A stretch of 64,000 bases of DNA from Chelatococcus sp. YT9. GTDB lineage: Bacteria > Pseudomonadota > Alphaproteobacteria > Rhizobiales > Beijerinckiaceae. Below the pieces are notes generated by a model. That model saw nothing but the letters and a program-made list of their open reading frames with translations, was not told where the DNA came from and made no database searches. The stretch covers positions 2,488,501-2,552,500 of the forward strand of contig NZ_JAHBRW010000001.1 in the NCBI RefSeq assembly GCF_018398315.1, written 5' to 3'. The position numbers and the translations under genes were made by a program. The first letter of the stretch is position 1. Each line of letters starts with the position of its first letter. Shown piece after piece: positions 1-64,000 of this stretch.

Positions 1-360
1 ACCGACAGGACCCACCGCTCTCGGGATTTGCCATGACGATCGAGCCGCCCTGGTGCGAATCGTTGTCCGAGAACGATCTGCGAACACTCGGGATTTAAAC
101 AGCAAGTGAGCGTGCCCGGCAAAGCAAAATGCGCTTTCCGTGTAAAGGCTGCGATATTGACGCGTTGCAGAGGAATTACTGTCACGGGATTGACGCTCGC
201 GCAAAAGCGTGCGTTGCCAAGGCCTTTACGATGCACTGGCTCGTTTTGCCTCCCCCACTCAACGAAGGGAGCGCTTCAATCGAAGGTTCAGCCATGTAAG
301 AAGCGGTCACCCGCGACGTCCGTGTCGGCGTCATGCCAGACCGGTTCGGCCCGCTTGTCC
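1..360. other. no gene supported in the first 360 bases
   Basis: I see no convincing gene. A 56-codon plus-strand frame (129-299) has three cysteines in its first 20 residues but no recognisable family or clear ribosome-binding site. A minus-strand frame of similar size overlaps it. Either could be a phage orphan. Confidence 0.4.
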
Positions 361-537
361 CTACCTCCGACACACCCGCTTCGACTGGCTGACGCTACCG
401 TCCTTGCAGATGTGCTTGTCGCCGCTGCAGCGGGCGACGCCGCCCTTCTTGCCTGAGCACGGATAATTGCGCGCCTCGGCTGGCACTGCCGCCAGTAACC
501 CCGCTACCGCGATCGCCGCTAGGATCCCCTTGAACAT
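361..537 (-). CDS. small exported Cys-rich protein (58 aa), third gene of a prophage moron cassette
   Basis: 58 residues. A signal peptide (MFKGILAAIAVAGLLAAVPAEA) occupies about residues 1-22, so the mature protein is only about 36 residues. It has four cysteines and the spaced pattern C-SGKKGG-C-G-C-DGS-S-SK-C. I recognise this as typical of short exported proteins widespread in Proteobacteria, of unknown function. A longer reading of the frame (from 702) would overlap the neighbour and bury the signal peptide, so the start at 537 is chosen. It lies 8 bases after the previous minus-strand gene and is probably co-transcribed with it. It runs against the tail operon, as expected of a moron (lysogenic conversion) gene. 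Confidence 0.72.
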   Translation of the reverse strand: MFKGILAAIAVAGLLAAVPAEARNYPCSGKKGGVARCSGDKHICKDGSVSQSKRVCRR

Positions 538-545
538 GATTCCCC

Positions 546-764
546 CTAATCCTCTTCGCCCTCCGGCTCGTGATCGCCCTTTTCGTAGGTGCACCTTGTC
601 GTTGGCGGGATGCCACATGCCTTGTTGAGCTGCTTCCAGCCGACGCATTTGCCCTTCGCGTCTCTGTAACCTGGCCCGCCCTTGCAGCCGCAGTAGTCGC
701 ACGACTGTGTGAGGGCGGGGGTGACTATTGCGACGAAAAGTGCTGCGAGCAAAAGCGCGCGCAC
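546..764 (-). CDS. small exported Cys-rich protein (72 aa), second gene of the moron cassette
   Basis: 72 residues with an N-terminal signal peptide (hydrophobic residues 3-18, cleavage probably after TQS or nearby). The mature part is cysteine-rich (CDYCGC near the N terminus, then two more isolated Cys and CTYEKG), compatible with disulfide bonds in the periplasm. The tail is acidic. The ATG lies immediately after the stop codon of the upstream gene (765-1367), so the two are translationally linked. No family recognised. Confidence 0.65.
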   Translation of the reverse strand: MRALLLAALFVAIVTPALTQSCDYCGCKGGPGYRDAKGKCVGWKQLNKACGIPPTTRCTYEKGDHEPEGEED

Positions 765-1367
765 TTAACGGCGTCGCTTCTTCTGAGGTGGCGGTGTTGG
801 GACGATCTCAACCGTCCGAGCCAGCACAACGGCGCGCTGGTTGTTCCCGGAGAGCATGTCCTCGTTGATGACGCCTGGAACAAATCGGAGCGTCTTCCGG
901 CAACTGCTACTGCTGACCTTTTTGACTTCGCCGCACTCGGCCTCGATCGCAGCTTTTTCCGACGGCGGGGTTATTTCGGCAGTGAAAACAACCAGGGGCA
1001 GGTCGCCGTTTGAGATGCAGCGATATTCCTTCACATCCGCGTGGAAACAGCTCATTCGGCGCAATTCGACTGGTTTGCCGATATACTTTCGCGGAGCGAC
1101 GTACATGTCGTCCGGGTCAGAAACCCTATAGACGAGTGGATCTGCCGGCGTCGATATCTCGGTTGTGCTCGCGGTCTTATCTGACCGCGGCTCCGTTTCC
1201 GACCAAGCTGCGGCTAGCGTGTCGAAGCAGGCCAGGCGGTCTTCATCGTCGGTTTTTTCGGCGCACATCCTGATGCCAGCTACCGCTTCCTGAGCAGCGG
1301 CTGGGTTGTGCATTGCGACAAATAGCAAGCCAGCGCCGACCGCGCCAATGGCAGCTTTCCCCCACAT
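765..1367 (-). CDS. exported hypothetical protein (200 aa), first gene of the moron cassette
   Basis: 200 residues. It has a signal peptide (about residues 1-25, ending AAAQE), then a C-x-D-x-RLACFD segment of the kind found near the N terminus of many small periplasmic proteins. The middle contains further cysteines (SCFH, YRCIS, AECGE, SSCRK), and the C terminus is basic (QKKRRR). Function is unknown. It diverges from the tail gene starting at 1394 with only 26 bases between starts, so the promoters of the two transcription units must overlap this gap or lie inside the genes. Confidence 0.7.
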   Translation of the reverse strand: MWGKAAIGAVGAGLLFVAMHNPAAAQEAVAGIRMCAEKTDDEDRLACFDTLAAAWSETEPRSDKTASTTEISTPADPLVYRVSDPDDMYVAPRKYIGKPVELRRMSCFHADVKEYRCISNGDLPLVVFTAEITPPSEKAAIEAECGEVKKVSSSSCRKTLRFVPGVINEDMLSGNNQRAVVLARTVEIVPTPPPQKKRRR

Positions 1368-1393
1368 CCCCTAATCTCCCCAAAGGTGTATTC

Positions 1394-1648
1394 ATGACCG
1401 ATACAGTCACGGTTCCCCTCTCGCGTCCAATCCAGCATGAAGGCGTCGACCTGTCCAGCCTGACCTTCCGCCCGGCTACTGTGGGAGATCTTATCGAGGG
1501 CGACGGGATTGTTGGCGATACCGCGCGCCTTGCGACGATTCTTGCCTCGATGGCGGGCATTCCCATCGCGGAATTCCGCAAGGTTTCGGCCAAGGATTAC
1601 AATGTCATCATCGACAAGACCGGCGACCTTTGGGGAAACGCCCCATAG
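1394..1648 (+). CDS. phage tail assembly chaperone, gpE/gp41 type
   Basis: 84 residues. The segment VDLSSLTFRPATVGDLIEGD and the mid-protein stretch on being assigned to tested 'stages' before an activity-like RKVSAKDYNVI match the layout of the P2 gpE / Mu gp41 family, which chaperones the tape measure protein during tail assembly. The position directly before the tape measure gene supports this. In P2 this gene makes a frameshifted extension; here the next frame is a separate small ORF (1660-1794). The ATG at 1394 is chosen because longer frames run back over the divergent gene. Confidence 0.75.
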   Translation: MTDTVTVPLSRPIQHEGVDLSSLTFRPATVGDLIEGDGIVGDTARLATILASMAGIPIAEFRKVSAKDYNVIIDKTGDLWGNAP

Positions 1649-1659
1649 GGAGGGGGTGG

Positions 1660-1794
1660 ATGGACGTTGCCATACTGATTGCGCACGTCCTGCACACCTC
1701 CCTGACTGATGTCGAGGGCATGCCGCTAGACAAGGCGTGGCGCTATCACGAGGGCGCCCTGAAGGTTCTGAAGGCCAAGGCCGGGACGCGATGA
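1660..1794 (+). CDS. small P2 GpE-like tail protein (44 aa)
   Basis: 44 residues (starts MDVAILIAHVLHTSLTDVEG, then a WRYHEGALKVLKAKAG helix). A good ribosome-binding site (GGGAGGGGG) precedes the ATG. Size, position between the gpE-like chaperone and the tape measure, and the W-R-x-H/E-x-A pattern resemble the GpE small protein of P2-like phages. The last codons overlap the start of the tape measure gene by four bases (ATGA). Family assignment is tentative because so few residues are diagnostic. Confidence 0.6.
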   Translation: MDVAILIAHVLHTSLTDVEGMPLDKAWRYHEGALKVLKAKAGTR

Positions 1795-3789
1795 CCACAA
1801 AAACATCCTCGCTGGTCATCAAACTGATCGACCAGCTCTCCGGCCCATCTAAGAAGGCCGCCGCAGCGCTCGACGGCGTCAACAGGTCCTCGAAGGGGCT
1901 AGATGACGCCAAGAAGCGTGCAGCGGATTTCACCAAGGCTGTCGAGAAATTCGGCAAGACCAAGGACGCCTTTTCCAATGCCAACAAGGCATTCCGCGAG
2001 GCGCAAGCGCGAGTCAAAGAGCTCGCGCAGCAGATGAGAGCGGCTGGCGAGCCGAGCAAGAAGCTCGCCGCTGACTACAGGCGCGCCCAACAAGCCGTAA
2101 GTGGGACTCCGTCGCGCCGGCGTGCGTGGCGATGAGGCCGGTGTCTTCCTGCGCTCGGCAGCTGGCAAGCTTGTCGCGCCCACACAAAAGGGTCTTGCGG
2201 CGCTAGCTTCCACGGGCATTGACTACAGCAAGTACACTACGATGCCTGGCGGCCTCTCGGTCGATGCGCTCGAGGGCAAATTTAAGCAGGACTTCGGCAA
2301 GGGGTTCACCCCTGAGATCCGCGAGCGTCTCGCGGATGTTCTGGATGACACCGAGATCATCAACGACCGTGGAGCATTCACGGCCGCTGTGACTGAAGCG
2401 GTGTCAGACCTGTTCGAGAAGACGAACAAGGGCAAGATGAAGGCGAAGGACGCCCAGACGCTCGCCAAGAAAGTGGGCGAGTTCCACAAATTCTCGGTGG
2501 AAAGCGTCGATGCGGAAGGCCTGCTTGCAGCCATCCTTAGCAAGGATCCGTCCCTCGGTATTCTGAATGCGTTCTTCACCGATCGCCAGGGCGGCCGAGG
2601 TGCGATGCTCGCAAAGGCGTTCGGCCAGTTTACGCAAGATCGGGAGTCGCTGACCAACACGCCAGACGACTTCGGCAAGAAGATCGCCGATGAGATGATG
2701 GCCGGCCTCGGTGGCGCGTTCGAGCGTCTGAAGGGTTCGGTCGAGACGCTCACGCAGTCGATCGGTGAGGCCAATGCAACTTGGCTGACGTGGAGCTTTG
2801 ACAAGATTGGAAACGCGCTCGACGCGATCTCCAACTTGTCGGAGCCGGCGCGGAGGGTTGCGACTGCATTCGGCGCGACTGCGGCAGCGCTTGGTGCTGT
2901 CGGGGCATTCAAGACGCTGGCCGGCATTGTCGGTCTTGGTGCGGCTGGCCCCGCCCTTCTTGAGTCGGCTGCCGCCCTGAACGTTGCCGCCGCTCGACTG
3001 GGTGCTGCCGGTGGCGGTGGCGTGCCTGACGTGGTCGGAGGGAAGGGTGGCAAAAGACGCGGCGGGCTGCTCAACAAGGGGCTGAAAACCGTTGGTGTCG
3101 TTACCGGCATCGCTGCGGGCGTCGAAGTTATCGACTATGCTACGGGCGTTGCTGGTCAAGTCCTTTCGGGCTCCACGCACAACCCTGCAGATATCAAAGG
3201 TGACAAGGACGAGGGCAGGGCGAGGCTCAGCGAGTACACCCAGCAACTCGATGAGATCAACGCCAAGCTCGGCGACATCTACTCCAAGAGCAAGTTGCCC
3301 GATGTGGCGGCAACGCTTGCTTCGCCGCTTGAGGCGGAGAAGGCACGCATCACGCAGACGATCGCTGACCTCGAGAAGGCAGTTAGCAAGCTCGACACGA
3401 AGCCGATCGTTTTGCCCGAGATCGACGCCCCCGGACCACTGAACCCGTTCCATAACGGCAGCTTGCCGCAAAGCGCTCCGCTGCCGCCTAGCCGGCCAGA
3501 GGTGATGGGCCCGAATCCCCAGCCCACCGTCGACACCACCGCTCTCGACGAGGCCAAGGCCAAAGCCGAGGAAGCTGGCAATGACATAAAGGCATCTCTT
3601 GATGTGGTGGCTCGTCCCCAAGTCGACGTCTCCTCGATCGCCGATGCGGAGAGCTTCGTGGACCGGCTCCTGCGGAAGCTCTCCATGGTCGGCCCGGCCG
3701 CACAGCAAGCGCAGGCCGCGGTTGGCCGCTCTGTCGGCGCCAGCTTCAAGAACCGCCAGGACGGTTCGCTACATGACGGAGCGCAGTGA
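1791..3789 (+). pseudogene. phage tail tape measure protein, internally deleted and frameshifted
   Basis: The tape measure protein sets tail length. Here the N-terminal part (1791-2135, 114 aa) has the usual start (TSSLVIKLIDQLSGP) and a coiled coil rich in A, K and E. It then stops at a TGA. The rest continues in another frame from about 2101 to 3789. That second part begins inside the conserved TP901-type block (GVRGDEAGVFLRSAAGKLVAP, then GLSVDALEGKFKQDFG) and includes a Gly/Ala-rich hydrophobic centre and a Pro-rich C terminus. The block that normally links the coiled coil to this motif, some hundreds of residues, is missing around 2100. Deletion plus frame change fits the data better than programmed frameshifting. 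The GTG at 2101 could still start a truncated product. Confidence 0.8.
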
Positions 3790-4220
3790 TGGCGGGACCA
3801 GTAACACTTGCGCTAGGCCCCTTCGCTTTTACCGCGATCGGTTTCGGTTACCAGGGCGTCAAACGCAAGCTGTCGACGCCCTGGGCCGCCCAGCAAGTTG
3901 TAGATCGGCTGGAGGCGCTCCAGTGGCTTGGCCCGAAGTCCGATGAGGTGACGGTCGAGGGCGTCCTGTTTCCGGAAGAGTTCGGAGGCATGGACACCCT
4001 CGATGGCCTTCGCGGGGCGGCCCTGTCTGGTCAGTCGCTGATGTTCGTTTCGTTGGCCGGTCGAATCTACGGCCCGCACGCGATCGAGGGTGTTGACGAG
4101 GATCGCGCCTATCACGACGCATACGGCGCGCCGAAGATGCTGTCCTACTCGCTGCAGCTTCGGCGTGTGGCCGGCAGTAGCGCGGCATCGGCCGTGAGTT
4201 CGCTTCTGAGGCTTTTCTGA
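3789..4220 (+). CDS. U: phage tail protein U (P2 gpU family)
   Basis: 143 residues. N-terminal LGPFAFTAIGFGYQGVKRKL and the central segment on a queried ligand-like plane, VTVEGVLFPEEFGGMDTLDG, are typical of gpU, the tail-terminator-associated protein of P2-like phages. The C terminus has the family's strand-rich pattern (YGAPKMLSYSLQLRRV). The ATG overlaps the stop codon of the tape measure gene by one base, and the gpX-like gene begins at its own stop codon, so U, X and D form one tail operon. Confidence 0.88.
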   Translation: MAGPVTLALGPFAFTAIGFGYQGVKRKLSTPWAAQQVVDRLEALQWLGPKSDEVTVEGVLFPEEFGGMDTLDGLRGAALSGQSLMFVSLAGRIYGPHAIEGVDEDRAYHDAYGAPKMLSYSLQLRRVAGSSAASAVSSLLRLF

Positions 4221-4432
4221 TGCCAACGACATACACCACGATCGACGGTGACATGCTCGACATGCTTTGCCAGCGCATCTACGGCCGGCATCGCGATACA
4301 GCGGAAGCGGTCCTCGCTACCAATAGGGGCTTGGCGGCATACGGCCCCAAGCTGCCCGCAGGCGTCATCATCACCTTTCCCGACCTGCCCAAGGCCAACG
4401 CCGCCACTCAGCCGAAGAAACTCTGGGGGTGA
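4220..4432 (+). CDS. X: phage tail protein X (P2 gpX, LysM-like)
   Basis: 70 residues. The pattern TTIDGDMLDMLCQRIYGRH, then LATNRGLAAYGPKLPAGVII and FPDLP, is the LysM-like fold of gpX, a small baseplate/tail protein thought to bind peptidoglycan. The ATG shares its A with the stop of gpU (ATGA-type overlap), and gpD follows three bases after its stop. Confidence 0.88.
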   Translation: MPTTYTTIDGDMLDMLCQRIYGRHRDTAEAVLATNRGLAAYGPKLPAGVIITFPDLPKANAATQPKKLWG

Positions 4433-4435
4433 CGC

Positions 4436-5431
4436 ATGCTTTATCCCAGAGCGGAAGTGACCGTGAACGGGACGCCCGTGTCGGGTGCCTTCTACTCCCG
4501 GCTGATCTCGCTGAAGGTGGCGGACCACGCCGGCTTCGATTCAGATGCGGTCGAGATAGAGGTTCAGGACGGCAATCCCTTCCTCGAGATTCCTGAGCGC
4601 GGTGACGATATCCGCGTGAGCCTCGGCTATGAGGACTCCGGTGTCGTGCATATGGGCTCCTTCATTGTGGACTCGGTGGAAGTCGAGTGCCTGCCGTACA
4701 GCATCCGCATCTCCGGCAAATCCGCCGACGTCCGCAAGGAAATGAAGGGGCGCAAGGAACGCCACTGGGACGACAAATCGTTGAAAGAGATTGTCGAGGA
4801 GATCGCCCAGGAGCACGAGCTCGAGCCCGCGATCGGCGCTAGCATCGGCCAGTTCAAATATGACTGGGTTGGCCAGCAGGACGAGTCGGATCTCCACTTC
4901 CTGACCCGCATGGCCAAGCGTCACGGCGCGATCTTTGCTCCGAAGAACGGCAAGCTGATCTTTGCGCCACGCGGCGATGCCACTAGCGCCGCTGGAGAGG
5001 CCCTGACGCCCTTTGTCGTCACGCGCGACATGATCCTCCCCAATACCTGCCGGGTGCGTTTCGCTGACCGCGGTCGGCATGAGAAGGTCACCGCGATCTT
5101 CCAGGATCGCGGCAAGCAGAAACGCGTCGAGACGGAAATCGAAAGCGATCCGCTTGGCGGCGCGGCCTTCCGCATTCCCGACCCCTTCGGGTCTGAGGAT
5201 GAAGCGAAGGCCGCAGCCGGCGCGATCGCCAAAGAGAAGAAGGCAGACGCCGACACGCTGTCCGTGACGGTGCTGGGCGCCCCCTATGCATCCGCTGGGG
5301 CGCCGCTCGTGCTTCAGGGCGTCCGCCCCGGCGTTGATGACGTGGATTGGATCATCGACTCCGTCGATCACGACTTCTCCAAGTCCGGCTACACCTCGAG
5401 CATCGAAGCCAAGCGCAAGAGCGGCACGTAG
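4436..5431 (+). CDS. D: phage late control gene D protein (gpD, tail hub)
   Basis: 331 residues, normal length for gpD, the baseplate hub that caps the tail tube (homologous to T4 gp27 and VgrG N-terminal domain). Visible features are the N-terminal beta-rich part (PRAEVTVNGTPVSG, DNPxLEIPERGDDIRVSLGY type), the central DWVGQQDESDLHFLTRMAKRHGAIF block that is the family signature, and a C-terminal domain ending with DWIIDSVDHDFSKSGYTS. Directly downstream of U and X in one operon. Confidence 0.92.
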   Translation: MLYPRAEVTVNGTPVSGAFYSRLISLKVADHAGFDSDAVEIEVQDGNPFLEIPERGDDIRVSLGYEDSGVVHMGSFIVDSVEVECLPYSIRISGKSADVRKEMKGRKERHWDDKSLKEIVEEIAQEHELEPAIGASIGQFKYDWVGQQDESDLHFLTRMAKRHGAIFAPKNGKLIFAPRGDATSAAGEALTPFVVTRDMILPNTCRVRFADRGRHEKVTAIFQDRGKQKRVETEIESDPLGGAAFRIPDPFGSEDEAKAAAGAIAKEKKADADTLSVTVLGAPYASAGAPLVLQGVRPGVDDVDWIIDSVDHDFSKSGYTSSIEAKRKSGT

Positions 5432-5457
5432 GCCCGCATTTCCATTCAGGACCACCC

Positions 5458-8400
5458 ATGACAATCAGCACTGACGTCGCGGCTGTTGCAACCAGCCTCG
5501 CGGCCCTCGATGCTGCGCAAAAATTGCTGGCGAACGCCAGCGATAGCCTGAAGCGCGCGGCTAATGAAAACGAACGAAGCGCTGCGGCCGGCGAAAAGGC
5601 AGCGAGCCAGCTCGCCGCTGGCTCGGCCGCACTCGCGGAGGCCAACAGCATCGCAGGGCAGGTGCGCGGCGATCGCGACACGGTCTTGTCGCGCGCCGCT
5701 GAGGTCGCCTCTGCGCGAGATGAGATATTGCCGGCGGTTGAGCTGATCGCCGAGGTTGCCCCCGCCGTAGAGCAGGTTGCCAATGACCGCGCAGCGGTCG
5801 ATGCGGCTGCGATCGATGTAGAAGCAAAACGCGCGGAGGCCGTTGCGGCGGCTGCGGACGCTGTCGGCGCTCTGGCCCTTCCCATCCTGGCGGCCGACAG
5901 CGAGACGGCCCGCACTATGGCCAGCCGTCTCGCCGAGACGGCGAATCTTCTCGATTACTGGCGGGTTGCGGACGCCAACTGGAATAATGCCCTGACGCGT
6001 GCGCTGGCCACGGGACGGCCAATCGAGATCCCTTACAACGACGGCATCCCTTACGAGTTCTCGCAGAGCTTTTCGCTTCCCAGCGGAACGGTAATCCGCG
6101 GCAAGGGCGGCCGGCCGATCCTCAAGACGGTGGGCGCGTCCCAACGGCTCTTCACCATCTCCAATGTCGTCGAAGGGACCATCGAGGACCTGGAAATCGA
6201 TGGCGACAAGATCGCATCCGACCATGGTTCCGGGAACCGGCTTATCAACGTCGACAACGCGATAGGCTGGAATATCCGTCGTGTCATCGGCCGCAATACG
6301 ACGCAATGCTTCCAGATATCGGGCGGCTCGACGCATTGCCGCTTTGAAGACTGCGCCAGCATTGACGTCGACATGCACGGGGTTGTCATCTCAGGCGCGA
6401 GCACGCGGCACAACATCGTCACGAAGCACCTCGTCGAGGATTGCCTTTTCGGCATCCTCCTGACGAATGGCGCGAACCGCAATGAGGTCTCGTTCTGCCG
6501 GACCGAACGGAACGGCATCGAGCTGGTCGGCATCACGTTCCTCTGCCACCTCAACCGCATTATCGGCAACCATGCTGAGGGCTGCGGTGACAATGGCATC
6601 TCGGTCACCGGCTACGAGAACGTCATTCAGGGCAATGTCTGCATCGCCAATGCCCACTCCGGCATCGCGATCTACGGCCGGATGAATTCAGTCACCGGCA
6701 ACGTCTGCATGAACAATGCCCAGCGCTTCCTCGAGGACGGCGTCTGGGCCGGCGACGGCATCACCATCCACTACGGGTGGGGTGGTCTCGCCTATGGCAA
6801 CACAGTCACCGGCAACATCTGCGGCGATGATCAGCCCGTGAAAAGCCAGCGCTCCGGCGTCAACCTGAGCAGCAACGGGTATCTGCAATGGTCGTCGGGC
6901 ACCTCAGTCAGCCTGAACGACAACAGCAAATACCGGTTTAACGGCGACCACGTCTACTATGCGGAAGCGGGCGGGACGACTGGGGCGACGGCACCGACGC
7001 ACACCAGCGGATCCATGTCCGACGGCGGCGTGACGTGGACCTATTTCGGATCATGTGAGCCTGGTCATGGCGCGTCTCGCAACATCGTCACCGGCAATGT
7101 ACTCTATGAGGCCGCGGGCAGTCCCTTCGCGAACCGCGTCAGCGCCTTGCTAATCCAGACGACGAACCCGAACTCCGTCGAGGGCGAGGGCTTTGTCAGC
7201 CGTGACAACGGGCGGCGGATCTATTTTCCCAAGGGCGTGACGGATCCGAACGGCGGCGCGTTCATCGGCCGCATCGGCGATGTCTGCCTGCCGGAGGGTA
7301 CCGGCGGCATCTGGACCAAGGACGGCGATGACGGCGGCCCGACGGGATGGATCGAGGTGGGGTCTGCGAGCCAATCCTGGACGAACTCAACCCGCCCTCT
7401 TGCGTCGGATATGCAGAACAAGGGCGGCTTCAACAGCGAGACGGGTCGTCCCGAATGGTCGGACGGGGAATTTTGGTACAACGCCAATGGCATCCCCATC
7501 GGCACCGGCATCCCGATCGATTACAACTATGGGATTGCCCAGTACCAGGAGAACGGCGCGGGCGTGACGTTCTCGTCGCGCAACAGCTTCTCCCGAAGCG
7601 GCTCCGCATCACTGCGTTCTCCGTTCCCTAGCACCGAGATCACCGATTTCAGCTCGTCCCAGCCGCGCATTGACCAGCGCGGCATCATGATCGCGACCCG
7701 GCAGATCACCAACTACTTCCTGAATAGCTCCGCACCCGAGACGCAGACTATATCCCTGGCGGCCGGGTCATATTCACTGGACGTGGTCGGATCTGGACAG
7801 GCGACGCTTTCAGGCGGTCCGACGGGGACCGCCATGGACGGCTCCCCAGTCGCCTTCACTCTCGCGAGCACGACGAGCGTGACGGTGACGATCTCCGGCA
7901 ACCCGGTGCACGTCAATCTCTGCAACGTGCCGTCTGGTGTCGTGACCTCGGGCGTTTTCTCAACCGACCCGATCAAGACGTCGGCTTCTGCGCTTCAGCG
8001 TGGCCAGGAAGCGCTGAGCATCGACATTAGCGACCTCGATGTGACTTCCTTCACGGCTATTCTGATCGCGCGAACGGCGCCGTTCCGGCGCGGTACCGGG
8101 ACTTACCTTTCGATCGCGGATGCGACGGGTGCGAACCGGCTGGATATCCGCAATTCGACGGCAAATGCCATCCTCGCGATTGGCCAGGCTGGCGGCTCCC
8201 AGGTCACTGGATATCCGAACGTCACCTTCCCCGGGGTGAACACCCGGTTCTGCCTTGCGGCCTCGCTTAACGGCGCGACCGCGCGGGTTTCGATCAACGG
8301 TCTAGCTGCGCAAGTCGGCAACCTGTCAGCGGCGCCGATCGCGCCTTTCACGCGCATTGTCGTCGGCTCCCAGCCGGGGGCGCTCAACCAGGCTGATGCC

Positions 8401-8487
8401 TTCATCGAGCGCATCATCCTGATCCGCTCCGCGGTCGCGGCGGCGAAGCTGCAAATGTACTCGCAGCTCTCGACATGGGACGTCTGA
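5458..8487 (+). CDS. phage tail spike/fibre with parallel beta-helix
   Basis: 1009 residues. Residues 1-150 form an Ala/Glu-rich coiled-coil shaft. From about 190 a right-handed parallel beta-helix follows, beginning with the pectate-lyase-like entry (LPSGTVIRGKGGRPIL) and about eight coils of N-x-I-x-GN-x-GI-x-V-x-G type (NRIIGNHAEGCGDNGISVTG and next). The C-terminal third is beta-sandwich-like (YSLDVVGSGQATLSGGPTGT, then a lectin-like LamG-type end). Such spikes bind and often cleave capsule, O-antigen or exopolysaccharide; a catalytic residue cannot be assigned by eye. Start ATG 5458 lies 26 bases after gpD. Confidence 0.88.
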   Translation: MTISTDVAAVATSLAALDAAQKLLANASDSLKRAANENERSAAAGEKAASQLAAGSAALAEANSIAGQVRGDRDTVLSRAAEVASARDEILPAVELIAEVAPAVEQVANDRAAVDAAAIDVEAKRAEAVAAAADAVGALALPILAADSETARTMASRLAETANLLDYWRVADANWNNALTRALATGRPIEIPYNDGIPYEFSQSFSLPSGTVIRGKGGRPILKTVGASQRLFTISNVVEGTIEDLEIDGDKIASDHGSGNRLINVDNAIGWNIRRVIGRNTTQCFQISGGSTHCRFEDCASIDVDMHGVVISGASTRHNIVTKHLVEDCLFGILLTNGANRNEVSFCRTERNGIELVGITFLCHLNRIIGNHAEGCGDNGISVTGYENVIQGNVCIANAHSGIAIYGRMNSVTGNVCMNNAQRFLEDGVWAGDGITIHYGWGGLAYGNTVTGNICGDDQPVKSQRSGVNLSSNGYLQWSSGTSVSLNDNSKYRFNGDHVYYAEAGGTTGATAPTHTSGSMSDGGVTWTYFGSCEPGHGASRNIVTGNVLYEAAGSPFANRVSALLIQTTNPNSVEGEGFVSRDNGRRIYFPKGVTDPNGGAFIGRIGDVCLPEGTGGIWTKDGDDGGPTGWIEVGSASQSWTNSTRPLASDMQNKGGFNSETGRPEWSDGEFWYNANGIPIGTGIPIDYNYGIAQYQENGAGVTFSSRNSFSRSGSASLRSPFPSTEITDFSSSQPRIDQRGIMIATRQITNYFLNSSAPETQTISLAAGSYSLDVVGSGQATLSGGPTGTAMDGSPVAFTLASTTSVTVTISGNPVHVNLCNVPSGVVTSGVFSTDPIKTSASALQRGQEALSIDISDLDVTSFTAILIARTAPFRRGTGTYLSIADATGANRLDIRNSTANAILAIGQAGGSQVTGYPNVTFPGVNTRFCLAASLNGATARVSINGLAAQVGNLSAAPIAPFTRIVVGSQPGALNQADAFIERIILIRSAVAAAKLQMYSQLSTWDV

Positions 8488-8519
8488 GGCGCGGGCCGCC
8501 TCTCTTTCCGGAGACATCA

Positions 8520-8639
8520 ATGAAATCCTTCCTTCTCGTGGTGGCGCTCGCCACCACGCTTGGCGCGTGCGCGTCTGCGTCTTCGGACTGGGGCGCCATT
8601 ACTCACGCCACCAAGCAAACCGTTGAGCGCACTCAATGA
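8520..8639 (+). CDS. tiny phage lipoprotein (39 aa)
   Basis: 39 residues with a signal peptide and lipobox LGAC (lipidated Cys17), leaving only 23 mature residues (ASASSDWGAITHATKQTVER). The ATG follows a purine-rich GGAGA stretch. The stop codon overlaps the endolysin start (ATGA), so it is translated with the lysis genes. Resembles small phage-encoded o-spanin or conversion lipoproteins; a genuine o-spanin (Rz1) is present downstream, so its job is unclear. Confidence 0.6.
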   Translation: MKSFLLVVALATTLGACASASSDWGAITHATKQTVERTQ

Positions 8640-9232
8640 GTCGCGCCGCATTCTACAGCGCCGTGCGCAAACGGCCGTTCGGGGGCGCGCTGGTGCAGAG
8701 CCAGGTCGACGGGATGGAAACCATCCTCGACGCCTGGAATGGCTTGGCCATCAGCGACGATCGCCGTTGGCTGGCCTACATGCTGGCCACGACCTTCCAC
8801 GAGACGGCAGCGACCATGCAGCCGATCCGCGAGAGGGGAGGGTCTGCGTATTTCACGCGGATGTACGACATCCGCGGTGAGCGGCCCCGCGTAGCGACGG
8901 AGCTCGGCAACTCCCGGCCGGGGGATGGCGCGCTCTACCATGGGCGCGGATACGTTCAACTGACAGGCCGTCGCAACTACGCTCGCGCGTCCGACGTCGT
9001 TCAGTACGACCTTCTGGCCGATCCCGATGCCGCGATGCGCGCGGACATTGCTACAGCCATCATGTTTGCCGGCATGCGAGACGGCTGGTTCACCGGTAAG
9101 CGGCTCGCCGACTACTTCAGCCGAACCAAGGACGATCCCGCGAACGCGCGTCGAATCATCAATGGCACTGACAAGGCTCAGATGATCGCCGGCTATCACC
9201 GCGACTTCCTGGCGGCGCTCGGCAATGGCTGA
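8636..9232 (+). CDS. phage endolysin, GH19 chitinase/lysozyme-like
   Basis: 198 residues. It belongs to the lysozyme-like GH19 superfamily used by many phages to cut the glycan strands of peptidoglycan. Visible blocks are AYMLATTFHETAATMQPIRE (HET, with the likely catalytic Glu after the His), ARVATELGNSRPGDGALYHG-type substrate region, and GRGYVQLTGRRNYARAS, the strongest family signature. No signal peptide or transmembrane segment, so it needs the holin for release. It overlaps the lipoprotein gene and the holin candidate. Confidence 0.85.
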   Translation: MSRAAFYSAVRKRPFGGALVQSQVDGMETILDAWNGLAISDDRRWLAYMLATTFHETAATMQPIRERGGSAYFTRMYDIRGERPRVATELGNSRPGDGALYHGRGYVQLTGRRNYARASDVVQYDLLADPDAAMRADIATAIMFAGMRDGWFTGKRLADYFSRTKDDPANARRIINGTDKAQMIAGYHRDFLAALGNG

Positions 9233-9515
9233 CGATATCGCTCGCGTTGCCAAGGACAACTGGAAGATCCGGCGGCGCGTCGTTTTCGGCGCGCTCGGCT
9301 ACATCGCCATCATGCTCGCCTTCATCGTCCTCGTGGGCACGGACAGTGCCCTGTTTGGGCAGGTCGCCGTTGGCCTGATCGGGGCGGCCGTTGCCATCAT
9401 CGGCTCGTACGTCTTCGGAGCCGTTTGGGATGACAACGGCAAGCGCCGGCTCATGGCCGAGCGCGACGAGCCGGAAGACAGTGAACCCCGCCGCTGGAGG
9501 AGGTTCAAGATATGA
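9225..9515 (+). CDS. holin-like membrane protein (96 aa)
   Basis: 96 residues with two predicted membrane helices (about residues 22-41 and 48-68, AVGLIGAAVAIIGSYVFGAV), a charged N terminus and a strongly charged C-terminal tail (DEPEDSEPRRWRRFKI). This layout and its place between endolysin and spanins are those of phage holins or 3TM-holin-like proteins. It overlaps the endolysin by 8 bases and the next gene by an ATGA. Confidence 0.72.
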   Translation: MADDIARVAKDNWKIRRRVVFGALGYIAIMLAFIVLVGTDSALFGQVAVGLIGAAVAIIGSYVFGAVWDDNGKRRLMAERDEPEDSEPRRWRRFKI

Positions 9516-9913
9516 AATGGATAGCCGCACTGCTGGGCACCAGCCCGGCAGTGCTCTACGTGGCGCTCGCCCTGGCCGTCGGCGTGCCCGCGGCCTTCTG
9601 GACCTACGGCGCCTGGCAATATCGCTCTGGCCGCTCGGTGGGCAAGGCGGAGGTGACACTTGCCGTTGAGCGCGCCACCGCCGCGGAACGCGAGCGCCAG
9701 TGGATCGCCAATGAGGCGGCCCAAGCCGTGGCCCGCGAACAGGTCGAGCGCCTCACCAAGAGCCGCGACCGACTCCAATCCCTCCTGAAGGAAATCGCCG
9801 ATGCGGCAGATCAAGATCCTCTGCGCGATGCTTGCGGTGTTGGCGCTGACAGCAGCATGCGGCTCGACAAAATTCGTCGCCCAGCCGCCGGTCCTAAGAC
9901 CTCCTCCCGCTGA
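9512..9913 (+). CDS. i-spanin (Rz-like)
   Basis: 133 residues. One N-terminal membrane helix (about 13-33) is followed by a short linker and a coiled coil rich in Ala, Glu, Arg (about residues 45-95). This is the Rz layout: inner-membrane anchored, coiled coil across the periplasm, which fuses inner and outer membrane in the last step of lysis. The o-spanin frame lies inside its 3' end in another frame (9801 onward), the classical overlapping Rz/Rz1 arrangement. Confidence 0.75.
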   Translation: MKWIAALLGTSPAVLYVALALAVGVPAAFWTYGAWQYRSGRSVGKAEVTLAVERATAAERERQWIANEAAQAVAREQVERLTKSRDRLQSLLKEIADAADQDPLRDACGVGADSSMRLDKIRRPAAGPKTSSR

Positions 9914-10091
9914 ACTGGAGAAGGACTGCGCCGACACCGTCTCTTTGCCCAAGCGTAGGCTCGCACAGCACGAAGTCGAGCGCCTTTGGGGGCAGGACCG
10001 CGCCAACCTTGTCGAGTGCGGGGAGGGCAAGGCCGCCCTGCGCGACTTCTACCGGGACAGGGATACGCGCCTGTCCCCGAAAGCTTCATGA
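9801..10091 (+). CDS. o-spanin (Rz1-like outer-membrane lipoprotein)
   Basis: 96 residues. A signal peptide ends in a lipobox (LTAAC, lipidated Cys20), followed by a Pro-rich stretch (QPPVLRPPPAELEKDC), as in Rz1 proteins. Starts 113 bases inside the i-spanin gene in the +1 frame. The product should sit in the outer membrane and bind the i-spanin coiled coil. Longer than lambda Rz1, with extra cysteines (CADT, VECGEG) in the C-terminal half. Confidence 0.75.
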   Translation: MRQIKILCAMLAVLALTAACGSTKFVAQPPVLRPPPAELEKDCADTVSLPKRRLAQHEVERLWGQDRANLVECGEGKAALRDFYRDRDTRLSPKAS

Positions 10092-10399
10092 TGGAATTTT
10101 CTTTCCTATTCGGGGCCGTCTCGGCCTGCGTGGCCGTTGTTGGCGCGATCGCCGCTGCGCTGCGCCATCAGCACAACCAGATCCGAGCGGTGCAACAGGA
10201 CGCGGCACACGAGATCGACGCCATTCGGGAGCAGGTGACCGCAACACGCCGGGCGCTGACCGAATTTCAGGTCGAAGTCGCCAAGAACTACACGACCAAC
10301 AGCGTCATTCAGCAGGTCGAGGACAGGCTTGTCGCCGCGATCAACCGCATCGGCGACCGCCTCGATCAAGCCTTCGACAAGCTCGCATCCCGACAGTAA
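10088..10399 (+). CDS. membrane-anchored coiled-coil protein (103 aa)
   Basis: 103 residues. One N-terminal membrane helix (FLFGAVSACVAVVGAIAAAL) precedes a long amphipathic coiled coil (HQHNQIRAVQQDAAHEIDAI and onward to the end). Its start overlaps the o-spanin stop. It might be a second holin or antiholin, or a regulator of lysis timing. No family recognised. Confidence 0.62.
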   Translation: MMEFSFLFGAVSACVAVVGAIAAALRHQHNQIRAVQQDAAHEIDAIREQVTATRRALTEFQVEVAKNYTTNSVIQQVEDRLVAAINRIGDRLDQAFDKLASRQ

Positions 10400-10410
10400 C
10401 GGAGGGCCTT

Positions 10411-11055
10411 ATGCGCAAGCCCCTATATCGTGCGGCTCAGATCTTCGGCGCCGCGTGCGCTGCCGTGCTCATCCTCGCCCTTCTCGCTTTCTCCGCCCCC
10501 GCTCATGCCCCGGCACCTACGGCCGGCGCGGTCGTCTATCTTGGTGACACGCATGGCCACGGGTCGGGCGTTCACATCGGCGACGGCTACATCCTCACGG
10601 CCGCGCACGTTGTGCGCTCCGAAAAGACGATGCCCGTTGTTACGGATGACGGGACTACGGTCGAGGGTGCCGTGCTTTGGGCGAGCCCCGAATACGACGT
10701 GGCCCTCATCCGCGCGCCTGTGAATGCGAAGGCGGCACCGCTCGCCTGCCGCGAGGCGAAGGTTGGCGAAGAGATCCGCGCCTCCGGCAACCCGTATGAC
10801 CAGAAGTTCGTCACGGCTCGAGGCCACGTAAGCGGAGCCGCTCGCGAATACGAGCCGTGGAAACGCGTGCTCGTGATCGACACGACGATGGTTCACGGTA
10901 TGAGCGGTGGCCCGACCTTTGACATGCAGGGCAACGTCGTCGGGATCAATGTCGGTGTAATGGTCGTGAGCCAGGGCATGGCGTCTTATGTCGCCAGCTT
11001 CGGCTACATCGTGCCCGGCTCGACCGTCTGCATGCTCATGGGTCGGGAGGATTGA
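10411..11055 (+). CDS. exported trypsin-like serine protease in prophage
   Basis: 214 residues. A signal peptide or anchor occupies about residues 1-30. The S1-type catalytic triad is visible: His in YILTAAHVV (about residue 66), Asp in EYDVALIRA (about 95), and Ser in MVHGMSGGPTF (about 167), with the family's downstream GIN...FGYIVPG. A GGAGGG ribosome-binding site lies 4-5 bases before the ATG. Its stop overlaps the start of the next gene by one base. A periplasmic protease is unusual in a lysis/late operon. It may act as a conversion factor in the lysogen or help lysis, which is inference. Confidence 0.85.
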   Translation: MRKPLYRAAQIFGAACAAVLILALLAFSAPAHAPAPTAGAVVYLGDTHGHGSGVHIGDGYILTAAHVVRSEKTMPVVTDDGTTVEGAVLWASPEYDVALIRAPVNAKAAPLACREAKVGEEIRASGNPYDQKFVTARGHVSGAAREYEPWKRVLVIDTTMVHGMSGGPTFDMQGNVVGINVGVMVVSQGMASYVASFGYIVPGSTVCMLMGRED

Positions 11056-12299
11056 TGCAAGCGCCCGTCACTGATGAACAAGCCAGAGAGGCAGCTGAGG
11101 CTTTGGCCGCTTACGGTTCGCAGGTGAAAGCCGCGAGGGCGCTAGGAATCGCCCGTTCCACGTTCCAGAATCGGCTTGCCAAAGGCAGCGTCCCAACTCC
11201 CGTGTCTACCGCCGCAACCCCTGCCGAGCTCGTGGCGGCCGATCGCAAGATCGTCCGCTTACAGGACGAGGTGAATGACCTCCGCGCAAAGTTGCGCGAG
11301 GCACAGCGCGGTCATCTCGCCGACGAGGTTGTGCTTGAGGCGCTGGGCGTCATGGGTGCTGCGCCCGAGAGCCCGCCGGACTGGCTGACGCGCATCCCGG
11401 CTGCTTCCACGACCAAAACCCCGGAAGTGCCCGTCACGATCTGGTCGGACTGGCACATTCCGGAGGTGGTGAGGCCCGAGGAGGTCGGCGGCGTCAACGA
11501 GTACAACATCGAGATTGCCGAACGCCGCGTTCGCCGTCTCCTCGATGCCACGATTGACATTTGTGCCAACCACGGGCCGAAGAACTATCCAGGTATCGTG
11601 GTCAACCTGCTCGGCGACTTTGTTTCCGGTGGCCTTCATCCGGAACTGGCCAAGACCGACGACGAAGAGGTCATCCCGGCCGCCCTTCGCTGCCGCGATC
11701 TGCTCATTGCGGGGCTGGAGCGGATGGCCACGATCTTCGGCAAGGTCTACGTGCCATGCACGGCCGGCAATCATGGCCGAGGCACGCCGAAGCCGGAGTT
11801 CAAGCGCTATGTCTACAAGAACTTCGACTGGCTGATTTACCAGCTTCTGCAAAGGCACTTCGCGAACGACCCCCGCGTAAACATCGACATCCGCGCTTCA
11901 AACGAGGTTCACTATCGAGTCTACGGGCAGCGCTACCTCGCCATGCATGGCGACATGCTGGGCGTGAAGGGTGGCGACGGTATTATCGGCTCGATCGGGC
12001 CGATTATGCGCGGCGAAGTGAAGACGCGAGGTCAGGCGACCTCTCTGGGCAATGACTATGACATCCTGCTCATGGGCCATTGGCATCAGGAGCTCTGGTT
12101 GCCTCGCGCTATCGTTGCCAACACACTCAAGGGGTTCGACGAGTACGCAAAGAACGCCCTGAGGGCACCCCCGAGCGAGCCCTCGCAGCCGCTCTGGTTC
12201 GTCCATCCGACTCGCGGCATCACCAGTCGTTGGGCGGTGAAGGTTGAGGAGCATAAACCGGCCGCTGCTGACTGGGTGTCATGGCGGGAAGCGGCATGA
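11055..12299 (+). CDS. HTH-metallophosphoesterase fusion protein
   Basis: 414 residues. Residues 8-40 look like a Fis/Psq-type helix-turn-helix (AYGSQVKAARALGIARSTFQ). A coiled-coil linker (about 58-85) follows, and then a calcineurin-like phosphoesterase domain with all five metal/active-site blocks: SDWHIP, LLGDFVSG, GNHGR, MHGDML and GHWHQ. Such enzymes use two metal ions to cut phosphoesters, often in nucleic acids. ATG 11055 overlaps the protease stop; an in-frame TTG three bases upstream is less likely. A DNA-targeted nuclease is a reasonable inference, not shown. Confidence 0.86.
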   Translation: MQAPVTDEQAREAAEALAAYGSQVKAARALGIARSTFQNRLAKGSVPTPVSTAATPAELVAADRKIVRLQDEVNDLRAKLREAQRGHLADEVVLEALGVMGAAPESPPDWLTRIPAASTTKTPEVPVTIWSDWHIPEVVRPEEVGGVNEYNIEIAERRVRRLLDATIDICANHGPKNYPGIVVNLLGDFVSGGLHPELAKTDDEEVIPAALRCRDLLIAGLERMATIFGKVYVPCTAGNHGRGTPKPEFKRYVYKNFDWLIYQLLQRHFANDPRVNIDIRASNEVHYRVYGQRYLAMHGDMLGVKGGDGIIGSIGPIMRGEVKTRGQATSLGNDYDILLMGHWHQELWLPRAIVANTLKGFDEYAKNALRAPPSEPSQPLWFVHPTRGITSRWAVKVEEHKPAAADWVSWREAA

Positions 12300-12691
12300 T
12301 GTGCGAGGCCTGCCAAGGCGCTGGCTTGGCGCTCGAAGACCTTCGCAACGCGCCTGGCTTCATCTATCTCGCCACCCCCTACAGCAAGTATGCGGCTGGC
12401 TTGGATGCAGCCGCGGCCGAAGCGAGCCGAATTGCCGCGCGGCTGATGGCCCGTGGCTTCCGCGTCTTGTCTCCCATTGCGCACAGCCATGCCGTCTCTG
12501 AAGCCGGCAACCTCGACAAGATGCACCCGGAGCTCTGGGCTTACCAGGACGGGCCGCTTCTGGACGCCGCAGCCGCTGTCGTTGTCGTGCTGATGCCCGG
12601 CTGGGCAGAAAGCGCGGGTGTGCGTGCGGAGATCGACATCGCGCGGAAACAACGCAAGCCTATCGTCTTCCTTCATCCGGAGCATGCATGA
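12296..12691 (+). CDS. DUF1937 protein, nucleoside 2-deoxyribosyltransferase-like
   Basis: About 131 residues. The core starts at GFIYLATPYS and includes GFRVLSPIAHSHAV, LDAAAAVVVVLMPGWAESAG and a VRAEIDIARKQRKPIVFL end. This is the Rossmann-like layout of DUF1937, related to nucleoside 2-deoxyribosyltransferases. An N-terminal C-x2-C (MMCEACQG) precedes the domain. ATG 12296 overlaps the previous stop (ATGA) and has a GGGAAG before it; an in-frame ATG at 12281 is possible. Likely acts on nucleotides during phage replication, by inference from the family. Confidence 0.85.
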   Translation: MMCEACQGAGLALEDLRNAPGFIYLATPYSKYAAGLDAAAAEASRIAARLMARGFRVLSPIAHSHAVSEAGNLDKMHPELWAYQDGPLLDAAAAVVVVLMPGWAESAGVRAEIDIARKQRKPIVFLHPEHA

Positions 12692-12978
12692 CAGAGCCGA
12701 TGAGAGCGCAGATCCTCCGCCAGGGAATCGCGCTGACGTGTGGATCGCGGGATGAGGAATACGGCCCGCCCGCGGTCAATCTGGCCTGCGCTGGCGAGCT
12801 CAAGCGCGTGATCCGCAGATTTGCGGCCCGCGATATCAGCCCAGCCGAGCAGGAGGCGATCGATATGGTGATGACCAAAGTTGCGCGCGTGATCACCGGG
12901 CAACCCAAACCGGACACCTATGTCGACGGCGCGACCTACTTCGCGATCGCGGGTGAGGTGGCGCTGTCCGCACAGTAA
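12688..12978 (+). CDS. DUF6378 domain phage protein
   Basis: 96 residues. The pattern RDEEYGPPAVNL, then KRVIRRFAARDISPAEQEA, then VARVITGQPKPDTYVDGATY with a final AIAGEVAL matches DUF6378. This is a small all-helical family common next to nucleotide-metabolism genes in phages of Alphaproteobacteria. Function unknown. Overlaps the DUF1937 gene by four bases, so both belong to the same operon. It is the last gene before a 390-base spacer. Confidence 0.82.
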   Translation: MTEPMRAQILRQGIALTCGSRDEEYGPPAVNLACAGELKRVIRRFAARDISPAEQEAIDMVMTKVARVITGQPKPDTYVDGATYFAIAGEVALSAQ

Positions 12979-13184
12979 AGGTCAAGATGATAGGCAGAAA
13001 GTAGAAGAACGGTAGTATGTTACGCATGCAACACGGCGCGCTAACATAAAAAAGCTAAAACTTAGCAAAATAAAACGCCAGCTTTGCCGCACGAGACCGC
13101 GATTAGTTTCACCCCGCGACAAAATGTAACTACAGTGAACCAAATACCACTTTGAGTTCATTAACTTTTGAGACATATTCGAGG
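12979..13184. promoter_or_regulatory. AT-rich palindromic control region of the prophage
   Basis: The base composition falls abruptly to AT-rich in an otherwise GC-rich genome. Inverted repeats are seen at 13016-13048 (TATGTTA ... TAACATA) and 13054-13066 (GCTAA-aac-TTAGC). A possible promoter for the element downstream has TTGAGT at 13152-13157 and ATATTC at 13175-13180, 17 bases apart. No gene is supported. It is probably an operator and promoter region for what follows. Confidence 0.45.
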
Positions 13185-13335
13185 GGCTTGCGCGAAAAGG
13201 GTGCAAGCCGGGATTGGAAGCCCGACCGACATTGGACCGGCGCCGACCTATGGGTCAGGCGCCGCGGGAGAGCCTTGTGCTCTGCCGTGGTCCAATGCCG
13301 CGGTCTTCCAACCTGCGGTTGCCTGGCCCACCAGG
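13185..13335 (+). ncRNA. candidate structured RNA with three-way junction (prophage)
   Basis: Dense, nested complementarity. Hairpin A is 13185-13191 with 13203-13209 (7 bp). Then a stem: 13214-13220 with 13305-13311 (7 bp), 13225-13228 with 13301-13304 (4 bp), and 13230-13238 with 13289-13297 (9 bp, CATTGGACC/GGTCCAATG). It closes a junction with two arms: 13239-13248 with 13253-13263 (10 bp, one bulged A, TATG loop) and 13269-13273 with 13279-13283 (5 bp, plus CGG/CCG 13265-13267 with 13285-13287). A small hairpin lies at 13322-13335. Strand is inferred from the AT-rich promoter-like DNA on the left and the small gene on the right. I do not recognise it as a known family. It could be an sRNA or the leader of the gene at 13367. 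Confidence 0.5.
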
Positions 13336-13366
13336 GACGGGCGTTGGGGTGGGGGATGTCAAAAAA

Positions 13367-13555
13367 ATGGATACGGCGATGGAATGTGCGGCTCATGTCG
13401 CGCAAACGGAGGACTCTGAGTCTCTGCTGTCCGAGTTAGTGGATGCTATGTCTCTGGTCGGTCGAGATGGGCAGTACGTGCATGCTGAGGTCGCGATGTC
13501 GTTCGACCTTTACGGACGCCTATCTCGTTGGCTGGAGGGGGTACGTGCTTGGTAA
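13367..13555 (+). CDS. small hypothetical prophage protein (62 aa)
   Basis: 62 residues, acidic and helix-rich (SESLLSELVDAMSLVGRDGQ, VHAEVAMSFDLYGRLSRWLE). A purine-rich GGTGGGGG lies about 11 bases before the ATG, which is directly preceded by six A residues. The frame is open further upstream, but that part crosses the structured segment. No family recognised. It ends 9 bases before the end of the opposing SRAP gene. Confidence 0.5.
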   Translation: MDTAMECAAHVAQTEDSESLLSELVDAMSLVGRDGQYVHAEVAMSFDLYGRLSRWLEGVRAW

Positions 13556-13564
13556 TAGCGGAGA

Positions 13565-14290
13565 TCACGCACCGCCACCATCGTCCTGCTTCACGCCTCG
13601 GGCAACGATTTGCAGTGAGCCGTCCGGGAGTGGACGCTGTAGGTCCTTGGCCTCGCTCCAGGGCGCCCGCATCCAGATTTCCCGCTCCGCCTCGGTGGTG
13701 AGAATGACGGGCATGGCTGTGGGATGAATGGGAGCCACTTCGGCGTTCGCGTCCGTGGTCAGGAAGGCATAGAGGTCGGCTACCTCTAGTCCCTTCTTGA
13801 CCTTGCGCACGCTTGGCCAACGCTCGGTCCAGATGCCAGCGAAGAAGGCGAGCGGGCGCTCTTCGTTGAAGGCGAACCAGATATAGCCTCCAGCCTCTTT
13901 GTTGAACTCGCTGAATGATGTGAAGGGGACGAGGCAGCGGTTATCCGGCCCGAGCCAGCGCTGCCAGTGCTTGCTATCGGTTTTGCGGACATTAGTCGTG
14001 CCGCTGTCCGGCTCCAATTTCAGGAGCTCTTTGAAGTCGACGACCTGACCCTTGGCTTCCAGCTTCTCCGCGCGCTTCTTTGCTGCCTGCATCAGCGCGA
14101 ACTGCGATGACGGCATTCCCCAGCGGGCCAAAGCCAAGGCCCGCCCGTTCGGCCCATGGCGCACGATCGGTGCGGAATAGTCGGGGAAGACGCCCGGCAT
14201 GCGCTGGAGGTTGCCTGTGTAATCCTCGAAGGCCTTCGCCAGCTCGCGGATAGCCTGCTGGCCTTTGGTGACGGAGTAGAGATTGCACAC
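13565..14290 (-). CDS. SOS response-associated peptidase (SRAP / HMCES / YedK)
   Basis: 241 residues. SRAP proteins covalently trap abasic sites in single-stranded DNA through Cys2. The starting codon is GTG, giving M-C-N-L-Y; Cys2 must be exposed after removal of Met, which fixes this start. Other family residues are visible: Asn100 (GTTNVRKT), Glu128 (RCLVPFTSFSEF, variant of the usual FYEW) and His189 (PIHPTAMPVIL). The two upstream genes are on the same strand and overlap or abut, and a GTTC-N7-GTTC LexA site lies upstream of the operon. A shift in the usual R-x-E-T segment to NVRKT is a variant. Confidence 0.9.
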   Translation of the reverse strand: MCNLYSVTKGQQAIRELAKAFEDYTGNLQRMPGVFPDYSAPIVRHGPNGRALALARWGMPSSQFALMQAAKKRAEKLEAKGQVVDFKELLKLEPDSGTTNVRKTDSKHWQRWLGPDNRCLVPFTSFSEFNKEAGGYIWFAFNEERPLAFFAGIWTERWPSVRKVKKGLEVADLYAFLTTDANAEVAPIHPTAMPVILTTEAEREIWMRAPWSEAKDLQRPLPDGSLQIVARGVKQDDGGGA

Positions 14291-14291
14291 A

Positions 14292-14612
14292 TCAGCCTCG
14301 CCGCTTTGGTTTTGCCGATCCCTTCTTCCACTGCGCCCAGGCGCGCCCCCGGCCACGTTCGCGAGGGTCGCAAATCTCGCCCCCGAACCTGTGCGCGAAC
14401 ACAAGAGCATGGGCCTCATCTGCGAAGCAGAAGACATTGTACCATTCGCCTTGATAGCAGACGGAATGGCCGCGCGGTGGGCAATTTTTATCCTCGCGGA
14501 AGGCCTGAATTTCATTATAGCGCCGACGTGTCACGAGATGATGCAGGGCCACCTGATGGGGCCAATCCCGGTCGATCGTGCTCGCCGACAGTTCGCCTTT
14601 ACGCCTGCTCAT
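14292..14612 (-). CDS. conserved hypothetical protein (CPPRGHSV/RFGGE type)
   Basis: About 106 residues. It contains DWPHQVALHHL, then CPPRGHSVCY, EWYNVFCFADEAHALVF and HRFGGEICDP. I recognise this pattern from short uncharacterised proteins of Rhizobiales chromosomes and prophages; no function is known. The start at 14612 overlaps the zinc-ribbon gene by 14 bases, and the stop is next to the GTG of the SRAP gene. Its company with SRAP suggests a DNA damage context, as inference only. Confidence 0.72.
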   Translation of the reverse strand: MSRRKGELSASTIDRDWPHQVALHHLVTRRRYNEIQAFREDKNCPPRGHSVCYQGEWYNVFCFADEAHALVFAHRFGGEICDPRERGRGRAWAQWKKGSAKPKRRG

Positions 14613-14904
14613 CCTCGCCCTCGTCACGGATCATTTTCATCATCGGCGAGATGCGGTGAAACTGCCGTGTCCGGCGCAGATGCCAGACCCACGGCTTGGT
14701 CTCGGCGCTGACGCTCATCCCGCCGCGACGCAGGCACTTCTGGCAGCGAAAGCGGCTCGTTAGCTCTTTGATGTCGAGACTGTCAGGGCCGGGCACTCTG
14801 GTCGGGTCGACACTAGCGCAGTGGCTGCACAGGGGGCAGCTGACGGAAAGGGGGACGCTCGCCTTTCGTAGTTCGCCAAGTCTCACAGGCGGGAGGTCGA
14901 CCAT
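14599..14904 (-). CDS. small zinc-ribbon-like protein
   Basis: 101 residues. Two Cys pairs (CPLCSHC around residues 20-26 and CQKC around residues 54-57) could hold one zinc ion. The spacer contains DSLDIKELTSRF, and the C-terminal half is basic and helical. First gene of a three-gene minus-strand operon ending with SRAP. Short zinc-ribbon proteins of this kind are common in Rhizobiales and of unknown role; a nucleic acid-binding role is plausible. Confidence 0.7.
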   Translation of the reverse strand: MVDLPPVRLGELRKASVPLSVSCPLCSHCASVDPTRVPGPDSLDIKELTSRFRCQKCLRRGGMSVSAETKPWVWHLRRTRQFHRISPMMKMIRDEGEDEQA

Positions 14905-14986
14905 TTCAACACCGGATTTCGCGGCCCCACGGCCGCCTCACGGCGCAGTCTCGTGGAGCCAGGGCGCTCCGTCTGTGCGGAGAGTC

Positions 14987-15071
14987 ACACCGTGAACAAA
15001 AAGGGAACAAGCGCCAATGCGCGTTCAGCAATCAATCTCCAATGAATCTCCAACGAAACACCGTGAACAAA
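14987..15071. repeat. 14-bp direct repeats near attR (arm-site or operator candidates)
   Basis: ACACCGTGAACAAA occurs exactly at 14987-15000 and at 15058-15071, 71 bases apart. A further inverted GTTCAC is at 15093-15098, between the second copy and the tRNA fragment. Repeated sites flanking an att core are typical of integrase arm-binding sites. They also include GAAC half-sites of the LexA-type motif, so both functions are possible. Confidence 0.45.
14994..15008 (-). promoter_or_regulatory. LexA box of the SRAP operon (GTTC-N7-GTTC)
   Basis: GAAC at 14994-14997 and GAAC at 15005-15008 are separated by 7 bases, that is GTTC-N7-GTTC on the minus strand. This is the alphaproteobacterial LexA consensus. 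It lies 90 bases before the first gene of the minus-strand operon ending in SRAP, so SOS control of that operon is likely. A second pair at 15065-15078 has a spacer of 6. Confidence 0.65.
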
Positions 15072-15137
15072 GGCGAACATTGGCGATCGGACGTTCACAT
15101 AAGTATATGATTTTAAACGCAAAAAACCCGCACTATC

Positions 15138-15186
15138 ACCGCTCATAACGGTCTGGTTGCAGGTTCGAGTCCTGCCGGGCCCACCA
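15138..15186 (+). other. attR: 3' fragment of a tRNA gene with CAU anticodon
   Basis: The anticodon loop CTCATAA (15142-15148, anticodon CAT at 15144-15146), anticodon-stem 3' strand, variable loop, T arm (GCAGG-TTCGAGT-CCTGC, 15159-15175), acceptor 3' strand CGGGCCC (15176-15182), discriminator A and encoded CCA (to 15186) are present. There is no 5' half: no GGGCCCG strand or D arm is found in the bases before it. It is therefore the displaced 3' end left by prophage integration in a tRNA-Met or related CAU tRNA gene. Identity with the intact gene should start near the anticodon stem. Confidence 0.85.
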
Positions 15187-15488
15187 ATGATTTCAAGTGC
15201 TTACCTGGACATGCGAACTTTCGCAGCGGTTTGCGGCAACGATAACGGCAATCGGTGTCAATGGACGTTCTGTTCCGTTAGTAGCCGCCACTATGAACGG
15301 AGCGGCATTCAAGCTGATCAGGCAATACCTTGCATGGTGGCGTATGAATGCCCGGCTTCGTCTTGCCGCAACTTCGCGATCACATGTGGCTATCCGCTTC
15401 TTGCGGTGCTCCGCTTTCACCGCTCATAACGATCAGGACTTTGGCGGCTGGCGCTGTATCATGCGCTCCAGACCCATTGGAGGATGCC
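15187..15488. other. 300-base spacer between attR and pirin, with a second copy of the att core
   Basis: No supported gene. The 15-base string tcaccgctcataacg (positions 15136-15150 at the tRNA fragment) recurs at 15417-15431. One plus-strand frame here (about 15221-15330) reads like a short piece of IS630-type transposase, too weak to call. The segment may be the scar of an earlier insertion at the same kind of site. Confidence 0.4.
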
Positions 15489-16424
15489 ATGAGCTGGAAT
15501 CCCGCGCTCGTGCCTGGCTGCCCGGATGCCATCGGCGTCGACGCCATCGAGACGTTGATCATCCCGCGCGCACGCGACCTGGGCGGCTTCGAGGTGCGCC
15601 GGGCGCTGCCCGCGCCGAAGCGGCAGATGGTCGGGCCATTCATCTTCTTCGATCAAGCCGGCCCGGCTGAGTTTCTTACGGGGCAAGGCATTGATGTGCG
15701 CCCGCATCCCCATATCGGGCTCGGCACCGTGACTTATCTCTACCGGGGGGACTTTCATCATCGGGACAGTCTCGGCACCGATCAGATCATTCATCCGGGC
15801 GCGCTGAACTGGATGGTTGCGGGCCGGGGCGTCACGCATTCGGAGCGCACGTCGGCCGAGGGGCGCAGCGGGCCGCACAGCTTGTTTGGGATCCAGACAT
15901 GGGTGGCGTTACCGGACACGCACGAGGCCATGCTCCCCATGTTCGAGCATCACGGCAAGGACGCGTTGCCGACGCTTGAAAGCGACGGTGTGGCGCTCAG
16001 GCTGATCCTTGGAACAGCCTATGGCGAAAAGGCGCCCGCGACGCTCTTCTCTGAGACGTTCTATGCGGATGTCGCTCTGGAGGCAGGCGCACGCTTCCCG
16101 ATGCCGGAGGAGCACGAAGACAGGGGCATCTACATTGTCCAGGGTGCGATCTCCATAGCAGGGCAGACGTTCGAGGCCGGACGCATGATGGTGTTCCGCC
16201 CGGGGGACTCAATTACCGTGGCGGCTGGGGAGATGGGGGCGCGGCTCATGATTTTGGGTGGGGCGACGCTCAACGGCCCGCGCTACATCTGGTGGAATTT
16301 TGTCGCTTCCTCGAAGGAGAAGATCGAGGAGGCCAAAGCGCAATGGCGGGCCGAAAACTGGGGCAATGGTTTGTTCGACCTCCCAGCGGGTGACCGTGCC
16401 GAGCATATTCCCTTACCCGGTTGA
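15489..16424 (+). CDS. pirin family protein (cupin)
   Basis: 311 residues, close to typical pirin length. The N-terminal cupin has the metal-binding block DVRPHPHIGLGTVTYLYRG followed by GVTHSERT (three His and one Glu). The C-terminal cupin (GIYIVQGAISIAGQTF, MMVFRPGD) is complete and ends with the conserved NGPRYIWWNFV. Some pirins have quercetinase activity, others act in stress responses; the substrate here is unknown. The ATG is preceded by TTGGAGG. It stands alone between the attR scar and its own terminator. Confidence 0.93.
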   Translation: MSWNPALVPGCPDAIGVDAIETLIIPRARDLGGFEVRRALPAPKRQMVGPFIFFDQAGPAEFLTGQGIDVRPHPHIGLGTVTYLYRGDFHHRDSLGTDQIIHPGALNWMVAGRGVTHSERTSAEGRSGPHSLFGIQTWVALPDTHEAMLPMFEHHGKDALPTLESDGVALRLILGTAYGEKAPATLFSETFYADVALEAGARFPMPEEHEDRGIYIVQGAISIAGQTFEAGRMMVFRPGDSITVAAGEMGARLMILGGATLNGPRYIWWNFVASSKEKIEEAKAQWRAENWGNGLFDLPAGDRAEHIPLPG

Positions 16425-16453
16425 GGGGTGGCTTTGGAGCGCCTCCAAGCAAC

Positions 16454-16483
16454 AAAGGCCCCGCTTTGGCGGGGCTTTTATTT
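16454..16483 (+). terminator. rho-independent terminator after pirin
   Basis: A GC-rich stem (AAGCCCCGCC-like, GCCCCGC with GCGGGGC, 16459-16475) is followed directly by TTTTATTT. It lies 30 bases beyond the pirin stop codon. Confidence 0.85.
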
Positions 16484-16636
16484 GTAAGAAAGGTAATCTC
16501 TATTTGTAGACCGTAACGAAAGTCCATCAGGGGAATTTTCGAGACTTTAATTCTGTAGTTATTGCATCGTCGCAGTTTATTACAGAAAATTAATGGTCAT
16601 TCAGATCTTGTTCATTGTTCAAATGCTAAGCGTATT

Positions 16637-16652
16637 CTCCTTAGATAAGGAG
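16637..16652 (+). promoter_or_regulatory. palindrome covering the ribosome-binding site of the RcnB-like gene
   Basis: CTCCTTA (16637-16643) and TAAGGAG (16646-16652) are exact complements, and the second half is the Shine-Dalgarno site of the gene at 16659. In RNA, CUCCU could pair with AGGAG (5 bp, six-base loop) and mask it. It could equally be an operator in DNA. Confidence 0.45.
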
Positions 16653-16658
16653 TGCGTC

Positions 16659-17030
16659 ATGAAACGACTTTTTGCTGCTGCTGTCGCGATATGCTTCGTC
16701 TCGACCGGAGCTTTTGCGCAGGCGCCTGGCCACCACCGCGGCCCTGATCATGGCGGCAAGCCGGCCTATAGCACGCCGCGCCATCCGGCTCAGCAGCCGC
16801 GCGCTCACCACCCACACGCGCCGCGGCCTCATGTCCAGCGCCATCAGCCGCCGCGTTGGCAGAAAGGCCACCGCCTCCCGCCCGCCTATCGGGGGCATGT
16901 GGTGCGCGATTATGGCCGGTACAACCTGCGCCGTCCGCCGCGTGGGTACAATTGGGTCCGCGTCGACAACAACTATCTCCTGATCGCGACCGCAACCGGT
17001 CTGATCTCGTCGATCATTGCTGGGCGATAG
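16659..17030 (+). CDS. RcnB-like periplasmic protein, His/Pro-rich
   Basis: 123 residues. The signal peptide is about residues 1-20 (ending AFAQ). Then a His/Pro/Arg-rich linker of about 50 residues (HHRGPDHGGKPAYSTPRHPA and similar) leads into a conserved C-terminal block with VVRDYGRYNLRRPPRGYNWV and RVDNNYLLIATATGLI. This C-terminal block is the RcnB domain, which in E. coli helps nickel/cobalt homeostasis. The His-rich linker suits metal binding. An unusually good SD (TAAGGAG) is embedded in a palindrome. Stands alone. Confidence 0.88.
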   Translation: MKRLFAAAVAICFVSTGAFAQAPGHHRGPDHGGKPAYSTPRHPAQQPRAHHPHAPRPHVQRHQPPRWQKGHRLPPAYRGHVVRDYGRYNLRRPPRGYNWVRVDNNYLLIATATGLISSIIAGR

Positions 17031-17099
17031 CTGGCGTGGCGCATCCGTGCGCAGGCCGGTGAGGCGAGGGTTATGAACGTCGCCCGCCGGCCAACGCGC

Positions 17100-17318
17100 T
17101 TATTTCGCGTAAGATGCGAGGGCCTTCTGGCAGGCGGCGCTCAAATTGTCCTTCTGCTTGGCGAGACATTGATAGATTCGACCGCCGCCTGGTACCGTGC
17201 CACTGCAGAACTTTTTGTAGTCCGCCGCGCAGGCCGCTCTTTGTGATGCGGTTTGCGCCGTCGCCGGGCTGATGCAAAGCGTGAACGCCAGCAAGGCTGC
17301 ATATCTCACCACGGTCAT
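17100..17318 (-). CDS. small exported Cys-rich repeat protein
   Basis: 72 residues. Signal peptide is about residues 1-22 (SPATAQ). The mature part has the pattern C-x8-FC-x11-C-x10-C (CAADYKKFCSGTVPGGG, RIYQCLAKQKDNLSAACQKA), as in the cysteine-rich GLG1-like repeat used in short periplasmic proteins. Function unknown. The start at 17318 gives a proper signal peptide and has GGAG about 7 bases before it; the frame is open further upstream but without a plausible start. Confidence 0.75.
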   Translation of the reverse strand: MTVVRYAALLAFTLCISPATAQTASQRAACAADYKKFCSGTVPGGGRIYQCLAKQKDNLSAACQKALASYAK

Positions 17319-17397
17319 GCGCCGACTCCATATTCGCGATGGCTGTCCGACCATGATAGATCGGCCGATTAACAATCCTAGCGTCTACAAGCTTGTG

Positions 17398-17428
17398 ACA
17401 AAGAAAAGCCCCGGGCCGTGCCGGGGCT
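17398..17428 (-). terminator. rho-independent terminator of the glycine-zipper lipoprotein gene
   Basis: Read on the minus strand, AGCCCCGG (17428-17421) pairs with CCGGGGCT (17414-17407) and is followed by TTTCTTTGTC. It is about 50 bases past the stop codon at 17475. Confidence 0.8.
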
Positions 17429-17474
17429 GCTTCGTCCAACCTATGGACGGAATTCCACGACGGGAATGCGCGGC

Positions 17475-17774
17475 CTACCAGCAACCCCAGCGGTTGCAGC
17501 GATAATAGGGGTAATAGCGCGGCGCGGAGGCGGCGCCGATCACCGCGCCACCGATAACACCGGCAGCCGCGCCCAGTGCGACCGCGTTGGCGGCGTCTTG
17601 GGACTGTTGCCGATTACGGCTGTAGTTCACATTGGCGCAGCGTTCGAAAGCCCGCGTTCCCGGACGGAGGCCTGCCTCCTGACAGGTGAATTCCGCATCC
17701 ACCATGGAATCCTGGGCCGATTGGCAGCCCGCCACGGCAAGGGCCAGAAAGGCCGCAGTCAGAGCAATCCGCAT
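17475..17774 (-). CDS. glycine-zipper lipoprotein (99 aa)
   Basis: 99 residues. Signal peptide with lipobox (LAVAGC, lipid Cys17). Mature part has a Cys-containing segment (FTCQEAG, FERCANVN), then a glycine-zipper helix (ALGAAAGVIGGAVIGAASAP) and an aromatic end (YYPYYRCNRWGC). Such outer-membrane lipoproteins are common in Rhizobiales; the zipper probably oligomerises. A second one with the same architecture is at 49417. Start 17774 gives a complete signal sequence. Confidence 0.78.
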   Translation of the reverse strand: MRIALTAAFLALAVAGCQSAQDSMVDAEFTCQEAGLRPGTRAFERCANVNYSRNRQQSQDAANAVALGAAAGVIGGAVIGAASAPRYYPYYRCNRWGCW

Positions 17775-17835
17775 TACTACCCCGTCGGTTAACAAGCGAT
17801 GCATTCTTAATCATTGGTTAAGAACGGGGGGTCAA

Positions 17836-17862
17836 CAAAAAATAGACAGGAATTCCCTGTGT
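17836..17862 (-). terminator. terminator of the EamA transporter gene
   Basis: On the minus strand ACAGG (17860-17856) and CCTGT (17850-17846) form a 5-bp stem with a GAATT loop, then CTATTTTTTG. Short stem with a good U tract, 25 bases past the stop at 17887. Confidence 0.65.
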
Positions 17863-17886
17863 TTTCTTTGTTGGTTAACGCACGTC

Positions 17887-18840
17887 CTAGGAGGCCGTGT
17901 GCTTGCGACGTTCCCGGCTCGCGGTGTAGAGGCCGCTGGCCATGATGACCACAGCACCGATGATCGCCCATTGGTCTGGCATGTGATGAAAGGCAAAATA
18001 GCCGATAAGCCCGGACCAGAGGAGCTGCATGTAGGCTAGCGGCGCCAGCGTCGAAACGCGTGCTGCGTGGAAGGCGCCAATCACGAGAAAATGGGCCGAC
18101 ACGGTGGAGCCGCCCGCGATGAGGACCCAGAATAGGTCAGCGGGCGACGGTTGCACCCAGCCGAAGGGTAGAAGCAGGGTTGTCAGGGCAAAGCCCATGC
18201 AGGAGGCATAGATCAATGCGGTGAGCGCCCCGTCGCGGCCACTCGTCATGCGCGTGGCAATGAGAGCTGTGGCCCAGCATGTTGCGCTGCCCAGGGGAAG
18301 GAGCGCCGCCATCCCGAGATTGCCAGATCCCGGCCGAACAACGATGAGCACGCCGATGAAGCCAACCACAATGGCCGCCCAGCGTCGCCAGCCAACTTTC
18401 TCTCCGAGGATCGGAATGGCAAGCGCCGTAACGAGCAAGGGCGAGACGAAGGAGATGGATGTTGCCTCGGCGATGGGCAGGAAGCTCATCGCTGTTACGA
18501 AAAGCACCGTCGAACCGGTAATGCCGATCCCGCGAGCCAGTTGGATGTGGGGGCAGCGTGAGCGAAACGCCGACCAGTCGCGGCGTAGCACCGTGATGAG
18601 CAGGACGACAGCGGCGAACACGCCGAAGCGCATCCATGAGATCTGGAAGGCCGGCAGAGTTTCCGTGAGATATTTCGACGTCCCGTCGCCGATGGAAAAC
18701 AGGATCAAGGCCAGCGAAAACAAGATGATGCCGCGGACCGAACTGTCCCGTTTCGGCGCGGATGCGTGGGGAGACGCGGTATCGATCCCAGGTGACGCTT
18801 CGGGGAGGGGCTTCTCGGCAGGCGCTACAAGCGTCGACAC
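17887..18840 (-). CDS. DMT superfamily permease (EamA domain)
   Basis: 317 residues with ten hydrophobic segments in two EamA repeats, after a 35-residue polar N-terminal tail (ASPGIDTASPHASAPKRDSS). Typical blocks are the RFGVFAAVVLL segment, then SFLPIAEATSISFVSPLLVT, LGEKVGWRRWAAIVVGFIGV and the second-repeat APLAYMQLLWSGLIGY. Such permeases export or import amino acids, nucleosides or sugars; no substrate can be read from the sequence. A second EamA permease is at 23178. Confidence 0.9.
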   Translation of the reverse strand: MSTLVAPAEKPLPEASPGIDTASPHASAPKRDSSVRGIILFSLALILFSIGDGTSKYLTETLPAFQISWMRFGVFAAVVLLITVLRRDWSAFRSRCPHIQLARGIGITGSTVLFVTAMSFLPIAEATSISFVSPLLVTALAIPILGEKVGWRRWAAIVVGFIGVLIVVRPGSGNLGMAALLPLGSATCWATALIATRMTSGRDGALTALIYASCMGFALTTLLLPFGWVQPSPADLFWVLIAGGSTVSAHFLVIGAFHAARVSTLAPLAYMQLLWSGLIGYFAFHHMPDQWAIIGAVVIMASGLYTASRERRKHTAS

Positions 18841-19060
18841 GTCGATTGTCTCTTATCTGTTGCTTGATACCTCAATAGCATGCGGCCAGATGGGCGCCAG
18901 AGGGGCTGGCGCATCGCACGGTTGCCCCACCCGCAGGTCTCGGCGCACCTGAGCCTCCTGGCGGAGTGCCGCGCCGCCAGCGGGAAAAGCAAGGCTGATC
19001 AAACAAAAAAGACTTGAGAATCCACCAAAAGACTATCCGTTGGATTTCACGCACAAAACA

Positions 19061-19123
19061 CTTGTGCAAACGCGAGACTCACGTCCTACTATCACTGTCG
19101 TCAACTATTGAAAGGAGGTGATC
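19061..19123 (+). promoter_or_regulatory. promoter candidate and 14-base perfect anti-16S ribosome-binding site
   Basis: A possible promoter has TTGTGC at 19061 and TACTAT near 19086. GAAAGGAGGTGATC at 19110-19123 is a perfect complement of the conserved 3' end of 16S rRNA (GATCACCTCCTTTC). It precedes a GTG at 19126 at normal spacing. Such full-length complementarity is much longer than a normal Shine-Dalgarno site. Confidence 0.6.
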
Positions 19124-19125
19124 TG

Positions 19126-19209
19126 GTGTCTCATTGTCATTTGTCGAGGCCTAGTTTCTCCTTGATGATGCTGGCTTATTCGACAAAGGGGCAAACCCAA
19201 GCGCGCTGA
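19126..19209 (+). CDS. 27-residue peptide downstream of an extreme ribosome-binding site
   Basis: Starting with GTG the frame reads 27 codons (begins VSHCHLSRPSFSLMM, ends QTQAR) and stops with TGA. The distance from AGGAGG to GTG is 7 bases, which is ideal. A strong hairpin (19220-19250) follows after 10 bases. Small size prevents any homology claim. The complete unit of promoter candidate, SD, short frame and hairpin argues that a short RNA and peptide are made. Confidence 0.5.
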   Translation: MSHCHLSRPSFSLMMLAYSTKGQTQAR

Positions 19210-19219
19210 TATAGCGCAA

Positions 19220-19250
19220 GGCGCGGGGAGACGATTTCGTCCCCCGCGCC
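19220..19250 (+). terminator. strong hairpin after the 27-codon frame
   Basis: GGCGCGGGG (19220-19228) pairs with CCCCGCGCC (19242-19250), extended by GACGA with TCGTC. There is no run of T after it on the plus strand, so terminator activity is inferred from the stem strength (14 bp). It also sits at the end of the opposing gene at 19259. Confidence 0.55.
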
Positions 19251-19258
19251 AACTCGTT

Positions 19259-20335
19259 TCAGAGCGGGTTTTCTGCTGAGAAGCCGACGAGTGTGAGAGA
19301 TGACCCGTCTTCGAAGCTCATCAGCGTCTGCTGGGTGTAGTCCGCGTCCAGCAGGGTGAGCGTGATATCTCTTCCGCCCATGTCGAGGTCGAGCGGGGTA
19401 TCGAGGGGTTGGAACTGCTGCAGGACCGCTTTCCCTTCGTCCACACTCCAAATGACCCCATCCCGCGACGCGACGACGATCGCTGAGTCCGTGGTGACCA
19501 ACGGCGCTGCCGCTTCGGTCTTTTCAGCAACCGGTTCCGCTGGCGATGCGGATTGCTCAGCCTCCTTGGCTAAAACCTTCGTGGGTTCATGCGCCTGCCG
19601 CTCGACGGACGCCGTCATGGGGGCGGGCGCTTCGGCGGCCGCGGGCTGACGTTCAATAGTTTTCGGCGCGGCGGGAGCCTCAGGTACGTCGATGACCTCA
19701 CGGGCCTCATGGCGCACATCGACCGGCAGGAGCGGTGACAGCGGCAGGTGGGACGACTCTTGCCTAGGCTCCAGGGTCTCGATCGGCTCGCTCCGCGCCG
19801 GATTATCACTGAAGAACAGCTGCCCCAAGCTATCTGCCACCTCGTGAGCGACTTCGACCACATGCAGGAGGGTAATCGCGGGTACGACGCCGATATGTTC
19901 CGGCAGGCCGCTATGTTGGTTGACGATCAGCGGCGCCCACCATGCGGCGTCCGCATCCGGCAGGTGGAGCGCGGCCATTGCGATGACCGTGGCGAGAAGC
20001 ACATTCTGATTGCTCAGCAAGCCATCCCTGGCGAGGCCGAACGAGCGGAGGCCGTCGAGCAGCCTGGCAAGCAGCCGCTTGATGTCACGCCCGCGGACGA
20101 CGTCCGCGAATGCGAGGCTTGCGACAACGAACTCGCCATCGATATGGGCGACGTGAGCGATGACGTCGTCGAATTCGTTCAGTACCGCGATCCAGTGATC
20201 GCCTTCGTCCGTCGTGCCGCGGTCAATGCGAACAGGGATGCCTGCCTGGGCGAGTGCTTCCTCGACGTAATAGAGGTTCGCGAGGCCTTGGTTCTGGGCC
20301 TTGGCCATAGGGAATCTGTGCACGGACGATGTCAT
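19259..20335 (-). CDS. hypothetical protein (358 aa) with proline/alanine-rich linker
   Basis: 358 residues. The N-terminal half (about 1-200) is a compact domain beginning NQGLANLYYVEEALAQAGIP with conserved-looking EFDDVIAHVAHIDGEFVVAS and RDIKRLLARLLDGLRSFGLA. A Pro/Ala/Glu-rich disordered linker (about 225-300) follows, and then a short C-terminal beta-rich domain (SFEDGSSLTLVGFSAENPL at the end). No signal peptide or membrane segment. No family recognised; it resembles hypothetical proteins of Rhizobiales. Start chosen at ATG 20335; a second ATG lies 7 codons further in. Confidence 0.7.
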   Translation of the reverse strand: MTSSVHRFPMAKAQNQGLANLYYVEEALAQAGIPVRIDRGTTDEGDHWIAVLNEFDDVIAHVAHIDGEFVVASLAFADVVRGRDIKRLLARLLDGLRSFGLARDGLLSNQNVLLATVIAMAALHLPDADAAWWAPLIVNQHSGLPEHIGVVPAITLLHVVEVAHEVADSLGQLFFSDNPARSEPIETLEPRQESSHLPLSPLLPVDVRHEAREVIDVPEAPAAPKTIERQPAAAEAPAPMTASVERQAHEPTKVLAKEAEQSASPAEPVAEKTEAAAPLVTTDSAIVVASRDGVIWSVDEGKAVLQQFQPLDTPLDLDMGGRDITLTLLDADYTQQTLMSFEDGSSLTLVGFSAENPL

Positions 20336-20381
20336 GCGGAATTCATGCCATGACGCCCGAATCTTGTGAAGATAGAAGACA

Positions 20382-20546
20382 CTATGTCCGCCCGTTGAAG
20401 AGCTTTTCAAGGGGGGCGCCGATGGTCTGGCGCCAGCCTTTGCCCGGCTCGTCGCCCGCACCGCCCCAGGAAGGCGCCGCTGACCAAGGGCCGCCGTGAC
20501 TCGGGGGGTTGACGCGGCTCCGCGGGTCGTTGCTTATCCCAGGCAT
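20382..20546 (-). CDS. short basic hypothetical protein (54 aa)
   Basis: 54 residues ([19 protein letters not shown] ... [18 protein letters not shown]), Gly/Pro/Trp-rich. It fills the gap between the genes at 19259 and 20545 and reads like a small conserved protein, not like a shadow, but no family is recognised. Its start would overlap the divergent UPF0178 start by two bases, which is unusual and lowers confidence. Confidence 0.38.
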
Positions 20547-21012
20547 GGATGCTCCTTCCCCGATCATCGTCTATGTCGACGCGGACTCCTGTCCGGTCAA
20601 AGACGAGGTTTACAAGGTCGCGCAACGGCGTGGCGTCCACGTGATCGTGGTTGCAAACAGCTTCATTGCTGTGCCGCGCGAGCCCTGGATCGAGCGAGTC
20701 ATCGTTGGGTCCGGGCTCGATGTCGCGGATGATTGGATCGCAGAACGCGCCGGGCCGCTGAGCGTCGTGGTGACGGCCGACGTGCCGCTTGCCAGCCGCT
20801 GCGTGAAGTCCGGAGCTGCGGTCATCGCCCCTACCGGACGCGCCTTCACCGAGGCATCCATAGGCATGGCGCTGGCCACGCGTGATCTGATGACGGATCT
20901 GCGATCGGCGGGCGCTGTCACAAGCGGCCCGAAGCCCTTCTCCGCGCGGGATCGCTCCAGTTTTCTCTCGGCGCTCGATCTGGCGATCGTCAGGCTGCAG
21001 CGGCCGCGATAA
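20545..21012 (+). CDS. UPF0178 (DUF188/YaiI) family protein
   Basis: 155 residues, usual family length (about 150). Signature blocks are [79 protein letters not shown] and a C-terminal [18 protein letters not shown]. The family has the PIN-like/Nyn-like core with several conserved Asp residues and no proven function. The ATG at 20545 (MDAPSP) is chosen as the family start. Confidence 0.92.
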
Positions 21013-21181
21013 TTCTCCGATTCTGAGTTTCGATGGGGACAGCCATCTCATGCCGAACCCCAGCGGTTGCCTTGGGGTGGACACCGAGCAAACATGGCTT
21101 ATGGCAAACATGGCCTGTGCATGTGTGGCGGGGCCTGTCCGGGGCAGCCAGGCGAGCCTTGCCGTCTTTGGGGATGTGTCG

Positions 21182-22168
21182 ATGCGAATTCTCATTCTGG
21201 GTGCGGCTGGCATGGTGGGCCGCAAATTGACAGCACGGCTGGTGGCTGATGGTCATCTCGGCAACAAACCCATCGACAGCCTCCTGCTCGTGGACGTCGT
21301 CGAGCCTGAGGTTCCCGTTGGCTTTGCAGGCGAATGCGTGGTCAAGGCCGTCGACATAGCGGCGCCGGGCGTGGCGGAAGCGCTGATCGCGCGGCGGCCG
21401 GATGTTGTCTTCCACCTCGCGGCGATCGTCTCGGGCGAGGCTGAGGTTGATTTCGACAAGGGGTACCGCATCAATCTCGATGGAACGCGCGCGCTATTCG
21501 ACGCCATCCGCCTCGAGGCCCGGGACGGCGCCTACTTCCCGCGCGTGGTCTTCACATCATCAATCGCCGTGTTCGGCGCCCCCTTCCCGGATGTCATTCC
21601 CGACGATTTCCTGACTGCGCCACTGACGAGCTACGGCACGCAGAAAGCCATAGGGGAGCTTCTGCTCTCCGACTATTCCCGTCGTGGCATCTTCGATGGC
21701 ATCGGTATCCGCCTGCCGACAATCTGCATTCGCCCGGGCAAGCCGAACAAGGCGGCATCAGGCTTTTTCTCCAACATTCTTCGTGAGCCGCTGGCTGGCC
21801 AGGAAGCGATCCTTCCGGTCGCTGAGGATGTCGTCCACTGGCATGCGAGCCCCCGGTCGGCCGTCGGCTTTCTCATTCGCGCCGCCACGATGGATCTCGT
21901 CGCGCTGGGCTGGCGCCGCAATGTCACCATGCCGGGCCTGGCGGCTTCCGTCGGCGAGCAGATCGAGGCCCTGCGGCGAGTCGCCGGCGACAAGGCCGTC
22001 AAGTTGATCCGGCGAGAGCCCGACCCGCTTATCCGCAAGATGGTCGGCGGCTGGCCAACGGCCTTTGAGGCACGCCGCGCGGAGGCGCTTGGCTTCACGG
22101 CCGAGGCCTCATTCGATGAGATCATCCGCATTCATATCGAGGATGAGCTTGGTGGGAAAATTCCCTAA
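21182..22168 (+). CDS. SDR-family oxidoreductase, D-erythronate dehydrogenase (DenD) type
   Basis: 328 residues. NAD(P)-binding G-x-x-G-x-x-G motif near the N terminus (LILGAAGMVGRKL), then VVFHLAAIVSGEAEVDFDKG, TSSIAVFGAPF, and the catalytic Tyr-x3-Lys in SYGTQKAIGELLL. The stretch GIGIRLPTICIRPGKPNKAA and the C-terminal AFEARRAEALGFTAE are typical of the DenD/extended-SDR group that oxidises D-erythronate at C2. Substrate is inferred from family resemblance. The ATG at 21182 is preceded by a weak ribosome-binding site. The GntR and AraD1-type genes nearby fit an acid-sugar context. Confidence 0.88.
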   Translation: MRILILGAAGMVGRKLTARLVADGHLGNKPIDSLLLVDVVEPEVPVGFAGECVVKAVDIAAPGVAEALIARRPDVVFHLAAIVSGEAEVDFDKGYRINLDGTRALFDAIRLEARDGAYFPRVVFTSSIAVFGAPFPDVIPDDFLTAPLTSYGTQKAIGELLLSDYSRRGIFDGIGIRLPTICIRPGKPNKAASGFFSNILREPLAGQEAILPVAEDVVHWHASPRSAVGFLIRAATMDLVALGWRRNVTMPGLAASVGEQIEALRRVAGDKAVKLIRREPDPLIRKMVGGWPTAFEARRAEALGFTAEASFDEIIRIHIEDELGGKIP

Positions 22169-22433
22169 CCTTGGTCCGACACGAGCATGGATGACGACAC
22201 CCTGCTCGTCGTGCCTCTCCCGATCTATCTGGGGCAGGGGGTTTGACACGCTTCTTTCACTTGAGGGCGGCCTGTCCAGACTCGCCTCTGTAGTAACATC
22301 CCAATCTTCATCGTCGCGTAATACTGAGCGCGATCCTGAAATATATCCTCATATATTAGCGTATTTTGCAATCAAAAGGCGCATTGACGACTTGTAATTT
22401 AAATATTAAATATTATTTCTCACAATAAATCTC
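22169..22433. other. AT-rich intergenic stretch preceding an orphan gene
   Basis: About 265 bases with sharply falling GC content, especially 22320-22430 with runs such as TTTAAATATTAAATATTATTT-like. No gene is supported. It probably carries the promoter of the following foreign-looking gene and marks the edge of a horizontally acquired insert. Confidence 0.5.
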
Positions 22434-23165
22434 ATGTTATTCCCGATTCAAGATTGGCGAATGCTAAAGCGCCCTCATTTAAATTTGAATATGCAGGGGG
22501 AGGTCAAGCTCTCTCGTAAAGGGACAGATATCAAAGATATATATGAGCAATTTCGGAGCGATGGCGTCGATTTTGTTCATGGCTCCAACAGCAGCAGCCT
22601 TCAAGGTGTAGCGCTGTTTCGCGCGCTGTTGCCTATGGAGTTGATCAATGGGACGGCGTGGTTTCATGGTCACGGCCTAGCATCCGGCGAGCGGTACTTC
22701 AGTTACAATGCGTTATTCAAGGATCCAAAAACTTTCCGGCTTTGTCCCTTATCGATCCGCAGCCGAATGGAATGGTTTAAGGATGCTTCAGGGCGTTGGC
22801 ATATGCATGAGTTCCCGGTCTTCCGAAAGCATGTAGATGTTGCCGCTAAGGGTGTAAGCGTAAACGCAACTGCAAATTTCAACGACTCCCTCTTTTACTC
22901 AGGGCTTAATACTGGCAAAGAAACGGAAATATTTCCGATATTGTATGGAATGAAACTGGATCGAACCGACCTTCATTTCTCTCATCCGGTCAGCGGCGAA
23001 ACGCTTCCACATCCTATCACACGCGAAGCGATATCGATTGACAAGATCCGCGCTATTTACGTCCCGGACAAACGGGTCGCTGAGGTCCGTTCTCAACTGG
23101 AGTTGCGTGGGCTGATCCGTCTCGGCAAGGCCGTGAAGGTGGGGCTTTGTTTTCAAATGACTTAG
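22434..23165 (+). CDS. orphan protein, AT-rich, possible ADP-ribosyltransferase-like fold
   Basis: 243 residues (start may be 22461). Base composition is much more AT-rich than both neighbours, a sign of transfer. Features that recall the mono-ADP-ribosyltransferase fold are DGVDFVHGSNSSSLQGVALF (H-G at residues 49-50, after a hydrophobic strand), GLASGERYFSYN (as in G-x-Y-F/A region) and a C-terminal IRAIYVPDKRVAEVRSQLEL, like the last strand and helix of such domains. The fold is a guess from pattern and not a family match. No signal peptide. No partner or immunity gene is evident, though its gene is convergent with the next gene. Confidence 0.65.
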   Translation: MLFPIQDWRMLKRPHLNLNMQGEVKLSRKGTDIKDIYEQFRSDGVDFVHGSNSSSLQGVALFRALLPMELINGTAWFHGHGLASGERYFSYNALFKDPKTFRLCPLSIRSRMEWFKDASGRWHMHEFPVFRKHVDVAAKGVSVNATANFNDSLFYSGLNTGKETEIFPILYGMKLDRTDLHFSHPVSGETLPHPITREAISIDKIRAIYVPDKRVAEVRSQLELRGLIRLGKAVKVGLCFQMT

Positions 23166-23177
23166 CGACCGCTGGCG

Positions 23178-24119
23178 TCACGTGCGATCGGGATTCACCG
23201 GCTCACGCGCGAGCGCCTGTTCCCGCAGGAAAATGAACAGGCCGGCCCCGATGATGATAGCCGCGCCAATCAGCATGTGCGGCGTGGGCGTGTCGTTGAA
23301 GAACACATAGCCGAAGACGATGGCCCAGACGATGAAGGTGTATTGATAAGGGACCACTACCGACGCCGGCGCCAGTTTCAGGGCTCGGTTGACGCAAAGG
23401 CTCGCAATCATCGAGACGATTCCGAGCAGACCCAGCAGACCGAAGTCGACGGCTGTCGGTGTGACCCAGCCGATGGGCGCCAGGATAGCCCCGATGAGAA
23501 GAGGCGCAATGACCTGAACGGAAACCAACAGCGTCTCGGACGTGCCGCGAAGCTGGCGGGTCGTAATCATCAGAAATGCAAAGCCCATGCTGCCGCAGAA
23601 GGCCACGAAATCGGGAAAGCCGAAGGTGCCGGCGGTCGGATTGAGAGCAATGACGACACCGCAGAATCCGAAGGCCACGGCAAGCCAGCGTCGCCACCCG
23701 ACGTGCTCGCCGAGCAGCAAGGCAGAGAGCGCGGTGACATAGATCGGCGCGGCAAGGTAATAGGTCATTACGCTGGCCAGCGGCAGATATCCCACTGCCC
23801 AATAGAAGCATGCGACATCAAAGATGACGGCGACGCCCCGCAGGACTTGCAGGCCGGGCCGCTGGACGCCCCGAATTCCGGACACCCCTTCCCGCCACAG
23901 GAATGGAAGCAGCAGCAACAATGCCGCCAGGCCCCGGATCAGCATGACCTGCGGCACCGTATAGGTGGCCACCAGCCACTTGCCCATGACGTCGTTCAGC
24001 GAATAGGAGAAAATGCCGAGCAACATCAGGCCGATGCCCGCTACCGTCGCACCCTTGGTGACGGCGCCCTCGGCGAGGGATGCGGATCTGGGAACGGTTG
24101 TGGGATCGCTGGCGGACAT
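23178..24119 (-). CDS. DMT superfamily permease (EamA domain), second
   Basis: 313 residues, ten membrane helices in two EamA repeats. Blocks are MLLGIFSYSLNDVMGKWLVA, QVMLIRGLAALLLLLPFLWR, LPLASVMTYYLAAPIYVTAL, LGEHVGWRRWLAVAFGFCGV and SVVVPYQYTFIVWAIVFGYV. Substrate unknown. The start at 24119 was preferred over longer frames that run through the divergent intergenic region. Divergent from the GntR gene, and possibly under its control. Confidence 0.9.
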   Translation of the reverse strand: MSASDPTTVPRSASLAEGAVTKGATVAGIGLMLLGIFSYSLNDVMGKWLVATYTVPQVMLIRGLAALLLLLPFLWREGVSGIRGVQRPGLQVLRGVAVIFDVACFYWAVGYLPLASVMTYYLAAPIYVTALSALLLGEHVGWRRWLAVAFGFCGVVIALNPTAGTFGFPDFVAFCGSMGFAFLMITTRQLRGTSETLLVSVQVIAPLLIGAILAPIGWVTPTAVDFGLLGLLGIVSMIASLCVNRALKLAPASVVVPYQYTFIVWAIVFGYVFFNDTPTPHMLIGAAIIIGAGLFIFLREQALAREPVNPDRT

Positions 24120-24270
24120 GACGGGTGCTTTATACGAGGAACTGTGGCTATTTTCAGCACTTCCCGCATAGCTGATAAGCATCGTGCCCGGTAGATAGGC
24201 AACAGCAAACCATGTCTGCGTGGAAGTCAACGCAGCGCGAGATGCATGCCACGTTGACCGGGCTGGGGAT

Positions 24271-24290
24271 TTGTCGGACATTTGCGACAA
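24271..24290. promoter_or_regulatory. candidate operator for the GntR/FCD regulator
   Basis: TTGTCG (24271-24276) and CGACAA (24285-24290) form a perfect inverted repeat with an 8-base spacer, in the gap shared by the divergent permease and regulator genes. FadR-type GntR proteins bind TTGTC...GACAA-like sites, so autoregulation and control of both genes is a reasonable inference. Confidence 0.5.
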
Positions 24291-24336
24291 AAGGAACGGC
24301 GCTGATGCTGGCGAACGGGTATTGCAGGGGAGGGAG

Positions 24337-25185
24337 ATGAGCAAGCGAGCGGCCTTGACGACCCGCGCCCCACGTTATCGCCATAGGGAATTGGCGCTAG
24401 CTATTGGGCGCCAGATTGTGAGTGGAGAATGGTCTCCTGGCCAAGCATTGCAGCCGGAGGATCAACTTTCGCGCGAACTCGGCGTGTCTCGCTCTTCCTT
24501 GCGTGAGGCTATCAAGATTCTCGCCGGAAAAGGCCTGGTTCAGTCTTCGCCGCGTCGCGGCACCGTTGTTCGCCCCTCCGACCGCTGGAATCTGTTCGAC
24601 GCTGATGTGTTGGCCTGGCACAGCGAGGGACAATTAAGCGCGGATTTCGTCAGGGAGCTTTTCGAGCTTCGGCGGATGATCGAGCCGGATGCGGCGGCGC
24701 TCGCCGCCGAGCGGGCCATTCCAGAGAGGCTGGCGGCCCTTACCGCGGCGATGGCAGCCCTTGCCGCCGCCGATACCCATTCGAACCATTCGATCGATGC
24801 CGACCTTGCCTTCCACAGCGCTGTATTGGCTGCCTCAGGCAATCATCTCCTCGCGGCACTCGCCCCTGTGATCGAGGCCTCACTGATGCTGGCCTTCCGC
24901 GTTTCCCGCGCCACGCCGGGCGAGCTTGGCCACGTCATTCCCATGCACGGTGCAGTCGTCGAGGCAATCTTAAGCGGTGACGCCAGCGCGGCCCGCACCG
25001 CGATGCGGGGGCTTCTCGAGAGATCCGAGCGTGACGCCCTGGCTGTGGCCCGCCCCCACAAAGCGGCCCGGTTGCCTGCCGCGGACCTTGTGTCGTCCCG
25101 CAGAACGGTCGCGAAAAGCAATGACGTAATCCGGCCTGCTGCATCGCCTGACCCACTGCTTCAGGATCCGGTCTCCGGCAAGTAG
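24337..25185 (+). CDS. GntR family regulator, FadR/FCD subfamily
   Basis: 282 residues. N-terminal winged HTH (AIGRQIVSGEWSPGQALQPE, LSRELGVSRSSLREAIKIL, KGLVQSSPRRGTVVRP) and a C-terminal all-helical FCD effector domain (about 90-240) with the metal-binding-type residues DADLAFHSAVLAASGN and PMHGAVVEAILSGDAS. FCD regulators of this group sense sugar acids or other carboxylates. A GGAGGGAG site precedes ATG 24337. It stands before the AraD1-type gene (25277), its likely target. Confidence 0.93.
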   Translation: MSKRAALTTRAPRYRHRELALAIGRQIVSGEWSPGQALQPEDQLSRELGVSRSSLREAIKILAGKGLVQSSPRRGTVVRPSDRWNLFDADVLAWHSEGQLSADFVRELFELRRMIEPDAAALAAERAIPERLAALTAAMAALAAADTHSNHSIDADLAFHSAVLAASGNHLLAALAPVIEASLMLAFRVSRATPGELGHVIPMHGAVVEAILSGDASAARTAMRGLLERSERDALAVARPHKAARLPAADLVSSRRTVAKSNDVIRPAASPDPLLQDPVSGK

Positions 25186-25276
25186 CAATCCCTCCAAGTC
25201 GCGCGTCCTATCGATTAGCACGTCCTTCCAAGTAGCAGTTCAAGTCACGCAATTTCGAGTTAGAGGTGAGGAAGCA

Positions 25277-26287
25277 ATGACCACTTTGCGCCTGGTGCAG
25301 TTTCTGGATGCGAGAGGGGAGCGGCGTGTCGCGGTCCCGTCTGAGGACGGCAAGACTCTGACGCTGCTTGAAGGCACGGAGCGTGTGTATGATCTCGCTC
25401 GTGCTGCCGAGGCCGGTGCGTCGACGCTCGCGGATGCGGTCAAAGCGCGTCTTGGGCGCGAGACGGTGGACTACGAGCTCGTCGTCGCCGAAAAGCGCCT
25501 CCTGGCGCCGATCGATCATCCCGATCCCAGCCGTTGCCACGTGACGGGCACCGGGCTGACGCATCTCGGCAGCGCTGACACGCGTGACAAGATGCATCAG
25601 AGCGCGCAAGCCGAGGACGCGGCCCTCACGGATTCCATGAAGATGTTTCGGGATGGCCTGAAAGGCGGCAAGCCAGCGGCCGATCAGCCCGGCGCCCAAC
25701 CCGAGTGGTTTTACAAGGGTAACGGCCGTTTCATCGTTGCTCCCGAGGCGCCGCTTGTTTCCCCCGCATTCGCGGAAGACGGCGGTGAGGAACCGGAGCT
25801 TGCAGGCATCTATCTCATCGGGGAGGACGGGACACCACTCAGCCTTGGCTTCGCACTTGCGAACGAGTTCTCAGACCATGTCACGGAACGGCGGAACTAT
25901 CTGCTGCTTGCCCATTCGAAGCTTCGCCAGAGCTCCTTCGGCCCGGAACTGCGGCTCGGGCCCGCACCGGCAGATATCCGGGGTACAAGTCGTATTCGGC
26001 GCGACGGTGCAGTGCTCTGGGAGAAGCCGTTTTTGACAGGGGAGGACAACATGTCCCACAGCCTGTCCAATCTGGAGCATCACCATTTCAAATATGCGGA
26101 GCACCGCGTGCCGGGCGATCTGCATATCCATTATTTCGGAACTGCAACCTTGAGTTTCGCCGATGGCATCAAGACTGAGCCCGGCGATATCTTCGAAATT
26201 GAGGCCCCCGATTTCGGCCGCCCGCTTCGCAATGGGCTTAAAATCGCCAAGGCTGGCCCCGCGGTGACGGCGATACGGCGCCTATAG
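25277..26287 (+). CDS. AraD1/GguC-type fumarylacetoacetate hydrolase-fold enzyme
   Basis: 336 residues. The first part begins LRLVQFLDARGERRVAV, then GLTHLGSADTRDKMH, PEWFYKGNGRFIVAPEAPLV, IYLIGEDGTPLSLGFALANE and HSKLRQSSFGPELRLGPAPA. A late block TGEDNMSHSLSNLEHHHFKY and DLHIHYFGTATLSF is typical. The enzyme belongs to the AraD1/GguC branch of the FAH superfamily, which acts on C5/C6 sugar-acid derivatives such as dehydratases of 2-keto-3-deoxy acids. Exact substrate unknown. Ribosome-binding site AGAGGTGAGGAAG before the ATG is good. Confidence 0.85.
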   Translation: MTTLRLVQFLDARGERRVAVPSEDGKTLTLLEGTERVYDLARAAEAGASTLADAVKARLGRETVDYELVVAEKRLLAPIDHPDPSRCHVTGTGLTHLGSADTRDKMHQSAQAEDAALTDSMKMFRDGLKGGKPAADQPGAQPEWFYKGNGRFIVAPEAPLVSPAFAEDGGEEPELAGIYLIGEDGTPLSLGFALANEFSDHVTERRNYLLLAHSKLRQSSFGPELRLGPAPADIRGTSRIRRDGAVLWEKPFLTGEDNMSHSLSNLEHHHFKYAEHRVPGDLHIHYFGTATLSFADGIKTEPGDIFEIEAPDFGRPLRNGLKIAKAGPAVTAIRRL

Positions 26288-26314
26288 AAGGGCAAAGAGC
26301 TCTACGGGACGAAA

Positions 26315-26339
26315 GGGACCGGGCCTGATACCCGGTCCC
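26315..26339 (+). terminator. terminator after the AraD1-type gene
   Basis: GGGACCGGG (26315-26323) pairs exactly with CCCGGTCCC (26331-26339) around a 7-base loop, 28 bases past the stop codon. The following TAGGCTTTG is only weakly U-rich. Confidence 0.7.
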
Positions 26340-26416
26340 TAGGCTTTGTCGCTGTCAGACTCCTTCGTCAATCCCATTCGCGGCTGCAAACGGGCTATCG
26401 GGAGAACCGCCGACCG

Positions 26417-27226
26417 CTACGTGAGAAGGAGGCCGGCGTCTGACGAAGGAATGGCGAGCTGCATGACATGCGCGCCTTCGGGCACGAACCAGCTGTCCGT
26501 GCCATGAGAAGCCCAAGCCTCAGCCAGATCCTTGAGCTGCCGATAGATCTCTGCGCCGTCCTGCCCGTCAGGATAGGCCGCGAGGTAGAACTGATGGGTG
26601 GACGTGTTCTCCCCAATCAAAGACCAGCCCATGCCGTCGGCTGTGTAGAATTGGGAATAGTTGTAATCATTGCCGCCTATCTCAACATGATAGACGAACT
26701 CTTTTTCGGAGCTATTGGGAGCAACCTCGCCGGGGCCTGAATGCGTCGTTTCAGAGATGGCGGTGCTGCCGTTCGACGCGTTCGCTGTTGCCTGCGCATT
26801 GCCGTCTGCATGCGTTTCGGTCGAGACCGTCCCAGTGACGAAGTTGCCTTGCTCGTCGTACACACCGTTCACGGTTGCAGACGAGGAAGCGGACGAGCTG
26901 CCGTTCGAGGAGAGAACCGAGCTCGTGGCGGAGGAGCCCATGACGACATGGTTGCCGTCTGACGCGCCGACACTCGCAATAGCATTGCCCTCACTGTGTG
27001 CGCTGGTCGTTATCGACATGCCGTCAGAAGTATCGCCCGTGATCTGCAAAGCCGATGATGAGCTGTCATTCCCGGTGCCTGCCGCTGCGCCAGCATTCAA
27101 GTTGCCGAAATTGCCGGTGGCACTGATCGACGACGTGGTCGTGCCGTTTGCGGAACTGGCGGAGGCTTGAACGCTGGCAGACCCGAAACCTTCAAAAGAA
27201 AAACTTTGTACGGAGACGCTAGCCAT
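26417..27226 (-). CDS. Ser/Ala/Gly-rich secreted-type protein (269 aa)
   Basis: 269 residues. Residues 1-170 are low complexity (Ser, Ala, Gly, Thr, Asn; SASSSATVNGVYDEQG and similar), with no Cys. The last 100 residues are a more ordered domain (VYHVEIGGNDYNYSQFYTADG, EIYRQLKDLAEAWASHGTDS). No N-terminal signal peptide. Such sequences with an ordered C terminus are often type I secretion substrates. The neighbour at 28277 is RTX-like, supporting that. Function unknown. Confidence 0.72.
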   Translation of the reverse strand: MASVSVQSFSFEGFGSASVQASASSANGTTTSSISATGNFGNLNAGAAAGTGNDSSSSALQITGDTSDGMSITTSAHSEGNAIASVGASDGNHVVMGSSATSSVLSSNGSSSASSSATVNGVYDEQGNFVTGTVSTETHADGNAQATANASNGSTAISETTHSGPGEVAPNSSEKEFVYHVEIGGNDYNYSQFYTADGMGWSLIGENTSTHQFYLAAYPDGQDGAEIYRQLKDLAEAWASHGTDSWFVPEGAHVMQLAIPSSDAGLLLT

Positions 27227-27374
27227 GAAACAATCCCAAAAAATGCTACTGAACTCAAAAAGTTAATAATTTCATTGAGCGGCTTTTTTGGAGGTTTGCG
27301 TTGCGTGGAATGCCAATCTGATTGCATTTCATGCGCGGATGCCGACGAATTGCATGACCGACTAGCGTCTCATG

Positions 27375-28013
27375 TCAGTTTTGGGTCAATACGCGCAAGC
27401 TGCCCGGCTCCAGATTTTGTCCTCTCTTTCTATCCTCAGAAAAGAAGGCCAGCTTCAGCTGAGACGCCTTTTCCGGAGGGAGTGGTAAGCGTGCCGCCTC
27501 TATCCGCCGCAGCACAGCTCTGCGTATCCGCGCAGCATCGCTGCAAACCCCGGCGACTGTGAAAGTGGGGAGAATGGGCTTGGCATAGTCATATGCTTGG
27601 CTGACATACAGTGACTTCTTAACGATTTCGACGCAGTTATATTCGTAGTATAAAGGGGAAAATGGAAGCGAGTGAACAGTATAAAGATTTGGATTCTCTC
27701 TATAGCGACGTAAACCTTCTCCGGCTAGTTCTTTGTATATCCACCGGTATACGGCACGTTCGCTGATTCCTATATTGTGTTTGACGTCCTCATTGGACGG
27801 GATGCAGACGCGGTAGACGGGATCTCCAAAGGGGCCCTTCTTGAACACGTCGAAGACGGGTGATCGCCCTTTGCGGATCCACGAGATATAGGTTGAATCA
27901 TGCCCAAGGCCCGTCAGCGCAATTGCGGCGTGGCCACCGCCGAGCCGAAGCTCCAGGGCGCCGCCATCCGCCATTCCATAAACAACAAGCATATTATCTT
28001 CCGCAATAACCAA
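27375..28013 (-). CDS. hypothetical protein, possible circularly permuted papain-like fold
   Basis: 212 residues. Two hydrophobic blocks stand out: LRLGGGHAAIALTGLGHDST (His, early) and SPLYYEYNCVEIVKKSLYVS (Cys, late). A His before a Cys on a helix is the order of the permuted papain-like (YiiX/LRAT-type) fold. This is only a pattern resemblance; no family was recognised. The region is more AT-rich than the chromosome. Flanked by the Ser-rich and RTX-like genes on the same strand. The frame starts at a GTG or ATG near 28013; a second ATG is 7 codons in. Confidence 0.6.
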   Translation of the reverse strand: MVIAEDNMLVVYGMADGGALELRLGGGHAAIALTGLGHDSTYISWIRKGRSPVFDVFKKGPFGDPVYRVCIPSNEDVKHNIGISERAVYRWIYKELAGEGLRRYRENPNLYTVHSLPFSPLYYEYNCVEIVKKSLYVSQAYDYAKPILPTFTVAGVCSDAARIRRAVLRRIEAARLPLPPEKASQLKLAFFSEDRKRGQNLEPGSLRVLTQN

Positions 28014-28276
28014 GATATGCCAGCGATGCCCGATAAATATCTCTCTAGAACGTAATAATTACTTGGATGTATACCTATCAAAGCTTCGCAAATTTTCTTC
28101 AAAAATTCGAGTTATTTTTTGGCAAATCTAAGGCGATGTATATGCTTGAGCTCACGCGTTCTGGGCATTGCGCCTGGCGTGGGCTGCGCTCAACATCTCT
28201 GTGACGGAGCGTGAACATCATGGAGACAGCATTCCCGCTCGTCCTTCAGACCGCTGGAAGCTTGAGTGCGGTCACT

Positions 28277-30313
28277 TTACATGATGACGGTCCAGGGATC
28301 GGAGAATGTTCGCTCCGCGAGTACCGGATTATGTAACCCCACTATTTTAACTAAGGTATGTTCTGCATTGTCGACGAAAATATACGTGTTACCCTTGAAG
28401 GCAAACCAGCCGCAGCCATCGGCTATTTCTGTCGCTTTGAAATAGGCATCTTTCAGGTGGGCTCTTGGCGGCAATGCGTCGATGGCGTTCTGTATATCTC
28501 CGAGCAATGCGGAGCTGGCAAAATCAGCATGTTTAAGAAAGGAAAATGCGATTTTGTCCCGGCTGTGGGCATCGAAATCGCCGATGACGGTCATGTTGTC
28601 ATGATCGTCGCTCAAGGTCGATTGTCCGGCGTTTTCGATGACAATACGGTCGTATCCCGGGCCTGTGAAGATTGTGTTCCGTCCGCCACCAGCATAGATG
28701 GTGTCATTGCCGAGATCGGTTCTGATGACGTCGGCACCATCACCGGCCGTTATGAAGATATGCCGTAGTCCATACCACGAAAAATCGTTACCCGCGGGAC
28801 TGCCATCGACTCTGAGCTGGGAAATTTCCTGTCCGCCGGAGCCCCTCTCGTGATGGAGGACCAACCGCCCTGCCAGTTCCGTCGCGTTCACGAAACGAAG
28901 CTTCGGAACTGTCGCGGGAGATAGATCGAGCGTAGCATCGGTTTCGCCAATAACCCTCAGCGATAACAAACTGGGAGCATCAAGAGATGTGACGCCGTTG
29001 ATCGCTCCATTAAACGTCAGTTTAAGCCAAGTCGCGCCATTGACATGAAGGTCACTCGCCATTCCCGCGATGCGGACATCTCGCTCGCTTCCCCATGAGC
29101 GCGCTGGACCGAAGTTGAGGGTGGTGGAATAGGCTGCGTTGCGGATGTGGACAGAGACGTCGCTGTCGAGGTTGGGAACTTTCAGGCGGAAGGGAAGGCT
29201 GTCGAGGATCAGGGTTTGCAACTCGCCAAATCCGTAGCCGTTGATAATCGCTCCGTCTTTCGCAGGCTCTGCATACAGTCCACCGCGTGGATCGGCCAGG
29301 GCGGCGCGTACCCACAGCTCTTCAATATTGACAAGTTCGGAGTCGATGACAGTTTCGCTCATCTCCAGCGCCAGAACATCGTAACCGGCGCAGCCGTTGA
29401 CGGTGCTGCGCTGGAGTACCGACGAATTAACTTGTGGGCGTTCGGTATTGCTCGATATCACGTATGAGGTGGCGCGGATGAAGTCACTGTATGGCGTCCC
29501 AAAGAATGGCTGATATGAACTGGAAATAACGTGCTCGGTCCGGCTCGGCGGGTTTGCCGCCCCATCATCGCCCGGAGCAAGACAGGCGTTTGGATTTTGA
29601 ATGAGCGGTGAGGGTGGGTCGGGAACGCTCTCCCTGTCAGCGGAAGCCGCGTTCCCCGGAGCTTCCTCCAGCGTCGGGGCATTGGCAATGGAAGGGGCAT
29701 CGACGCTTTCATCGGCCGGGTGGAAATTGCTGGGCGGGCTTGGGGGAGCAGCTGCGACTTCAGGGGGGAGAGCGGGCGAAGGGGGCGTCTCTGTTGGGTC
29801 CTCTTGGCCCGTCTCCTCAATGCTCGAAGGTGTTGGCACACGTCGCAGCAAAAGCGAGCCGGTGTAATTTTCGGTGCCATTGTGCAGCCCATCCAGGAAG
29901 ACACCAATATAGGGCTTCAGATGGGCGTTTATCTCTGATGCCTGCGCAAGCTTTGCCAGCAATTGTCCCGTTGAAAGGCTAGAGAACTCCTGCTTCCAGG
30001 CGAGACTATCTGGGATAGTCTGGTCAGGGCCAAGGGCATTTCCAAGAAATTCTTGATAAATCGAACGCGCGGACCAGGACCTATAAAGAGCGTTGAACTC
30101 GGGGTTGTCTACAAAACGAGTGGCGACATCGTCGAAGGTCTGGCGCCCGTCGAGCCTGCTTGTCCAGTGGTCGAGCCCTGCGCGGTCCGGTACCCGATTG
30201 AAGGTGATCTGATAGAGCCTCACCGCCTGAACAGCGCGGGCGTGCCATGCGCTGCTTTGGCTTCGATCGCTGTCGGGCGTTTCCCGTAATACATTATCGA
30301 TTAGCTCAGACAT
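28277..30313 (-). CDS. DUF4214 / RTX-type secreted protein
   Basis: 678 residues. The N-terminal DUF4214 domain (AVRLYQITFNRVPDRAGLDH, DDVATRFVDNPEFNALY) occurs in many type I-secreted proteins. A long Pro-rich linker (about 165-265) follows, and then a beta-rich, solenoid-like domain. Near the C terminus there are RTX-type nonapeptide-like calcium repeats (GDGADVIRTDLGNDTIYAGG, GGRNTIFTGPGYDRIVI) and the DFDAHSRDKIAF block that often ends such proteins. It has no Sec signal, consistent with type I export. Surface or extracellular role unknown. No ABC exporter lies in the window. Confidence 0.85.
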   Translation of the reverse strand: MSELIDNVLRETPDSDRSQSSAWHARAVQAVRLYQITFNRVPDRAGLDHWTSRLDGRQTFDDVATRFVDNPEFNALYRSWSARSIYQEFLGNALGPDQTIPDSLAWKQEFSSLSTGQLLAKLAQASEINAHLKPYIGVFLDGLHNGTENYTGSLLLRRVPTPSSIEETGQEDPTETPPSPALPPEVAAAPPSPPSNFHPADESVDAPSIANAPTLEEAPGNAASADRESVPDPPSPLIQNPNACLAPGDDGAANPPSRTEHVISSSYQPFFGTPYSDFIRATSYVISSNTERPQVNSSVLQRSTVNGCAGYDVLALEMSETVIDSELVNIEELWVRAALADPRGGLYAEPAKDGAIINGYGFGELQTLILDSLPFRLKVPNLDSDVSVHIRNAAYSTTLNFGPARSWGSERDVRIAGMASDLHVNGATWLKLTFNGAINGVTSLDAPSLLSLRVIGETDATLDLSPATVPKLRFVNATELAGRLVLHHERGSGGQEISQLRVDGSPAGNDFSWYGLRHIFITAGDGADVIRTDLGNDTIYAGGGRNTIFTGPGYDRIVIENAGQSTLSDDHDNMTVIGDFDAHSRDKIAFSFLKHADFASSALLGDIQNAIDALPPRAHLKDAYFKATEIADGCGWFAFKGNTYIFVDNAEHTLVKIVGLHNPVLAERTFSDPWTVIM

Positions 30314-30649
30314 AATTTTCCTCTGCCGGTTGGTACAAAGGTTCTTTTTGTTCTCGATGTTTGATTTAAGTTACACTTATTAGGGAATCGTAGGTGGTTG
30401 CATAATGGAATTGTAATCGCGGCGATTTACTACTTAAATTGGATCGGTTGAAGATTGTAAATGTTCTGTGCAACTATCCGCGGCGTATATATTAGAATAT
30501 CATGCTCGTCCAAGTATTTTGCGCGGCCACGTATCCGGCAATAGGTACATATGATGAACGTGACATCCATAGAGAGTCCGCTCTCGGCCCGAGACTTCAT
30601 ATGGTCGTTTGCCGTCGTCGACCTACGGCCCTAGCTATCAGCATGTCAG
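30314..30649. other. AT-rich intergenic stretch upstream of the RTX gene
   Basis: About 335 bases with low GC (especially 30340-30500) that carries the promoter of the minus-strand RTX gene. No reliable gene; a short plus-strand frame starting at 30548 lacks support. Confidence 0.5.
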
Positions 30650-30811
30650 ATGCGCTCCGAAGGCGTGATGAGCGCGCTGCTCATCGCAATTTGGGCGACC
30701 ATAATTTTGGTGACAGCATTTGTTTTTGCGTTCTCGGAAAATGATAGGTCAATTTACGCATTTGATGGAAAATATAAAACCAAGTTTAGCGCGCAATATT
30801 GTTCGTTTTGA
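30650..30811 (+). CDS. possible small membrane protein (53 aa)
   Basis: 53 codons from ATG 30650 (or 47 from ATG 30668, which has GAAGG 4 bases before it). One strong membrane helix (SALLIAIWATIILVTAFVFA) is followed by a short polar tail with a Lys/Tyr-rich end (KYKTKFSAQYCSF). Lies in AT-rich spacer. Small single-helix proteins are often real but hard to prove. Confidence 0.35.
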   Translation: MRSEGVMSALLIAIWATIILVTAFVFAFSENDRSIYAFDGKYKTKFSAQYCSF

Positions 30812-30941
30812 ATGGAAAATCCGGCTTTCACGCCCAGGAATATAGGGCCGAACGTTTGTTTGGAGCGGGGGGCAGATGCATAGCGCGGAAGCGCTTCCCC
30901 GGATCGACTGTGCCTCCAATGGGTGAGGCTGCCGAGAGGAT

Positions 30942-30973
30942 AAAAAAAGATCCGGCGCAGCCCGCGCCGGATC
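30942..30973 (-). terminator. rho-independent terminator of the aldehyde dehydrogenase gene
   Basis: On the minus strand GATCCGGCGC (30973-30964) pairs with GCGCCGGATC (30958-30949), then TTTTTTT. A textbook terminator 35 bases beyond the stop codon at 31008. Confidence 0.92.
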
Positions 30974-31007
30974 GCATCGTCGTCTCCCAATCTCGCGAGG
31001 TCGCGGA

Positions 31008-32447
31008 TTAGGGTAACGTATAGGCGGTCTTCACGATCGTGTAGAATTCGGCCGCGTAGCGACCCTGCTCACGGGGACCGTAGCTTGAGCCTTTCCGGCC
31101 GCCGAACGGCACGTGGTAGTCAACGCCGGCGGTCGGCAGGTTGACCATCACCATGCCGGCCTCGGCATTGCGCTTGAAGTGCGAGGCATATTTCAGGCTG
31201 GTGGTGACGATCCCGGACGAAAGGCCGAACTGCGTGTCGTTGGCGAGCGCAAGCGCCTCATCGTAGTTCTTGGCGCGCGATACGGTCGCCACAGGCCCGA
31301 AGATCTCCTCACGGGAGATGCGCGTGCTGGGGTCGACATCGGTGAACAGGGCAGGGGCCATGTAGAAGCCGGGCGTTTCGCGGTTCAGGAGATCGCCGCC
31401 GTAGACGAGCTTCGCGCCCTCGTCCTTGCCGAGCTTGACATAGGACAGGTTCTGATCGAGCTGCGACTGGTCGACGACAGGGCCAATATGCGTGCCCGCT
31501 TTCAGTGCGTCGTCAATGACGAGGCCCTTCAGGCGCTCGGTGACTGCATCGACGAACTTGTCATGGATGCCGTCAGTGACGATGAAGCGGGAGGATGCCG
31601 TGCAGCGCTGGCCGGTCGAGAAATAGGCGCCGTTGACGGCGACCTCGACGGCCGTCTTGAGATCGGCGTCATCGAGCACCACAAGAGGGTTCTTGCCGCC
31701 CATCTCGAGCTGGAACTTCTTCATGGTCTCGACGCAGGTGGCCGCCACTTGGCGGCCGGTGGCGACGGAACCGGTGAAGCTGATGGCATCCACGTCGCGG
31801 CTCTTGAGGAGCGCGTTGCCGACGACCGAGCCGCGGCCCATCACGAGATTGAAAACGCCCGATGGGATTCCGGCACGGACGATAATCTCGGCGAGTGCGT
31901 GAGCCGAGCCGGGCACGAGGTCGGCCGGCTTGAACACCACCGTGTTGCCGTAGGCGAGCGCCGGGGCGATCTTCCAGGCAGGGATCGCGATGGGGAAGTT
32001 CCAGGGCGCGATGATGCCCACGACGCCGACCGGCTCGCGGGTGATCTCGATATCGATGCCCGGTCGGACGGAGGCGAGCTTCTCGCCGGCGATCCGCAGC
32101 GTCTCCTGCGCGAAGAACAGAAAGATCTGGCCGGCACGGGCGGCCTCGCCGATGCCTTCGGGCAAGGTCTTGCCTTCCTCGCGCGACAGCAGGCGGCCGA
32201 GTTCATCCTTGCGGGCGAGGATTTCGTCGCCGACCTTCTTCAGGATGTCGTGGCGTTCCTGCGGCGTGGTGCGGGCCCAGGCCGGCAGCGCCGCGCGGGC
32301 GGCGGCGATGGCGCGATCGGCGTCGGCGGCGCTGGCGCGCACAAACTGCCCGACGACGTCGGCGGTGTTGGAGGGATTGATGTCAGGGGCAGCTTCGGTG
32401 CCGCTGACCCATTCGCCAGCAATGTAATTCTTGGAGTGGTCTGTCAT
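31008..32447 (-). CDS. aldehyde dehydrogenase, alpha-ketoglutaric semialdehyde dehydrogenase type
   Basis: 479 residues, usual length. NAD(P)-binding and fold blocks are GVVGIIAPWNFPIAIPAWKI, FKPADLVPGSAHALAEI, FTGSVATGRQV, and catalytic Glu in LEMGGKNPLVVLDD and Cys in STGQRCTASSRFIV. The C terminus has SSGIVTTSLKYASHFKRNAE and HVPFGGRKGSSYGPREQG. Closest to KGSADH (2,5-dioxopentanoate dehydrogenase) of sugar-acid and hydroxyproline catabolism. Start at ATG 32447 preferred over an in-frame ATG six codons upstream. Substrate assignment is inferred. Confidence 0.85.
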   Translation of the reverse strand: MTDHSKNYIAGEWVSGTEAAPDINPSNTADVVGQFVRASAADADRAIAAARAALPAWARTTPQERHDILKKVGDEILARKDELGRLLSREEGKTLPEGIGEAARAGQIFLFFAQETLRIAGEKLASVRPGIDIEITREPVGVVGIIAPWNFPIAIPAWKIAPALAYGNTVVFKPADLVPGSAHALAEIIVRAGIPSGVFNLVMGRGSVVGNALLKSRDVDAISFTGSVATGRQVAATCVETMKKFQLEMGGKNPLVVLDDADLKTAVEVAVNGAYFSTGQRCTASSRFIVTDGIHDKFVDAVTERLKGLVIDDALKAGTHIGPVVDQSQLDQNLSYVKLGKDEGAKLVYGGDLLNRETPGFYMAPALFTDVDPSTRISREEIFGPVATVSRAKNYDEALALANDTQFGLSSGIVTTSLKYASHFKRNAEAGMVMVNLPTAGVDYHVPFGGRKGSSYGPREQGRYAAEFYTIVKTAYTLP

Positions 32448-32691
32448 CGCTTCCTCCGATTGCACTGCGAGAGGGGCCGCATGCCCCGCCGCAACCTCAT
32501 GCTTCTCCCTTCAGGCGGAATGGGCGCGGCTCACCCGTTCCTCCCGCGCGATGGGAGATGTCATCGCAATTAGCGCTCACGGCCCAGCTCTCTGGCAATG
32601 AGTGCCGATGCCTTGCTCTAAAGCATCAGATGATGGCAAGGGAAGAGGTTTCCATCGCACGGGGCCCAGCTCTCGCATTTCCGCAAATGCC

Positions 32692-33873
32692 TCAGCCGGT
32701 CGCCGCGATGGGAGAATGACCCGACGGGACGGACAGTCCGTCCGCACCGGCTCGTGCGCGGCGGGGGGCGCTAGCGCCCCCGTCGTCAGCGGGCCCGTGC
32801 GCCTGAACCAACTCGGCGCGGCGCCGGGGCAGGGCCCGTGGGTACTCGGTCTGCAGAAAGGCAAGGAGCTTCTCTCGCACCTCGCAACGCAGGTCCCATG
32901 CGCGTGGTGAGGTCCGTGCGCTCACCAATGCACGCAACTTGAGCGTCTCGGTTTCCGCTTCCACGACCTGCAGGTTGACCACTGCGCCGTCCCAGAACGG
33001 CGAGGCTTTGACAATCTCCTCCAGCTTGGCGCGCAACTTGTCGACGGGCACGGTGTAGTCGGCATACAGGAAGACGCTGCCGATGATCTGGCCGGATGTC
33101 CGTGTCCAGTTCTGGAAGGGTTGCTCGATGAAATAAGAGAGTGGCACGACGAGCCGCCGCCAGTCCCAGATCTTGATGACCACGTAGGTCGCGGTAATCT
33201 CCTCGATCCAGCCCCATTCACCCTCGACGACGACCGCATCATCGATGCGGATGGGCTGTGTGATGGCGATCTGAATGCCTGCGATGAGATTGGCAAGGAT
33301 AGGCCTTGCGGCGAGACCCACGATCAGACCGGCGGCGCCTGCCGAGGCTATGAGACTGACGCCGTACTGGCGGACCGCGCTGAACGTCATCAACGCTGCC
33401 GCCGTGGTGATGATCACCACGAGGATGCTCACGGTCCGCTTGAGAATGTTGACCTGTGTCACGTGCTTGCGGGCGAGCAGGTTGTCGTCCGTGTCTATGC
33501 GGAACCGCCGGAGATGAAACTGGCAGGCCAGTTCGACAGCGGTAAGAGCGCTCCAGCCAACGAGAATGATGAAGGCGACCAGCAGCACCTTGGCGAGCGT
33601 CAAGGCCGCGGCGGATGTGAGAGGCGTTGCGGGCAAGACCACGGCGATGGCGAAAACCACCACAGCCATCCGGCGCGGGCCATCGGTCTTCGTGACCAAT
33701 TGTTGCAGGAAGGGGTGGGTGGGGCCGATCAACCGGCGCAGCAGGCGCTTGATGGTGCGGTGGAGGAGCAGGGCGAGGCCCGCGGCGCAGGACAGTAGCA
33801 GGATGGCGTAGATCCAGTCGGGGATCCAGAACAGGGTCTCGCGGATCGAAGCGAGGAAGGCGCCGAGCGTCAT
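32692..33873 (-). CDS. MscS-family mechanosensitive ion channel
   Basis: 393 residues. Four to five membrane helices in the first half. The pore helix block YGVSLIASAGAAGLIVGLAA and the following RPILANLIAGIQIAITQPIR are the MscS signature (Ala/Gly-rich packing helix then the beta domain, IDDAVVVEGEWGWIEEITAT). A C-terminal cytoplasmic alpha/beta domain follows. It ends with a basic, disordered tail (RRRAELVQAHGPADDG and on). Relieves hypo-osmotic stress. The MTLGAF start at 33873 is preferred over upstream Met in the same frame. Confidence 0.92.
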   Translation of the reverse strand: MTLGAFLASIRETLFWIPDWIYAILLLSCAAGLALLLHRTIKRLLRRLIGPTHPFLQQLVTKTDGPRRMAVVVFAIAVVLPATPLTSAAALTLAKVLLVAFIILVGWSALTAVELACQFHLRRFRIDTDDNLLARKHVTQVNILKRTVSILVVIITTAAALMTFSAVRQYGVSLIASAGAAGLIVGLAARPILANLIAGIQIAITQPIRIDDAVVVEGEWGWIEEITATYVVIKIWDWRRLVVPLSYFIEQPFQNWTRTSGQIIGSVFLYADYTVPVDKLRAKLEEIVKASPFWDGAVVNLQVVEAETETLKLRALVSARTSPRAWDLRCEVREKLLAFLQTEYPRALPRRRAELVQAHGPADDGGASAPRRARAGADGLSVPSGHSPIAATG

Positions 33874-34089
33874 GCCGGGGCATCTCCTTTCGTGATCGAG
33901 GAGGGCGGAGCGGTTCACGTTGGCTGATGCGTCAGCCTAACATCGGCTTGCCGCTATCCGCAAATCTGTCGCGATCGGCTGTCGAAGATGCGCTGGCCCT
34001 TGCCGTTCCGGCGGCCGGTCGCTAGATACGGGACAAATCATCGAAAGTCTGATCCGTCGCCACCGTGCACGGGGGTGGAGCTCGTTTTC

Positions 34090-35745
34090 ATGTCTGCCAA
34101 GCAGTTCGTCTACCATATGCGCGGTCTCTCGAAGACCTATTCGGGCGGCAAGAAGGTGCTCGACAACGTACACCTGTCCTTCTACCCCGGCGCCAAGATC
34201 GGTGTGCTCGGCGTCAACGGGTCGGGCAAGTCCACGCTTCTCAGGATCATGGCCGGCACGGACAAGGAGTTCACCGGCGAGGCCTGGGCAGCGGACGGCG
34301 TGCGCGTCGGCTACCTGCCGCAGGAGCCGCAGCTCGACGACAGCAAGAGCGTGCGCGAAAACGTCATGGAAGGCGTGGCCGAGAAGAAGGCGATCATCGA
34401 TCGGTACAACGACCTCGCCATGAATTATTCCGACGAGACTGCCGACGAAATGACGGCGCTGCAGGACGAGATCGAGGCCAAAGGTCTTTGGGACCTCGAC
34501 AGCCGCGTCGACCAGGCCATGGACGCCTTGCGCTGCCCGCCGGACGATGCCGATGTGTCGAAGCTCTCCGGTGGTGAGAAGCGTCGCGTGGCGCTCTGCA
34601 AGCTTCTCCTGTGGGAGCCGGACCTGCTGCTGCTCGACGAGCCGACCAACCATCTCGACGCCGAGACGGTGGCCTGGCTCGAAGGTTATCTGCGCAATTA
34701 CACCGGCGCGATCCTGATCGTCACCCACGATCGCTACTTCCTCGACAATGTCACCGGCTGGATCCTCGAGCTCGACCGCGGCCGTGGCATTCCCTATGAA
34801 GGTAACTACTCGTCCTGGCTGGAGCAGAAGCAGAAGCGCCTCCAGCAGGAGGGCCGCGAGGACGAAGCTCGGCAGCGCACCCTCCAGCGCGAGCAGGAGT
34901 GGATGGGCGCCTCTCCCCGTGCCCGGCAGGCCAAGAACAAGGCGCGTATCCAGCGCTATGAAGAACTGGTGCAAAAGGCCAACGACAAGTCGCCGACATC
35001 AGCCCAGATCATCATCCCCATCGCCGAGCGGCTTGGTAACAATGTGGTCGATTTCGACGGGCTGTCGAAGGGCTTTGGCGATCAGCTGCTGATCGACGAT
35101 CTCTCCTTCAAGCTGCCGCCGGGCGGTATCGTGGGCGTGATCGGCCCGAACGGCGCCGGTAAGACGACGTTGTTCCGGATGATTACCGGGCAGGAACAGC
35201 CGGACGGCGGCTCGATCACCATTGGTGAATCGGTGAAGCTCGGCTATGTCGACCAGTCGCGCGATGCACTCGACGATAAGAAGACCGTGTGGGAAGAAAT
35301 CTCCGGCGGCAACGAGGTGATTTATCTCGGCAAGCGCGAGATCAACTCCCGTGCCTATTGCTCGGCCTTCAACTTCAAGGGCGGCGACCAGCAGAAAAAG
35401 GTCGGTATGCTCTCCGGCGGTGAACGCAACCGCGTCCATCTCGCCAAGATGCTGAAGTCCGGCGCCAACGTCCTCCTGCTCGACGAGCCGACCAACGATC
35501 TAGATGTGGAAACGCTGCGGGCGCTGGAAGAGGCGCTGGAGGATTACGCTGGCTGCGCCGTTATCATCAGCCACGATCGCATGTTCCTCGACCGCATCGC
35601 CACGCACATGTTGTCCTTCGAGGGCGACAGCCATGTGGAATGGTTCGAGGGCAACTTCCAGGACTACGAGGAAGACAAGAAGCGCCGTCTCGGCATTGAT
35701 TCCACGATTCCGAAGCGTATCCAGTACAAGAAGTTCGGCCGCTGA
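34090..35745 (+). CDS. ettA: energy-dependent translational throttle protein EttA (ABC-F)
   Basis: 551 residues. Two ABC ATPase domains: Walker [10 protein letters not shown] (about 40) and GPNGAGKTT (about 355); signatures [11 protein letters not shown] and [11 protein letters not shown]; Walker [13 protein letters not shown] and [12 protein letters not shown]. The inter-domain linker contains the basic P-site tRNA-interaction motif region ([20 protein letters not shown]), and the first domain has the arm EttA uses to contact the ribosome. Acts at the ribosomal E site and gates elongation in response to ADP/ATP. Start ATG 34090 gives the family N terminus [17 protein letters not shown]. Confidence 0.95.
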
Positions 35746-35747
35746 TC

Positions 35748-35772
35748 GGGGAGGGGGCCCCGCCCCCTCCCC
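35748..35772 (+). terminator. GC-rich hairpin after ettA
   Basis: GGGGAGGGGG (35748-35757) is complementary to CCCCCTCCCC (35763-35772) around a 5-base loop. It begins three bases beyond the stop codon and has no U tract, so terminator activity is inferred. Confidence 0.6.
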
Positions 35773-35917
35773 GCAAGCCGGGCGGTTGGTCTCGCGTGTT
35801 CTCGATAACGGACCGTCACCATCCGTGTCGCGAGACTGCGCTTAAGTTTGTCAGCTCCAATACTCCCATTGCCGCTCCCTTGCGGGAGGGGCAATGGACG
35901 AGGTGAACCTCGCGGGC

Positions 35918-36421
35918 CTATTCCAGCGGCCGCCAGTATTCCTTCACGAAGCCGCGCGGGTCGACGCTGCGCACGCTGCCCTTGTTCTTCGCGGCCTTGC
36001 CCTCGCAACCCCACGAAAAGATCGTATCACGGCCGGTGGCGTGACTGGGCACGGCAGCGCTGTCCGGATGCGTGCTGCAGTAGGCACTCGCCTCCGGGGT
36101 GGCCATCGGCTGGCTATCGGCCCGGCCGCAGTGGCGGTCCCCACCGGGAAGGCAGACATAGGCGCGCCCACCCATGCATCGCCAAACGGCGGTATTGGCT
36201 TGGTCCGGTCCCTCAAGGTCCCGGCCGAACGCGGCCTTGGCCGCAGCGAGGAGGGACGGCGGCAGAGGGCGGAGCATGTTGTCGTCGCCCGCATTCCGAC
36301 AGATGTTGACGGGACTGTCCTGCGCTACGGCGGGACCGTGCGGCAGGAAGACGCCTCCGGCGAGCGCAATCACGATCGTCGCTGCCGCCTTGCCTGCAAT
36401 CCGGGTTGCTGGAACTGTCAT
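35918..36421 (-). CDS. exported hypothetical protein with six cysteines (167 aa)
   Basis: 167 residues. Signal peptide is about residues 1-32 (hydrophobic ATIVIALAGGVFLPHGPAVAQ). Six cysteines (NICRNAG, VWRCMGG, YVCLPGG, RHCGR, AYCSTH, WGCEGK) suggest three disulfides. The C terminus ends with FVKEYWRPL. Resembles short periplasmic proteins of Rhizobiales; no function recognised. The ATG at 36421 has AAGG upstream and gives the shortest sensible signal sequence; ATG 36436 is a second option. Confidence 0.7.
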   Translation of the reverse strand: MTVPATRIAGKAAATIVIALAGGVFLPHGPAVAQDSPVNICRNAGDDNMLRPLPPSLLAAAKAAFGRDLEGPDQANTAVWRCMGGRAYVCLPGGDRHCGRADSQPMATPEASAYCSTHPDSAAVPSHATGRDTIFSWGCEGKAAKNKGSVRSVDPRGFVKEYWRPLE

Positions 36422-36555
36422 CCTTTGCCTTGTCATTCGTCTGCCACGTCGACGCATGTGATTGATGCTCATGCTAAACCTGTGATGGCGCATTTCGGCC
36501 TTCTTGCGCAAGATAGGTACAGGACAAGCTTTTGGTTCCGACCCGGGGTACCTGA

Positions 36556-37782
36556 TTGCGACATTCAGTCTTTGCCTTCATCGCCCTGGCGCTCTTGCAG
36601 GGGGTTCTCCCGCAGGTCGCGGTGGCGCAGGATTTCGGCGCATTTCTCAGGGAGATCCGCGGCGAGGCCTCCGCGGCCGGGGTCACGACCGCGACCTTCG
36701 ATGCTGAGACGGCGGGGCTGACCCCTGATCTGGGCCTCCCCAACCTCGATCTTCCCGGGCGTCGGGGACCTTCCAACTCGGGGCAGTCCGAGTTTACCCT
36801 GACGCCCGCGCAATACCTCGCACCGAAGGCACTCTCAGCGCAGGCGGCAAGAGGACGGCAATATCTCGCCCGCCATAGGCAGGCGCTGGCCGCGATCGAG
36901 CGTCGTTACGGTGTGCCAGGCTCAGTGGTCCTGGCCATCTGGGGAAGGGAAACCGCCTTCGGCGCGGCAAAAGTCCCGTATGACGCGGTTCGTGTTCTCG
37001 CCACCCAGGCTTTCGTCGGGCGACGCAAGGCTGAATTCCGACAGGAATTCCTGCTCGCCCTCAAAATGCTGCAAGACGGCGTCGTGACACGGCCCGCGCT
37101 GCGCAGTTCGTGGGCGGGCGCCATCGGCCTGACTCAGATGCTGCCCTCGCAGTATTATAAGTATGGCGTCGATTTCGACGGCTCGGGTCGGGTCGATATC
37201 TGGACATCGGAGGCCGACGCTCTCGCCTCGATCGCCAACCATCTTTCTGGTGAAGGCTGGGTGCGCGGTCTCGACTGGGCGTTGGAAGTGAAGCCCGCGC
37301 CGGGGTTCACCTGTGGCCATGCCGATCCCGAACGGGCGATGACTGTGGCTGAGTGGCTCTCACGCGGGTTCGCGGTGATCGGTGGCAAGACGCCGAGCGC
37401 CACCGACCGTTCAGCGCAGGCCTCCCTGTTCATGCCCGCAGGTGCCTATGGTCCGGCCTTTCTGATCACGCGCAACTACTACGCGTTGAAGGCCTATAAT
37501 TTCTCTGATCTCTACGTCCTCTACGTCGGCCATCTCGCGGATCTGATCGACGGAGGCCGGCCTTTCGCCACGCCATGGCAAGGCATGAAACAGGCCTCGA
37601 CCGCCGGTATCGCCACCATTCAGCGGGAGCTCGCCCGCCATGGCCACTACGGCGAGAGCATCGATGGGCGAGCCGGCATGCGGACACGGCTCGCCATCGG
37701 TCTTTACCAGGAGGCGCGTGGGCTTCCCGTGGACTGCTGGCCCGGCGAGACAGTACTGAAGGCGTTAGAGGCGGCGCGATGA
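36556..37782 (+). CDS. lytic murein transglycosylase, MltB/SLT_2 type with peptidoglycan-binding domain
   Basis: 408 residues. Signal peptide about 1-24 (TTG start; VFAFIALALLQGVLPQVAVAQ). Catalytic domain includes VVLAIWGRETAFGAAK (active-site Glu in GRE), SSWAGAIGLTQMLPSQYYK and DGSGRVDIWTSEADALASIA. The C-terminal PG_binding_1 domain (about 345-405) has GHYGESIDGRAGMRTRLAIG. Cleaves glycan strands non-hydrolytically to 1,6-anhydromuropeptides. The TTG start is accepted because it supplies the signal peptide; later Met codons would remove it. Confidence 0.92.
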   Translation: MRHSVFAFIALALLQGVLPQVAVAQDFGAFLREIRGEASAAGVTTATFDAETAGLTPDLGLPNLDLPGRRGPSNSGQSEFTLTPAQYLAPKALSAQAARGRQYLARHRQALAAIERRYGVPGSVVLAIWGRETAFGAAKVPYDAVRVLATQAFVGRRKAEFRQEFLLALKMLQDGVVTRPALRSSWAGAIGLTQMLPSQYYKYGVDFDGSGRVDIWTSEADALASIANHLSGEGWVRGLDWALEVKPAPGFTCGHADPERAMTVAEWLSRGFAVIGGKTPSATDRSAQASLFMPAGAYGPAFLITRNYYALKAYNFSDLYVLYVGHLADLIDGGRPFATPWQGMKQASTAGIATIQRELARHGHYGESIDGRAGMRTRLAIGLYQEARGLPVDCWPGETVLKALEAAR

Positions 37783-37964
37783 GCGGCAACGCGCTGTATT
37801 CCGCCATCTCGGGACCGATGGTCCCATGACGTCAGGGTAACTCGGCGGGCTGGGCATGTGCTCCAGATCGGACAACGGTATCGGAAATCCGGCTGCTTGA
37901 ATGGGTTTAGATAAACCGGCAGATCGGATTTGCTTCAGACGAATGATCGGCAGGGGAGAGCGTC

Positions 37965-38741
37965 ATGGCAGATTGGAACGCGCGGCTCTATCTGAAGTTT
38001 GAGGACGAGCGCACACGGCCCTCCGCCGATCTCCTGGCGCAGGTCTCGCCGCGCCAGGCGCGGTGTGTGGTCGATCTCGGCTGTGGGCCGGGCAACTCGA
38101 CGGAGCTGCTCGTGGAGCGCTTTCCCGGCGCCGAGATTATCGGTGTGGACACGTCACCGGATATGCTGGAGAAGGCACGTCAGCGGCTGCCCCACGTCAC
38201 TTTCATTGAAGCCGATGTCGCAACATGGCGGCCCGAGCAACCGGTCGATGTGCTGTTTGCCAACGCGGTGCTGCAGTGGCTACCAAACCACGATGCGCTC
38301 TTCCCCCACCTCATGTCCTCACTGGCGCCTGGAGGCATCCTGGCGGTACAGATGCCCAACAATCTGACCGAGCCCTCGCATGCGCTCATGCGTGACGTGG
38401 CACGGGAGGAACGCTGGCGGGAGAAACTCGCCAGGGCCAGCGCGGCGCGCGCGCCACTCGCGCCGCCCGGCCATCTCTATGATCTCCTGAAGCCCTTCTC
38501 TCGGCGCGTCGATATCTGGCAGACGGCGTATCAGCACCCGCTGGAGGGCCCAGCGGCGATCATCGAATGGTTGAAGGCGACGGGTCTGCGCCCGTTCCTC
38601 GCGCCGCTGGATGCCGGCGAGCAGGAGGACTTTCTGGCCGACTATCTCGATCGGCTTAGCGAGAGCTATCCGCCGCTCGTCGACGGCAGGGTTCTGCTTG
38701 CTTTCCCACGCCTGTTCATCATTGCCGAGAAGGCCGCATGA
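37965..38741 (+). CDS. tam: trans-aconitate 2-methyltransferase
   Basis: 258 residues, family length. MADWNARLYLKFEDERTRPS start, SAM-binding motif I VVDLGCGPGNSTELL, Asp/Glu at the end of the second strand (GVDTSPDMLEKAR), motif on VDVLFANAVLQWLPNHD and the C-terminal GPAAIIEWLKATGLRPFLAP. Methylates trans-aconitate, an inhibitor of the TCA cycle. A GGGGAG ribosome-binding site precedes ATG 37965, and its stop overlaps the MOSC gene start (ATGA), so both are co-translated. Confidence 0.95.
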   Translation: MADWNARLYLKFEDERTRPSADLLAQVSPRQARCVVDLGCGPGNSTELLVERFPGAEIIGVDTSPDMLEKARQRLPHVTFIEADVATWRPEQPVDVLFANAVLQWLPNHDALFPHLMSSLAPGGILAVQMPNNLTEPSHALMRDVAREERWREKLARASAARAPLAPPGHLYDLLKPFSRRVDIWQTAYQHPLEGPAAIIEWLKATGLRPFLAPLDAGEQEDFLADYLDRLSESYPPLVDGRVLLAFPRLFIIAEKAA

Positions 38742-39358
38742 CCGTCACGGGCGATCTTTTCGGGCCGCGGATCTTTCCGGGCCGCCGGCTCCGGGGCAAT
38801 GTCACGGCAACGCTCAAGGCGGGGCAGGGCGGCGGCACCTACGATTTTGTGACGGTGGCGGTTTCGGATCTCACGGTTACCTACGAAGGCATCCCGGGTG
38901 ACAGGCATTACGGCCTGACCCGTCTCTCCGGCGCGCGGGAGCCGTGGTATCCGCGCGGCACCGAGATGCGCAATGATCGGCAGATCTCCTTGCTGGCTGC
39001 GGAAGAACTGGCGGACATCGCTAGCGGCCTGAAGATTCCCTCGGTCAAGGCCGAATGGATCGGCGGCAACATCGTCGTGGAAGGGCTGCCCGCCTTTTCG
39101 ATGATTCCTCCACGCACGCGCTTGATGTTTGCCGGCGGCGTGGTCATAGCGATCGATGGACAGAATGCGCCCTGCAAATACGCGGGCCAGATGATCGCCG
39201 AGGCTTATCCCGGGCGGCCAGCCATCGCGCTCGATTTCGTCAAGGTTGCGAAGCGCCTGCGCGGCCTCGTCGGCTGCGTGGAGCGGCCCGGCATCGTCCG
39301 GGCCGGTGAGGAAATCGTCGCTCGTGTGCCGGAGCACTGGAGTTATCAGCCCGGGTAA
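38738..39358 (+). CDS. MOSC domain-containing protein
   Basis: 206 residues. Visible blocks are PGDRHYGLTRLSGAREPWYP (early), RGTEMRNDRQISLLAAEELA, VEGLPAFSMIPPRTRLMF and the conserved GQNAPCKYAG (Cys), then RLRGLVGCVERPGIV and the C-terminal VRAGEEIVARVPEHW. MOSC domains bind sulfur or molybdenum cofactors; this small stand-alone form is common in Rhizobiales and has no assigned substrate. Overlaps tam by four bases. Confidence 0.9.
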   Translation: MTVTGDLFGPRIFPGRRLRGNVTATLKAGQGGGTYDFVTVAVSDLTVTYEGIPGDRHYGLTRLSGAREPWYPRGTEMRNDRQISLLAAEELADIASGLKIPSVKAEWIGGNIVVEGLPAFSMIPPRTRLMFAGGVVIAIDGQNAPCKYAGQMIAEAYPGRPAIALDFVKVAKRLRGLVGCVERPGIVRAGEEIVARVPEHWSYQPG

Positions 39359-39545
39359 GACCGGAGGTGCAGGCAGATCTCATCGGTGCCTGTTGCGCCA
39401 TCCTCCCCGAGGGGAGGGATCGGCGTGGTGCGACTGACTTCATGGCGCGGAGAGCATCATCACACGTGTCATCCCACCCGTCGCGAAGCGACGGGCAGGA
39501 GGTGCATGGACATGACCCTGAGGCGGGCTTTTCCTTGATACCTGC

Positions 39546-43298
<3,753 letters not shown>

Positions 43299-43314
43299 TG
43301 GAAATTATTCTCCG

Positions 43315-43454
43315 TGTCATCCCGGGGCTGTGCGTAGCGCAGAGCGTGGGATCCAGAAACGATGCGGCTGGGGGTTAGTCTCAGCCTATCGCCTATTCGA
43401 GCCTTTGAAGCGGTTCTGGATTCCGAGCTCGCCCTGGGGCGCCCCGGAATGACA
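43315..43454. repeat. long imperfect inverted repeat between metF and metH
   Basis: TGTCATCCCGGGGC at 43315-43328 is mirrored by GCCCCGGAATGACA at 43441-43454, and GGATCCAGAA at 43349-43358 by TTCTGGATTCC at 43424-43434. This 140-base, hairpin-forming element with GTCATCCCGG ends is a common intergenic repeat type in Alphaproteobacteria. It may affect readthrough or mRNA stability between metF and metH. Confidence 0.72.
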
Positions 43455-43460
43455 GAAATT

Positions 43461-44381
43461 TCAAGCCGCCGCCACGGCCTTGGCCGGGACCGCAGTCTCA
43501 GCCCTTAATCCCAGGAGATGACAAATGGCATAGACCAAGTCAGCACGATTCATCGTGTAGAAGTGGAGATCCGTGACGCCACGATCAACGAGATCGATGA
43601 CCTGTTCGGCGGCAACCGCCGCGGCGATGAGGCGGCGGGTCTCCACGTCCTCGTCCAGACCATTGAAGCGCGCGGCAAGCCAGGCCGGCATGCTGGCGCC
43701 GGCACGTTCGGCGAAGCTCGCGGCCTGCTTGAAGTTCTGTACCGGCAGGATGCCGGGCACGATCGGGATGTCGATGCCAGCGGCCCGGACCTTGTCGATA
43801 TAGCGCAGGTAGAGGTCGTTATCGAAGAAGAACTGGGTGACCGCTCGATCGGCGCCGGCATCGACCTTGCGCTTCAGGATCTCGATGTCGGCATCGATGG
43901 AGGGGCTCTCCGGGTGCTTCTCGGGATAGGCCGAGACGGTGACCTCGAAATCACCGATGCGCTTCAGGCCCGCGACGAGGTCGTAGGACGAGGCATAGCC
44001 GCCGGGATGCGACTCATAGGTCGTGCCGATGCCTGCGACCGGATCCCCGCGCAGCGCCACCACATGCCGGACGCCGGCCTCCCAATAGGCGCGGGCGACG
44101 TCGTCGACTTCCTCGCGGGTTGCCGAGACACAGGTGAGGTGGGCCGCGGGCCGCAAGATTGTCTCGTCGACGATGCGCTTGACAGTTGCGTGGGTGCGCT
44201 CGCGGGTGGAGCCGCCCGCCCCATAGGTCACCGAGACGAAGTTAGGCTTGAGCGGCGCCAGCCGCTCGATGGAAGCCCAAAGGGTCTCTTCCATCGCCGG
44301 TGTCTTGGGCGGGAAGAACTCGAAGGATACCCGCACGGGCCGGGAGCTGTGGCGGCTGGGGCGAAAAGAAGCGGGTGCCAT
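43461..44381 (-). CDS. metF: 5,10-methylenetetrahydrofolate reductase
   Basis: 306 residues. VSFEFFPPKTPAMEETLW (the FEFFPPK motif), FVSVTYGAGGSTRERT, HLTCVSATREEVDDVA, VVALRGDPVAGIG, FEVTVSAYPEKHPESPS and TQFFFDNDLYLRYIDKV are the conserved blocks. Supplies 5-methyl-THF to metH. Starts at the sahR stop codon (TGATG overlap), so it is co-translated with its presumed regulator. Ends with a Leu/Ala-rich C terminus. Confidence 0.96.
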   Translation of the reverse strand: MAPASFRPSRHSSRPVRVSFEFFPPKTPAMEETLWASIERLAPLKPNFVSVTYGAGGSTRERTHATVKRIVDETILRPAAHLTCVSATREEVDDVARAYWEAGVRHVVALRGDPVAGIGTTYESHPGGYASSYDLVAGLKRIGDFEVTVSAYPEKHPESPSIDADIEILKRKVDAGADRAVTQFFFDNDLYLRYIDKVRAAGIDIPIVPGILPVQNFKQAASFAERAGASMPAWLAARFNGLDEDVETRRLIAAAVAAEQVIDLVDRGVTDLHFYTMNRADLVYAICHLLGLRAETAVPAKAVAAA

Positions 44382-45391
44382 CAGGCAACCTCCCGTTGAG
44401 AAGAACGCGGTTGAAAGTCGGTGATGACACGGCGGTCGCGCGCCAGCCAGAGAGACACGGTGAGCTGCTCCGGATGGTCCCGCTCCGGTTTGAGATCGCG
44501 ATGGGCGATGACATCGAGGCCGGCGTCCTCCAGCCATCCGCCGAGTTGCTCCGCGGCGAAGCCAAGCCGGCGATGGGCGTGCTCCTCGCGCAGAAACTCC
44601 AGCGCGTGCGGTGCAAAATCAACAACCAGCAGGCGGCCGCCCGGAGCGAGCACCGCGGCGGCCTCGCGGAGCGCGCGGGCAGGGTCGTCGAGATAGTGCA
44701 GGACCTGATGAATTAGCACGAGATCGAAGGCGTCGTGCTCGACAGGCAACGCGTGGATGTCGCCCTGCTGGAGTTGAACTTTCGCGAGACCCGCACGTTC
44801 GAGATTGGCGCGCGCGACCGAGAGCATGGCGTGGCTCGCATCGACACCGACGACTCGTGTCGCCAACGGCGCTAGCAACTGCAGCATGCGCCCCGTGCCA
44901 GTGCCCAGGTCGAGAAAGGCTTGCACAGGCTTCGCCCCGACGACCTCGATGATCGCGGCCTCTACGGCCTCCTCGGGCACGTGCAGTGAGCGCACCTTGT
45001 CCCAATTGTCGGCGAGGCGAGAAAAATGAGCTTGCGCCGCTTCGGCGCGCACCTGGCGCGCGGCCTTCAGACGAGCACGATCTCCGGCCAGCCGTTGATC
45101 AGCGCCGTCGAGATGGGCGACGAGGTCTCGAATGGCGGTGGCGGCCGGGTGATGGTCCGCCATCCGGAAAAAGGCCCAGGCGCCTTCACGGTGGCGCTCG
45201 ACTATGCCCGCTTCGGCGAGAAGCTTAAGATGGCGCGATATGCGTGGTTGGGACTGGCCGAGAATATCGGTCATGTCGGAGACGGTCAGCTCGCCCTCGC
45301 TGAGCAGCGCGAGCATGCGCAGGCGCGTTTCCTCGGCCGCTGCTTTCATCGCGGCTAGAAGAACGGGAAAGGGAAGGGCAGATCTATCCAT
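44381..45391 (-). CDS. sahR: ArsR-methyltransferase fusion regulator, SahR type
   Basis: 336 residues. An ArsR winged HTH (about 15-95, EGELTVSDMTDILGQSQPRI, SRHLKLLAEAGIVERHREGA) is fused to a SAM-binding Rossmann domain (about 140-300, LDLGTGTGRMLQLLAPL, VVGVDASHAMLSVARANL, LIHQVLHYLDDPARAL). Fused proteins of this kind sense S-adenosylhomocysteine and repress methionine-cycle genes (SahR). An inverted repeat close to its start (45408-45429) fits autoregulation. Forms an operon with metF. Confidence 0.88.
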   Translation of the reverse strand: MDRSALPFPVLLAAMKAAAEETRLRMLALLSEGELTVSDMTDILGQSQPRISRHLKLLAEAGIVERHREGAWAFFRMADHHPAATAIRDLVAHLDGADQRLAGDRARLKAARQVRAEAAQAHFSRLADNWDKVRSLHVPEEAVEAAIIEVVGAKPVQAFLDLGTGTGRMLQLLAPLATRVVGVDASHAMLSVARANLERAGLAKVQLQQGDIHALPVEHDAFDLVLIHQVLHYLDDPARALREAAAVLAPGGRLLVVDFAPHALEFLREEHAHRRLGFAAEQLGGWLEDAGLDVIAHRDLKPERDHPEQLTVSLWLARDRRVITDFQPRSSQREVA

Positions 45392-45407
45392 CGCCGGGCC
45401 ATCTCAA

Positions 45408-45429
45408 CACATAAAGATATGTTTATGTG
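45408..45429. promoter_or_regulatory. SahR operator candidate
   Basis: CACATAAA (45408-45415) and TTTATGTG (45422-45429) are exact complements with GATATG between them, 17 bases before the sahR start. The site resembles the ATAAAG-type palindromes described for SahR. Control of sahR-metF by SAH binding is inferred. Confidence 0.68.
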
Positions 45430-45670
45430 AAATCCTGCGACGATGCAAGGCGGATGTCAGTGACGTTTTGCGCCCCGCGAAGCAGGGAGCGCGTTAACCC
45501 CCACGCTTGCCTCTCCCCGCGAGGAGGAGGAGGGGGAACAGGTGACGTGTGAATTTATCGAAGGCCACATAGAGAACGTGTCTGGGAAGCTATTGGGAAA
45601 AAGGTAGAAACGCCAGCCGCGCACCTCTCCGTGCGGGAGGGGTAAGGGTGGGATTACCCGCGATAAAGCC

Positions 45671-46381
45671 TCAAGTCTCAATCGTCACGACTGGCGTCGC
45701 GGCATCGGCGATCTTGACGCTGGTCTGGCCGCCGCAATGAATGGCGATGAGCGTGGTGAAATCAGCGATAGCCTGGTTGATGTCACCTTCGCCATTGGCC
45801 TGGATGGTGGCGATAACCCGTGTGGAACGGGGCGAAATCCCGGTGCGTGCGTCTTGCCGCCAGTTCCAGCGGCGGCACAACACATGGCGGGCGTCGGCGT
45901 ACACGACCTCGCCCTCCTTGGGAGGGTCGTTTTCCTCGCCAGGTTCGGAAGCGCCCATGTCGATGAAGCTGTCGCCCGCGCGCGCGAAGCGAAAGGCAAG
46001 AGGCGGCTCGATCTTGTCGAGGTCGTCCGCGCCGCAGCACATCACATGCGTGAGCGACACGGCGTTATAGAGATCGACGAAGCTGTTCACGACCGGCAGC
46101 CGCTCGCCCGCGAGGACGCGCTTCACCAGCCGCTCGACCGAGGAGCGATAGCTTGTGCGCTTGATGCCGAAGCCCTTGTAGGCAGAGCGCCACGCGGCGA
46201 TGCCAGGAATCTCTGACAGTTCGTGGCCACTCCAGCGTTCGCGACAGGCGGCCTCGCGCTCGGCGATCAGGGCATCGAGCGAGGGCGGGCGGGCTCCCTG
46301 GATCTGGAGGCCTTCAATCACGACCGCCGCGATGCGAGCCGCCGGAAACTGCGGAGAGATTTCGGCAATGGATAGTTGCAT
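45671..46381 (-). CDS. B3/B4 (PheRS beta-like tRNA-binding) domain protein
   Basis: 236 residues. SLDALIAEREAACRERW, then IPGIAAWRSAYKGFGIKRTS, KRVLAGERLPVVNSFVDLYN, HVMCCGADDLDK and the C-terminal WNWRQDARTGISPRSTRVIA fit the stand-alone B3/B4 domain family, related to the tRNA-binding domain of PheRS beta chain. Its members may edit or bind charged amino acids; the role is unproved. Start ATG 46381 (MQLSIAEIS) is chosen. Separate from neighbouring genes, same strand as amn. Confidence 0.85.
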   Translation of the reverse strand: MQLSIAEISPQFPAARIAAVVIEGLQIQGARPPSLDALIAEREAACRERWSGHELSEIPGIAAWRSAYKGFGIKRTSYRSSVERLVKRVLAGERLPVVNSFVDLYNAVSLTHVMCCGADDLDKIEPPLAFRFARAGDSFIDMGASEPGEENDPPKEGEVVYADARHVLCRRWNWRQDARTGISPRSTRVIATIQANGEGDINQAIADFTTLIAIHCGGQTSVKIADAATPVVTIET

Positions 46382-46498
46382 GGTCCCCGTCCCGTTCGAA
46401 GCGGGCACAGATTGCCCCCTTCGTGCTGAACGAGCCATGCCACCACCGCAAGGGCGAGTTGCGGCGGCGTACCTTGTCGAGCGTTGGCGTTGGAGTGT

Positions 46499-47968
46499 TC
46501 AGCGAAACGGCGGCTCGTCGAAGCTGCGCAGTTTACGGGAGTGGAGCCCGTGGGTTTCTTCGCGCAAAAGGTCCAGAGCCTTCAGTCCGATGCGCAGATG
46601 CTCGCCCACGGCCCGCTCGTAGAAGGCGTTGGCGGCGCCCGGCAGCTTGATCTCGCCATGCAGGGGCTTGTCGGAAACGCACAGCAGCGTTCCGTACGGC
46701 ACGCGGAGACGATAACCCTGAGCGGCAATCGTGCCGCTTTCCATATCGACCGCGATGGCCCGCGACAGATTGATGCGCCGCCGCTCCTGGGTCCAGCGCA
46801 GTTCCCAGTTGCGATCGCCATTGGTGAGGACGGTGCCCGTGCGCAGACGTTGCTTCAGGGCATCGCCACGATCGCCGGTGATGATGGCCGCCGCTTCCTG
46901 CAACGCCACCTGGATCTCGGCGAGGGCGGGCACGGGGATATCGGTCGGCAGCAACCGATCGAGGATGCCATCCTGCCGGAGGTAGCCGTGGGCGAGCACA
47001 TAATCGCCGATGGTCTGCGACTGGCGCAGCCCCCCGCAATGGCCGATCATCAGCCAGCATTGCGGGCGCAGCACCGCGAGATGATCCGTGATGTTCTTGG
47101 CATTGGCCGGCCCGACGCCGATGTTTACGAGTGTCGTGCCCCGGCCATCCGCCGCGATCAGATGGTAGGCGGGCATCTGAAAGCGGTGCCAGGCAACGGC
47201 GGTCATCCGGGCGATGGCTTCAGCTTCGGAGAGATCGCGCTCAATAACGACATTGCCGGGCAGCACGAGGCGTTCAGCACGCCCGGCGGCGAGTTCCACG
47301 AGGCCAAGGCGCATGAACTGGTCGACATAGCGGTGGTAGTTGGTCAGGAGGATCCAGGGCTGGATATGGCGCCAGTCACTCCCGGTGTAGTGCACCAACC
47401 GGCGCAGCGAAAAATCGACGCGGGCCGCATCGAACAGCGCGAGCGGCCTGACACCTGTCGTGTCATCCTCCCATAGGCCGTCGGCGATCTCGTCTCCCAC
47501 CGAGGCGAGACGAGGGGGCGGGAAATAGCGGGCCAGTTCGGCCGCGGTCACTCCCGTTCCCGCGAGTTCGTCGCCGCGCTCGACCACATAAGGATAGGGG
47601 ATGTCCTGCTGGCTCAGGCCGACGGTGGCCGTGGCGCCGAATTCGCCCATAAGGTGGCGGAGCTGCTCGATGAGGTAGGCGCGAAAATGCCGGGGTTGGG
47701 TGACGGTGGTTGCATAGACGCCCGGCGCCTGGAATTTCGCGTAGGCGCGGGGCGTCACCGGCATGAGGCCGGGCGGTTCGTAGGTGACCCGAATTTCAGG
47801 GTAGCGATAGGAGGCGCGCTCGGTCGCAGTCGGAATGGTCTGGTTCTCGAGATAGGCCTCAAGCGCTCGCCTCAGCCCATTGGCGGCACCGGCGTGCAGC
47901 TCGGTCAGGCGGTCGACCGCTTCCTCAGGGGTTTTGACAGCAACGAAGCCGTTGGTTCGGCTGGGCAC
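46499..47968 (-). CDS. amn: AMP nucleosidase
   Basis: 489 residues, the usual length. Blocks are RASYRYPEIRVTYEPPGLMP near the N terminus, SQQDIPYPYVVERGDELA, and a C-terminal phosphorylase-type catalytic part with TLVNIGVGPANAKNITDHLA, RPQCWLMIGHCGGLR, AIAVDMESGTIAAQGYRLRV and DKPLHGEIKLPGAANAFYER. Cleaves AMP to adenine and ribose 5-phosphate, lowering the adenylate pool. No clear promoter features seen. Confidence 0.95.
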   Translation of the reverse strand: MPSRTNGFVAVKTPEEAVDRLTELHAGAANGLRRALEAYLENQTIPTATERASYRYPEIRVTYEPPGLMPVTPRAYAKFQAPGVYATTVTQPRHFRAYLIEQLRHLMGEFGATATVGLSQQDIPYPYVVERGDELAGTGVTAAELARYFPPPRLASVGDEIADGLWEDDTTGVRPLALFDAARVDFSLRRLVHYTGSDWRHIQPWILLTNYHRYVDQFMRLGLVELAAGRAERLVLPGNVVIERDLSEAEAIARMTAVAWHRFQMPAYHLIAADGRGTTLVNIGVGPANAKNITDHLAVLRPQCWLMIGHCGGLRQSQTIGDYVLAHGYLRQDGILDRLLPTDIPVPALAEIQVALQEAAAIITGDRGDALKQRLRTGTVLTNGDRNWELRWTQERRRINLSRAIAVDMESGTIAAQGYRLRVPYGTLLCVSDKPLHGEIKLPGAANAFYERAVGEHLRIGLKALDLLREETHGLHSRKLRSFDEPPFR

Positions 47969-48238
47969 GCAAGGCTCCCATCTTCATGGTGGACGACTTC
48001 CGCCGAATCTAACGCGAAACGCACGGGGTCGTCAGGGGATCCCCACAGGCATTCTCCGCGGATGGTTGCCGCTTCGGTTGAGTTTCCCGGCGCATCCTTT
48101 CGGTCCGGGTGGTACTTCTACAACGCATCAACGCTCACCGCGGGTGCAAACCGAGACACGGCAACGGCTCCGCTCGCACGGCAGTGCAGCATATGCTAGA
48201 TACCAGTCGGGTCCTGCCACTTTCCCGGTGACAACAGA

Positions 48239-49195
48239 ATGGTTCGAGGTTCAGTTTCGACGGCCGGCGCGACCGTCGCGAAAGTCTTGTGCCGCATCTC
48301 CTTCCCGATCATCTCAGCATTCGTTGTCCCTGCTATGACTGTGGCGCTTCCCGCCACGGTCTTGGCGGAAGGCCTCAATTCCGCTCAAGACCCCAACCGC
48401 GGAGTGGCGACATCCACGGCAACGCCAGCCCCCGCGGCGGCCGGTTGGGAATGCCTGACCATGCAACCCGTGCTGGCGCTCAACGGCCGCCTCGTTCATA
48501 CCGAGGCTCGCTTTAAGACCGGCGGGCGCCTTACCATCCTTGCGATCGGCTCCTCGACCACCGCCGGCGTGGGGACGTCGTCACCGGCCGCCGCCTATCC
48601 CGCTCAGTTGACGGCAAGGCTCGAGGAAAAGCTGCCGCTCGTCGATATCGACATGCATGTGTCGGGTATCGGTGGGGAGACGGCGGTGCAGACGCTCGCG
48701 CGGCTCGAGAAGGAGGTTTCCGCGTTGAAGCCTGATCTCGTCATTTGGCAGGTCGGCACCAACGACGCCCTTACCTCCGTGGGCGAGGACGTGTTCCGGA
48801 GTCTGGTGGAGCGCGGCATCGCCGCCGCGACCGCTGCCGAGGCCGACCTTATCCTCCTTGACCAGCAGTTCTTCCCGACGATTAGAGACAAGCAGCGCTA
48901 CGAGCGTTTCGTCAATCTGGTCACTGAGATCGGCCTGAAGACGAAGACATGTGTCTTTTCGCGCTATGCGTTGATGAAGGGCTGGGGAGACCAATCTGCG
49001 GTCGCCCTGCAGGCGATGCTATCAAGCGATGGCTTTCATATGAGCGACCGCGGCCATGCTTGTATGGCGCGTCTTCTCGGCCGGGAGATCCTGCGTGCGG
49101 CGCGTCAGGGCGACAAGCCGGTGGCGCTTGCCGATCCAACGTCATCAGGGGCTGTAACGGACAAGCACACCGCCGTGTCCACCCCGGGATTGTGA
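48239..49195 (+). CDS. exported SGNH/GDSL hydrolase
   Basis: 318 residues. A signal peptide is likely (residues about 1-44, with hydrophobic FPIISAFVVPAMTVALPATV). SGNH blocks are LAIGSSTTAGVGTSSPA (Ser), GIGGETAVQTL (Gly), WQVGTNDALTSV (Asn) and SSDGFHMSDRGHACMA (Asp-x-x-His). Such enzymes deacylate esters of polysaccharides or lipids in the envelope. The start GTG/ATG at 48239 comes before the signal peptide and is preferred; it overlaps nothing. Confidence 0.87.
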   Translation: MVRGSVSTAGATVAKVLCRISFPIISAFVVPAMTVALPATVLAEGLNSAQDPNRGVATSTATPAPAAAGWECLTMQPVLALNGRLVHTEARFKTGGRLTILAIGSSTTAGVGTSSPAAAYPAQLTARLEEKLPLVDIDMHVSGIGGETAVQTLARLEKEVSALKPDLVIWQVGTNDALTSVGEDVFRSLVERGIAAATAAEADLILLDQQFFPTIRDKQRYERFVNLVTEIGLKTKTCVFSRYALMKGWGDQSAVALQAMLSSDGFHMSDRGHACMARLLGREILRAARQGDKPVALADPTSSGAVTDKHTAVSTPGL

Positions 49196-49416
49196 AGCCC
49201 CGGGCTCGCCCAACAGCGGGCGAAGATCCCCAGTGTTCAATGCCCTCGGGAAGAACCACCTTTGCTGCGGCTTGGTCTTGATGGCTGGACTTGGCTCCCC
49301 CCTGGGATGAAGTCTTGCGCCCAATACCCAAGGGGTGCAGTGAAAGCGTTATGCCGGCCCTAGAAAGATGGCGGCCGTGGACGACCGCCATCCTTGTAGG
49401 GCAGCTTCTCAGGCTA

Positions 49417-49686
49417 TCAGTAGCAGTCCTGATAGCGGCGGCCACGATAGTAGTAAGTTTCGCAATTCGGAGCAGTGGCCGCACCGACCAGCGCGCCGCC
49501 GGCCGCGCCAACGGCGCCGCCGACCAGGGCGCCGCTCGCGCGGCCCGTGGCTAGCCCTCCAACCGCGGCGCCGGTCGCACCTCCGATCACCGCTCCGCCG
49601 ACGGCCCGGTCCTGTGGCGTGTTGCAGGCCGCTAGACCGCCAGCCATTCCGACGGTGACGAGGCCAATCGCCAGGATCTTTTTCAT
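49417..49686 (-). CDS. glycine-zipper lipoprotein (89 aa), second
   Basis: 89 residues. Lipobox LAAC (lipid Cys21) after MKKILAIGLVTVGMAGG. The body is a glycine-zipper helix (GGAVIGGATGAAVGGLATGR, GGAVGAAGGALVGAATAP) with an aromatic end (YYYRGRRYQDCY), the same plan as the lipoprotein at 17475. Probably an outer-membrane lipoprotein of the Gly-zipper/OmpA-like type. The start is supported by a AAAGGAAA ribosome-binding site. Confidence 0.82.
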   Translation of the reverse strand: MKKILAIGLVTVGMAGGLAACNTPQDRAVGGAVIGGATGAAVGGLATGRASGALVGGAVGAAGGALVGAATAPNCETYYYRGRRYQDCY

Positions 49687-50110
49687 GGGGTCGTTTCCTT
49701 TCAAACCGCGTGGAGACGTGCTCTCAACGCTCGAAAAAGCGAGACAGTTCCGGCCAAAACGGCAAATTTCCGATTTTGCGGCATGAGTCGCCGTTTGGTG
49801 CTGTATAGTTGATTGAACTTCACAGATCTTCGCGAAGTGTGATTAATACAAGTCGGATTATGTAAAAATCGTCAGTCACTAAATAAAGAATGCAACAATC
49901 TATTCTCAGAAAGCTTGACAGTAAACGCTAATTTGTCTGCCCGAAGATTGCCGCATTCTTGCGCGAAGTCACGCGCTCAAGCTGGAGTGTGATGTTTGAA
50001 CGTTGCGGCATGGCGATATGATTATCGCTCTGTCTGCAGCTGCGCTTAAGGTGATGTTGTCCACATCGCTTTTTGGAACAGGAGGACGTGCGTATGGATC
50101 TGACGCGGGC
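49687..50110. other. AT-rich spacer before the transglycosylase pair
   Basis: About 420 bases with AT-rich DNA (49800-49930) and no supported gene. It holds the promoter for the lipoprotein (minus) and for the transglycosylase (plus). GGAGG at 50081 lies too far from the ATG at 50111 to be its ribosome-binding site. Confidence 0.5.
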
Positions 50111-51112
50111 ATGAAGGGCGCGTACAGAAACGGCAGAATGCTGCTGACAGCTTCGTTTTTGGCGAGCGTGGGCTGCATCTCCGCCGCATCCGCCCAAGCC
50201 GAGCGGCGTGGGTTGGAAATCCCGCCTGGTCTGCAGGCGCCAGCAAAGGCTACTGGCAAGGAAGGGAAGGGGGAGTCCCGTCGCAAGGCACAGCGGGCCC
50301 GCGCGGCAGGCAGCAGCGTGGCTGCAGCGTCGGCCGGCACTTCCCCGCAGGCTGGCCCCGCCATTGAGGTAAAGGCGCTCGCGCCCGAGACGGCGGAAGC
50401 GGTTACACGTCCGCCGACGACGAAGTCGGCGGTCAAAGGAAAGCGGAAGGCACCGCGCCCGCTCGACCTGACGGCCGCATCGCTGCGCAAGCCGGTTGCC
50501 GCCTCGCTCTCAGCAGGCGCGCCTCGCTCGCCAGCTGCCAGCGCGCCAGCTGCCAACGCGATGGCTGAGGAGAGCCCCACGGACAAGGCTCTGGTGACCT
50601 CTTCGATAGCCGTCCGCACCCCGCAGCCGCCCGCCCCGGCAGGGCGAGCCCCCGTGCCGAAGCCGCTGAAGGTTGCCGTTGCGGAGCCGGGCACTGCGGA
50701 GATCGGTGCCAGCCGATCCTTGATTGATGCTGGCCCGGCCGCAGGCGGCGTGCATTCGCTGATTGCGCGTCATGCGGCGGCCAACGGTGTGCCGGTGGAT
50801 CTTGCGACCGCTGTGGTTCGCGTCGAGAGCCGGTTCAATCCGCGCGCCCGCAATGGTGTCAATGTCGGGCTGACGCAGATCAGTACGGCCACAGCGCGTG
50901 GAATGGGGTACCAAGGCCCAATCCAGGGTCTCTACGACGCTGATACGAACTTGCGATATGGAATTCGTTATCTCGCGCAGGCTTATCGCCTTGCGGGAGG
51001 GGACACCTGCCGGACTGTCTTGAAGTATCAGGCCGGTCATCGCGCAACGTCCATGACGGGCGCTGCGCGGGCATATTGCGCCAAGGTGAAACCCCACGTC
51101 AGTCGGCGCTGA
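50111..51112 (+). CDS. SLT-domain lytic transglycosylase with long Ala/Pro linker
   Basis: 333 residues. Signal peptide about 1-30 (LLTASFLASVGCISAASAQA). A long basic Ala/Pro/Lys-rich linker (about 35-205) spans to the cell wall. The C-terminal SLT domain (about 215-320) has LATAVVRVESRFNPRARNGV (catalytic Glu in VES), VGLTQISTATARGMGYQGP and NLRYGIRYLAQAYRLAGGD. Start is uncertain: ATG 50111 and ATG 50138 are both possible. Followed by a paralogue at 51238. Confidence 0.87.
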   Translation: MKGAYRNGRMLLTASFLASVGCISAASAQAERRGLEIPPGLQAPAKATGKEGKGESRRKAQRARAAGSSVAAASAGTSPQAGPAIEVKALAPETAEAVTRPPTTKSAVKGKRKAPRPLDLTAASLRKPVAASLSAGAPRSPAASAPAANAMAEESPTDKALVTSSIAVRTPQPPAPAGRAPVPKPLKVAVAEPGTAEIGASRSLIDAGPAAGGVHSLIARHAAANGVPVDLATAVVRVESRFNPRARNGVNVGLTQISTATARGMGYQGPIQGLYDADTNLRYGIRYLAQAYRLAGGDTCRTVLKYQAGHRATSMTGAARAYCAKVKPHVSRR

Positions 51113-51237
51113 TCCTTCGGCCCGGTTAGGTCAAGGCTCAGCATAGGCCGGCATTTTTGCCGCTGTTGGAGCTGGCAGGCTGCGAGGCATCGCCTCGCGG
51201 CGCGGTGTTTATTGAGCCATTTCGAGGAGTGAGAGTA

Positions 51238-51909
51238 TTGCGTTTCGTCAAAATGATTGCGTGTATAAGTTTGTCTACGCTTTGCATGGCCGGCGCTGTT
51301 TCGGCTTCGGAAGCCCAAGCGGAGTCGGAAATCCCGGGCGCTCTCGATATCAATCGCATGGGTGAGCTGGTGCTCGGCGCGAAGAAGCCGAGCGCGCTGA
51401 TTGATGCTCACAGTCACCCGGTCATCGGTTACAAGGGGCAGATCCGCGTGAAAGCGGGCAAGCCGCTGCGCTACAATGCTGCCTATCGCGACCGGTACAC
51501 CGATCTTATCGAGCATTATGCCAAGGAGAACGGTCTGCCGGTTGGACTCGTCGACGCCGTCATGCGCGTGGAGAGCCGTTATAAGCGGAACGCGTTCAGT
51601 GGTGTCGCGGTCGGTCTCATGCAGATCAAGCCGTCGACGGCGCGCGACATCGGCTATGTCGGCACGGTGGCGGGACTTTACGCGCCTGACGTCAACATCA
51701 TGTATGGTGTCAAGTATCTCGCCGGCGCCTACCGGCGCGCCGGTGGTGACACGTGCGGCACCATCATGCGCTACAACAGCGGCTATTATGCCAAGCGGCC
51801 GAATGCCACCAATCGCGATTATTGCGCCAAGGTTAAGGGCATCCTCGCGGAGCAAAACCGCCAGAAGCGGCAGGATCCTGGCGAGCAGCAGGTCGCGGAC
51901 CGCGGCTGA
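51238..51909 (+). CDS. SLT-domain lytic transglycosylase, paralogue of the preceding gene
   Basis: 223 residues. Signal peptide about 1-27 (VSASEAQA). The SLT domain (about 95-205) has VDAVMRVESRYKRNAFSGVA (Glu in VES), VGLMQIKPSTARDIGYVGTV, MYGVKYLAGAYRRAGGDTC and the final YNSGYYAKRPNATNRDYCAK. It lacks the long linker of its neighbour. Start TTG 51238 is chosen with GAGGAG 9 bases before it; ATG 51253 is the alternative. Confidence 0.87.
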   Translation: MRFVKMIACISLSTLCMAGAVSASEAQAESEIPGALDINRMGELVLGAKKPSALIDAHSHPVIGYKGQIRVKAGKPLRYNAAYRDRYTDLIEHYAKENGLPVGLVDAVMRVESRYKRNAFSGVAVGLMQIKPSTARDIGYVGTVAGLYAPDVNIMYGVKYLAGAYRRAGGDTCGTIMRYNSGYYAKRPNATNRDYCAKVKGILAEQNRQKRQDPGEQQVADRG

Positions 51910-51961
51910 CGGTGCTCCGCGCCGCCTTGACCCGGTGGCTGGCGACGCCTATCGAACAGTC

Positions 51962-52352
<391 letters not shown>

Positions 52353-53204
52353 ACAACCGCTCTCCGCCCATTCCTTCTCGCGCCTTGCCGTGCGCATGGG
52401 CGGGACGGTGGCATTGCGTGCTGCGGTTCTGATTCAAAATGTCACGCCATCGCGTTGGGTGGGAATCATTTTTCGCTCGGTGGTGCCGTGCACGAAGCCC
52501 CTATCATCGCCTTCGCACCATGTGGCGTGGGGGTTAAGCGGTAACATCCGGCTGACGGCCTGGGATTGCGCCCCACAGAGCAGCGCGGGGCTCATGGGCT
52601 TCGGCCAGATCCACGCGCAAGTTCTTGCCACAGAATCGCATTTTCGCCCTGTCCGCCGTGCCATGACGTGATCACAGATGACATCCATGGTGATGATCTT
52701 GATTCAGTTTTCAATCTCAAGTGATTGAAAGATAATCAGTTTATACTGATTTAGGGCTGATGGCCGCAAGACGCTTCGGCGGCACACGGTTCGTAGTCAC
52801 AGCCCGCGCTCGTCCTCCAGGAAAGTAAATCCGCCCGGGTGCATCGCGCCTGCGTCGACCGACAGGTTAGCTGGCGATGGACGGCGCATTCCGACTGTCG
52901 CGATCTTGGCGGCCAGCGAGAGATGATCCTCGGCCGCGTGAGCTGCCATGGCTCGTGGTCCTGCGCAGCCTTTGAAAAAAAGTGACGAGATTTGGAGCGG
53001 CTTCCGCGTCGGAAGGCGTTGGACGGCAAGCCTTCGTTAACCTTGAAGGAGTGTCATGGCGGCTCCTGGGAGCCATCACCGGAACTCCCGATTCCATTGA
53101 CGACCATAAAATCCCATGCTATCCCAAATCATCCCGTCGACGGCGGGATTCTTAAGCTCAGACAAGGTGTTTGGCGCCTCCTGCGGGACTGGCGACAGGC
53201 CGTC
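52353..53204. other. long spacer between rnpB and mraZ
   Basis: About 850 bases with no recognisable gene, including two adjacent hairpins (52709-52751). The segment carries the rnpB 3' end and terminator region and, in its distal part, the promoter of the cell-division operon. Open frames crossing it are weak. Confidence 0.5.
52709..52751. repeat. two adjacent perfect palindromes, AT-rich
   Basis: TTTCAATC (52709-52716) pairs with GATTGAAA (52723-52730), followed directly by AATCAGT (52734-52740) and ACTGATT (52745-52751). The second includes TTATAC-like bases that could be a promoter -10 region. Two palindromes in tandem suggest a regulator-binding or RNA structural element. Confidence 0.5.
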
Positions 53205-53222
53205 GTTTGGGGTGTTTGGGGT
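53205..53222. promoter_or_regulatory. tandem 9-bp repeat, candidate MraZ box
   Basis: GTTTGGGGT occurs twice in tandem (53205-53213 and 53214-53222), 63 bases before mraZ. MraZ binds direct repeats of TGGG-N type in front of its own gene; here the period is 9, not the 10 seen in E. coli, so the match is approximate. Confidence 0.5.
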
Positions 53223-53284
53223 CGATATGCGCGCGCTTCCGTTATCTGCGCGCGCAAGCGAGGGGACGGCTGGGATCGGTTGCC

Positions 53285-53779
53285 ATGGACCGCTTTGTGT
53301 CCAACTTCACCAACCGGTTGGACGCGAAGGGACGGGTCTCCATTCCGGCGTCATTTCGGGCCGTTCTCGTGAGGGATGGTTTCGAGGGGCTCTATGTGCA
53401 TCCGGCGCTGGACACGCCAGCTCTGGACGCCGGGGGCAACGCTCTGTTGATGGAGATCGACGGCTTGCTGTCGACGCTGTCTCCCTATTCGGAGGAGCGG
53501 GATCATCTCTCGACAGCCCTCCTGGGGACGAGCGAGGTTTTGAAGGTGGATACGGAGGGGCGCGTCATCCTCACGGATACGCTGCGCGACCATGCCGGTA
53601 TCTCCGACCATGTCACCTTTGTGGGGCATGGTCAGAAGTTTCAGATGTGGCAGCCGGAGCTGTTCCGGACCCATCTCGAGGAGGCGCGGGCGAAGGTGCG
53701 GGAGCTCAAGCGCGCCCTTGGCGTCGCGAGCCTTGGCAATGCGCCAAAAGTTCCGGGGTCTTCCGGAGCACGGGAATGA
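53285..53779 (+). CDS. mraZ: division/cell wall cluster transcriptional repressor MraZ
   Basis: 164 residues. Two AbrB-like SpoVT domains: the first has [20 protein letters not shown], the second [20 protein letters not shown]. MraZ represses the dcw operon and itself, binding TGGG-type repeats upstream. Start ATG 53285 gives the canonical [17 protein letters not shown]. The stop overlaps rsmH start (ATGA). First gene of the mra/dcw cluster. Confidence 0.95.
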
Positions 53780-54882
53780 CGACGGGTCGCGGTGGCGGCC
53801 AGGCTGGAGACGGCCCGGTTGACACTGCTGGCGGACCGGCCCGTCACATTCCCGTGCTGCTGGAGGAGGTGCTGGATGCGCTCGGCCCGCAACCGGGCGG
53901 TGCCTATCTCGACGGTACGTTCGGCGCGGGCGGCTATACCAGCGCCATCCTGCGGGCATCCGAGGGTGTCCGCGTGCTCGCGCTCGACCGCGACCCCGAC
54001 GCTATCCGCAACGGGCAATCGCTTGTTGAGAGGGCCGCGGGACGACTTATCCTCATCGAAGGCCGCTTCGGCAATCTCGAGGATCACGCCGCGGAGGCGG
54101 GCTTTCTCCCGCTCGATGGCGTGGTACTCGATATCGGCGTGTCATCCATGCAGGTGGACCAGGGTGAGCGGGGGTTCTCCTTCCGCCATGATGGTCCGCT
54201 TGACATGCGCATGGAGCAGGCCGGGCGCAGCGCGGCCGACATCGTCAATGAAGCGGCTGAAGGCGAGATCGCCGATATCCTTTACCATTTCGGCGAGGAG
54301 CGGCGGTCACGGGCGATCGCGCGTGCCATCCTGGAAGCCCGGCGCCGTGCGCCTATCCGCACGACAGGCGAACTGGCCGACCTCGTTGCGGGCATCGTGC
54401 GGGCCGAGCCGAATGGTCCCCATCCCGCGACGCGCTCCTTCCAGGCTCTGCGCATCGCGGTCAATGACGAACTCGGTGAACTCGTGCGCGCGCTCCACGC
54501 CGCCGAGCGGGTGCTCCGGCCTGGCGGTCGGCTCGTCGTGGTCACCTTCCATTCGCTGGAAGACCGGATCGTCAAGCAGTTCATGGCACGGCGCTCTGCG
54601 CGGACTGCCGGCGTCTCCCGGCATCTGCCCGGTGAGGCCGTGGATGATGCGACCTTCGCACTCGTGACGCGTGGTCCGGTCACGGCGTCGGAGGCTGAAC
54701 TCCGGGCCAATCCGCGTGCGCGGTCAGCCAAGCTGAGGGCTGCGGAGCGCACGACGGCACCGACGCGCGCGGAAGACGAGGACGTTTTGGCGCTGGCGGC
54801 ACTGCCCGAGGCGGGCCGTTCCGGAAAGCCCCGGCCGAAGAGCGGGCGACCAGGTTCCAGTCGAGGAAGGACGCGTACATGA
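53776..54882 (+). CDS. rsmH: 16S rRNA (cytosine-1402-N4)-methyltransferase
   Basis: 368 residues. [35 protein letters not shown] (SAM motif I), [45 protein letters not shown] and [20 protein letters not shown] with [15 protein letters not shown] are the family blocks. The C-terminal tail is Ala/Arg-rich and extended. ATG 53776 is the family start; the frame is open upstream only by chance over mraZ. Overlaps mraZ and ftsL by four bases each. Confidence 0.95.
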
Positions 54883-55268
54883 TCCGCCTCATGCATCTCA
54901 TCGCCATAGCCTTGCTCGTGGGCTCGGCGGGCTACGCGTATTCCATCAAGTATGAGACGATCTACTACGCCGAGCAGGTGGCCAAACTGAAGACGCGTGT
55001 CCAGCGCGAGAAGGAGGCCATCGCGGTGATGCGGGCGGAATGGCAGTACTTCAATCGCCCCGATCGTCTGCAGGTGCTCGCCAAGCGCCATCTTGACCTG
55101 CAACCCCTCACGGTGAAGCAGATCGCGAAATTAAGCGACGTGCCGGAACGGCAGGCAAAGGTCGATGCCATCGGGCGCAAGCTCGAGTCGCTCGGTCTCG
55201 CCGAACCGACGGCAACGCCCCAGACCGGTTCGACGTCAGCAGCCAGCACCCCCTCTGCGGCGCGGTGA
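54879..55268 (+). CDS. ftsL: cell division protein FtsL
   Basis: 129 residues. A single N-terminal membrane helix (about 4-21) is followed by a coiled coil ([20 protein letters not shown]) and the conserved [20 protein letters not shown], the FtsL-type segment. A Ser/Thr/Ala-rich C terminus follows. Bridges FtsB/FtsQ to FtsI/FtsW at the septum. Overlaps rsmH (ATGA-type) and the ftsI GTG. Confidence 0.92.
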
Positions 55269-55276
55269 GAGTCCAT

Positions 55277-57106
55277 ATGTCCAACGTTCCGACGATCGAC
55301 GCTCCTTACACCGGTCAGTATGGTTCCGATGCCGCCGTGGCGTCCGGAGATCGCCCTTCGCCATCGGGCCGGGCGGGGCAGATACTGCGTGCGCTCATCG
55401 CCTTCCTCAGCCGCTTCTTTCACATGCGGGCCGACAAAGGTGTGGCGCGCATCGGCCTCGTCGGCGTCTTCTTCTCGCTCCTTTTCATGTTGATCATCGG
55501 TCGCCTCACGATGCTCGCGCTGGCGCCCGACGCCCAAAGCGATTTCCACCGGGCTGCGACAACGGCGATCATGGCGGCTCGTCCAGATATCGTCGACCGC
55601 AACGGCATCATTCTGGCGACCGACGTTAAAACCGCCTCCGTCTTTGCCGAGCCGCGCAACATCATCGACAAGGATGAGGCGACGGAGCTCCTGACCGCCG
55701 TCCTGCCGGATCTCAATGCGACGGATCTGCGTAACCGGCTCGGGACGAAGCGTGGCTTCGTCTGGGTGAAGCGCGAGGTCTCGCCCAAGCAGCAAGCGGA
55801 AGTGCATCGCTTGGGCATTCCAGGCGTGGGGTTCATCCCGGAGAACAGGCGCGTCTATCCCAACGGTCCTATCGGCGCTCACATCCTCGGTTTCGCCAAT
55901 GTCGACCATGAAGGCATCGCCGGGATCGAGAAATATCTCGACGGACAAGGCTTGCAGGCGCTGTCCGGTCTGGGCTTTGCCCGCAGCGCCGACGACATGA
56001 AGCCAATCGCCCTGTCGCTCGACCTGCGCGCTACCCACGCGGTGCGTGACGAGCTCGTGAAGGGCATGGCTTATTTCCGCGCCAAGGCGGCTGCGGCCGC
56101 GATCCTCGACGTCAACACCGGCGAGATCGTCTCGCTCGTTTCGCTGCCGGACTATGACCCGAGCAATCCTGTCGATGCCCAGGACAAGGATCGCATCAAC
56201 CGTCTGAATGTCGGCGTCTACGAGATGGGATCGACGTTCAAGGCGCTGACCGTCGCGATGGCGCTTGACAGCGGTAAGGCGAACATCAACTCCTCCTACT
56301 CCACCGCAGGCGGCATGATGCGTTTCGGCCGCCAGGTCATTCGCGAGTACCATGGCACCGGTCGCACGCTGACTGTGCCGGAAGTCTTCGTGCATTCATC
56401 GAACATGGGCTCGATCAAGATGGCGCTGTCAGTCGGGGTGGAGGGCCACAAGGCCTTTCTCCGGAAGATGGGGCAGCTTGATCGCATGCGCACGGAACTG
56501 CCGGAAAGCGCAGAGCCCCTCGTTCCGTCGCGCTGGGGCGAGATCAACACCGCCACCATTGCCTTCGGCCACGGCCTCGCGGTCGCGCCGATCCAGGCTC
56601 TGGCGGCTGTCGGCGCGCTGGTGAACGGCGGCTACTTCATCAAGCCCACCTTCCTGAAACGCTCGGAAGCGGAGGCCAAGGCCGACGCGCCGCGGGTGAT
56701 CAAGCCTGAGACGTCGGAGGCGATGCGCTATATCATGCGCATCAACGCGGAGCGCGGTTCGGCCCGCAAGACCGAGGAAGCGACGGGCGGCGCCTATTTC
56801 ATTGGCGGCAAGACCGGCACGGCCGAGAAGGTGATCAACGGGCGCTACGCCAAGAACAAGAATTTCACGACGTTCATGGCGATCGCCCCGGCAGACAAGC
56901 CGAAGTATGTTTTCCTGACGCTCTATGACGAGCCGCAGGCGACACCAGAGAGCTATGGCTACACCACAGCCGCCTGGAACGCAGGTGTGACCACCGGCAA
57001 GATCATCGAGCGCGTGGCACCGCTTCTTGGCCTCCCGCCCCATACGGCGCCGCTTGCGGTGGCGTTCCCGAACATGGCGCGTCAGGGCGCCTGGGGGATC
57101 CGCTGA
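55277..57106 (+). CDS. ftsI: peptidoglycan transpeptidase FtsI (PBP3)
   Basis: About 609 residues. One N-terminal membrane segment (about 52-75). Pedestal domain blocks (RPDIVDRNGIILATDVKTAS). Transpeptidase motifs are STFK (in EMGSTFKALT, about residue 320), SSN (VHSSNMGSIK, about 373) and KTGT (GGKTGTAEK, about 511). Cross-links septal peptidoglycan together with FtsW. Alternative start GTG 55265 overlaps the ftsL stop and could be used. Confidence 0.95.
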   Translation: MSNVPTIDAPYTGQYGSDAAVASGDRPSPSGRAGQILRALIAFLSRFFHMRADKGVARIGLVGVFFSLLFMLIIGRLTMLALAPDAQSDFHRAATTAIMAARPDIVDRNGIILATDVKTASVFAEPRNIIDKDEATELLTAVLPDLNATDLRNRLGTKRGFVWVKREVSPKQQAEVHRLGIPGVGFIPENRRVYPNGPIGAHILGFANVDHEGIAGIEKYLDGQGLQALSGLGFARSADDMKPIALSLDLRATHAVRDELVKGMAYFRAKAAAAAILDVNTGEIVSLVSLPDYDPSNPVDAQDKDRINRLNVGVYEMGSTFKALTVAMALDSGKANINSSYSTAGGMMRFGRQVIREYHGTGRTLTVPEVFVHSSNMGSIKMALSVGVEGHKAFLRKMGQLDRMRTELPESAEPLVPSRWGEINTATIAFGHGLAVAPIQALAAVGALVNGGYFIKPTFLKRSEAEAKADAPRVIKPETSEAMRYIMRINAERGSARKTEEATGGAYFIGGKTGTAEKVINGRYAKNKNFTTFMAIAPADKPKYVFLTLYDEPQATPESYGYTTAAWNAGVTTGKIIERVAPLLGLPPHTAPLAVAFPNMARQGAWGIR

Positions 57107-57149
57107 TGGGAATGGACGTCGCCATGGCCGAACGCGCGAAGGAGGGGCT

Positions 57150-58628
57150 ATGAATACCCCTGTCCCAGAGGCCGCCAGATTCCTTGGCGACCTGATCCCC
57201 GGCCAGTTCGCGGAGAGTGAAGCCCGGCGCGCCATCGCCGGGCTTACTGCCGATTCCCGTGCCGTGCAGCCGGGGTTCCTGTTCGTCGCGGTACCCGGCA
57301 CGAAGGCCGATGGCCTGGCCTTCGCCGGCGATGCAGTCCGGCGCGGTGCTGTCGCGATCGTGGGCGAGGGGCCACGGCCAGCGGGTATTCCGGCTGATAT
57401 TGCGTTCGCGCAGGTCGCCAATGTTCGCCGTGTGCTGGCGCTCGCCGCGGCGCGCTTCTATCCGCGCCAGCCCGAGACGATCGTCGCGGTGACGGGAACG
57501 AGCGGCAAGAGTTCTGTCGCCGAGTTTACCCGGCAGATCTTCGCGTCGCTCGGGCACCAGGCCGCGAGCCTCGGCACGATCGGTGTCGTCGCGCCGGGCG
57601 GGGCCGTCTACGGCTCGCTGACCACGCCCGATCCGGTGGCGCTGCATCGCACGCTCGACCAGTTGGCCCGCGATGGTGTCACCCATCTCGCCATGGAAGC
57701 ATCCTCCCATGGGCTCGACCAGCACAGGCTCGATGGCGTGAGGCTCACAGCCGGCGGCTTCACCAATCTCGGCCGAGACCATCTCGATTATCATCCGACA
57801 GTCGAAGCCTATCTTCAGGCGAAGCTGCGTCTCTTCACCGACCTCCTGCCGGACGGCGCAACCGTCGTCGTCAATGCTGACGCGCCCGAGTCCCGCGCCG
57901 TGGCCGATGTGGCTCGCGCACGGGGGCTGCGGCTGCTGAGCGTCGGTGAAGCCGGGGTGGACCTCAAGCTCGCAAGGATCGAGCAGCAAGGCTTTGACCA
58001 GATGCTCTCCGTCAGCCATGGCAGCGGCATCGCAAAGGTGCGTTTGCCGCTCGCCGGGGATTTCCAAGCCTCAAATGCCCTTGTCGCAGCCGGGCTCGCT
58101 ATTGCGACCCGCGAGGATCCGCACCAGGTTCTCGCTGCGCTCGAAGGAGTTTCCGGCGTCAAGGGGCGGATGGAGAGGGTTGCGACCGCCAAGGGTGCGC
58201 TGGTCATTGTCGACTACGCGCATAAGCCGGACGCGCTCGACCATGTGCTGACGGCGCTGAGGCCCTATGCGACTGGCAAGCTCGTGGTGGTGTTCGGCGC
58301 GGGCGGCGATCGTGATCAAGGCAAGCGCCCGATCATGGGCCGCATCGCCGCCGAGCGGGCGGACGTCGTGATCGTCACCGACGACAATCCGCGCTCCGAG
58401 GATCCTGCCACCATCCGTGCGGCCATACTCGCCGCGGCACCGGGCGCACGCGAAATCGGTGATCGTGCGGAGGCGATCCGCACAGCCGTCGCCGAACTCA
58501 CGGCAGGCGATGTGCTCGTTATTGCCGGCAAAGGCCATGAAACGGGCCAGATCATCGGCACAAAGACATTGCCCTTCTCCGATCACGACGCCGTGACCGA
58601 AGCCATTGCCGCGTTGAGGCTGCCATGA
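57150..58628 (+). CDS. murE: UDP-MurNAc-tripeptide synthetase, m-DAP type
   Basis: 492 residues. Domain 1 start GLTADSRAVQPGFLFVAVPG; ATP-binding loop VTGTSGKSSVAEFTRQI; STTPDP-like SLTTPDPVALHRTLDQL; catalytic Lys region and DDNPRSEDPATIRAAIL. The DNPRxEDP motif is that of m-DAP-adding enzymes, so the cell wall has m-DAP. A very good ribosome-binding site GGAGGGG sits before ATG 57150. Followed by murF with an ATGA overlap. Confidence 0.95.
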   Translation: MNTPVPEAARFLGDLIPGQFAESEARRAIAGLTADSRAVQPGFLFVAVPGTKADGLAFAGDAVRRGAVAIVGEGPRPAGIPADIAFAQVANVRRVLALAAARFYPRQPETIVAVTGTSGKSSVAEFTRQIFASLGHQAASLGTIGVVAPGGAVYGSLTTPDPVALHRTLDQLARDGVTHLAMEASSHGLDQHRLDGVRLTAGGFTNLGRDHLDYHPTVEAYLQAKLRLFTDLLPDGATVVVNADAPESRAVADVARARGLRLLSVGEAGVDLKLARIEQQGFDQMLSVSHGSGIAKVRLPLAGDFQASNALVAAGLAIATREDPHQVLAALEGVSGVKGRMERVATAKGALVIVDYAHKPDALDHVLTALRPYATGKLVVVFGAGGDRDQGKRPIMGRIAAERADVVIVTDDNPRSEDPATIRAAILAAAPGAREIGDRAEAIRTAVAELTAGDVLVIAGKGHETGQIIGTKTLPFSDHDAVTEAIAALRLP

Positions 58629-60088
58629 ATGCGACGACGAGTGCGACGATGACGACGTCCAAGCCCCTGTGGACCGGTGCGGAACTGACCAAAGCCATGG
58701 GCGCGCGCGTCGAGGGCAATGCCCCCGGCGCTATCGGCGGCGTGTCGATCGACACGCGCACCTTGGCGCCCGGCGACGTCTATTTTTCCATTCGTGGTGA
58801 TGTGCATGACGGCCACGCCTTTGTCGCGGACGCATTCCGCAAGGGAGCGGCAGCGGCCGTCGTCGACGAAGCCCATGTAGCCGAACTTGCTGGCGCTGGC
58901 CCGATGATGGTCGTGCCCGATGTGCTGCGCGGCCTCGAGAATGCCGCCCGGGCATCCCGCGCACGAGCGTTGGGCCGTTTTGTCGCCGTTACGGGGTCGG
59001 TCGGCAAGACCAGCACCAAGGAGGCGCTCCGCCTCGCGCTGGGCTCTCAGGGTGAGGTGCACGCGTCGGCAGCGTCCTATAACAACCACTGGGGCGTGCC
59101 GCTCTCGCTCGCGCGTATGCCGGCGGCGAGCGACTTTGGTGTCTTCGAGATCGGCATGAGCGCTCCTGGCGAGATCGTGCCACTGACCCATATGGTTCGT
59201 CCTGATGTGGCCGTCGTGACCACGGTGGCTCCGGTCCATCTTGAATTCTTTCCCTCGATCGCGGCTATCGCTGATGCCAAGGGCGAGGTGTTTCTCGGCC
59301 TGGAACCGGGCGGCGTCGCGATCATCAATCGGGATATCGGCGAATTTGGACGGTTGAAGTCCCATGCCATGGCATCGCCCGCCGGGCGGATCATCACCTT
59401 TGGGGAGCACGACGAGGCGGACGTGCGGGCGCGCCGCATCATCGCTCAGGCGGATTGCACGGTCGTCGACGCGACGGTCTTCGGCGTGCCTGTCGCCTAT
59501 CGGATCGGCAGCCCTGGCCGGCATATCGCGCTCAACAGCCTCGCGGTGCTCGCGACCGTCAAAGCGCTCGGCGGTGATCTAGCGCTGGCAGCGCTGGCCC
59601 TTTCGGAACTCGCTCCCCCCGTTGGCCGCGGCGAGCGCACGCGGCTGGCGGTTGCTGGCGGCGAGGTGCTCCTCATCGACGAGAGTTACAATGCCAATCC
59701 GGCCTCCATGCGCGCGGCGATCGAGGCCCTTGGGCAGTCTGATATCGGGTTTCGGGGGCGCCGCATCGCCGTGCTCGCCGACATGCTGGAACTGGGCGCC
59801 GAGAGCGAACGGCTGCATGAAGCCCTTGTGGAGACGCTCGAGGAGAACGCCATTGATGTCGTCTTCGCAGCGGGCCCAGCCATGAAAAGTCTCTGGCATC
59901 ATTTGCCCATGAACCTGCGCGGCTCCTATGCGTCTGCACCCGCGGAACTGGAGGCCACGGTCACGACGGCGCTCCGGGCCGGCGACGTCGTCATGATCAA
60001 GGGCTCGAATGGAACACGCATATCCCGGCTCGTTACGGCCTTGAAAGGCCGTTTCGCGGATACTGCTCCCGCCACGGTCAAGGCATAG
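58625..60088 (+). CDS. murF: UDP-MurNAc-tripeptide-D-alanyl-D-alanine ligase
   Basis: 487 residues. Domain 1 IGGVSIDTRTLAPGDVYFSI; ATP-binding loop VTGSVGKTSTKEALRLALGS; YNNHWGVPLSLARMP; IGMSAPGEIVPLTHMVRPDV; C-terminal VLLIDESYNANPASMRAAIE and IAVLADMLELG. Adds the D-Ala-D-Ala dipeptide to give the pentapeptide. Overlaps murE by four bases. Confidence 0.95.
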   Translation: MNATTSATMTTSKPLWTGAELTKAMGARVEGNAPGAIGGVSIDTRTLAPGDVYFSIRGDVHDGHAFVADAFRKGAAAAVVDEAHVAELAGAGPMMVVPDVLRGLENAARASRARALGRFVAVTGSVGKTSTKEALRLALGSQGEVHASAASYNNHWGVPLSLARMPAASDFGVFEIGMSAPGEIVPLTHMVRPDVAVVTTVAPVHLEFFPSIAAIADAKGEVFLGLEPGGVAIINRDIGEFGRLKSHAMASPAGRIITFGEHDEADVRARRIIAQADCTVVDATVFGVPVAYRIGSPGRHIALNSLAVLATVKALGGDLALAALALSELAPPVGRGERTRLAVAGGEVLLIDESYNANPASMRAAIEALGQSDIGFRGRRIAVLADMLELGAESERLHEALVETLEENAIDVVFAAGPAMKSLWHHLPMNLRGSYASAPAELEATVTTALRAGDVVMIKGSNGTRISRLVTALKGRFADTAPATVKA

Positions 60089-60121
60089 GTCGGGCCCAAT
60101 ATTCTCAAGGAATAGTCGCGC

Positions 60122-61225
60122 ATGTTCACCTGGCTCGCGGAGTTCTCCGGTACCTTCTCCGCCCTCAACGTCTTCCGTTACATCACCTTCCGTGCCGGTG
60201 GCGCGACGGCTACAGCCTTGTTCTTCGTCTTCATGTTCGGGCCGTGGCTGATCTCGCTGCTCAGGGTGAAGCAGGGCAAGGGTCAGCCGATCCGCGTGGA
60301 TGGTCCGCAGTCGCATCTGGCCAAGCGTGGCACGCCGACCATGGGTGGCCTGATGATCCTCTCCGGCATCATCGTCTCGACGCTGCTCTGGGGCAATCTC
60401 GCCAATCCCTATGTGTGGATCGTGCTGTTCGTCACGGTCGGCTTCGGCGCGATCGGCTTCTATGACGACTATCTCAAGGTCACCAAGCAGTCCCATAAAG
60501 GCTTTTCCGGTCGCTCGCGGCTCGCCATCGAGGCGGCTATCGCGGGGGTGGCCTGCCTTGCTCTCATCTATGCCAGCAAGGGCGCGCTTCCGCCGGCGCG
60601 CGAGTATCTTGCGACCTCGATCGCCATTCCCTTCTTCAAGGATCTGCTGCTCGACATCGGTTATCTGTTCGTCATCTTCGGCGGTTTCGTCATCGTTGCC
60701 TCCGGCAACGCGGTGAACCTCACCGACGGCCTTGACGGCCTCGCCATCGTGCCGGTCATGATCGCGGCGGCGACCTTCGGCATGATCGCCTATCTCGTCG
60801 GCAACGCGATCTTCGCCAACTACCTGCAGATCAATTTCGTGCCGGGCACCGGCGAGCTCGCGGTCATCTGCGGCGCCCTGATTGGCGCCGGCATCGGCTT
60901 CCTCTGGTTCAACGCGCCGCCCGCCCAGATCTTCATGGGCGACACCGGCTCCCTCGCGCTCGGCGGGCTGCTCGGCACCGTGGCGGTTGCGGTGAAGCAC
61001 GAGATCGTGCTCGCCATTGTGGGCGGCCTCTTCGTGCTCGAGGCGCTCTCGGTCATCATCCAGGTCGCGTCCTTCAAGCTCACTGGCAAGCGCGTCTTCA
61101 AGATGGCGCCGATCCACCACCATTTCGAACAGCTCGGCTGGACGGAGCCGCAGGTGGTGATCCGCTTCTGGATCATCTCCGTGGTACTCGCCCTGATCGG
61201 CTTGTCGTCGCTCAAGCTGCGGTGA
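60122..61225 (+). CDS. mraY: phospho-N-acetylmuramoyl-pentapeptide transferase
   Basis: 367 residues, ten membrane helices. [16 protein letters not shown] near helix 2, [40 protein letters not shown] and [20 protein letters not shown] are the family blocks; Asp residues in DDYLKV and TDGLDG line the active site. Links UDP-MurNAc-pentapeptide to undecaprenyl phosphate to make lipid I. Start ATG 60122 lies 33 bases after murF. Confidence 0.96.
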
Positions 61226-61232
61226 GGGCTCT

Positions 61233-62633
61233 ATGATCCCGGTCACCTCCTTTGCAGGCAAGCGCGTCGCGGTCTTCGGTCTTGGCGGGTCGGGGCTTGT
61301 CACGGCTGAAGCCCTGATCGCCGGCGGCGCCGATGTGGTGGCTTGGGACGACGGGGAGGCCGGACGCTCCAAGGCCGCCGGGGCCGGCGTTCCGGTGGCA
61401 GACCTCAATTCCGAGGACTGGAGCCGGATCGCCGCGCTCGTCCTGGCGCCCGGCGTGCCGCTGACACATCCCGAGCCCCACTGGAGCGCCAGACTTGCCC
61501 AAGCGGCGGGTGTCGAGATCATCGGCGATATCGAGCTGTTCTGCCGCGAGCGCGCCAAGGTGGCGCCTGACGCGCCTTTCATCGCCATCACCGGCACCAA
61601 CGGCAAGTCGACGACGACCGCGCTGACCGCCCATATCCTGAAGGCGGCGGGGCGCGACGTGCAGATGGGCGGCAATATCGGCCGGGCGATCCTGTCGCTC
61701 GATCCGCTGACGCCCGACCGCGTCTACGTCATCGAATGCTCGTCCTTCCAGATCGATCTCGCGCCGTCGCTCGCGCCGACGATCGGTGTGCTGCTCAACC
61801 TCACGCCGGACCATCTCGACCGCCACGGCACGATGGAGAACTACGCCGCCATCAAGGAGCGGCTGGTGGCGAAGGCAAAGCTGGCGGTGATCGGGATTGA
61901 CGACGATTACACGGCGGCCATTGCGGCGCGGCGTGCTGAGATGGAGCGGCCAGTCGTCGAAATCAGTGCGGTTCATCTGCTGACCGATGGCCTGCACGCC
62001 GAAGGAACTCGTCTTTTCCGCAATGGGGATCAACCTGTCGTCGATCTCGCCGGGCACGGCTCCTTGCGCGGCCAGCACAATGCGCAGAACGCGGCGGCGG
62101 CTTTCGCCGTGACACTCGCGCTTGGCCTCGACGCACCAACGATAGCCGGCGCCATCGCCAGCTTTGTCGGGCTGGCCCATCGGATGGAAGAGGTTGGGCG
62201 CATCGGTGCGACGCTCTTCATCAATGATTCCAAAGCCACCAACGCCGATTCCACCGAGAAGGCCCTGGCGGCTTTCCCCGGCGGCATTCATTGGATCGTG
62301 GGCGGCAAGCCCAAGGAGGGCGGCATCGAGCCCTTGACCGCGTATTTTCCACGCATCGCCCACGCCTATCTCATCGGCGTATCGAGCGACGATTTCGCCG
62401 CGACGCTCGATGGCCGGGTGCCGTTCACGCGTTGCGAGACGCTGGAGAATGCGCTCGCCGTTGCCGCCGCGAATGCCGGGCAATCCGCGGACGTGCAGCC
62501 CGTGGTGCTTCTCTCCCCGGCCTGCGCCTCCTACGACCAGTTTCCGAATTTTGAGGCGCGCGGCAATCGCTTCCGCGACCTGGTTCTCTCCCTGCCCGGT
62601 CTCATCCCGGCCAGCAGCAACAAGGGACATTGA
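61233..62633 (+). CDS. murD: UDP-MurNAc-L-alanine:D-glutamate ligase
   Basis: 466 residues. N-terminal Rossmann [21 protein letters not shown]-binding loop [49 protein letters not shown]-terminal [20 protein letters not shown] and [12 protein letters not shown], ending with [20 protein letters not shown]. Adds D-glutamate to UDP-MurNAc-L-Ala. Starts 7 bases after mraY and is followed by ftsW two bases after its stop codon. Confidence 0.96.
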
Positions 62634-62635
62634 GC

Positions 62636-63817
62636 ATGACCTCACGCGCTGAACGCACCCTTGTCGGCGAATGGTGGTGGACCGTCGATCGCTCGATCCT
62701 GGTCGCGATCGCGGTATTGATGGTGGCCGGTCTCGTGTTCCTCATGGGGGGCGGCCCCCCGGTGGCCGAGCGCCTTGGCCTATCGACGTTCCATTTCGTC
62801 AGCCGGCAAATCGTCTATCTGGCGCCTGCCATCGCGCTGATGATCGCGGTCTCGTTTCTGTCGCCGCGCTATGTCAGGCGGGCGGCGCTCCTCGTCTATC
62901 TCGGCGGCATCGTCATGGTGATCGCCGCGCTCTATCTCGGGCCGGAAGTGAAGGGCTCGCGTCGCTGGCTCAACCTGGCCGGCATGACCATCCAGCCGTC
63001 GGAGTTTGTGAAGCCGGCGTTTGTTGTTCTTACCGCCTGGCTATTCGCAGAGGGTAGCCGGCGTCGCGATGTGCCCGGCACGCTTCTCGCCATGCTCATC
63101 CTGCCGGTGACGATCGTCCCGCTGATCCTGCAGCCGGATATCGGCCAGACCATGCTGGTCTCCATCGTCTGGGGCTGCCTTTTCTTCACCGCGGGCCTGC
63201 ACATCTTCTGGGTCGCGGGCATCGGCGGCATCGGCCTCTTCGGCTTGTTCGTCGCCTATGAGCTTATCCCCCACGTGCGCGATCGCATCTCGCGCTTTAT
63301 GGACAAGGAAGCCGGCGACACCTTCCAGGTCGATACGGCGCTGGAGGCTTTCGCCCAAGGTGGCTGGCTCGGCAAGGGGCCGGGCGAGGGCACGGTCAAG
63401 CGCATCCTGCCGGACGCCCATACCGACTTCATCTTCGCGGTGACCGCCGAGGAATTCGGCATTCTGATCTGCATTGCGCTGGTTTGCCTGTTCGGCTTCA
63501 TTGTCCTGCGTGGCCTCTATCTCGCGCAACGGAACGAGGAGCCATTCTGCCGCCTTGCCGTCACCGGCCTCGTCACCCTGTTCGGCATCCAGGCCTGCAT
63601 CAACATGATGGTGAATGTGCATCTCATTCCCGCCAAGGGCATGACGCTGCCGTTCATCTCCTACGGCGGGTCCTCGCTGCTGTCGCTCGCCATCGGCATG
63701 GGGTTTCTCATCGCCCTGACCCGGAAGCGCCCCCGCGCTGAGATCCTCGACCGCATCACTCCGAGCCACAGGCCCGCCAATCGGTCCTATGGCAGCAGGA
63801 CGGCCCAGGATGTCTGA
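62636..63817 (+). CDS. ftsW: peptidoglycan glycosyltransferase FtsW
   Basis: 393 residues, ten membrane helices (SEDS family). Blocks are [80 protein letters not shown] and [20 protein letters not shown]. The catalytic Asp (in QPDIG) is conserved. Polymerises lipid II with FtsI. ATG 62636 is preferred over the TTG at 62630. Overlaps murG by 8 bases. Confidence 0.96.
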
Positions 63818-64000
63818 AACGTCTGTGACGCCACGGCGCGACGCGTCCCTCGTCCTGCTGGCGGCCGGCGGGACGGGCGGGCATCTTTTTCCAGCGCAGG
63901 CGCTTGCGGGGGTTCTGGCGTCACGCGGCATCCGGGTGGAACTCGCGACCGATGAGCGGGCCGCCACTTACGCCGGCGACTTTCCGGCAGAGAAAGTCCA
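63810..64000 (+). CDS. murG: undecaprenyldiphospho-MurNAc-pentapeptide GlcNAc transferase, 5' part
   Basis: The first 63 residues are present before the window ends. After a short polar N terminus, [20 protein letters not shown] is the Gly-rich loop 1 that binds the lipid diphosphate, and [20 protein letters not shown] follows. The product adds GlcNAc to lipid I to give lipid II on the inner membrane. Overlaps the end of ftsW. Incomplete only because the window stops here. Confidence 0.95.

Follow-up and report, generated by a model that had tools for sequence, protein, structure and literature searches.

A C4 antisense RNA at the attR end of a Chelatococcus prophage, probably in a derived stand-alone form

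The C4 locus described here lies at the right end of a 33-kb prophage of Chelatococcus sp. YT9, in a spacer whose dense self-complementarity raises two questions, namely, to which kind of RNA it gives rise and on which transcripts such an RNA would act. The spacer, positions 13185-13335 of the 64,000-nucleotide stretch analysed (the window), had been described in an earlier note as an undescribed structured RNA of six stems, to which no known family appeared to fit. The coordinates of the features discussed below are collected in Table 1.

Fold and family of the RNA

Thermodynamic folding of the plus strand of 13185-13335 gave a minimum free energy (MFE) of -90.3 kcal/mol, in comparison with a mean of -64.0 kcal/mol (sd 4.24) for shuffled copies. 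With a z score of -6.20 and none of 200 shuffles equally stable, a comparison of the kind that the earlier note had proposed showed the segment to be far more stable than its shuffled copies, and bore out its reading as a structured RNA. The MFE structure consisted of five helices rather than the six supposed. Its long interrupted stem (24 pairs, 13210-13238 with 13289-13314) agreed with the coordinates given for it beforehand and enclosed two hairpins of 10 and 9 pairs, and the 3' hairpin (13322-13335) was formed by five pairs. The stability of this structure does not prove that it is the functional fold. The minus strand was also stably folded (z = -5.65), as is expected from such complementarity, and the covariance-model matches to the locus described below, from both Rfam and R2, were on the plus strand.

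When the window was scanned with all 4227 Rfam families, two matches exceeded their gathering thresholds: the RNase P RNA and, at 13246-13335, the C4 antisense RNA RF01695 (46.9 bits, gathering 45). The former, of the bacterial class A type (51963-52355, plus strand, 327.9 bits), presumably shares the window with C4 by coincidence. Since the margin for RF01695 was small, a second covariance model (R2) was made from 20 C4 RNAs, taken from viral contigs and from genera other than that of the window. R2 scored the window locus at 67.1 bits (E 1.8e-16, the calibration being rough), and the C4 of two other genomes of the genus, hereafter G015 and G055, at 67.0 and 64.9 bits; by Rfam, the C4 of G055 (L007) reached 42.2 bits, under the RF01695 gathering threshold. 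The alignment to RF01695 and the folding of C4 alone both located the three stems, the a' hairpin loop and the b' linker, and the same three-stem fold was returned in all 18 loci folded (one a duplicate).

These matches overturned the earlier statement that no known family fits. For a new, undescribed family, to which we accord scarcely any probability, it can be said that the RF01695 gathering threshold was exceeded by just 1.9 bits. Such a family was rejected on the RF01695 match itself together with the R2 score, obtained without the genus of the window, and the a'/b' and a1/b1 sites were placed as C4 predicts. The identity of the locus as a member of the C4 family is thus close to certain.

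In phages P1 and P7, as described in passages of PMC5320573 and PMC8198154, RNase P cuts C4 from a longer transcript, and C4 blocks icd/ant via a'/b'. With these RNAs the window locus shares the three-stem core, the a' loop, the b' linker and the phage setting, as well as the GG with which the P1 stem begins and the upstream a1/b1 sites. It differs from them in that the next gene lacks b2/a2 and is a 62-aa ORF of no family, in that an antirepressor gene is not adjacent, and in the distance of only 7 nt between a1 and C4. Furthermore, it closes a late operon beside attR, whereas the C4 of P1 is placed in one operon with icd and ant1/2 (PMC8198154). With the c4-a1b1 motif (RF03163) it shares a b1 site within a CGGG hairpin followed by a1, directly before C4; the match to this model at 13173-13228 was weak (14.8 bits against a gathering threshold of 46.7, E 0.57). 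In passages of Weinberg et al. (PMC2864571), C4 is assigned to Proteobacteria and phages, and c4-a1b1 to gammaproteobacteria and phages.

Table 1. Features of the C4 locus and its surroundings (positions in the window)
Feature	Position	Strand	Evidence
Conserved upstream region, presumed C4 promoter (putative start ~13180)	13100..13184	+	80/85 (G015) and 76/85 (G055) identical
5' hairpin, 9 bp, ahead of b1 hairpin	13185..13209	+	MFE; paired at every cell in 3/3 same-genus sequences; 3/9 pairs vary on one side
b1 hairpin CGGG-ATTGGAAG-CCCG	13209..13224	+	Sub-threshold RF03163 match
b1 target TTGGAAG	13214-13220	+	Exact complement of b' in 3/3 same-genus loci
a1 target CATTGGACC, exact complement of a'	13230..13238	+	9-base match in 3/3 same-genus loci; 3 compensatory pairs with a'
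C4 antisense RNA core	13246..13335	+	RF01695 46.9 bits; R2 67.1 bits
a' recognition loop GGTCCAATG	13289..13297	+	Located from C4 alignment; co-varies with a1
b' recognition linker CTTCCAA	13305..13311	+	Linker of the C4 fold; exact complement of b1
Stretch holding b2 and a2 in other C4 loci, degenerate here	13336..13366	+	21/31 (G015) and 20/31 (G055) identical
62-aa ORF at icd/ant position of other C4 loci	13367..13555	+	No family match
attR, 67-bp repeat with tRNA 3' end, right prophage end	15138..15204	+	Exact repeat of attL

Recognition sites, upstream partners and conservation

The 20-bp stem of the earlier note is the a'/b' pair of C4 joined to the upstream a1/b1 sites (13214-13238), with exact complementarity over 9 nt at a1 and 7 nt at b1. 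In a swap test on the three same-genus loci (window, G015 and G055), swaps matched the own pairs in 0 of 500 rounds for a1 and in 4 of 500 for b1; a b1 match taken singly is short and in many cases not significant (p = 0.056 in the window). Across these three sequences, 98.8% of the cells were found in standard pairs, and three pairs, all neighbours within a1:a', were changed on both sides (n = 3 sequences). From the window to G055 the changes were C-G to U-A, A-U to G-C, and U-A to C-G, such that the long-range pairing survived in the homologue through compensatory substitution. Six slid versions of the structure each contained no compensatory pair, and column shuffles reached three such pairs in 23 of 500 cases. 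With three sequences, the triple change of G055 may represent a single event, yet it is the expected one.

The end of a1 is separated from C4 by 7 bases in the window, G015 and G055, compared with 30-72 bases in most other loci. Folded without the leader, 13246-13335 adopted the alternative three-stem C4 structure (-54.3 kcal/mol, z = -5.5), and since a longer transcript pairs a1/b1 with a'/b', the RNA would possess two alternative folds. When leader and C4 were folded jointly rather than separately, the gain was 10.7, 7.9 and 7.8 kcal/mol in the window and the two other same-genus loci, and 10.1, 7.4 and 6.3 kcal/mol in the loci L006, L013 and L020 of other genomes. As some ordinary loci gain as much, a strong cis duplex does not set the group of the window apart. 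Given the spacing of just 7 bases between a1/b1 and C4, a transcript left uncut would prefer the cis duplex, and a1/b1 should therefore limit the activity of C4.

A search of the own genome for TTGGAAG N5-35 ATTGGA returned only a1/b1 and its antisense, with two matches also for the reversed control. For TTGGAAG N8-38 GCTGGA, four genomes of the genus contained 28 matches, two of which were the C4 locus of G055 itself; the reversed control had 27.

Identity to the window was 89/90 (G015) and 84/90 (G055) for C4, and 29/30 and 27/30 for a1/b1, in comparison with 124/189 and 138/189 for the 62-aa coding sequence and 234/291 and 245/291 for the DUF6378 gene. Judging from these values and those in Table 1, identity is higher in the RNA and in the region upstream of it than in the flanking stretches. 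In G015, other prophage stretches were 94-98% identical and the SRAP side 90%, and prophage exchange may contribute part of the conservation in that genome; in G055, the late region was 80-85% identical and C4 93%. The AT-rich, promoter-like region that the earlier note had placed upstream was found to be conserved, while a simple scan of 12950-13700 with the sigma-70 consensus identified no sigma-70 promoter.

Ordinary C4 loci and the downstream stretch

A comparison of 41 oriented loci revealed one shared arrangement, in which the upstream region is followed by the b1 hairpin, a1, a terminator-like hairpin, C4, b2 and a2. In ordinary loci, b2 lies directly 3' of C4, and a2 spans the Shine-Dalgarno of the next gene. 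When the three same-genus loci were set apart and L031 (a repeat of L020) was dropped, exact complements of at least six bases were present in the remaining 37 loci at b1 in 34, at a1 in 31, at b2 in 35 and at a2 in 31. After L240 (nearly L239) had also been dropped, none of 500 swapped rounds equalled the own pairs of the 36 loci, which comprise 18 distinct b' sequences, at any of the four sites. A strict scan detected a terminator-like hairpin ahead of C4 in 29 of the 36 (shuffles: mean 2.4, maximum 7, 40 rounds); it was used in place of a looser scan, which was positive in 35 of the 36. These other loci (e.g., L006, L012-L023, L025, L225-L243) have the same core as the window and often the same b', CTTCCAA, and differ from it in the frequent presence of b2 (35/37), a2 (31/37) and the hairpin before C4 (29/36).

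The a'/b' pieces were cut by simple rules that fitted poorly in some loci (e.g., L006, L020). Scores below the RF01695 gathering threshold were obtained for L007 and, among the 20 loci of the order sample, for five (L237-L240, L243). Pattern matches proved to be C4 in 5 of 6 cases in one set and 3 of 9 in another; a further pattern search yielded at least 120 matches, and among 77 of its new loci that were searched, one (L166) was C4. Since L166 came from a pattern containing b2, it constitutes no independent evidence for b2, which is found in 34/36 loci without it.

Ten downstream proteins, picked by eye as antirepressor-like, all carried P22_AR_N, Bro-N, AntA, ORF6N, KilA-N or pRha, and in several ordinary loci no ORF of at least 120 aa started within 700 bases downstream. 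Through the hairpin between a1/b1 and C4 (L012-L023, L225-L243 and others), a1/b1 might act as an attenuator of the C4 operon that is under antisense control. A related idea for these loci is that C4, by binding nascent a1/b1, would determine how often transcription ends at the hairpin that precedes it, in an antisense-attenuation feedback.

In the window, the corresponding downstream sites were absent. The longest exact runs in the window, G015 and G055 were 5, 0 and 5 bases for b2 and 5, 6 and 4 for a2, and swapped pairs did as well in 300 (b2) and 105 (a2) of 500 rounds. In all three loci of the genus, b2/a2 over the ribosome-binding site of the next gene thus did not exceed chance. L238 was likewise without b2 and without a long a2. 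The hairpin with a T-run ahead of C4 was found in neither the window nor G055, and the match in G015 (L005) is apparently the 5' hairpin before a1/b1. No antirepressor gene is next in the operon, C4 being followed by the 62-aa ORF and then by a convergent SRAP gene. As the derived form was seen at one integration site in one genus, its three loci represent at most one event, not three.

The 62-aa protein matched no family in PHROGs, Pfam or PADLOC, its structure model was poor (mean pLDDT 64.4), and back-translated patterns retrieved no relatives from collections of genome and viral contigs. Its homologues in G015 and G055 occupy the corresponding place, and there are also paralogues elsewhere. 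Those of the own genome are L037 (G000:C1:672746-672907, minus strand) and L040 (G000:C1:2174884-2175006, minus strand), both of which, by eye, adjoin an apparent divergent XRE-type repressor gene, L040 also adjoining an excisionase/integrase-like region; L038 and L039 are similar copies in G015 and G055.

The earlier note had considered a leader controlling this gene. In such a case, the a1/b1:C4 duplex and the C4 fold would be alternative structures that set transcription or translation into an icd-like 62-aa gene, much as C4 acts on icd-ant in P1. We regard this as rather unlikely. The gene does occupy the icd/ant position and has homologues there in both other same-genus C4 loci, and there is a weak a2-like GGCGTTGGG, in the window only (p = 0.033), as well as a G-rich stretch in L007 that is able to pair with b' (p = 0.053). 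The C4 silencing sites b2/a2, however, are at chance in the three loci and absent from G015, in which C4 is 89/90 identical; the stretch from C4 to the ATG is poorly conserved; a promoter/terminator scan of 12950-13700 found no terminator; and no C4 was found in the 3-kb stretches around the 62-aa paralogues. A leader controlling the 62-aa gene through these sites is thus not supported, although readthrough of the leader may conceivably exert some control.

The same losses could be those of a C4-icd-ant operon in decay, left as a relic with no present function: b2/a2 are gone, the hairpin ahead of C4 is missing from the window and G055, and no antirepressor is adjacent. C4, a1/b1 and the upstream region, however, are better conserved than the neighbouring stretches measured, and a1 and a' have changed together, and we therefore assign the relic a low probability.

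Prophage setting and proposed targets

The attL copy of the repeat is situated at contig position 2470247-2470313, inside a tRNA-Met gene; no tRNA was found inside the window. An integrase gene adjoins attL, a CI-like HTH-S24 repressor gene lies further inward, and a Bro-N antirepressor gene, divergent from the repressor, is located in the early region about 22 kb from C4. Ahead of C4 are genes for tail, endolysin, trypsin-like, exonuclease, DUF1937 and DUF6378 proteins, in agreement with the earlier placement of the RNA at the close of the prophage late operon, and the G015 and G055 loci adjoin the same tRNA end. With the own genome counted in each sample, C4 was detected in 3 of 4 genomes of the genus (2 above the cut-off), 4 of 397 of the family sample (the three same-genus loci and one of another genus), 17 of 397 of the order sample and 5 of 385 of the class sample. 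DNA like 13100-13560 was not found in 50,697 phage records.

Several side observations were made in and around this prophage. The trypsin-like protease of the late operon (10009-11055, plus strand) matched the PADLOC models RT-Protease_XI (2.8e-13) and LmuA (5.3e-08), probably owing to its protease domain. Beyond the window, in L044 (19574-19771, plus strand), a small ORF ends, by eye, one base before the start of the Bro-N gene, so that small ORF and antirepressor show an icd-ant-like layout without C4. Just left of the prophage, L044 8636-8735 (minus strand) gave a sub-threshold R2 match (16.6 bits, E 0.076), which is probably due to chance.

Taken together, the segment is probably best understood as a derived C4 antisense RNA locus that stands alone, is titrated by its own a1/b1 and acts in trans. 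Action in trans is most likely because the local b2/a2 are gone, and from the loss of the local target, together with the restriction of the own-genome pattern to a1/b1 and its antisense, we infer a free-standing, self-limited C4. By analogy with P1 and P7, a longer transcript would start near 13180, RNase P would cut it at the GG opening the P1 stem of C4, and the freed C4 would bind mRNAs through a'/b'. The GG at the start of that stem (from 13252) and the ACCA at 13330-13333 would, we assume, suit RNase P. Where the earlier note had thought of an RNA partner of some protein in the region, the host RNase P is presumably the partner to be expected from the C4 literature.

The most plausible targets would be the mRNAs for antirepressors of related phages that enter the lysogen, in which case the window C4 would serve as an immunity RNA; we judge the chances of such a trans-immunity role to be evenly balanced. 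A phage-database C4 locus, L078, has the a' TTCCAATGCC, which shares CCAATGCC with that of the window, and the a2 GCATTGGA just before a start codon, its b' differing by one base. A like specificity thus exists with a normal target. Of 54 viral loci selected because their a' contained TCCAATG, just two, L078 and L072, were C4 by R1, a model built from mostly alphaproteobacterial C4s that may miss others, and a further 162 pattern loci gave no R1 match; none of these viral loci represented a related phage with a fully matching target.

Within the own genome, the early-region Bro-N ORF (from contig position 2479773) was rejected as a target, no b or a site being present at its start; the best a' match nearby, at 2480272, falls within the coding sequence. 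By tblastn, the own antirepressor, repressor and integrase were found in the own prophage only, and not in the 44-kb G015 and 48-kb G055 stretches, which end short of the left prophage ends. In the 20 kb surrounding a P22_AR_N gene at 3920675 of the own genome, no C4 was found (R2 E <0.1).

Co-option of C4 against host mRNAs, e.g., that of the pirin-family gene beside attR, appears quite improbable. The Shine-Dalgarno region before the likely ATG of pirin contains CATTGGAGG (15475-15483), which is complementary to a' over 7 bases and is kept in both G015 and G055. In G055, however, a' has changed to GGTCCAGCA with the pirin site unchanged, no b partner was seen by eye at the site, and CATTGGA occurs at five places on the plus strand of the window. 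Host targeting does have a precedent among C4-like RNAs: for the Group 1 sRNAs of Acinetobacter baumannii, passages of PMC5320573 propose RNAs of incoming phages or of the host as targets. Action in trans is thus proposed both for those sRNAs and for the C4 of the window. The same passages describe 21 similar sRNAs in the A. baumannii genome and processing seen by RNA-seq, and name no a1/b1, whereas a single C4 was found here.

Returning to the stand-alone C4, a possible though doubtful extension is that a1/b1, fused to C4 at a distance of 7 nt without a terminator, form a self-inactivating precursor in which C4 would be held in an inactive duplex, and from which RNase P or a competing mRNA would free an immunity RNA that mainly silences the antirepressors of other phages.

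No alphaproteobacterial C4 and no loss of b2/a2 was apparent in the open-licence literature, judged mostly by title; the family is already known, and the variant without b2/a2 would be new. In alphaproteobacterial genomes, the complete a1/b1 - C4 - b2/a2 switch can be seen among the loci compared, their recognition sites fitting the respective targets over 18 distinct b' sequences. A lineage that has apparently kept the RNA and its decoy and lost the regulated target would provide a natural experiment on the purpose of a1/b1 and on the capacity of C4 to function on its own as an immunity RNA.
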